Part shown: positions 1-27,212 of the stretch, piece after piece
Layout of the letters: each line of letters starts with the position of its first letter
Numbering within the stretch: the stretch's first letter is position 1
Origin: a virus
Reading direction: 5' to 3' (one strand)
IMG/VR virus record: IMGVR_UViG_3300038491_000065
Span: 1 to 27,212 of that record
Length of the DNA stretch: 27,212 nucleotides
The notes under the pieces: model-generated
The model's database searches: none
What the model was told of the DNA's origin: nothing
What the model saw: only the letters and a program-made list of their open reading frames with translations
Program-made: the position numbers and the translations under genes

Positions 1-9
1 ATATTATAT

Positions 10-813
10 ATGTTAATATCACATGAAACACCTATTAGTATGTTGGAGGAGTCTAGACAATACGCGGATTATGATTATTGTTTGGTGCATTTGCTGGAAA
101 CTCACCCCGCGTATTATTCCTTCTTTAAACAATCCCTCCTGCAAGGTAGGGAGGTATTGTTAGATAATTCAATTTTTGAATTAGGTGAATCATTCTCCAC
201 AACCAAATATGCTCATTATGTAAGAGAATTAAACCCAACGTTTTATATCATACCGGATGTGCTTGAAGATAGTGCAGGTACCATGAAATCATTTCAGGAC
301 TTTGTATCAACCTACCCGGATATTGATAATATAAAAATCGGTGTTGTTCAAGGCCGAACTTGGCAAGAGCTAGTGCAGTGTTATAATTTTATGTCAGAGC
401 ATGCAGATTATATTGCAATCTCTTTTGATTATAGCTGGTATAATACAGTAGCGTATTCATCGCGAGAGGGTAGATCCGGTGAGCTAGATAGATGGGCTGG
501 TGGTAGAATACACTTTATAAACAGGTTGCGTGAGGAAGGAATTTGGAATGATACTAAACCTCATCATCTACTTGGGTGTTCTCTCGCTCATGAGTTTAGA
601 GCATATAAAAACATACAAAATATTAGATCTTGTGATACATCAAACCCTGTTGTAGCTGCACTACATAACTATAAATATATTGCAGAGTATGGGCTAACAC
701 AAAAACCACATACACTTCTTGCTGATTTAATTGATCACGAAGTTACACCGGATGAGTTTGAGTTAATTATGCACAATGTTAAGGAATTTAGAAAAATAGT
801 ACACAATGCGTAA
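10..813 (+). CDS. dpdA: DpdA-like DNA 7-deazaguanine transglycosylase (TGT superfamily)
   Basis: Predicted TIM-barrel transglycosylase that swaps guanine in phage DNA for a 7-deazaguanine base. Motifs that line up with tRNA-guanine transglycosylase are LLDNSIFE (Asp52, like the DSGGFQ general acid/base region), IPDVLED (residues 81-87), IGVVQG (110-115, like the TGT FGIVQGG), HLLGCSL (186-192, like YLMGVG) and SCDTSNP (Asp209, candidate nucleophile, like the FDCVMPTR region). At 267 residues it is much shorter than bacterial TGT and has no obvious zinc site or tRNA-binding tail, which fits a DNA-acting DpdA better than a tRNA enzyme. Its stop overlaps the next start by 8 nt, giving a four-gene operon with a formyltransferase and QueF. 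The frame is open to the window edge, so the start at 10 is probable, not certain. The DpdA subfamily cannot be assigned here. Confidence 0.8.
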   Translation: MLISHETPISMLEESRQYADYDYCLVHLLETHPAYYSFFKQSLLQGREVLLDNSIFELGESFSTTKYAHYVRELNPTFYIIPDVLEDSAGTMKSFQDFVSTYPDIDNIKIGVVQGRTWQELVQCYNFMSEHADYIAISFDYSWYNTVAYSSREGRSGELDRWAGGRIHFINRLREEGIWNDTKPHHLLGCSLAHEFRAYKNIQNIRSCDTSNPVVAALHNYKYIAEYGLTQKPHTLLADLIDHEVTPDEFELIMHNVKEFRKIVHNA

Positions 814-1336
814 AACGATAAAGTGGGCTACATTGTTTAGTCAAACTGGTAGTGAGATTGTAAATTTAGCAAACTCCTTAGGTAGGTGGCCGGACTACAT
901 TATAACAAATAATACCGACACTAGTGTTATAGATCCACAGATTAAAGATCGTATCACACACATTCTTAATAAGGTAGAATCTAAAACCTTAGATGTGTTG
1001 AGCACTATTATAGATAGTACCGAATGTCTTATAACTTTACATGGGTGGTTACGCATTATCCCGGCGAATATATGCGACTCATATAATATATACAATGGTC
1101 ATCCCGGGCTTATTACTAGGTATGAAGAGCTAAAAGGTAAAGACCCACAGAATAAAATTCTCGATAACCTGCATCAATATGATTACTACGGAAGTGTTGT
1201 ACATAAAGTAACGCCTGAGGTTGATGGTGGAGAAATAGTATCATGTTGTGAATATAAAAATAATCTATCGTTTGAGAATTTTAACAACAAGATAAAGAAC
1301 GCGTCTTTTGACGCTTGGGTAAAGTTTTTAAAATAA
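806..1336 (+). CDS. PurN-type formyltransferase, candidate preQ1-DNA formyltransferase (DpdN-like)
   Basis: Formyl_trans_N fold protein of 176 residues. The catalytic Asn-x-His-Pro is present as N97-G-H99-P, followed by the conserved Asp of the DGG loop (D140 in TPEVDGGEIV); these match N106, H108 and D144 of E. coli PurN. The N-terminal SQTGSEI loop (residues 12-18) resembles the substrate-phosphate loop of PurN, and HGWLRIIP (79-86) resembles the conserved AGYMRIL stretch. It should transfer a formyl group from 10-formyl-tetrahydrofolate to an amine. Lying between a DpdA-like transglycosylase and QueF, the amine is most plausibly the aminomethyl group of preQ1. Work on phage 7-deazaguanine DNA predicts such a dPreQ1 formyltransferase (DpdN). 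A purine-synthesis PurN is less likely given the neighbours and the short, divergent sequence. The 8-nt overlap with the upstream gene suggests coupled translation. Confidence 0.75.
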   Translation: MRKTIKWATLFSQTGSEIVNLANSLGRWPDYIITNNTDTSVIDPQIKDRITHILNKVESKTLDVLSTIIDSTECLITLHGWLRIIPANICDSYNIYNGHPGLITRYEELKGKDPQNKILDNLHQYDYYGSVVHKVTPEVDGGEIVSCCEYKNNLSFENFNNKIKNASFDAWVKFLK

Positions 1337-1339
1337 ATT

Positions 1340-1900
1340 ATGTCATTAATATCATTTTCAGGAGCACAGAGTACAGGTAAAACTACATTACTCAAACACC
1401 TACAATCAAAAAATTCTGATACATTTGAATTTGTTCCAGAAGTAACACGTCTAATTAGTAGAACACTTAACCTACCTATTAACGAAGGTGGTAATATGCT
1501 TACACAGACCATGATCATGGCTGAGCATGTTAAGAACGTATATAGCAATACATCAGAGCATAAAATCCTTGATAGGTGTGCTTTAGACGGTCTAGTATAC
1601 ACACACTGGCTTAGAGATAACGATAAAGTTAATCAGGAGACATATTTACACGCATTTGATGTTTTTAATGCGCTACAAGATAAGTATGATATAATATTCT
1701 ACACTTCAGCTCATGATGTCAAGCTCGTCGATGATGGTGAGAGGAGTAATGATATTGAATTTAGAAACCAAATTGTAAGTTTATTTGAGCTACATTCTAG
1801 AAATTTAGGTAATATATTTGTACTAAGCGGTTCAATTGAAGAGCGGTTACTGATTATAAAGAATACACTTGCATTACACAATATTGACATTAACATATAA
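1340..1900 (+). CDS. NadR-like P-loop kinase (AAA_28 family)
   Basis: A 186-residue P-loop nucleotide-binding protein. Walker A is GAQSTGKTT (residues 8-16), FVPEVTRL (31-38) follows as in AAA_28 proteins, ILDRCALD (76-83) is a Walker B/substrate-site candidate, and VDDGERS (130-136) matches the VDDGLRS-type lid of the NadR nicotinamide-riboside kinase domain. No adenylyltransferase domain is attached. It starts 3 nt after the formyltransferase and ends 4 nt before the chosen queF start, so it is cotranscribed with the modification genes. Its substrate is not shown by the sequence. It could be nicotinamide riboside (NAD(P) supply, relevant because QueF uses NADPH), a nucleoside or nucleotide, or a step in base modification. 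Family assignment is fairly firm; function is open. Confidence 0.7.
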   Translation: MSLISFSGAQSTGKTTLLKHLQSKNSDTFEFVPEVTRLISRTLNLPINEGGNMLTQTMIMAEHVKNVYSNTSEHKILDRCALDGLVYTHWLRDNDKVNQETYLHAFDVFNALQDKYDIIFYTSAHDVKLVDDGERSNDIEFRNQIVSLFELHSRNLGNIFVLSGSIEERLLIIKNTLALHNIDINI

Positions 1901-1903
1901 ATA
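1896..1903 (+). promoter_or_regulatory. TATAAATA octamer abutting queF start (ambiguous)
   Basis: An exact match to the T4 late-promoter octamer spans the kinase stop codon and ends 1 nt before the queF ATG. A transcript initiated the usual 5-6 nt downstream would begin inside queF, so it may instead be a chance match or an AT-rich initiation context. Confidence 0.2.
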
Positions 1904-1904
1904 T

Positions 1905-2858
1905 ATGGCTCTAGTAGAATTAGATAATAGTAAAATAAACAAACACTTAGGTAAAACCTCCTCATATAAATCACAATATGATCCTACTCTGTTGGCTAGA
2001 GAAGAGAGGCAATCAAATAGAACACATCTAGATTTAAATAGTAACAACTTACCATTTTTAGGTAGGGATATTTGGAATGCGTATGAGGTATCCGGATTAA
2101 CTGATGCGGGCATGCCTGTTACAGGTATCGCAAAAATTGTATATAACTGCTCGAGTAAGTACATTGTTGAATCAAAGTCCTTAAAACTTTATTTTAATTC
2201 TTTTAATAGTACGAAGCTTGGAAAAACTCCTAGGGATGTTAGATCAAATATTTCAAATCACGTTTCTCAGGATTTAAGTAAATACCTTGAAACAGATGTA
2301 CAAGTGCATGTCTTCTCAAATAGGCGCTTATTACGAAATTCAATCGTAGCGGCAATGGAATGGCAGGATGTAGAATATAATGATCGTTCAGGTAGTAATG
2401 ATAATACATATATTACCCTTGAGGATACGTATCCGTTTGAGCAGGTAGAATTTGATACGTATACAGAGACGCCAAGTCTCCTTGAAGTTGTTGAAAATTC
2501 TCCGGTTGAGTGGGTGCATTATCATAGTGCATTACTCAAATCAAATTGTAGGGTTACATCACAACCGGACTGGGGTGATGTATATATTGATATTAAATCA
2601 AAAGATACAGTTGATCCTATATCACTTCTCAAATATATTATTTCGTTTAGAGATGAGTGTCATTTTCATGAAGAAATTTGTGAAGCTATTTATAAACGTC
2701 TTAGTGATAGCTTACAGCCAGAAATGCTAGCTGTAAGGTGCTTATATGCTAGACGCGGTGGAATTGACATTAACCCGGAACGGTTCTCACACACTAGTTT
2801 ATCTCACACAGGCTTGTCTAGTGTACTTAGACCCCATATTAAGACCCCGAAACAGTAG
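1905..2858 (+). CDS. queF: QueF, NADPH-dependent preQ0 (7-cyano-7-deazaguanine) reductase, bimodular form
   Basis: Reduces the nitrile of preQ0 to the aminomethyl group of preQ1 using two NADPH. All hallmarks of the long, E. coli-type QueF are present: LGKTSSYKSQYDPTLL near the N-terminus (residues 15-30), the NADPH-site motif ESKSLKLY followed by FNSFN (89-101), catalytic Cys215 in SNCRVTSQPDWG with Asp222, a HFHEEICE segment (253-260), and C-terminal ARRGGIDINP (282-291). Length with the chosen start is 317 residues (E. coli about 282). I chose ATG 1905 over the upstream in-frame ATG at 1869 because the latter would overlap the kinase gene by 32 nt and QueF homology begins just after 1905. 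It is the last gene of the operon, before a strong terminator. It supplies preQ1, which implies the modified base is preQ1-derived. Confidence 0.93.
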   Translation: MALVELDNSKINKHLGKTSSYKSQYDPTLLAREERQSNRTHLDLNSNNLPFLGRDIWNAYEVSGLTDAGMPVTGIAKIVYNCSSKYIVESKSLKLYFNSFNSTKLGKTPRDVRSNISNHVSQDLSKYLETDVQVHVFSNRRLLRNSIVAAMEWQDVEYNDRSGSNDNTYITLEDTYPFEQVEFDTYTETPSLLEVVENSPVEWVHYHSALLKSNCRVTSQPDWGDVYIDIKSKDTVDPISLLKYIISFRDECHFHEEICEAIYKRLSDSLQPEMLAVRCLYARRGGIDINPERFSHTSLSHTGLSSVLRPHIKTPKQ

Positions 2859-2894
2859 TTAAGTTTTATATAATTTTAAAAACACCACTACTTT

Positions 2895-2926
2895 AAAAAC
2901 ACCTATGAATTCATAGGTGTTTTTTT
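2895..2926 (+). terminator. Rho-independent terminator after queF
   Basis: A perfect inverted repeat whose left arm is AAAAACACCTATGAA, closing on itself around GAATTC and running into seven T residues. It lies 36 nt past the queF stop and ends the modification operon before the first fiber gene. Confidence 0.85.
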
Positions 2927-2936
2927 GTGTCTATTG

Positions 2937-2944
2937 ATTAAATA
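2937..2944 (+). promoter_or_regulatory. Weak late-promoter-like site before large fiber
   Basis: ATTAAATA, two mismatches from TATAAATA, lies 9 nt before the ATG of the large fiber gene, the same spacing as better matches elsewhere in the window. It is the only candidate between the terminator at 2895-2926 and the gene. Confidence 0.25.
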
Positions 2945-2953
2945 ACTATACAT

Positions 2954-5900
2954 ATGATCAAGTTGTTTAGCGAGAAGGTAAATCCTACCTACACTAACTC
3001 GGATCGAAATATCTTATATGTTAAAGACTTTAAAGAGGTCTTTTTCGATATTTTTGAATTTGAGATTAACGGAAATAATTATATTGCTGAGAAAGTCTCA
3101 ACCTATAACAATTACCCTGTTGTTAATATACCTATTACAGAAAATAATATCTCGTATAATGTACCGTTTGTGCTTAAGCGAGGTAAATTTAAAATAATGT
3201 ATAATGATCAAACTCTAGACAGCTCTAAAAGTCAGGGTATAGTTGTAGAGAAACAAAAGCCTGTCGATAATATACCACCTGTAGCTACTATAACTGAAAA
3301 TAATTCGGTTGTTAATGCTAATGTATCGGTGGATATAATATCAGACATCTTACAACAAAAGAAGGATGAGCTGGTACAAGAAATTGGATATGAGCGTGAT
3401 AAGATAGTTACAGAATCTTATCTTGAAAAAGAGAAAGAATTAGCAGCACTAGTTGATAAGGTGGAGCTGAGCAACAAAACTACACGAGATGGTTTAGAGC
3501 AAGTCCGTGAAAAGCTTGTTGAGGAATTTAATATAGCTACTGTTGAGACAAAATCAGCTTTAACCGATTTAAATATCCAAGCAGAAGAACATTTAATCAA
3601 ATATATTAAAGGTATTGTATCTGAAAAAGCAGAATCGCTGCAAGATAGTATTTTAGATAGTAAAAAGCAAATTGACACACATGTTGATAAGGAGATTAAT
3701 AGTTTAGCAAAAGAATTAACGCATGTTGTAGAAAACAATCACGGTCAACTATCAACAACTATAGCCAGTTCTTTAGATAAAGAGCTTGAAAAGCTGGTCA
3801 AAAAGGTTGATATAGCTATAGATAAAAAGAATGTAATTCTAAATGAGACTATTAAAGCGGAGTTGCAGAGCTACGAGAGTGAATTATTATCTGTTCAACA
3901 ATCAACTGTTGAACTTAATGATGTTATTAATAAGACATCTAGTAAAGCTCTAAGTAGGATAGGTAATGTCAAAAAAGATTTAAGCGCTGATGTTACTAGC
4001 ATACAAAAGGATGTTACTAGCATACAAAAGGATGTAGATAGTTTAGAAACACAGCTTAATGATAAATTAGTACAAGCTGAAAATAATATAAAAGAGTATT
4101 ATGATGGTAAGCTTAAAATCGTTGAAAGCACTATTTTTAAGACTGTTGAGGATAGTAACGCGCTTCGCAACCTTATAAATGAAAGTAAAAATACTATACT
4201 AACAGATGTTAAGCAAATAAAGGGTACTGTGCCTAAAATGGCATCAGCTGATAACGGTGCGGTAAACATTAAAAGAGATTTAGAAAAAACAATCACAAAA
4301 CGTTTTAATGATGAAATTGTCTCTATTAAGCGATTAATAGAGATGAGCTCAGGTGGAGGGTCAGTCGCAATGCAGTTTGCGGATGGTGGTACTATGAATG
4401 GCAATCTTACAATTGTCGGTACTATTTCTGCAAGAGAATATCTAGGAATTCCGTCTGGTGGTGGCGGTGGTGGCGGCGCGTTTACGGCGGGCGCCAGCAC
4501 GGTGATCACTCCAACGAGTGCGGTAACTCTCGGATTAGCGAGCGGGGACGAGGCTGCACTAACGCTCGACTATACAACTAACAAGCTAGCGGGAAATGAT
4601 ACAGGGCTGTTGATCAACCAGACTGACACGCTCAGCAATGGCACTAGCAAGCTGCTGGATCTGCAGGTGGGTGGGGTGAGCAAGTTTAGCGTGGATTCGA
4701 GCGGGAAGGCACAGGTTTACGCCGTCGATGGGGCGACGTATGTAAGGTCCAGCCAGTTTATCCTTGGTCACCCTACTTCCCTGGTAAGGTTGTACCCTGA
4801 TGGGGCAGGCAATCTGGCGCAATACAACGGTGCCGCCTCTCAGGGCTATAACATCTACAACACCCGCACAAGTGCCACCGAATACGAGCGGGCGCATATC
4901 GGTTGGAACGATACGGCTGATACCTTCGTCATTGGGACTGAGGCAGGGTCAGGGGGTGGGACGGTTCGGGGAATTGATATCAAAACAGGTACAATTTCCC
5001 GCCTCGCCATTGGCACCGGTGCCACAGTTTCACGGAATAGTATCGTACCATCGTTTAATGGAGTGATGACACTGGGCGGGTCAACCCAGAGGTGGAGGAA
5101 CCTCTACTTAGGTGAGGCGGCTTTAGTTAACGACGAGCCAGTAATCAACGTCGCGTCAACGTGGAATAACGCGGCCGTGCCGTTTACTCTGATCAAAGCT
5201 GATGTCACTGACACCGCCAGCGCAGTGGGTAGTAAACTGCTAGACTTGCAGGTTGGCGGGACGAGCAAGTTCAGCGTGGGTCCGACTGGCACCATTACCA
5301 TTGATCCCGGCACTAATAATGCGTTGATCCAAACCTCATCGATATTCGATCCCGTTATACGCGTAAGGTCCGGAGGGTATGGGCACCTACTTTTCGGCGT
5401 AGGGTCGAGTCCATGGCACTATAACACTATAGGCTTTGACATAGGGTTCAAGACCCATGCGGGTGGGGGCTTCCAATGGTCGTCCGTAGGCTCTGACTCT
5501 ACTGCTGCAAGTGATCTAATACTAGCACGCGACGCAGCCAACACCCTCGGCCAACGTAACGGCGTTAACGCCCAAACATCCAACATTTACAACACATACA
5601 CAGATGCCTCTAATTACGAGCGGCTAGCAATTCAATGGGCAGGCAACGATTGCCTCATACAGACACAGCGGGCGGGTAATGGAGCTAGTCGGCAGATGCA
5701 CTTTGCGGCGGCTCAATTCAGATTTACGGCCCCCGCCGGAGTGAATCTGCAAACTAATACTAATCTTTCTGTCGCGGATGGTGAGGTGTATCTCACTCAA
5801 TTGAACCTCACTGAGGATCTCCCCGCCCTCAACATCACCTCAACTTGGAATGCTGCCACTACAGCGCTCACTCTGATTAAGGCTAATGTGACCAACACTG

Positions 5901-8900
5901 CAAGCGCGGCTGGTAGTAAGCTGCTGGATCTGCAGGTGGGTGGAGTCAGCAAGTTCAGTGTGGATGATACTGGTGGGCTTTCTTTTCCTGGCTCCTCTAC
6001 GTATCAGCAAGTAATAAAGTTCTCTAACACTTATCCAGGGTACCTTAGAGCGGACGGAGCCGTTTCCGTAAAAAGTATAACTAATGAAAACGGGGGAAAC
6101 TTCCTATTAGGCTCGGCGGGGATTAAGTTAGGAAACTCAGCGGTGCTTAGCTTTACTCAAAACAATGCGATATCCAATGCTGCGGATTTAGAGCTGCACC
6201 GAGACGCCGCTGACACTCTAGCGCAGCGTCGCGGAACTAACGCACAAACCTTTAATATCTACAACACCTACACAAACGCCACCCAGTACGAGCGGGCGCA
6301 TATCGGTTGGAATGATACGGCTGATACCTTCGTCATTGGGACTGAAGCAGGGTCCGGGGGTGGGACGGTTAGGCCTGTGGAGGTTGCAGCCCCTTCTCTG
6401 ACGCTAAAGCAGGGCGCAGACGCTAGTCAATACACGCAGTCCGGGTTCAGAATATATGGGTTTGATAACGTGAGCAATTACTTCCTCCATATAGGGGTTA
6501 AGTCAAATGGGCGCCCGGATTTATACTCCAACCTGGATTGGATTCATATCTCCAGCCTGCTACCGAGGGGGGCTACCCGAACGGGGTGGCTTGGGAGTGA
6601 GGCTAATATCTGGGGAAAGATCTGGGGCGCAGAGGTTAATATCGATCAAGGCACCCTCACAGATGATGCCCAAGCCCTCAATATCACCTCAACGTGGAAT
6701 GATGCAGCTGATACATTTACGCTGATCAAGGCAGATGTGACCAACACCGCCAGCGCGGCGGGGAGTAAGCTGTTAGATCTGCAGGTGGGTGGGGTGAGTA
6801 AGTTCAGCGTGAGTAATACGGGGGTTGCCACCTCTAGTCTCGGTGCTGATTACGCGTCGCTCTTCCCCTCATTATTAAGGTTCTACGATAACTCGGTCGG
6901 GGTTCTGGCTCAAATCAACTCAGGCAACCCTTACGTCTCGAATGGAGCAGCGTTCCAGCTCGGCTCACTGGGTGCCTTGTCCTGGCAATCTGTTGCTAGG
7001 GTCGATAGCGGCTCTGCGGATCTCAAGCTAACCCGAGCAGCAGCAGCAACCCTCCAGCTAGGCGAAGACCACGCGACTACGCCAACCGGGCAGACGATTA
7101 AAGCGCATGACGTAACGGCTGGGACAGGGGCCGATCTGACTCTGTCAGGCGGATTGGGGTCAGTTGCTAATGGTGATGTGGTTATTGAAGCGGGCGCGTC
7201 TACACTGACGGTGCAAGCCGCCGTGAACTCAACCGCGCTATTAGACTCCGCCGGGGCGCTAGTTATCAGTAAAGCGGGCAGCGCGCAATTCACCTTCGGT
7301 GGCGGTTCGGGTAACTACACTTATAGACCTTTTTACTCCGTCGCTCCTTATAACCTAGGGTTATCCACCCACCGATGGGCTACCACCTACACTCAGGCGC
7401 TTGACGTCGCGCAAGGCACCCTCACTGATGATGCTCAGGCGCTCAATATCACCTCAACGTGGAATGATGCGGCTGATACATTTACGCTGATCAAGGCCGA
7501 TGTGACCAACACCGCCAGCGCGGCGGGGAGCAAGTTGATGGATTTGCAGGTGGGCGGGGTCAGCAAGTTCAGTGTGGATGCTACGGGGGCTGCCAGCGCA
7601 AAGTCTATAGCTATCGACACCTCGAGCACAACATTAATGGCAGGGAGTGGTATCGGGGGATGGTATGGCAGTCTAGGCTTCTTCTTTAACGGGAACCTCA
7701 ACGGGACCTGGACCTCGTCAGTTCTCAATATCGGCGGGAGCATGGCTCTTCAGCTAGGGGGGTTAGCAGGTCTTCAGCTCAGCAAACCGGCAGCGGCAAC
7801 CCTCCAGCTAGGCACTGACCACGCGACTACACCAACCGGTCAGACGATCAAGGCTCACGACGTAACGGCTGGGGCAGGGGCCGATCTGACTCTGTCAGGC
7901 GGATTGGGGTCAGTCGCTAACGGGCACGTGATCCTTGATGGCGATGTCCACGCGACTGCGGGGGTCATTGGGGCGGACAATAACTTTATCGGCAGACTAG
8001 CAGGCTCGGGTAATTCCGGAGGCAGAAACACAGGGGTAGGCACCACTGCGCTCGCCAGCAACACTGGATCTAACAACACCGCTAACGGCTACCAAACCCT
8101 TTTTCTCGGCGCTGGTAACTACAACACGGCTAGCGGTATCTGGGCACTCTACGGCAACACTGGATCTAACAACACCGCTAGCGGTAACCAGTCACTCTAC
8201 AGTAACACAGGGAGCAGCAACACCGCTAGCGGCAACGAATCGGGCGCTTATCAATCAGGCGGCACCACTGCCCTAACGACAGCATCTAACTCTGTATTTC
8301 TCGGGGCGACTACTAAGGGCATCCAGGGGGCGACTAATCAAATTGTTATCGGCGATACTGCCGAATCTATCGGAGCTAATAGTGTCGTCCTAGGTAATGA
8401 TTCCATTGTAACAACGGCTCTCAAGGGTAACGTAGGCATCGGTACGACGACACCAGTGGGGTTGTTCTCAGTAAAACCTCACGCTAGCTACCCAGGGCAA
8501 ATGAGCATTGGTATGTCTGGAAATGGGAGCGTCGGCCCCTACCTCATATTCGGCCACTACAACAACACCAGCCTGACTTCCTCCTTTAAGCTGGGGAATA
8601 ACAACTCCGGACAACTGAGCCTGTTGTCACCCAATAACACTGAACTGTTTACGGCGAGCAACAGCGGGGTGAACTTTCTTAGGATTAGAGTCGATAGTTA
8701 CGGGGCGTTATATCAACCATCAATTCAGTTAACAAGTAATGCATCCGGGGTAATCGGACTCTACGTTCCCGGAGGGACGGGGGCCCAGAATCTAGGATTT
8801 ATTACTTCTAGTCTAGAACGCGCCAGATTCGACGGCGCTGGGAATTTCGGCATCGGCACCACAACGCCAGGCCACGTTCTTGATGTAGTCGGCTCCGTTA

Positions 8901-10405
8901 ATGTAGATTCAGCTAGCTCTTATAAGAAGGATGGCACAACGATCTTAGACTATGACGCTACGCTGTTTAATGTCGCTGTGGGCGAAGGAGCATTAGCGAG
9001 TGCGTCGCTGACTGGCACATATAACGTAGCTATCGGATACCAGAGCCTTTACCTTAACACAACAGGCAGTAGCAACATAGCCAGCGGGTACCGGAGCCTT
9101 TACCTTAACACAACAGGCAGTAACAACATAGCCAGCGGATACCATAGCCTCTACGCTAACACAACAGGTAGTAGCAACATAGCTAGCGGATACCAGAGCC
9201 TTAAATCTAACACAACAGGCAATCAGAACACAGCCACCGGTACCAATAGCCTTTACGCTAACACAACAGGTATTAACAATGTAGCCAGCGGATCCCATAG
9301 CCTTTACTCTAACACAACAGGCGGCCACAATACAGCCAGCGGATTCCGGAGCCTTTACTCTAACACAATAGGCGGCCACAATACAGCCAGCGGCGCCTAT
9401 AGCCTTTACGCTAACACAACAGGCAATTATAATGTAGCCAGCGGCGCATATAGCCTTCGCTATAACACAACAGGTAGTAGCAACGTAGCCAGCGGCTACT
9501 ATAGCCTTTATCAGAACACAACAGGTGGTAGCAACACAGCCAGCGGCTATCAGAGCCTTATCAGTAACACAACAGGTGGTAGCAACACAGCCACCGGGAG
9601 CCAGAACCTTTTCTATAACACAACTGGTAGTATCAACACAGCCACCGGGAGATCTAACCTTTATCAGAACACAACAGGCGGTTATAACATAGCCACTGGA
9701 TACCAGAACCTCTTCTCTAACACAACAGGCGGCTACAATACAGCCAGTGGGATGCGGAGCCTTTTTAGTAACACAACAGGTAATTACAACATAGCCACCG
9801 GCACCACTAGCCTTTACTCTAACACAACAGGTAATTACAACATAGCTAGCGGATACCAGAGCCTTTACTATAACACAACAGGCACCTACAACACAGCCAG
9901 CGGTATAGAGAGCCTTTACTCTAACACAACAGGTAGTTACAACATAGCCAACGGATATCAAGCTGGTCGTTTCCAAGCAGACGGTACCACAGCCTTAACT
10001 GTCGCCGATGACTCAATCTTCATTGGCAAAGACACCCGGGGTGTTGATAGCGCCACTAACCAGATCGTCATTGGTGACACTGCTATAGGGCTAGGGTCTA
10101 ATACAGTGGTTCTAGGAGCCGATACGATCACCACTACAGCGCTCAAGGGCGACGTGGGAATTGGCACCACAACACCGAGTGAAAAACTTGACGTCGTTGG
10201 AAATATCACGGCATCGGGAACCGTCAAAACGACTCCTACCACTGTTGCTTTACTACCTGCAGCAGCAACAGCAGGCGCGGGGGCAAGAACCTTTGTTACT
10301 GATTCAGCTAACACGCTAGCTAGCCATCACGGTCAGACTGTTGCGGGTGGTGGTAGTGATTTTGTACCAGTCTTTAGCGACGGAACTAACTGGATTATCG
10401 GGTAA
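2954..10405 (+). CDS. Giant modular tail-fiber/adhesin protein (2483 aa)
   Basis: Predicted virion fiber. Residues about 1-95 form a small AT-rich domain, likely the virion-attachment end. Residues about 130-460 are rich in Glu, Lys, Leu and Ile, with the look of a long coiled coil, including a tandem duplication of VTSIQKD. A run of seven glycines (502-508) marks an abrupt change to GC-rich DNA. The body then alternates beta-rich modules: about five copies of a SKLLDLQVGGVSKFSV unit, two copies of a HIGWNDTADTFVIGTEAG unit, two copies of a DHATTPTGQTIKAHDVTAG unit, four 16-residue repeats (from 1692) and eighteen 17-residue repeats (2024-2329). The C-terminus (VPVFSDGTNWIIG) resembles a common phage-fiber ending. 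No S74 intramolecular chaperone motif is seen. Probably trimeric and host-recognising; the exact virion location is unknown. Confidence 0.8.
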   Translation: MIKLFSEKVNPTYTNSDRNILYVKDFKEVFFDIFEFEINGNNYIAEKVSTYNNYPVVNIPITENNISYNVPFVLKRGKFKIMYNDQTLDSSKSQGIVVEKQKPVDNIPPVATITENNSVVNANVSVDIISDILQQKKDELVQEIGYERDKIVTESYLEKEKELAALVDKVELSNKTTRDGLEQVREKLVEEFNIATVETKSALTDLNIQAEEHLIKYIKGIVSEKAESLQDSILDSKKQIDTHVDKEINSLAKELTHVVENNHGQLSTTIASSLDKELEKLVKKVDIAIDKKNVILNETIKAELQSYESELLSVQQSTVELNDVINKTSSKALSRIGNVKKDLSADVTSIQKDVTSIQKDVDSLETQLNDKLVQAENNIKEYYDGKLKIVESTIFKTVEDSNALRNLINESKNTILTDVKQIKGTVPKMASADNGAVNIKRDLEKTITKRFNDEIVSIKRLIEMSSGGGSVAMQFADGGTMNGNLTIVGTISAREYLGIPSGGGGGGGAFTAGASTVITPTSAVTLGLASGDEAALTLDYTTNKLAGNDTGLLINQTDTLSNGTSKLLDLQVGGVSKFSVDSSGKAQVYAVDGATYVRSSQFILGHPTSLVRLYPDGAGNLAQYNGAASQGYNIYNTRTSATEYERAHIGWNDTADTFVIGTEAGSGGGTVRGIDIKTGTISRLAIGTGATVSRNSIVPSFNGVMTLGGSTQRWRNLYLGEAALVNDEPVINVASTWNNAAVPFTLIKADVTDTASAVGSKLLDLQVGGTSKFSVGPTGTITIDPGTNNALIQTSSIFDPVIRVRSGGYGHLLFGVGSSPWHYNTIGFDIGFKTHAGGGFQWSSVGSDSTAASDLILARDAANTLGQRNGVNAQTSNIYNTYTDASNYERLAIQWAGNDCLIQTQRAGNGASRQMHFAAAQFRFTAPAGVNLQTNTNLSVADGEVYLTQLNLTEDLPALNITSTWNAATTALTLIKANVTNTASAAGSKLLDLQVGGVSKFSVDDTGGLSFPGSSTYQQVIKFSNTYPGYLRADGAVSVKSITNENGGNFLLGSAGIKLGNSAVLSFTQNNAISNAADLELHRDAADTLAQRRGTNAQTFNIYNTYTNATQYERAHIGWNDTADTFVIGTEAGSGGGTVRPVEVAAPSLTLKQGADASQYTQSGFRIYGFDNVSNYFLHIGVKSNGRPDLYSNLDWIHISSLLPRGATRTGWLGSEANIWGKIWGAEVNIDQGTLTDDAQALNITSTWNDAADTFTLIKADVTNTASAAGSKLLDLQVGGVSKFSVSNTGVATSSLGADYASLFPSLLRFYDNSVGVLAQINSGNPYVSNGAAFQLGSLGALSWQSVARVDSGSADLKLTRAAAATLQLGEDHATTPTGQTIKAHDVTAGTGADLTLSGGLGSVANGDVVIEAGASTLTVQAAVNSTALLDSAGALVISKAGSAQFTFGGGSGNYTYRPFYSVAPYNLGLSTHRWATTYTQALDVAQGTLTDDAQALNITSTWNDAADTFTLIKADVTNTASAAGSKLMDLQVGGVSKFSVDATGAASAKSIAIDTSSTTLMAGSGIGGWYGSLGFFFNGNLNGTWTSSVLNIGGSMALQLGGLAGLQLSKPAAATLQLGTDHATTPTGQTIKAHDVTAGAGADLTLSGGLGSVANGHVILDGDVHATAGVIGADNNFIGRLAGSGNSGGRNTGVGTTALASNTGSNNTANGYQTLFLGAGNYNTASGIWALYGNTGSNNTASGNQSLYSNTGSSNTASGNESGAYQSGGTTALTTASNSVFLGATTKGIQGATNQIVIGDTAESIGANSVVLGNDSIVTTALKGNVGIGTTTPVGLFSVKPHASYPGQMSIGMSGNGSVGPYLIFGHYNNTSLTSSFKLGNNNSGQLSLLSPNNTELFTASNSGVNFLRIRVDSYGALYQPSIQLTSNASGVIGLYVPGGTGAQNLGFITSSLERARFDGAGNFGIGTTTPGHVLDVVGSVNVDSASSYKKDGTTILDYDATLFNVAVGEGALASASLTGTYNVAIGYQSLYLNTTGSSNIASGYRSLYLNTTGSNNIASGYHSLYANTTGSSNIASGYQSLKSNTTGNQNTATGTNSLYANTTGINNVASGSHSLYSNTTGGHNTASGFRSLYSNTIGGHNTASGAYSLYANTTGNYNVASGAYSLRYNTTGSSNVASGYYSLYQNTTGGSNTASGYQSLISNTTGGSNTATGSQNLFYNTTGSINTATGRSNLYQNTTGGYNIATGYQNLFSNTTGGYNTASGMRSLFSNTTGNYNIATGTTSLYSNTTGNYNIASGYQSLYYNTTGTYNTASGIESLYSNTTGSYNIANGYQAGRFQADGTTALTVADDSIFIGKDTRGVDSATNQIVIGDTAIGLGSNTVVLGADTITTTALKGDVGIGTTTPSEKLDVVGNITASGTVKTTPTTVALLPAAATAGAGARTFVTDSANTLASHHGQTVAGGGSDFVPVFSDGTNWIIG
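8027..8218 (+). repeat. Four tandem 48-bp repeats in large fiber
   Basis: Four in-frame 16-residue units of the form N-T-A-S-G-x-x-S-L-Y-x-N-T-G-S-N, then a degenerate fifth unit that leads into the QSGGTTALTTASNSVFLGATT cassette. The same 16-residue type recurs in the second fiber gene. Confidence 0.85.
8255..8446 (+). repeat. Shared fiber cassette, copy 1
   Basis: Encodes a unit from SGGTTALTTASNSVF through NQIVIGDTAES to VVLGNDSIVTTALKGNVGIG. Closely related copies lie at about 9976-10168 in the same gene and 11354-11546 in the second fiber gene, each directly after a run of tandem repeats. Confidence 0.85.
9023..9940 (+). repeat. Eighteen tandem 51-bp repeats in large fiber
   Basis: Eighteen consecutive in-frame units of 17 residues, consensus N-x-A-S-G-Y-x-S-L-Y-x-N-T-T-G-x-x. 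The most conserved DNA part is the AACACAACAGG core; positions 6, 7, 10, 11, 16 and 17 vary. Every unit has the same length. Compared with the 16-residue repeats earlier in the protein, each unit gains one Thr in the N-T-T-G turn. Confidence 0.95.
9976..10168 (+). repeat. Shared fiber cassette, copy 2
   Basis: A more diverged copy of the cassette at 8255-8446 (ADGTTALTVADDSIFIG ... TNQIVIGDTA ... VVLGADTITTTALKG). It follows the 17-residue repeat array and comes shortly before the C-terminus. Confidence 0.8.
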
Positions 10406-10410
10406 CATTG

Positions 10411-10418
10411 TATAAATA
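10411..10418 (+). promoter_or_regulatory. TATAAATA late-promoter-like site after large fiber
   Basis: An exact octamer 5 nt after the stop codon of the large fiber gene. It could start a transcript reading into the second fiber gene with a leader of about 140 nt. It overlaps the ATG of a possible 30-codon ORF. Confidence 0.4.
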
Positions 10419-10510
10419 TGCCTAACACTATTGCAAGATCCCCGGTTGTTATGGACTCTAAAAATAAAGACGAAAATCATACAATAAGTATAGTCTCAAA
10501 TATAAAGTAA
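10418..10510 (+). CDS. Possible 30-aa small protein between the fiber genes
   Basis: A short open frame starting MPNTIARSPVVMDSKNK and ending SIVSNIK lies in the AT-rich gap between the two fiber genes. There is an internal ATG at residue 12. No Shine-Dalgarno is seen, and the first ATG overlaps a TATAAATA octamer that would initiate downstream of it. No family is recognised. It may be a real micro-gene, a remnant of a broken gene, or chance. Confidence 0.25.
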   Translation: MPNTIARSPVVMDSKNKDENHTISIVSNIK

Positions 10511-10544
10511 TTGGCTTGTTTATTTTATATATCAACCACCACAC

Positions 10545-10552
10545 TATAAATA
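10545..10552 (+). promoter_or_regulatory. Late promoter (TATAAATA) of second fiber gene
   Basis: An exact T4-type late octamer 10 nt before the ATG at 10563. If initiation is 5-6 nt downstream, as in T4, the mRNA leader is only about 5 nt. No Shine-Dalgarno is present in the gap. Confidence 0.6.
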
Positions 10553-10562
10553 ATAATATAAT

Positions 10563-13238
10563 ATGCCAGGTATAAAAATTAGCGATTTAGTTGTGGCACC
10601 TGTAATTGCCGGGGATATTGTAATCACTCAGCGTGGTAGTGCGAATTATGGTGGTACTCTTGGTAATCAGATTACCGCTATTGAATCATTAATAGAGGCT
10701 TTTCAAAGCGATACATCAACTGCGGCACTCAGCATTAAGGTCGACCAAAATAATATATACACAAATTCAACAGCATCTATATTGTTTGACAACAATAACG
10801 GAACAACTGTTGGTCGTATATTATGGGATGAGACGTCATCGACATTTAATTTAGGTTATGGTGCAAACAGTCACTTAACTATTAAATCCAGCGGCAACGT
10901 CGGCATCGGCACAACGACACCCACCGCAGCACTGCAGGTTGTCGGGAATGTCCATGCGGGGCTGAGTACCACAGGGACTAATTGTAACTTTATCGGCTCG
11001 GGTGCGGGAGAAAGTAATAGTGGACATAATAGCTCTGGGTTCGGGTACCAGTCGCTCCGGAACAATACCGGAGACCACAACACCGCTAGCGGCTACTATT
11101 CGCTCCGCGGCAACACCGGAAATTACAACACCGCTAGCGGCAACTGGTCACTCTACGGCAACACCGGAGCCAACAACACGGCTAGCGGTTACGTGTCGCT
11201 TCTCAATAACACTGGGAGCGGCAATACCGCAACCGGGCGACAGGCCCTGCAGGCCAACACAGGGGACAATAACACAGCGGCCGGATATTTGGCCCTTTAT
11301 CTTAACATTGGATCATCCAACACCGCTAGCGGCTACAATTCAGGCCGCTTCCAGTCAGGTGGCACTACCAGCCTGACGACAGCGTCTAATTCTGTCTTTA
11401 TTGGAGCGACGACTAAAGGCGTTCAAGGGGCCGCTAACCAGTTGGTGCTCGGATATGCTGCCGAATCTCTTGGGGCCAACACTGTCGTCCTAGGTAATGA
11501 CTCTATTGTCACTACAGCTCTCAAGGGAAATGTCGGTATCGGTACGGTCATCCCGACGCATGACCTGGAGATCGAGACAACGAAGATTAGCTCGACCCGG
11601 TTCAAAAACGTTACCCCAACTAGTGCACTAGTTAGTAGGTTTCATAATTCGGCGGATGATGGTCTGAGCCTCACCGTTTACGGGCCCACGTATGCTGTCG
11701 GGTCGATTGGGAACGTAGGGCCTGGGGGAGCTGCTGTAGTAAATACCGGAGGGGCGCTCGCCATTGGGACCCGGGATGCAGGGGACGTGCACCTCTTGTC
11801 TAACGATACAATCAGGATGACCATGGTCAGCGGTGGTAACGTCGGCATCGGGACGAACAGTCCTGCCGCCGCTTTGCATGTCGTGTCCGGGACGGACAAC
11901 GTCAATACCCTGCTCCTATCTGACATCACAGCCGATGCCTCGATCAAAGACGGGTTCGTGACTTCGCAGCACTACACGAATGCTCAAGAACCTATCGCTA
12001 TGATTCAGGGGCGTGCGGAGTCTGGCGCCAACCGCATCCTCATTGGTGGATCGCACTCGGCCTATAACACTGCGACCTCGATCGAGCTTTATACTGCCGC
12101 AACGTCTACGACCACGAACGAGGTCGAGCGTATGCGGATCACAAGTGCCGGCAACGTCGGCATCGGTACGACCTCGCCCTCAGTACCCCTGCACGTCACA
12201 TTGGGAGCCGAAGTAGGGATAGCAGCTGCTGGTGAGATTGCGATGTTCCAGAATGGGGGCACCACGACAGATAATGCTGATATAACGTTGTTGTCGGGAA
12301 ATATCGGCCGTTCTAGGATTAACCTAGGTGACACAGGGGATAGGGACGCTGGATATATTAACTTTGATCACACAACGGATAATCTGCACTTTGGTCACGT
12401 CGGAACACAAGATGATCTGACGATCGACTCATCAGGCAACGTCGGCATCGGCACAACGACACCAGGGGCTGAGTTGGACGTTGCCGGTGGTATTATAACA
12501 ACTAGCGGGGTTGCGACAACAGGCAACCGGCTTAGATTGACCAACCCAGGAGGAGGCAGCACTGGAGGCAGTAGTACCCAAGTTGGAGCTATTAAAGTAA
12601 CCTTACCTGTGACCTGGACTAGAACCATGCTTAGGATGACCATCAAGGTGTATGATTTTGCAACTAACGAATCCTTTACTGTTGTGTGTGGGGGGTACAC
12701 TTACGCACCCACCACCCAATGGCTCAATCATTTTGCATACATAGAATCTGCTGCAAGTAAAGATACTAATTTTACAGTTAGATTTGGCCATGATGGCACA
12801 AAATGCTGCATCTATATAGGCGAATTAACTTCGGTTTGGAGACATCCACACGTGTATGTGACTGAAGTAGAAGCTGGTTATTTGGGCTACGATGCCGCAA
12901 ACTGGCAAGATGGTTGGGCTGTGGGATTTGAGGCCAGCGCTTTTGGAGCGGTTACTAAAACCCAAACAGATACTCAGATAAACAATTGGTCTCGGAGCGG
13001 GCAGGATGTTCACTTCTCGTCTGGCACCGGCAACGTCGGCATCGGCACGACGACACCAAACGCCAGCGCGGCCCTAGACGTCTCCTCGACGACTAAAGCC
13101 TTTCTGCCGCCTCGCATGACCACGACGCAGAAGAATGCTATTGCGTCACCAGCGGCGGGCATGGTAGTCTACGATACAACCCTGAGTAAGCTCGCTGTCT
13201 ATACGGGCTCGGCTTGGGAAACAATTACGAGCGCTTAA
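10563..13238 (+). CDS. Second modular tail-fiber protein (891 aa)
   Basis: Predicted virion fiber. The first ~108 residues are AT-rich and include a DLVVAPVIAGDIVITQRG segment of the kind that opens phage structural fibers. From about residue 109 (SSGNVGIGTTTP) the DNA turns GC-rich. The protein then carries 16-residue repeats (about 156-252), the SGGTTSLTTASNSVF cassette shared with the upstream fiber, and several GNVGIGTTTP hinges separating beta modules. A globular-looking domain occupies about residues 677-810. The C-terminal 55 residues (ALDVSSTTKAFLPPRMTT ... GMVVYDTTLSKLAVYTGSAW) are of a type common at fiber ends in Bacteroidetes-like proteins. The shared modules suggest a paralogous or recombining partner of the first fiber. 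The domain at 677-810 is the best receptor-binding candidate. Confidence 0.8.
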   Translation: MPGIKISDLVVAPVIAGDIVITQRGSANYGGTLGNQITAIESLIEAFQSDTSTAALSIKVDQNNIYTNSTASILFDNNNGTTVGRILWDETSSTFNLGYGANSHLTIKSSGNVGIGTTTPTAALQVVGNVHAGLSTTGTNCNFIGSGAGESNSGHNSSGFGYQSLRNNTGDHNTASGYYSLRGNTGNYNTASGNWSLYGNTGANNTASGYVSLLNNTGSGNTATGRQALQANTGDNNTAAGYLALYLNIGSSNTASGYNSGRFQSGGTTSLTTASNSVFIGATTKGVQGAANQLVLGYAAESLGANTVVLGNDSIVTTALKGNVGIGTVIPTHDLEIETTKISSTRFKNVTPTSALVSRFHNSADDGLSLTVYGPTYAVGSIGNVGPGGAAVVNTGGALAIGTRDAGDVHLLSNDTIRMTMVSGGNVGIGTNSPAAALHVVSGTDNVNTLLLSDITADASIKDGFVTSQHYTNAQEPIAMIQGRAESGANRILIGGSHSAYNTATSIELYTAATSTTTNEVERMRITSAGNVGIGTTSPSVPLHVTLGAEVGIAAAGEIAMFQNGGTTTDNADITLLSGNIGRSRINLGDTGDRDAGYINFDHTTDNLHFGHVGTQDDLTIDSSGNVGIGTTTPGAELDVAGGIITTSGVATTGNRLRLTNPGGGSTGGSSTQVGAIKVTLPVTWTRTMLRMTIKVYDFATNESFTVVCGGYTYAPTTQWLNHFAYIESAASKDTNFTVRFGHDGTKCCIYIGELTSVWRHPHVYVTEVEAGYLGYDAANWQDGWAVGFEASAFGAVTKTQTDTQINNWSRSGQDVHFSSGTGNVGIGTTTPNASAALDVSSTTKAFLPPRMTTTQKNAIASPAAGMVVYDTTLSKLAVYTGSAWETITSA
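11028..11318 (+). repeat. 48-bp tandem repeats in second fiber
   Basis: One degenerate 17-residue unit followed by five regular 16-residue units (N-T-A-S-G-Y-x-S-L-x-x-N-T-G-x-x). They are the same family as the array at 8027-8218 in the other fiber gene. Confidence 0.85.
11354..11546 (+). repeat. Shared fiber cassette, copy 3
   Basis: SGGTTSLTTASNSVFIGATT through VVLGNDSIVTTALKGNVGIG, nearly the same protein sequence as the cassette at 8255-8446 in the large fiber. It is a possible recombination site between the two genes. Confidence 0.85.
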
Positions 13239-13254
13239 TCACACACACAATCTT

Positions 13255-13626
13255 ATGTCAACAACCATTACATTACAAGACAAGCCCGCTGCTCCAGTGG
13301 AATTAACTGAAGATCAACGTACGGCCAAGCAGCTGCTAAGCGATTCTGACCTCGCGTTGAACCGTCTCGCCGCGTCCGTCCAATCGGGCTTCGAGCTTCT
13401 ATGGGGCACGAAGGAGAACCCGAAATCTAAAGAAGCAGCGCAAGCCGCCTTGACCGCACTAGGTGAAGACGTTGCTCCCCTATTCACGAGGCATGCCGCC
13501 ATGGTCGCCTTTCTGGCAACTGAGGGTATGGCGACGTTCGAGCCTTGGGAGACTGTCACGGCCTATGTTGTGGGAGAAGATGGATTGCTAGGTGATCTTG
13601 CTCCTGAGTGGGCTCCTGTCATCTAA
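13255..13626 (+). CDS. Small fiber-associated protein (123 aa), function unknown
   Basis: A GC-rich ORF 16 nt after the second fiber stop, sharing the base composition of the fiber bodies rather than the phage backbone. It is soluble-looking, with an Ala-rich helical centre (about residues 50-95) and an acidic C-terminus ending AYVVGEDGLLGDLAPEW. No family is recognised with confidence. Its position directly downstream of a fiber gene and its matching composition suggest that it travelled with the fiber module and may be a fiber-assembly chaperone or tip protein. That is inference from context. No clear Shine-Dalgarno precedes the ATG. It is the last plus-strand gene before the bidirectional terminator. 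Confidence 0.65.
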   Translation: MSTTITLQDKPAAPVELTEDQRTAKQLLSDSDLALNRLAASVQSGFELLWGTKENPKSKEAAQAALTALGEDVAPLFTRHAAMVAFLATEGMATFEPWETVTAYVVGEDGLLGDLAPEWAPVI

Positions 13627-13732
13627 CTCGCGCCATTACTACCCGAGGTACCCATCACATGTGTTTTAATGTACGCTCTCTAAAGCTCTCTAAAGATATA
13701 TTCCACGGTATACTATCATATTAAAACATAAA

Positions 13733-13764
13733 AAAGCGTAGACAACCTAGGTTGTCTACGCTTT
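13733..13764. terminator. Bidirectional terminator, 32-bp perfect palindrome
   Basis: Half-site AAAGCGTAGACAACCT followed directly by its exact reverse complement. It lies between the converging 123-aa (plus) and 71-aa (minus) genes. The A-rich start and T-rich end give a modest U-tract in either direction, so it probably ends transcripts from both sides. Confidence 0.85.
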
Positions 13765-13781
13765 ATATGGGTATATGTTAA

Positions 13782-13997
13782 TTAGCTACCGTCGTCATCG
13801 GCGACAGCTGTGATAGGTGAGTTACCTAGTTTTTGTTGAGCCTGTTTAACAGCTGCAATAATTCGATCTTGAATGGGAAGAGCCACACGAGCAACCGGAG
13901 AGCCTTTCTGTTTAATACCCTCTTCTAAACACTCTACGACGAGTGCAGCTTCCGGATTATCTTGTGATGCGTTTAGAGTAATTGTAATGTCTGACAT
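13782..13997 (-). CDS. Small late protein (71 aa), function unknown
   Basis: A 71-residue soluble protein opening MSDITITLNASQDNPEAA, with a helical middle (VVECLEEGIKQKG, IQDRIIAAVKQAQQKLG) and an acidic AVADDDGS tail. No family recognised. It is the last gene of the minus-strand late block, running into the palindromic terminator. An AATAAATA octamer about 40 nt upstream (14038-14045) may give it its own late promoter. The composition matches the phage backbone rather than the GC-rich fiber block. It could be a small virion or scaffold-associated protein, but the sequence does not show this. Confidence 0.6.
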   Translation of the reverse strand: MSDITITLNASQDNPEAALVVECLEEGIKQKGSPVARVALPIQDRIIAAVKQAQQKLGNSPITAVADDDGS

Positions 13998-14037
13998 ATG
14001 TAATATTACTTACATAAATCTCGTTATAATGCAACGG

Positions 14038-14045
14038 TATTTATT
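14038..14045 (-). promoter_or_regulatory. Late-promoter-like AATAAATA upstream of 71-aa gene
   Basis: A NATAAATA octamer overlapping the stop codon of the 138-aa gene, 40 nt before the 71-aa start. This is similar to the leader length seen before the gp15-like gene. Confidence 0.4.
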
Positions 14046-14461
14046 TAAAGAAGTCCTAGAACTACTTTTCGACGAACTTCAGGCCCAGTTACGTGGTGAC
14101 CTGATTGAGATAAAGTAATAGAACCGTCAGTACCACCAACAGGGATGGTATATAAAGCGGTATAACGATCTGTATTAGTAACAGCTATTGTTGCACCTGC
14201 AGATAGTCTGCATTGAATAACTGTATTAGTCCCACCATGGGGTGAGTATAAAGTAATTGATGAGAGGGGGCCAAGTGCTGTATCAGGTTGTTCATCAAAC
14301 AATATACCCACAACGTCACTACCGTTAAGTGTGCCTGTTGTACTACTAGCACTAAGAACAACCTGATTTGATGTACCACTTAAAGAGTAGCTCAACGGGG
14401 CTGGTGAACCGTATTTCGACGCATCGTATACACCAGCATTAAAAGAATAGATATCTGCCAT
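14045..14461 (-). CDS. Small structural-type protein (138 aa), function unknown
   Basis: A Ser/Thr/Gly-rich, beta-strand-type protein starting MADIYSFNAGVYDASKYG. Segments such as SSITLYSPHGGTNTVIQCRLSAGATIAV and TDRYTALYTIPVGG suggest a compact beta-sandwich, as in capsid decoration or other virion proteins. No family is recognised. It lies downstream of gp23, after that gene's terminator, and has its own CATAAATA octamer 5 nt before the ATG. That promoter-start context is nearly identical to the one before the 108-aa gene at 18009-18335. A role as a minor capsid or decoration protein is inferred only from late expression and composition. Confidence 0.65.
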   Translation of the reverse strand: MADIYSFNAGVYDASKYGSPAPLSYSLSGTSNQVVLSASSTTGTLNGSDVVGILFDEQPDTALGPLSSITLYSPHGGTNTVIQCRLSAGATIAVTNTDRYTALYTIPVGGTDGSITLSQSGHHVTGPEVRRKVVLGLL

Positions 14462-14466
14462 ATTAT

Positions 14467-14474
14467 TATTTATG
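14467..14474 (-). promoter_or_regulatory. Late promoter (CATAAATA) of 138-aa gene
   Basis: A NATAAATA octamer followed by ATAAT and then the ATG, giving CATAAATAATAATATG. The same 15-nt tail occurs before the 108-aa gene. Confidence 0.5.
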
Positions 14475-14506
14475 GTATTATATAAACATTTTTAATATAA
14501 TATACC

Positions 14507-14541
14507 AAAAAAAAGCCTAACGGCCCGAAGGCCGTTAGGCT
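14507..14541 (-). terminator. Rho-independent terminator of gp23 transcript (UUCG loop)
   Basis: Read on the minus strand: a 12-bp stem AGCCTAACGGCC, the tetraloop TTCG, the matching arm, then eight T residues. The C(UUCG)G-closed loop is an exceptionally stable RNA hairpin. It lies 20 nt past the gp23 stop. Confidence 0.92.
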
Positions 14542-14560
14542 AAAGTTGTTAATTTCTATT

Positions 14561-16054
14561 TTAGAAATATACAGATTGACTACTAGGAGTAAATGCTGTA
14601 CCGAGACCTTGAACAATAACAACATGGTAGTAGAGATTAGCACCAAAGATGTTATCAACTACGCCGTAACGGGTAAGCAACCCGACGCGTGGTGAGAAAT
14701 CATTTGGACCAATTGTTCTCTGAACCATGACTGGAATGTAAGGACAATAGATGATACCTGTATCATAAAACTCTGGACCCTTGTAACCAAGGAGAGCATA
14801 TTCAACACCGGTGGTTTTAGCACCACCAGGACCATTACCATACTTAGATGACTGATCATATGTACCTGCGTTGGCATAACCAACTTCAGTACGGGTATCA
14901 CGGTAAACACTAAACCTACCACCAAGTGAACCAATCTTAGCAATACCAACAGGTTGCGTATTAACGTCACCTTGGACTTGTACCCACTGAAATTCAGGGA
15001 GCATTTCCAAGATAGCGCAAACACGTGGTGTAGCTACAACAAAGTTAGCAGCACCGCGCCTGTTACGTACAGCGATTCGATTGGCCTCAATGATTAGTTT
15101 CTGATAGAAATCACGATTACGTTCAACGAGCCAACGCCCATCAGCAGATGCAGGATGCCAGATAGAGTATCCAGCACCGGCGCCTGCGCCAAGAGCAGAT
15201 TGAATCATTCTCATGAGCATTTCACGGTCAATCTCAGCTTGGATCTCATATGACATAGCATTTGTGATCTCAGCATCGACGTCGATACCGTTCATGTTCT
15301 TGAGGTCTTGTTCTAGTTCAACAGACCAACGGGCGCCCAACCTACGGGTACCAGCTTCAACGGCTGTTTTCTCGAATTTAACTTCAACTTGCGGAATGTT
15401 ACCTGTAATCTCAAAGTTCTTGAGAATCTCAGCAACACCACCGTCTTGAGCAGCAAAATCCCAAACACCCGCCGCACCACTTAAAGCAGTGGAGGATGCA
15501 CCAGTGAACCTTGTGTCAAGCAGTTGATAACCAAGCTCATCGTTATAATCCGGAGCAACGTTATCAGCGTTACCGCCGTAGGTTCCTCCCGCATTCCAGT
15601 TCGAACCTTCACCGCCACCAGTTGCTCCACCATCAATACCACTACCGAGATCTGCACCTTGGTAGGAGTAACGTAGAGCAAAAGCTAGACCAACAGGACC
15701 GGACATGGGCTGAACACCAACAATATCGTTGGAGATGAGCTCAGGGAACGTACGTCGTATCATAGGGATAAGTACTTTTGGGAGACGAGCATCGCCTGAA
15801 GCATAATTATCAGAGGAGTTGGGGGTATTGGGATTATAAAGCCCTCCACCACCTAGGGACCCATCCTGCCCGGCTGTGTTTCCTTCTTCAACACACCATT
15901 TCTCTTGATTTTCAAGAAGAATTGCTGTGTTGAGACGGACTGTGTCGTCTTCAATAGACTTAACGCTATCAGATGAATAATCTAGAACAGGTGCCCATTT
16001 CTCTAAGAGAGTATCGGCTCTGTTCTTATCAATAAAAGATTGTGGTTTATTCAT
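14561..16054 (-). CDS. 23: Major capsid protein, T4 gp23-like
   Basis: A 497-residue HK97-fold major capsid protein of T4 type. Residues about 94-131 (IPMIRRTFPELISNDIVGVQPM then ALRYSY) line up with the conserved MVRRAIPNLIAFDICGVQPM block of T4 gp23, and the C-terminal YKGPEFYDTGIIYCPYIPVM and FSPRVGLLTRYGV segments match YKGPNEMDAGIYYAPYVAL and FQPVMGFKTRYGI. Length is close to T4 gp23 (521). The N-terminal ~65 residues (ALLEKW-like start, ILLENQEKW) are the probable delta segment removed by gp21. I chose ATG 16054 rather than 16090: the extra residues would be a Lys-rich leader, and AAAGGAAAC is well placed before 16054. It follows gp21 and gp22 in T4 order. Confidence 0.95.
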   Translation of the reverse strand: MNKPQSFIDKNRADTLLEKWAPVLDYSSDSVKSIEDDTVRLNTAILLENQEKWCVEEGNTAGQDGSLGGGGLYNPNTPNSSDNYASGDARLPKVLIPMIRRTFPELISNDIVGVQPMSGPVGLAFALRYSYQGADLGSGIDGGATGGGEGSNWNAGGTYGGNADNVAPDYNDELGYQLLDTRFTGASSTALSGAAGVWDFAAQDGGVAEILKNFEITGNIPQVEVKFEKTAVEAGTRRLGARWSVELEQDLKNMNGIDVDAEITNAMSYEIQAEIDREMLMRMIQSALGAGAGAGYSIWHPASADGRWLVERNRDFYQKLIIEANRIAVRNRRGAANFVVATPRVCAILEMLPEFQWVQVQGDVNTQPVGIAKIGSLGGRFSVYRDTRTEVGYANAGTYDQSSKYGNGPGGAKTTGVEYALLGYKGPEFYDTGIIYCPYIPVMVQRTIGPNDFSPRVGLLTRYGVVDNIFGANLYYHVVIVQGLGTAFTPSSQSVYF

Positions 16055-16062
16055 AATTTTTT

Positions 16063-16073
16063 GTTTCCTTTCT
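16063..16073 (-). promoter_or_regulatory. Ribosome binding site of gp23
   Basis: The minus strand reads GAAAGGAAAC about 8-9 nt before ATG 16054. It is the one clear purine-rich Shine-Dalgarno-like site among the late genes here, and it decides the start. Confidence 0.6.
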
Positions 16074-16082
16074 TTTTTTTCG

Positions 16083-16128
16083 ACCTTCATGGAGTCATGC
16101 TCCAGGATATTCAGGCATTTAAATGCCT
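16083..16128 (-). promoter_or_regulatory. Structured leader between gp22 and gp23
   Basis: The 91-nt gap holds a perfect 16-bp palindrome, AGGCATTTAAATGCCT (16113-16128), and a small hairpin, TGGAG-CATGA-CTCCA on the minus strand (about 16090-16104). There is no NATAAATA here, so gp23 is probably read through from upstream. The structures may be RNA-processing or stability elements. Confidence 0.4.
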
Positions 16129-16145
16129 CATTGTTCAGTGAGAAA

Positions 16146-16994
16146 TTATTTCATTCGCTGTAGACCTTCTAGATACGGGTTTGCTACCTCTCTAGGCTGT
16201 TGAGGACTTAGTCGCTTAGGTACATCAGCTTTAACTTGTCGTTGTGAATAAGCCTCTTCTTTAATGACTTTCAGTCTTTCGCTTGATTTTTTATCAAACA
16301 ATCTAGCTGTATAGTCGAAATTCTCTTCAATAAATTCAGGTGATTTATCATGTAAAATCTTGTGGAGATATTGAGCTTTCTTTTCTGGGAGACCTGATGT
16401 CCTAGTCTCTAGCAGTAGATCTGTTTTAGTCTTGTTATAAGCTTCTTTAATAATAACGTTTTCACGTTCAGCTTTTTCTAATTTATCAGATAGGTGAGTG
16501 ATTTGCGCCTTCCCATCAACTACAGCGTCTTTAACTGACTCGCTCATCAACGATGAATCTACAGCTAATACTTTGCGGAGATTAGTAAGAACTTCCATAG
16601 CGGTCCGATTTTGAGTTGCTTCTAAAATCTCTTTCTGTGGAATTGATTCATCAATATACTCTTCGAGATAGTTTGAAATCGATTCAACTAGTGTAGTTTT
16701 AAAATCCTTTGCAGATCCATGTAACTCTTTCTCATATCTGTTGATTACTTTGACTAATTTCTTAGAATTGCCAAGATCAACTGATTCCACAACCCGGTTG
16801 AGTTTCTGTGAATGATCTTTATCAATTGCGGAAACTAATTCATTGAGTTTTTTGGCATAAAGGTCGTCTTGTTCGGTAAGTGCTGCTTCAACAGAGAGTG
16901 ATAATTTTTCTCTAATGGCGCTCTCAACAGATGCAATCGAATCTTCAGTCAAGACCTCTTTAACGCTTTCTGGTAGGATTGTTTTTCTAGTCAT
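16146..16994 (-). CDS. 22: Prohead core scaffolding protein, T4 gp22-like
   Basis: A 282-residue, highly charged, helix-rich protein with long Glu/Lys/Leu stretches typical of the phage internal scaffold, close in length to T4 gp22 (269). The N-terminus TILPESVKEVLTEDSIASVE is followed by predicted coiled coil through most of the chain, and the C-terminus is Pro/Arg-rich (KRLSPQQPREV). It lies between the gp21 protease with its small core protein and gp23, as in T4, so it should form the prohead core and be degraded by gp21. I chose ATG 16994, which overlaps the upstream stop by 8 nt (ATGACTAG), rather than the start at 17024, which would overlap by 38 nt. Confidence 0.88.
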   Translation of the reverse strand: MTRKTILPESVKEVLTEDSIASVESAIREKLSLSVEAALTEQDDLYAKKLNELVSAIDKDHSQKLNRVVESVDLGNSKKLVKVINRYEKELHGSAKDFKTTLVESISNYLEEYIDESIPQKEILEATQNRTAMEVLTNLRKVLAVDSSLMSESVKDAVVDGKAQITHLSDKLEKAERENVIIKEAYNKTKTDLLLETRTSGLPEKKAQYLHKILHDKSPEFIEENFDYTARLFDKKSSERLKVIKEEAYSQRQVKADVPKRLSPQQPREVANPYLEGLQRMK

Positions 16995-17271
16995 TTTTAA
17001 AAAGTGGTTGTTCTGTTGCACCATTAACTCTATCTACTAATTTAGTTTCAACAGCGCTCTTTAAATATTTATGTGCACTAGCGTAATTTTTATCAGAAAT
17101 TGCTGATATAAAATGACTTAGTTTAGTATTCATAGAAACCTCTTCATCTTCTTCTCCGGTGATCTCTTCTTTCCCCGTTTTTCGAACCTTTTTATTGTGT
17201 TTCCGCTTTTGTTGCTTATTGGTATGTTTATTATAATCAACTTTTACGTTATCTTTTTTTGATCTAGGCAT
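16987..17271 (-). CDS. Small prohead-core-type protein (gp67/68 position)
   Basis: A 94-residue protein between the gp21 and gp22 genes. The N-terminal third is strongly basic (Lys/Arg/Asn-rich, residues 3-34), followed by an acidic patch (EEITGEEDEE) and a C-terminal helical segment, LSHFISAISDKNYASAHKYLKS. This last segment resembles the short N-x-x-A-x-x-x-L segments in small core proteins of other T4-like phages. T4 places small internal core proteins gp67 and gp68 next to gp21. The strong charge segregation fits a core or internal head protein that interacts with DNA or scaffold. Its own TATAAATA lies 9 nt upstream. Identity as a gp67/68 counterpart is by position and composition only. 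Confidence 0.65.
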   Translation of the reverse strand: MPRSKKDNVKVDYNKHTNKQQKRKHNKKVRKTGKEEITGEEDEEVSMNTKLSHFISAISDKNYASAHKYLKSAVETKLVDRVNGATEQPLFKND

Positions 17272-17280
17272 ACTAAATTA

Positions 17281-17288
17281 TATTTATA
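17281..17288 (-). promoter_or_regulatory. Late promoter (TATAAATA) of small core protein/gp22/gp23
   Basis: An exact T4 late octamer just past the gp21 stop, 9 nt before the ATG of the 94-aa gene. It probably drives core protein, gp22 and gp23 together. Confidence 0.65.
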
Positions 17289-17290
17289 CC

Positions 17291-17956
17291 TTAAAGGTTG
17301 TTTATGAAGGATAAAAACCGCTCTCTTAGATATTCATCTACACCTTTTTTAGGTAGGTTAGAAATACTCTCTTCAAATTTATCGTATATTTCCTCATACA
17401 CCCCGTTTTCCGCTAAGACCCATTGTTTAGATTCTAATATACCATTAACAAACGCAGAGGAATATGAAGGATCAGCCACACAATCAATAGCAACCAACTT
17501 TAAATTGTTCACTTGATTATAATCTACCTTTTCTTCAAGGGTACCAAGTGCTCTTGAAGACATGCCAATTTTAACACCATCATTAATTAAGGATCGTACA
17601 ACTTGGCCACATGGAGTGGTTAGTACCTTAGACTTGCCATAAAATACATTACCATCTTGTGTAATTTCAGTAACTATATGGCATGCCCGTTCTAAATCTA
17701 CATCAGCGGATGATGGGTGGTTGAGTTCTCCCATCGCGCGCCCGGGCTTAATCATCTCTTCATTATATCTCTGAACTTCACGTTCAAGCTCATTGAGTGG
17801 GTAATATCTATTATTCCTATTAACACCCTCTGCCATCATATATGGCCCCTTTATATACAGGTTAGATGGTGTATTTTTATTTGTCTCTTCTTCAATAATT
17901 TCAAACTGATCCGCAATATCAGGATTTTCTACAACCAAATTTAGTTTTAGAGCCAT
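17291..17956 (-). CDS. 21: Prohead core protease, T4 gp21-like
   Basis: Serine protease of the T4 prohead (peptidase family S80), 221 residues (T4 gp21 is 212). It shows the catalytic His80 in GELNHPSS and a Ser in the GMSSRALG motif (Ser133/134), with RNNRYYPLNELEREV (47-61) and AIDCVADPSYSSAFV (156-170) as further family blocks. It matures the prohead by cutting scaffold, core proteins and the gp23 N-terminus. The gene lies two genes upstream of gp22 and three upstream of gp23. A TATAAATA octamer lies 7 nt before the ATG. The start is chosen because the family N-terminus begins shortly after it. Confidence 0.92.
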   Translation of the reverse strand: MALKLNLVVENPDIADQFEIIEEETNKNTPSNLYIKGPYMMAEGVNRNNRYYPLNELEREVQRYNEEMIKPGRAMGELNHPSSADVDLERACHIVTEITQDGNVFYGKSKVLTTPCGQVVRSLINDGVKIGMSSRALGTLEEKVDYNQVNNLKLVAIDCVADPSYSSAFVNGILESKQWVLAENGVYEEIYDKFEESISNLPKKGVDEYLRERFLSFINNL

Positions 17957-17963
17957 ATATATG

Positions 17964-17971
17964 TATTTATA
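17964..17971 (-). promoter_or_regulatory. Late promoter (TATAAATA) of gp21
   Basis: An exact T4 late octamer 7 nt before the gp21 ATG. With T4-like initiation the leader would be only 1-2 nt. Confidence 0.65.
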
Positions 17972-18008
17972 CTATACTGCACATTTATTGCACTATAATA
18001 TTATTTAA

Positions 18009-18335
18009 TTACCTAGACATTGTAATACTATAATACTGTGTTCTATAGTAAAGGAGACCTGTACCAGAAGTTGTTTTAGCGCTCACTTGCTCAGAATTTG
18101 TAACACCTCTTATAGTTACAACATCATTATCATCAAGTACCAAGCCATTCGAAGCACCTGCGTGATTCGAGTCATATATAGATACCTCCTGCCCGGATTT
18201 GTTATATATAATAACTTCTGAACAAACCTGAGAAGATAGGCCTACAAGAGCTGTTGTTAGTGGTTGATTATATGACCTACACTCATTAACGTTAATGTAT
18301 GTAGAGCCAAAATTATCAGTATAGTTTACAGGCAT
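18009..18335 (-). CDS. Small structural-type protein (108 aa), function unknown
   Basis: A 108-residue Ser/Thr/Gly/Val-rich, beta-strand-type protein: SEVIIYNKSGQEVSIYDSN and GLVLDDNDVVTIRGV read as successive strands, and the tail GTGLLYYRTQYYS is aromatic. No family is recognised with confidence. It lies between the gp4-like and gp21 genes in the late structural block. Its own AATAAATA-ATAAT-ATG context is shared with the 138-aa gene. The VIIYNKSGQEVSIYD pattern resembles small virion proteins that handle a bound group or surface patch. A head decoration or neck-associated role is plausible but inferred from location. Confidence 0.65.
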   Translation of the reverse strand: MPVNYTDNFGSTYINVNECRSYNQPLTTALVGLSSQVCSEVIIYNKSGQEVSIYDSNHAGASNGLVLDDNDVVTIRGVTNSEQVSAKTTSGTGLLYYRTQYYSITMSR

Positions 18336-18340
18336 ATTAT

Positions 18341-18348
18341 TATTTATT
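18341..18348 (-). promoter_or_regulatory. Late promoter (AATAAATA) of 108-aa gene
   Basis: A NATAAATA octamer 5 nt before the ATG, overlapping the stop of the gp4-like gene. Same arrangement as at 14467-14474. Confidence 0.5.
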
Positions 18349-18782
18349 TAGTTAAGGTCTTTTTCTGTTAAAATTATAAATTCATAGCCCTTTTTCAGAC
18401 TATACTTCTTAGCAGCTTCCCATTTAGCTGTATTAATTACATAAGCCCGTTGTTCATATATCAGATGAGACCTCTTTTTATATTTTGTTGTCGGCTTTTT
18501 TGTCTGTCTAGATGGTTTAATCTCTATTAGATATTTTTTAATATGTGTACCTTCTTTAATTACAACATAATTGTCTACAAAATACCTATGTATCTTGTTA
18601 TCTAACGGGCTATAGTATGGTACTACGATATTTTCACTCCCCCATTTAATTACGTTTTCATTTAAATCACAGAACCTAAAAAATTTAAGCTCCAGTCCAG
18701 ACCTAAAAACAGCCTTGGTTCCAATAAATTTATTTGGATTTGTAGGTGTAAAAATACCCTGCCTGTATTTTTTGGATGCCAT
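18348..18782 (-). CDS. 4: Head completion nuclease, T4 gp4 (gp50)-like
   Basis: A 144-residue protein (T4 gp4 about 150) with a TnsA-like endonuclease core: FRSGLELKFFRFCD (Glu31), a WGSENIVVPYYSPLDNKIHRYF block, Asp70 in YFVDNYVV, and Glu87-Ile-Lys89 in LIEIKP, giving the D...ExK pattern of PD-(D/E)xK nucleases. The N-terminal RQGIFTPTNPNKFIGTK is also typical of gp4. It acts late in head maturation; T4 gene 4 mutants make heads that fail to complete. It lies between the neck and 108-aa genes, 21 nt after the neck-gene stop, with no promoter octamer of its own, so it is probably cotranscribed with the neck gene. Confidence 0.9.
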   Translation of the reverse strand: MASKKYRQGIFTPTNPNKFIGTKAVFRSGLELKFFRFCDLNENVIKWGSENIVVPYYSPLDNKIHRYFVDNYVVIKEGTHIKKYLIEIKPSRQTKKPTTKYKKRSHLIYEQRAYVINTAKWEAAKKYSLKKGYEFIILTEKDLN

Positions 18783-18803
18783 TCTATTAATAAGTAATTA
18801 AAA

Positions 18804-19958
18804 CTAACCGACAAGAAATTCAACTGGGTCACCATCCCCAAATCCTGCTGATGCACCTTCCAGCAACTTTGTTTCTAAAGCCTCTTTTCGAGTTAGCCCT
18901 TCATTAATCATATCATAGTTTAAAGTACCACCCCCTAAGAGATTTACACCAGTAAACTTACCTCTCACTCTACCAATAGTAACCATAGTTAGTGCTAATA
19001 CATACTCATATACCCACTGCTCTTTAATTATATCACGAATAGGTCGTTCCACATAGCTTGATATTACACCATAGAACCTACTATTGGGTTTAGGTTGAGG
19101 ATACATCTGCATGTATTGTGTTCGAGGATCAAATTTAAGATCCCTTCTAGTAGCTAATACTTTCTCACGAGTATCAATCCACTCCTTTAATGTGTACCAA
19201 GATACCAGATCGAACCCATAGTTACCCATAGCGTAAGAAAAATATGTTTGCTGAGCCATTGTTTGCTCCAGCGTGAATAGAGTATTAATGCCACTAGATG
19301 AACCTTCTTCAAAATCTGTTACATCAACAACCTTTCTATAGTCCATTACATCATAATCGAATACATTTTGAAATGTTATAGCTTCAGATGATATTCCTTG
19401 ATATGATAACGTCTTTCTTACATTCTCAGTAAAGTTAGCGGTTAATGATTGATTGAATGATGTAATTGATCCATATAATGTACTATCGAACACCTCAAAC
19501 TGAGCTATACCGTCAGAAAATGTAGCAGATAAAGCTGATGAACTAGAAAATTGTGTTCCTTGTACACTAGATGTTGTAACAAAAATGGTCTCTGGTGTTT
19601 CACCATAAAACTGTGAACCAGGACCTAGAGGGTTTGTGCCGGCTACCTTCTGTGCGTTGGTCTCTAAGTCAGTATTTGCTAATGTATATAACAGATCAAG
19701 CCTAATACCTCTTTTATGTTCATATAAGTTTGAATCAAAAATTAAATATTCTTGAGTAAAACCTGCATATTTAGTAAAATACTCTACCGCAATTTGTATA
19801 TTTTCTCGAAGTTGGTCAGTATGAATTTCGAGCGAGATTAGCGGCCAGCCTAAAGACCTCTTAACCCTATCACCCAGTCTATCATAGGTGTCTATCTTAT
19901 TATTAAGGTTTGTTGATAAAAAAGCAGATAGGGGTGTTATTTCACAAACAGCTGGCAT
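18804..19958 (-). CDS. 13: Neck protein, T4 gp13-like
   Basis: A 384-residue protein, longer than T4 gp13 (309). The N-terminal block VKRSLGWPLISLEIHTDQL with ENIQIAVEYFTKYAGF (residues 32-67) lines up with the ILRRLGAPIINVELTPDQI ... IQRALELYGEYHF block of gp13. The C-terminus (WVYEYVLALTMVTIGRVRGKF, NLLGGGTLNYD, ending DPVEFLVG) aligns with the gp13 tail that ends FGILVG. The extra length is a Ser/Thr-rich insertion (about 100-200). gp13 forms the neck ring below the portal, joining head to tail. An AATAAATA octamer lies 5 nt upstream. The gp14 partner is not in the window. Confidence 0.82.
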   Translation of the reverse strand: MPAVCEITPLSAFLSTNLNNKIDTYDRLGDRVKRSLGWPLISLEIHTDQLRENIQIAVEYFTKYAGFTQEYLIFDSNLYEHKRGIRLDLLYTLANTDLETNAQKVAGTNPLGPGSQFYGETPETIFVTTSSVQGTQFSSSSALSATFSDGIAQFEVFDSTLYGSITSFNQSLTANFTENVRKTLSYQGISSEAITFQNVFDYDVMDYRKVVDVTDFEEGSSSGINTLFTLEQTMAQQTYFSYAMGNYGFDLVSWYTLKEWIDTREKVLATRRDLKFDPRTQYMQMYPQPKPNSRFYGVISSYVERPIRDIIKEQWVYEYVLALTMVTIGRVRGKFTGVNLLGGGTLNYDMINEGLTRKEALETKLLEGASAGFGDGDPVEFLVG

Positions 19959-19963
19959 GAGTA

Positions 19964-19971
19964 TATTTATT
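19964..19971 (-). promoter_or_regulatory. Late promoter (AATAAATA) of neck/gp4 genes
   Basis: A NATAAATA octamer 5 nt before the neck-gene ATG, in the short gap after the portal stop. Confidence 0.5.
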
Positions 19972-19999
19972 CAAATTTGTGTTATATACTGAATAATTA

Positions 20000-21784
20000 T
20001 TACTCTATAGGCTCTACATCAACCGGCTCTTCATCTATTTCTAATTCAACATCTCCCTCTGCAGCTGGACCACCACCGAATTCAGGTATACCCTCCAAAC
20101 CACCTCCACCTCCTAGATCACCACCCATATCTTCACCTTCAGTAGCACCTAAATTACCTGCTGCTAGCTGCTCTTTCCATGCAGGGCCGGCTGCTTGAAT
20201 TTGCGATAGCTCCCATTGCATCTCTGCATCTTTTCTAAGAAACTCTCTATTTGCAAGTATGTCTCTATCCTTCCATCCAAGATATTTCTTCTGCGCATAT
20301 GTAGCGCTTACAAATTCATTTGATGCTAAGTTGTTAAAGTTAGTAGCTTTAAGTTCTAACCGCTGACTCTCTCTGAGTTCGAAAAAATTTGTAGGGACAT
20401 TAAAAATTATATCGAAATTTGTTTCACTAAGATCATACTTATCCCACATATTTCTTAATTTAAGGTGGGTAATAAATCCTTTCTTAATACCGGCAGCGAA
20501 ACGTTGCTGCTGTCGTATAACAAATTTAGCAAATTTTAACTCTTCTCGTAACGTGGTTGATGTATCGACTGTGCGATCTTCTGGATCGATTCTGGTGGTG
20601 GGTACCTTTAATGCTTTATAAAGTTTCTTAATAAAATACATTAGATCGGCTAACTCGCCTAGGTTCGCACCACCTGGTAATTGTGTTACAGATGTACCTT
20701 CAGATCCTTGTCTTTTGGCGAACCAAAATGCATCAAGCATGGATTGAGGGTTAAACTTTTTAACCACGTCACTTTGATCCATATCAAATGTTTTTCTAGA
20801 CCAGTAATTTTGTATAAGCTTTCTAAGATACGCTTCGGCCTTTGGTGGTGCCATGTTACCGACATCAACATTGAACACCAATCGCTCCGGAGCGCGCACA
20901 AGTCTGTAAATAACAATAGCGTCCTCAATTAATGATAACTGTCGGAACGGTCTACGAGCGTTTTCTAAAAATGGTGTAACAAATTCTTTTGTTTCGTTAT
21001 AAACACCTGAATTAATATATACGATTTGATTTGAATCCATAGGGATAAAATCATACCGTTCAACTTTATTTGGTTGAGTCTCACTAAAGATAGGTTTTTT
21101 GTAAATATAACCTTTAACAAGCATATTTTGTATATTATTGTATACCGGGTCTATAAGCTCTGCCGGCAAATTTATCGACCCTAATACACCTTCATGAGTA
21201 TATTCATCATGCAAAATAAGCTCAAAAAATACTTCACCTTCAATTAAAAGCTGTCTAAAATACTGCCAACCTTTTTGTTTAAGGTCGAATAAATCTATAA
21301 ACTTATAAAATTCATCTTCAACATTTTTTTTATCAGCAACATCTAAATCAATATTCTCAAAATTAATTTTAGCTATTTCACCTACATCATTTTCGTTAAT
21401 AGTTTCGTCACATATTTCATCTAAAGCTTCAGCAACCTCCGAGTAAGCGGATATAATTCGATAGTCTCTAACACGACCAGTTTTATCCTCCTGCAGGTTT
21501 GCATACATTATGTCTGCGAAGGACGAGTCCTTACCAAACTCACCGATCGCTACATTATTATAACTATTCGAAGATGAGACAGATGTTTTCGCTAAAGCTT
21601 CTGCGCGACGACCTCCCGTTTTATTAAAATATTTATATTTGGGATTTAGACTATCATCATCCTTAACGGTGTTGGTATATGGCAGCCTGTTCTGTATATA
21701 TTGAACTAGATTTCTACCGAATGTAGAAGATTTACCATCGTTACTCACGTAAGAACGATTTTGATTAGGAGATGTATCTGCCAT
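20000..21784 (-). CDS. 20: Portal vertex protein, T4 gp20-like
   Basis: A 594-residue portal (T4 gp20 is 524). The conserved core starts with VRDYRIISAYSEVAEALDEICDE (105-127) and continues with RAPERLVFNVDVGNMAPPKAEAYL and SDVVKKFNPQSMLDAFWF, typical of the gp20 clip and wing region, then GTSVTQLPGGANLGELADLMYFIKKLY and DRTVDTSTTLREELKFAKFVIRQQQRF. The dodecamer forms the DNA-packaging vertex and nucleates the prohead. The C-terminal ~60 residues are Gly- and acid-rich low-complexity sequence (EDMGGDLGGGGG ... DEEPVDVEPIE), beyond the T4 length and probably disordered in the head interior. It precedes the neck gene, and the portal-to-protease order is conserved apart from inserted neck and completion genes. 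Confidence 0.95.
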   Translation of the reverse strand: MADTSPNQNRSYVSNDGKSSTFGRNLVQYIQNRLPYTNTVKDDDSLNPKYKYFNKTGGRRAEALAKTSVSSSNSYNNVAIGEFGKDSSFADIMYANLQEDKTGRVRDYRIISAYSEVAEALDEICDETINENDVGEIAKINFENIDLDVADKKNVEDEFYKFIDLFDLKQKGWQYFRQLLIEGEVFFELILHDEYTHEGVLGSINLPAELIDPVYNNIQNMLVKGYIYKKPIFSETQPNKVERYDFIPMDSNQIVYINSGVYNETKEFVTPFLENARRPFRQLSLIEDAIVIYRLVRAPERLVFNVDVGNMAPPKAEAYLRKLIQNYWSRKTFDMDQSDVVKKFNPQSMLDAFWFAKRQGSEGTSVTQLPGGANLGELADLMYFIKKLYKALKVPTTRIDPEDRTVDTSTTLREELKFAKFVIRQQQRFAAGIKKGFITHLKLRNMWDKYDLSETNFDIIFNVPTNFFELRESQRLELKATNFNNLASNEFVSATYAQKKYLGWKDRDILANREFLRKDAEMQWELSQIQAAGPAWKEQLAAGNLGATEGEDMGGDLGGGGGLEGIPEFGGGPAAEGDVELEIDEEPVDVEPIE

Positions 21785-21799
21785 TGTATGTTATAATGT

Positions 21800-21807
21800 T
21801 ATTTATT
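21800..21807 (-). promoter_or_regulatory. Late promoter (AATAAATA) of portal gene
   Basis: A NATAAATA octamer overlapping the stop of the gp15-like gene, 15 nt before the portal ATG. Confidence 0.5.
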
Positions 21808-22894
21808 CTGCGGTAAAGTATAAACCACTTATACTACTCGACGATCCCCATCCAGCTGGATTTTTAACTATAATATCAAAATTTCCGGAGCCGGATAGGT
21901 AAGGTATATTTATTGTTAACACCTCATCATTTAGTATTTTATAGTTATTTGGATCAACAACAAATCCGGAGACCGGTCCCGTATATGTTGTGTCTATAGC
22001 TGTAAAATTATTTGTTAATGATGTGTTGTTTGCACTCAATAAGATGAGATCTGTTTTGAGAAAATTCGTACCGAGTATATTATAATTATACATATTATAC
22101 GCAGACACGTGCTTATTCAATGTTATAGGATTGATAACATCTAAAACTGTGCCGGTTGTAGTATGGTATATATTTGTAATACTAGGTATCGCTGATAGTA
22201 TAAATGTGTCTATATCACACTCTGCTGTTAGACTATTAAAAAAGTTTTCATAATCTAGGGTGGTCAGCGGTTGTGTTAAATTATAATTTTTGGATGAATT
22301 AATAAAGTTTTGCTCAATAAAGTAAATTGGTGCAGAGGCTGTATTTTTATTTCTAAATAACCAACCCTTTATTGTAAAGTTGGTATCTGCAACAACTCTG
22401 AATTTATCTGTGTAGGTTAGGTCTGTAGGTTGATTTAATGATATGCTTTGGCTCCATTCAACTTCAGTTCTAATTTCTACAGTATCACCTGTTTCAGATG
22501 GCTCTTTCCACGCTATGATAATATATGGATTTGAATACGGAACAAAATTTGTTAATATTTGCTCCATATCCTGCATATATCTAGATATTATTGAAAAATT
22601 AACCTCCAAATTAATAGGTACAGGCATCCGTATTTCTGTACTATCTGTAGAATTTGTGTAGTTGTATATGTTATTAATCTTATTAAACACCCTGTCTTTA
22701 TCATATGATACAGATGTTAGATCTATAGCAACTACTGGTAAAGTAAGGTTTTGTGCTTTGTTAACAATGTCATACATCACTCGCTGTTTAGGCGCAAAAA
22801 CATACCTAACTTCGACATTTTGTCGAGCATTATTATTTTTATCGTATCTCTTAATGACTGTATCATCAAATGCTGCCACAAATTGTGTAAGCAT
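21803..22894 (-). CDS. 15: Tail sheath stabiliser/completion protein, T4 gp15-like, with C-terminal extension
   Basis: Residues about 1-200 follow the T4 gp15 pattern: opening FDDTVIKRYDKNN, then VRYVFAPKQRVMYDIVNK (like VPITYASKEHFMMKLNK), MPVPINLEVNFSIISRYMQDMEQILTNFVPYSNP (like IYELSIFTRYEDDMFQIVEQILPYFQP), and VEWSQSISL ... FTIKGWLFR (like RRIEWSLTFEVNGWMYP). gp15 caps the tail tube and sheath at the head-proximal end. At 363 residues it is about 90 longer than T4 gp15 (272). The extra C-terminal part (about 230-363), ending GSGNFDIIVKNPAGWGSSSSISGLYFTAE, reads like an immunoglobulin/IPT-type beta domain. AATAAATA lies 41 nt upstream. Confidence 0.75.
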   Translation of the reverse strand: MLTQFVAAFDDTVIKRYDKNNNARQNVEVRYVFAPKQRVMYDIVNKAQNLTLPVVAIDLTSVSYDKDRVFNKINNIYNYTNSTDSTEIRMPVPINLEVNFSIISRYMQDMEQILTNFVPYSNPYIIIAWKEPSETGDTVEIRTEVEWSQSISLNQPTDLTYTDKFRVVADTNFTIKGWLFRNKNTASAPIYFIEQNFINSSKNYNLTQPLTTLDYENFFNSLTAECDIDTFILSAIPSITNIYHTTTGTVLDVINPITLNKHVSAYNMYNYNILGTNFLKTDLILLSANNTSLTNNFTAIDTTYTGPVSGFVVDPNNYKILNDEVLTINIPYLSGSGNFDIIVKNPAGWGSSSSISGLYFTAE

Positions 22895-22935
22895 ATCTTT
22901 GATTTCAAACGAATATGTATAGTTTTTGATACATA

Positions 22936-22943
22936 TATTTATT
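22936..22943 (-). promoter_or_regulatory. Late promoter (AATAAATA) of gp15-like gene
   Basis: A NATAAATA octamer overlapping the helicase stop, 41 nt before the gp15-like ATG. It marks the change from replication-type genes to the late structural block. Confidence 0.5.
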
Positions 22944-24576
22944 ACAAAAATCTCTCAATAAAATATTTTGGTAATTTATGCCTATTTTTAATGATATTTT
23001 CTGTAATTGCACCGTCTAAAATATAAGTTATACAATAGTCTTTCTTCGATCTAATACCCCTACCGCATGATTGAATTAAGGTACAGAGCATTTTATTTTG
23101 ATACCAACTAAAATTATCCTTCATTAACCTCTCAATTCTAACATCCTTAGTTGGTAGAAAGGGAGCCTTAACAATAATTTGAAACCGAGCTAAATCATCC
23201 TTTAAATCTACCCCAAATGTCATTGATGGTGATATGAGAACAGTTGGGTCATCTGTTGAAGTATGTTGTTCTAAGATATCCTCATTTCTCACTCCAGGTT
23301 CCCGAATTAAGAACCTGTCTGATGTTAATTCGTTCGCTATACCTTTGGTAATAGTATTATTATGTGTATGTATAATGCCCTTATCATTTTTATGGTGATC
23401 ACATATTTCTACGATCTGCTTTATAACTTTAGGTAAATTATTTTTAAGATTATAATAATTTAATTTAAATTTAGTGTTACAAACGATAGGTGCATTTTTA
23501 GGCTCAAATGTAGATTCAGCCTCCACATATTTAAAGTTATCAATACCGAGTGATTTGCAAAAATTGTCGGGGTCAATAATTGTAGCTGACATCAATATAA
23601 CACCATCCGCATAATCAAACAGCTTGTGGGCTAGCTTATTTACCTTAAGTGGCATAAAGGTTACCCCCTCACGATCTCTATCAAAGACATATTCTGACTC
23701 GCTCCATGATTCTATAACGAGGTTAATCCTACTATGAATGTTGCGAAGTCTAATTATCTCACCCTTGAGGTCAATTAACATCCGCTTATTTGATGTACCT
23801 TTTTTGGCTATTAATAAATCCTTAATATTATTAATTCTTTCATTGATATTTGCAGATAAGGTATTTAACCATTTATAGCCATCCGTCCTACTAGTATAGG
23901 GTGTGTAATCGATATTAGAACTTTTAATAACTTTATATTCTACTTTACATGAGAACTCCTTAACTAACTGATCTTCAAGTTCTGAGGCTTCATCACATAT
24001 TAAAAACTGTCTCTTCTTAAGGTGTTCTGGTAAAGCGAAGAACATACTATAATTAAGCGTATTAAACTGTGCAGTTAGTGTAGTATTTCTCTGCTCATAA
24101 TATGGGCAGCATTTTTTTGCCCAACACTCCTCTTTTATTTTTGGTAAGTGTAAGCAAGGAGCTACTTCAACCGAAAAGTTAGGATCTATCGCACATTGAT
24201 AATTTGATTTACCTTTAAGAACTTCAACATCATTAAAAAGCTCTTTATATTGATCCTGAAGAGATTTGGTAATTGTTAAGGCAGTACAACCAAATGATGG
24301 CTCTTCTTCACACTCATCACTATGTACGTATCCTCCACCATGCATCTGCCTATAGGCAAGATATGAAGTAATTACATCTCTAAAATTATTAGAACATTTT
24401 TTCGATATGTTACCTACAGTCTTCGAAATGAATGATTTACCACTCCCAGTCGGCGCATTACACACCACAAACTTATAACCATCATTAAATGCTTTATCTA
24501 TACAACTAAGAAGCTCAACTTGTTGAGAATTAGGAGTATACTTAGGCGGGAAATGAGTTAATATATTAGGTATCAC
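22942..24576 (-). CDS. DinG/XPD-like superfamily 2 helicase with Fe-S cysteines
   Basis: A 544-residue helicase. Walker A is APTGSGKS (41-48), the DEAH-type box is CDEAS (194-198), motif III-like ILMSATI follows, and motif VI is QSCGRGIRSKKD (502-513), close to the QxxGRxxR of XPD/DinG enzymes. Between motifs Ia and II are Cys128, Cys141, Cys151, Cys156 and Cys157, in the place where XPD/DinG helicases bind a 4Fe-4S cluster. These enzymes unwind 5'-to-3', including forked, R-loop and damaged DNA. It is unlike T4 Dda, UvsW or gp41, so it is an addition to or replacement within the T4 replication/repair set. It follows the 114-aa gene by 16 nt. A TATAAT box lies 6 nt upstream of its start. Confidence 0.88.
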   Translation of the reverse strand: MIPNILTHFPPKYTPNSQQVELLSCIDKAFNDGYKFVVCNAPTGSGKSFISKTVGNISKKCSNNFRDVITSYLAYRQMHGGGYVHSDECEEEPSFGCTALTITKSLQDQYKELFNDVEVLKGKSNYQCAIDPNFSVEVAPCLHLPKIKEECWAKKCCPYYEQRNTTLTAQFNTLNYSMFFALPEHLKKRQFLICDEASELEDQLVKEFSCKVEYKVIKSSNIDYTPYTSRTDGYKWLNTLSANINERINNIKDLLIAKKGTSNKRMLIDLKGEIIRLRNIHSRINLVIESWSESEYVFDRDREGVTFMPLKVNKLAHKLFDYADGVILMSATIIDPDNFCKSLGIDNFKYVEAESTFEPKNAPIVCNTKFKLNYYNLKNNLPKVIKQIVEICDHHKNDKGIIHTHNNTITKGIANELTSDRFLIREPGVRNEDILEQHTSTDDPTVLISPSMTFGVDLKDDLARFQIIVKAPFLPTKDVRIERLMKDNFSWYQNKMLCTLIQSCGRGIRSKKDYCITYILDGAITENIIKNRHKLPKYFIERFL

Positions 24577-24592
24577 ATATACATTATATGCC

Positions 24593-24937
24593 CTACTCTG
24601 CAGAAGTCAATATGTATACGAAATTATTATACAATTTAGATGTTTGTGATAGATCTAGAAACTTTGACTGTAATATTAGATCACTATCTTTTAAAAACGA
24701 GCTCAATTTATAATTAAACACTGTTATATTATCTATTTTTTCAACATTAAATGGGTATGGCATCTCGTACATTTTGAGATGACCATCTACTTCAATCATA
24801 AATCTAATATAATGTTGCTTTATTTGAAATATTTTAAATTTACCTTTCTTAAGAATCTTCTTATCTGTTCTTATTACAATATTTGATAATAGAAAGGGTT
24901 TAACATAATTAGCTACATTTTCTAGACAGTTATTCAT
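24593..24937 (-). CDS. Hypothetical protein (114 aa)
   Basis: A 114-residue basic protein with alternating beta-type segments (KFKIFQIKQHYIRFMIEV, LKMYEMPYPFNVEKI) and a final helix. No family recognised. Its ATG overlaps the upstream stop by 4 nt (ATGA), and it is followed 16 nt later by the helicase, so it is in the replication-type operon. No transmembrane segment or signal peptide is seen. A helicase accessory role is possible from context only. Confidence 0.65.
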   Translation of the reverse strand: MNNCLENVANYVKPFLLSNIVIRTDKKILKKGKFKIFQIKQHYIRFMIEVDGHLKMYEMPYPFNVEKIDNITVFNYKLSSFLKDSDLILQSKFLDLSQTSKLYNNFVYILTSAE

Positions 24938-25311
24938 GTGTTCATAAAGTTTGCTTTTTGGTCACCGGACATTGGATATATATTATCATTAAAATATGTC
25001 CAAAATTCCTCTGATACCGGTATCTTTTCAATTAAATCGCATTGACCCATATTAATATTCCTATAATTCTGCATTAATATGTCCCACACATTAATAATGT
25101 TATCTTTAGCTTCATTAATTTGTGATGGGCGTGTAGGGGGCTTATAGTTAAGTGTAATTCTACCATTTGTAGAATTTAATAAACTATATGATTTTGTACA
25201 AAGCATGCGCCTGGTTGGTGGTGCACCTGCTTTGGGTATCTTTCTAACAAATCGAATATCACATACATTTGATAGAAGTATACTATCAAGAGTTGATCTT
25301 TGTACTATCAC
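24934..25311 (-). CDS. WYL_2 (DUF2693)-like small protein
   Basis: A 125-residue protein: LSNVCDIRFVRKIPKAG with RRMLCTKSYSLLNSTNGR (residues 13-49) fits the short Sm-like/SH3 beta-barrel family WYL_2, common in marine T4-like phages, where a V-x-F-x-K strand is followed by R-x-M-x-C-T. The second half (INVWDILMQNYRNINMGQCDLIEKIPVSEEFWTYF) is a helical/strand tail that in such phages often ends the protein. The start is GTG 25311, which overlaps the co-chaperonin gene by 26 nt; no ATG occurs before the domain. Function unknown; WYL-type barrels bind nucleotides or nucleic acid. Family call from pattern memory. Confidence 0.6.
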   Translation of the reverse strand: MIVQRSTLDSILLSNVCDIRFVRKIPKAGAPPTRRMLCTKSYSLLNSTNGRITLNYKPPTRPSQINEAKDNIINVWDILMQNYRNINMGQCDLIEKIPVSEEFWTYFNDNIYPMSGDQKANFMNT

Positions 25312-25702
25312 TTTTTAATTTACAAATACCAAACAGCCTATCCTCATTTAAAAAGATACCTTTCTTAACCTTCCCGATACCTTCAACATCAATATTTGCT
25401 ACAGTAACTCCTAGGTTATTTGGAAAGATTACAATATCACCCACTTTAGCAGTTACAACTTTAGGACCTGCTAGTAGGATTTTAGCTTTACGCCAGGCTC
25501 GAGTAATAGCATTTGTTGGTACTACAATACCATTCCTCTCAATTTCACCTTCTTCCGTCTCATCAATATATTCTACTAGTAGAATATCATCAAAAATGGC
25601 AGACAATTCAAAGTCATCAGTAAGACCTACATCACCAGTACTATTCGGTGATAGATCAATTAAATGCTTTTCCGGTGTTAATTTATTAATATCTGCAGGC
25701 AT
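25286..25702 (-). CDS. 31: GroES/T4 gp31-like co-chaperonin
   Basis: A 138-residue protein with a GroES-type core: FDDILLVEYID (like DRVIVKR), a mobile-loop region ending NGIVVPTN (like GGIVLTG), KAKILLAGPKVVTAKVGDIVIFPNNLGV (like GEVLAVGNG ... VKVGDIVIFNDGYGV), and a closing FLNEDRLFGIC (like IMSESDILAIV). T4 gp31 replaces GroES on GroEL so that gp23 can fold; the gp23 homologue here would be the expected client. It has an extra N-terminal ~35 residues. I chose ATG 25702, because the longer frame starts with GTG at 25723 and adds seven residues without GroES similarity. A TATAAT box lies 4 nt upstream. Confidence 0.8.
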   Translation of the reverse strand: MPADINKLTPEKHLIDLSPNSTGDVGLTDDFELSAIFDDILLVEYIDETEEGEIERNGIVVPTNAITRAWRKAKILLAGPKVVTAKVGDIVIFPNNLGVTVANIDVEGIGKVKKGIFLNEDRLFGICKLKSDSTKINS

Positions 25703-25732
25703 ATAAATTATATATACCGACACTGCAGAATA

Positions 25733-26098
25733 TCAAGTCAGTTCATTTAAATATTGTTGCAACTCCCTAACCGAAATTTGGTTATTACTAGCAATAAGTG
25801 CTAGATTATCAGTCTCTTCAGTTACAGCTTTTTTATTTTTCTTAATGTACTGTATACGTTTGAATTTAAGTCTAGGTATCAGGTAGTAGTATAGCTTATA
25901 CATTTCCTGCTTACTTTCAAACAATGAGTGAAACTTATTTAAAGTCTCATTTGTAAAATTTACAGTATCTTTCCCGTAAAATGATAACCACCTATTAAAG
26001 AGAAATGGTACAAAGCTCTGCTCACCTTCTAGATCTAATACACCTGCGTCATCTTTTTTAGAAAAGAAAAGCTTATTTTGTGTTTGGAAGAAATTCAT
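25733..26098 (-). CDS. 62: Clamp loader small subunit, T4 gp62-like
   Basis: A 121-residue protein resembling the short gp62 forms of marine T4-like phages: FVPFLFNRWLSFYGKDTVNF (residues 33-52), a helical ETLNKFHSLFESKQEMYKLYYYLIPRLKFKRIQYIKK segment, and a C-terminal SVRELQQYLNEL helix. T4 gp62 (187 residues) works with gp44 to load the gp45 clamp. I chose ATG 26098, which overlaps the DUF366-like stop by 1 nt (TAATG), over the upstream in-frame start at 26128. gp44 and gp45 are not in the window. Assignment is by pattern; identity with T4 itself is weak. Confidence 0.65.
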   Translation of the reverse strand: MNFFQTQNKLFFSKKDDAGVLDLEGEQSFVPFLFNRWLSFYGKDTVNFTNETLNKFHSLFESKQEMYKLYYYLIPRLKFKRIQYIKKNKKAVTEETDNLALIASNNQISVRELQQYLNELT

Positions 26099-26679
26099 TA
26101 TACCAAAATTTTCGACGTCGCGACCCACTGATCCAACACTTCATTATTGAAATAATTAATTACAGATGTCATAAATGATTCAATTTGAGTATCGCTTAAA
26201 TGTGTCGAATATGCAAATCCCGGAGCTTTTCTACCAGCGTTAATATTAATACCAGTATGCCCGAGAGCTACGCTATCTTTACTATACGTAATAGATACAC
26301 TTACTTTACCAGAGTCTCTAACCTTATCATCTGACCCAATAAACTTATCCTGCACCATTAAATCATCACCATCAACTATAATTGGCATTGATAAAATATT
26401 AGACAAAATATTTGCAATAGCTGTGTTAAATAATCTTTGAAAAGATACTGCACCTAAGGGGCACATATTTGGAATTTCCCAGCAAAAGTTAACTGCATCC
26501 TCAGAGTAAATATAGTCATTTGAGAGAGCATCCTCTAGATCAATTAAGTTATCACTCACATACATAGGCGCCCGAAATGCTATAATATTACCAACTGGAC
26601 TTACTACCTTTTTAAAGAACTTATACGCGAACCTATCATGGATCAAATTACCTTCATACACTTGCTGACTAATAATCAT
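26098..26679 (-). CDS. DUF366-like protein (193 aa)
   Basis: A 193-residue protein resembling DUF366 (biotin/lipoate ligase-like fold, class II aaRS superfamily): the N-terminal NLIHDRFAYKFFKKVVSPVGNII, then FRAPMYVSDNLIDLEDAL, YSEDAVNFCWEIP, and AVSFQRLFNTAIANIL correspond to the family's W/FAY, GPM, DxED and HF-E blocks. SVSITYSKDSVALGHTGIN and KAPGFAYSTHLSD follow. The ligand and reaction are not known. It is translationally coupled to gp62 (1-nt overlap), suggesting early or replication-linked expression. Similar genes are, from memory, present in marine T4-like phages. Confidence 0.55.
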   Translation of the reverse strand: MIISQQVYEGNLIHDRFAYKFFKKVVSPVGNIIAFRAPMYVSDNLIDLEDALSNDYIYSEDAVNFCWEIPNMCPLGAVSFQRLFNTAIANILSNILSMPIIVDGDDLMVQDKFIGSDDKVRDSGKVSVSITYSKDSVALGHTGININAGRKAPGFAYSTHLSDTQIESFMTSVINYFNNEVLDQWVATSKILV

Positions 26680-26681
26680 AT

Positions 26682-26700
26682 AGTGTATTATATATACACT
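26682..26700. repeat. 7-bp inverted repeat at end of epimerase gene
   Basis: AGTGTAT-TATAT-ATACACT, overlapping the epimerase stop and lying just before the DUF366-like start. There is no T-run, so it is weak as a terminator. It also contains a TATAAT box on the minus strand. Confidence 0.35.
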
Positions 26701-27212
26701 TGAGAATTAATCCAGGCAAATGTTGTCTCAATACCATATTTAAGAGATTGTGTTGGCTCCCAATTCATATGCTCCCTATATAAATTGTTATCAGAATTGC
26801 GGCCTCTGACACCCTCCGGACACTCAAAACCATATTTATCAATAAAATCATTACCTGAGAGATTTTGTATTTTATTATCTTTACCGGCAGCATCTAAGGC
26901 CAATTGAGCGAGTTCATTGATAGAGACCATCTCTTCTGAACCAATATTAACAGGGCCTAAAAATTTATCTTGTCTCATAAATCTTAAAACTGCTTCCACA
27001 CATTCATCTACATACAAAAAAGATCTAGTCTGTAGACCATCTCCCCAAACCTCAAGCCCTTCTCCTTCCTTAAGCTCAGCCGCTTTTCGACACATCGCAG
27101 CAGGAGCCTTTTCTTTACCACCTTGCCATGTACCCAACGGGCCGAAAATATTATGAAATCTCGCAATCCTAACATCTAATTTATGATTTTTACTAAATGC
27201 CAAATATAATCT
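26688..27212 (-). CDS. GDP-mannose 3,5-epimerase-like protein, C-terminal part (cut by window edge)
   Basis: C-terminal ~174 residues of an extended SDR sugar-nucleotide epimerase. The frame is open to the right edge, so the N-terminal NAD-binding GxxGxxG and catalytic Tyr-x-x-x-Lys lie outside the window. The visible part matches GDP-mannose 3,5-epimerase (GME) closely: RIARFHNIFGPLGTW, GGKEKAPAAMCRKA, VWGDGLQTRSFLYVDECVEAVLR, GPVNIGSEEMVSINELA, PEGVRGRNSDN and a final TFAWI. GME interconverts GDP-mannose, GDP-L-galactose and GDP-L-gulose. In a phage it could supply a sugar for DNA or virion glycosylation or alter host surface sugars. It is upstream of the DUF366-like gene in the same direction. 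The TTG at 27201-27203 is just an internal Leu codon. Confidence 0.85.
   Translation of the reverse strand, partial: RLYLAFSKNHKLDVRIARFHNIFGPLGTWQGGKEKAPAAMCRKAAELKEGEGLEVWGDGLQTRSFLYVDECVEAVLRFMRQDKFLGPVNIGSEEMVSINELAQLALDAAGKDNKIQNLSGNDFIDKYGFECPEGVRGRNSDNNLYREHMNWEPTQSLKYGIETTFAWINSQVYI

Follow-up and report, generated by a model that had tools for sequence, protein, structure and literature searches.

The window, that is the whole 27,212-nucleotide stretch of the IMG/VR virus record IMGVR_UViG_3300038491_000065 analysed here, opens with four closely spaced genes followed by a terminator:

10..813, + strand: dpdA, DpdA3-type guanine transglycosylase (267 aa; catalytic D52 and D209)
806..1336, + strand: dpdN-type formyltransferase, putative (176 aa; N97, H99, D140)
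1340..1900, + strand: P-loop (deoxy)nucleoside or nucleotide kinase (186 aa; GAQSTGKT P-loop, DRC, DDGERS)
1905..2858, + strand: queF, bimodular preQ0 reductase (317 aa; C215, D222, ESK motif at 89-91)
2895..2924, + strand: intrinsic terminator at the operon end (13-bp stem, T tail)

The four ORFs are located where the original prediction had placed them, and the single terminator that it had claimed was found as well (one, compared with 0.1 expected in shuffled sequences). A spacing of at most 4 nt had also been claimed; this holds for the gaps on the two sides of the kinase gene (3 and 4 nt), but the first two genes share 8 nt. For queF, the TTG start at 1869 given in a mechanical ORF list was dropped, and the ATG at 1905 was taken as the start. 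Only 9 nt of the record precede dpdA; the upstream end of the operon lies outside it, and preQ0 genes upstream of dpdA are not visible here. At least 580 matching stretches were found in relatives, and the conservation of the operon across hundreds of them excludes a chance origin. The major head, prohead protease and portal genes identified in the window bear out the assignment of the phage to the T4-like type. A long tail-fibre gene is located downstream of the operon.

Gene 1 matches phrog_19058 (3.5e-60). Its AF2 model (pLDDT 96.6) was compared with PDB structures using Foldseek, and the top fold matches were all TGT (E 4e-8, TM 0.64), while a sequence-profile search of DpdA3 against PDB gave no match, the likeness to TGT coming from the fold comparison only. 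By fold, gene 1 thus belongs to the TGT superfamily, and the two aspartates suggested to be catalytic, D52 and D209, are unchanged, together with Q114-G115, in 64/64 relatives. Compared with bacterial TGT, which has the fold and both catalytic aspartates in common with it, DpdA3 is about 120 residues shorter, has no CxCxxC motif and retains approximately 12% identity. The CxCxxC zinc motif was rejected as a discriminator of DpdA3, as long DpdAs also lack it. Gene 1 is 43-47% identical to the DpdA proteins of the Flavobacterium phage vB_FspM_immuto_2-6A (hereafter immuto) and of the Campylobacter phage CP220 (47% for the latter) and groups with them, apart from DpdA1/DpdA2 (split supported at 100/100, but with long branches).

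Gene 4 encodes a complete QueF, as had been proposed: both modules were found above the Pfam gathering scores (QueF_N, PF14819, 1.9e-34; QueF, PF14489, 3.4e-22), and the nitrile-reductase residues C215 and D222, along with E89, S90 and K91, are invariant in 37/37 sequences. Its score is below the TIGR03138 equivalog cut-off (251.8 bits vs 293.45). For phages with QueF, dPreQ1 has been published (PMC6884629). All 14 large DpdA3 contigs carry QueC and QueD, and 11 of the 14 carry FolE; judging from these relatives, this phage probably has a complete preQ0 route, the upstream genes of which are missing from the record.

Gene 2 was originally described as a PurN-type formyltransferase with N97, H99 and D140. 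These residues are invariant in 53/53 sequences, and a two-sequence profile matches PurN structures in PDB at 5e-11, while the Pfam score for Formyl_trans_N (PF00551) is just above the cut-off (26.9 bits vs 26.1). Identity to the immuto counterpart is 44-46%. In the DpdA3-centred set QueF is present in 52/52 non-redundant DpdN loci; in a scan for DpdN, most of the loci that lack QueF stop at the contig edge. The two non-redundant loci that have no QueF (CP220 and L222) have no DpdN either, which fits a preQ1 derivative being the substrate. Seven loci encode DpdN as a fusion with a DUF1599-type domain ("nucleotide modification associated domain 1"). These data support the assignment of gene 2 as a DpdN-type formyltransferase, predicted to formylate preQ1 or dPreQ1.

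The four-gene set, initially considered a standout combination, is a known type of system (DpdA3, DpdN and QueF, with fdPreQ1 as the predicted base), already outlined by the isolate immuto (NC_055915), whose isolation host was Flavobacterium sp. LMO8. DpdA3, DpdN and fdPreQ1 were reportedly defined by Cui et al. in 2023. Immuto and the window have the identical order dpdA-formyltransferase-kinase-queF, and numerous marine contigs of IMG/VR have it too; the four immuto proteins are each 30-46% identical to those studied here, and GenBank names DpdA and QueF among them. Features seen only in immuto are a 50-aa ORF between dpdA and the formyltransferase gene, queD, queE, folE and an NTP-pyrophosphohydrolase gene upstream, and polA downstream, whereas the window has the T4-like structural backbone and the tail-fibre gene. 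CP220 has a homologous kinase gene adjoining dpdA, but no QueF or DpdN beside it; an HD-AAA gene is located upstream, and the base is dADG rather than a preQ1 derivative. In CP220 and CPt10, dADG replaces 100% of dG (PMC8306585). The DpdA1/DpdA2 systems (9g, CAjan, Dp-1 and the Rosebush group) resemble the present one in the DpdA family and in the preQ0-pathway genes nearby, but their DpdAs form the separate branch mentioned above, are mostly longer and have no kinase, the neighbours in most of them being clamp/polymerase or ParB genes. For the DpdA1/DpdA2 phages that were measured, partial replacement has been reported (PMC6884629).

We regard the locus as a DpdA3-type 7-deazaguanine DNA modification operon of which the kinase is an integral part, a reading to which we assign a probability of roughly 0.77. 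FolE, QueD, QueE and QueC of the phage or the host would supply preQ0, and QueF would reduce it to preQ1. DpdA3 would exchange guanine for preQ1 by TGT chemistry, with a nucleophilic Asp and a covalent sugar intermediate, and the PurN-like DpdN would formylate the aminomethyl group using 10-formyl-THF as the donor, yielding fdPreQ1. Taking the place of most or all dG, fdPreQ1 would shield the genome from restriction enzymes. Guanine is very probably replaced with formylated preQ1 in this T4-like phage. The initial proposal that only some guanines are replaced is probably an underestimate, since replacement is complete in CP220, the closest characterised relative (PMC8306585). Weak points of the scheme are the scores of QueF, which is under the NCBIfam cut-off, and of DpdN, which is barely over that of Pfam, as well as the upstream genes missing from the record and the kinase, which has no place in the published pathway as known to us.

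Gene 3, predicted as a P-loop kinase, matches AAA_28 (7.9e-16) and has a P-loop kinase fold of the deoxynucleoside/thymidylate kinase type, with a DR motif and a LID arginine. Its relatives by profile and by fold are NadR, dNK and TMPK, with both nucleoside and nucleotide kinases among the fold matches. The published pathway, to our knowledge, assigns no step to a kinase, and the original prediction had treated it as a passenger. It is instead the gene most regularly found with DpdA3: the two are linked in 64/65 non-redundant loci, whether or not DpdN or QueF is present, and in 80/80 loci of the DpdA3-centred scan. The kinase is retained in unrelated genome backgrounds and on both sides of the optional DpdN insertion. 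Kinases of other families accompany two sister groups of short DpdA. In phiST and MA9V-3 an AAA_18 kinase lies beside DpdA, as it does at a distance of up to 4 kb in 4/4 further contigs, while BSTP12 and Youna2 have a thymidylate kinase of phrog_761. No loci could be confirmed when IMG/VR was searched for the BSTP12-like DpdA. A kinase is absent from eight long DpdA1/2 clusters, most of which adjoin sliding-clamp or ParB genes. No kinase lies near the DpdA3-like gene of StAshley or that of one Clostridia contig.

The regularity of the kinase reopens the question of the DpdA3 target: DNA, or nucleotides prior to replication. We consider action on DNA to have somewhat less than an even chance and action on the nucleotide pool, where the modified dNTP would be completed by the kinase, to be nearly as likely, while a target other than these two is rather improbable. 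If the pool is the target, DpdA3 would swap the base on a dG nucleotide, dGMP or another, ahead of replication; the kinase would phosphorylate the modified dNMP, which the host Gmk may refuse, and the phage polymerase would incorporate the product, giving 100% substitution as in the Z-genome or T4 HMC pathway. The association of DpdA3 with its kinase, the other-family kinases beside the sister short DpdAs and the kinase-free long clusters argue for this order of events, as do the NTP-pyrophosphohydrolase adjoining DpdA3 in immuto-like phages, MazG near DpdA in phiST-like phages, the HD gene in CP220 and GMP reductase inside some operons. The acidity of DpdA3 (mean pI 5.5) is a further point in favour of pool replacement, although some long DpdAs are acidic too; net charge (mean -9 for DpdA3, -8 for the 9g DpdA) is only suggestive as a sign of DNA binding. 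The kinase-less StAshley and Clostridia loci and the T4-like DpdA3 contigs tested, which show no recognisable dGTP-depleting enzyme (PRA-PH, MazG, HD), argue against pool replacement. Also against it, Crippen et al. are said to have found no dADG phosphates in infected cells in 2019. A modified-dGTP route was once proposed for Campylobacter phages (see Hutinet 2019, PMC6884629), but reviews place DpdA action on DNA after replication (PMC12707154, PMC12783734). A general dGTP-depleting partner in the T4-like lineage was rejected as a candidate (PRA-PH in 3/20; MazG and HD over the cut-off in 2/20 and 1/20, respectively). Directly upstream of DpdA3, many contigs have no recognisable pyrophosphatase, but NERD-like genes or genes of no family.

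Less likely is post-replicative exchange combined with salvage, in which DNA is the target of DpdA3 and the freed guanine is recycled to nucleotides, or to GTP for preQ0, by the kinase together with the GMP reductase or phosphoribosyltransferase of some relatives. It agrees with the published DNA-level view; full replacement frees one guanine per G, and GMP reductase is found in some operons. Phosphoribosyltransferase genes occur in 13/20 DpdA3-like genomes, but were not found in the other seven, including CP220, BSTP12 and Youna2, all of which bear the kinase; the enzyme was accordingly rejected as a general partner. Moreover, host Gmk should already handle GMP, which makes a universal phage kinase hard to explain.

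Improbable, in our view, is that gene 2 is a purine-synthesis PurN boosting GAR formylation for nucleotide supply, with plain preQ1 as the DNA base. PurN is its best structural relative, with the same fold family and Asn-His-Asp triad, and the phosphate-loop glycine is retained (G15 in 53/53, S16 in 44/53), but the N-terminal GNGSN loop of PurN is QTGSE in gene 2, the TIGR00639 (PurN) score is far below the cut-off (30.6 bits vs 150.1), and among the loci read this type is confined to the DpdA3-kinase-QueF operon and accompanied by QueF. Still less probable is an ordinary nucleotide-metabolism kinase merely travelling with the operon, since its retention and the matching kinases of the sister groups outweigh the many nucleotide kinases of T4-like phages and the distant AAA_28 relatives without DpdA3 (loci L229-L232 and L235-L244).

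In summary, the formyl-preQ1 DNA system is extended to a T4-like backbone and, through its relatives, DpdA3 appears common in marine phages. The added result is the regularity with which DpdA3 is paired with a nucleotide kinase whatever base is inserted, the sister short DpdAs having kinases of other families and the long DpdAs having clamp or ParB neighbours instead. The DpdA3-kinase pair makes the manner of full guanine replacement testable with two purified enzymes. We tentatively suggest that short DpdA3-class transglycosylases may be nucleotide base-exchangers rather than DNA modifiers, converting dGMP to 7-deaza-dGMP, which a dedicated kinase would take towards the triphosphate and the phage polymerase into a guanine-free genome. 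If true, this would be a further route of whole-base replacement beside T4 HMC and the Z-genome, with TGT chemistry acting on mononucleotides.

The operon comprises the following features:

10-813, plus strand: gene 1, dpdA
806-1336, plus strand: gene 2, formyltransferase
1340-1900, plus strand: gene 3, kinase
1905-2858, plus strand: gene 4, queF
2895-2924: terminator, closing the operon

Genes 1 and 2 share 8 nt, and the remaining neighbours are separated by gaps of 3 and 4 nt; the original prediction that overlaps and gaps would not exceed 4 nt holds for these gaps, but not for the overlap, and the single terminator it placed after the operon is indeed present. The window (1-27212) was drawn from an IMG/VR record of 30,838 bases, which begins only 9 nt before the first ATG of gene 1, so the upstream sequence of the operon is lost. 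Downstream, on the opposite strand, lie T4-type head genes, a portal and a helicase, and the phage was thus correctly called T4-like.

Other genes of the window were also recorded. A repeat-rich fibre or spike protein of 2,483 aa (2954-10405, plus strand), found downstream of the operon, contains many SNTASGYQSLYSNTTG-like repeats, and the G+C content of its gene reaches 54%, compared with 32-40% for the rest of the window. A sugar-nucleotide epimerase interrupted by an N stretch, a PfkB kinase and an FkbM-type methyltransferase (window 26688-27203, minus strand, and record 27176-30838, locus L002) are probably a surface-sugar module. A DUF366 protein (PF04017, 6.9e-20) is encoded at 26101-26679 (minus strand); each of the seven T4-like DpdA3 contigs tested encodes DUF366, the other 13 genomes of DpdA3 type lack it, methanogens alone have it within a control set of 14 genomes, and one isolate phage, Microcystis MaAM05, carries it. 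It may be a lineage marker or a part of the pathway.

The four proteins are what had been proposed from the sequence, and all residue numbers given there are correct. Gene 1 has no Pfam family above the cut-off and matches phrog_19058, the family containing the CP220 protein, at 3.5e-60; the top 50 PDB matches of its AF2 model (pLDDT 96.6) are all tRNA-guanine transglycosylases, and all 64 relatives compared keep D52, D209, Q114 and G115. Gene 2 is PurN-like, with the N97/H99/D140 triad invariant in 53 relatives. Gene 3 encodes a P-loop kinase of the AAA_28 family; its closest profiles are NadR, deoxynucleoside kinase and thymidylate kinase, and its model has fold matches to the latter two. 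Gene 4 is a complete QueF with both modules and all reductase residues, scoring under the NCBIfam QueF equivalog cut-off.

The same gene order is found in the Flavobacterium phage immuto_2-6A, which differs in having a 50-aa ORF between dpdA and the formyltransferase gene and carries queD, queE and folE upstream of dpdA. In the Campylobacter phage CP220 the transglycosylase is 47% identical to gene 1 and is followed by a homologous kinase, but neither queF nor a formyltransferase gene lies beside it; there dADG replaces 100% of dG (PMC8306585). The sole confirmation of the DpdA name that we found is the label of the immuto_2-6A depositors, whose notes also name QueD, QueE, FolE and QueF. The names DpdA3, DpdN and fdPreQ1 (the base) were reportedly given by Cui et al. 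2023. Given these relatives and this naming, the operon is a further example of the already known DpdA3/DpdN/QueF gene set, not a new system.

When IMG/VR was scanned with a DpdA3 alignment, at least 580 stretches matched. In the best 80 loci the kinase was present in 80, QueF in 77 (the other three stop at the contig edge) and DpdN in 19; a second scan, with DpdN, found DpdA3 in 77/80, the kinase in 78/80 and QueF in 75/80 loci. A non-redundant set, partial contigs included, held 65 DpdA3 loci (<80% identity, the only control for kinship); as they were found via conserved peptide patterns, very divergent DpdA3 are under-sampled. Here the kinase lies within 11 genes of DpdA3 in 61 loci and slightly further in three (L008, L072, L089); the remaining one (L093) has only an 82-aa ORF in that position. 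QueF is missing from only two of the 65, CP220 and L222, both also lacking DpdN, and DpdN never occurs without QueF. By gene content, with the kinase in 64 of 65 loci and DpdN only alongside QueF, the core is thus DpdA3-kinase; QueF joins when the base is preQ1, and DpdN joins on top of QueF. Large DpdA3 contigs encode QueC (14/14), QueD (14/14) and FolE (11/14). Five DpdA3 loci came from independent contigs of bacterial genomes: three retain the kinase and QueF, one contig stops directly after DpdA3, and one, L262 from a Clostridia MAG, has no kinase or QueF nearby; its divergent DpdA3 adjoins a family B DNA polymerase with an intein-like domain (L262:5986-9332; no kinase within 6 kb).

Additional genes were seen in and around these operons. 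A gene of the GMP reductase/IMP dehydrogenase family (PF00478, 2.1e-55) accompanies some DpdA3 operons of T4-like phages, between DpdN and the kinase in loci L191, L193, L194, L198 and L203 and nearby in L175 and L205, and some relatives have an NTP-pyrophosphohydrolase in or beside the operon. DpdN is fused C-terminally to a DUF1599-type "nucleotide modification associated domain 1" in L116 (2200-3126), L103, L120, L121, L126, L127 and L128, and in 16 other loci this domain is a separate gene ahead of the kinase. Tryptophan-halogenase-like flavoprotein genes within the DpdA3-DpdN-kinase stretch (L107:5123-6709, L192:4008-5582) could possibly serve further base decoration or be unrelated cargo. 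An ornithine cyclodeaminase family gene (PF02423, L122:8536-9453) lies between DpdN and the kinase, and L086 has a gene of similar size there. On a MAG contig (L261:6980-7975) the DpdN position between DpdA3 and the kinase is occupied by a 331-aa gene with no Pfam or PHROG match, which is a candidate to encode another kind of preQ1-decorating enzyme.

Kinases, though from other families, were also found beside more distant short DpdAs: an AAA_18 kinase (phrog_19196) in phiST and MA9V-3, the phiST type recurring within 4 kb in 4/4 further IMG/VR loci, and a phrog_761 thymidylate kinase in BSTP12 and Youna2. The window kinase shares nothing detectable beyond the P-loop with the phiST family (hhalign probability 7%) and is weakly similar to the BSTP family (81%). 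No kinase adjoins the short DpdA of the isolate StAshley. None of eight inspected long DpdA1/2 clusters has one; most adjoin or lie near sliding-clamp, polymerase, ParB or regulator genes, and short and long DpdAs split in the tree with full support and long branches. Distant relatives of the window kinase (27-32% identity; L229-L232, L235-L244) share another, repeated gene neighbourhood that lacks DpdA3.

The fold of the kinase does not tell its substrate, and action of DpdA3 either on DNA or on nucleotides fits these data. In the model that is slightly the less probable of the two, DpdA3 would act on dG nucleotides and the kinase would move the product towards dNTP, which would account for total dG replacement; a modified-dGTP route was proposed earlier for Campylobacter phages, as reported in a 2019 paper, before DpdA was recognized there (PMC6884629). 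However, this runs against the general view of DpdA as post-replicative, and no dGTP-depleting enzyme is recognized in T4-like DpdA3 members. In addition, dADG phosphates have reportedly not been found, which also counts against it. Readings other than these two are unlikely. Slightly ahead, at a probability of about 0.45 (this and the other gradings being judgements, not calculations), is the model in which DpdA3 would exchange bases within DNA, the mode of action that the literature gives for DpdA generally (PMC12707154, PMC12783734), and the kinase would serve salvage or supply.
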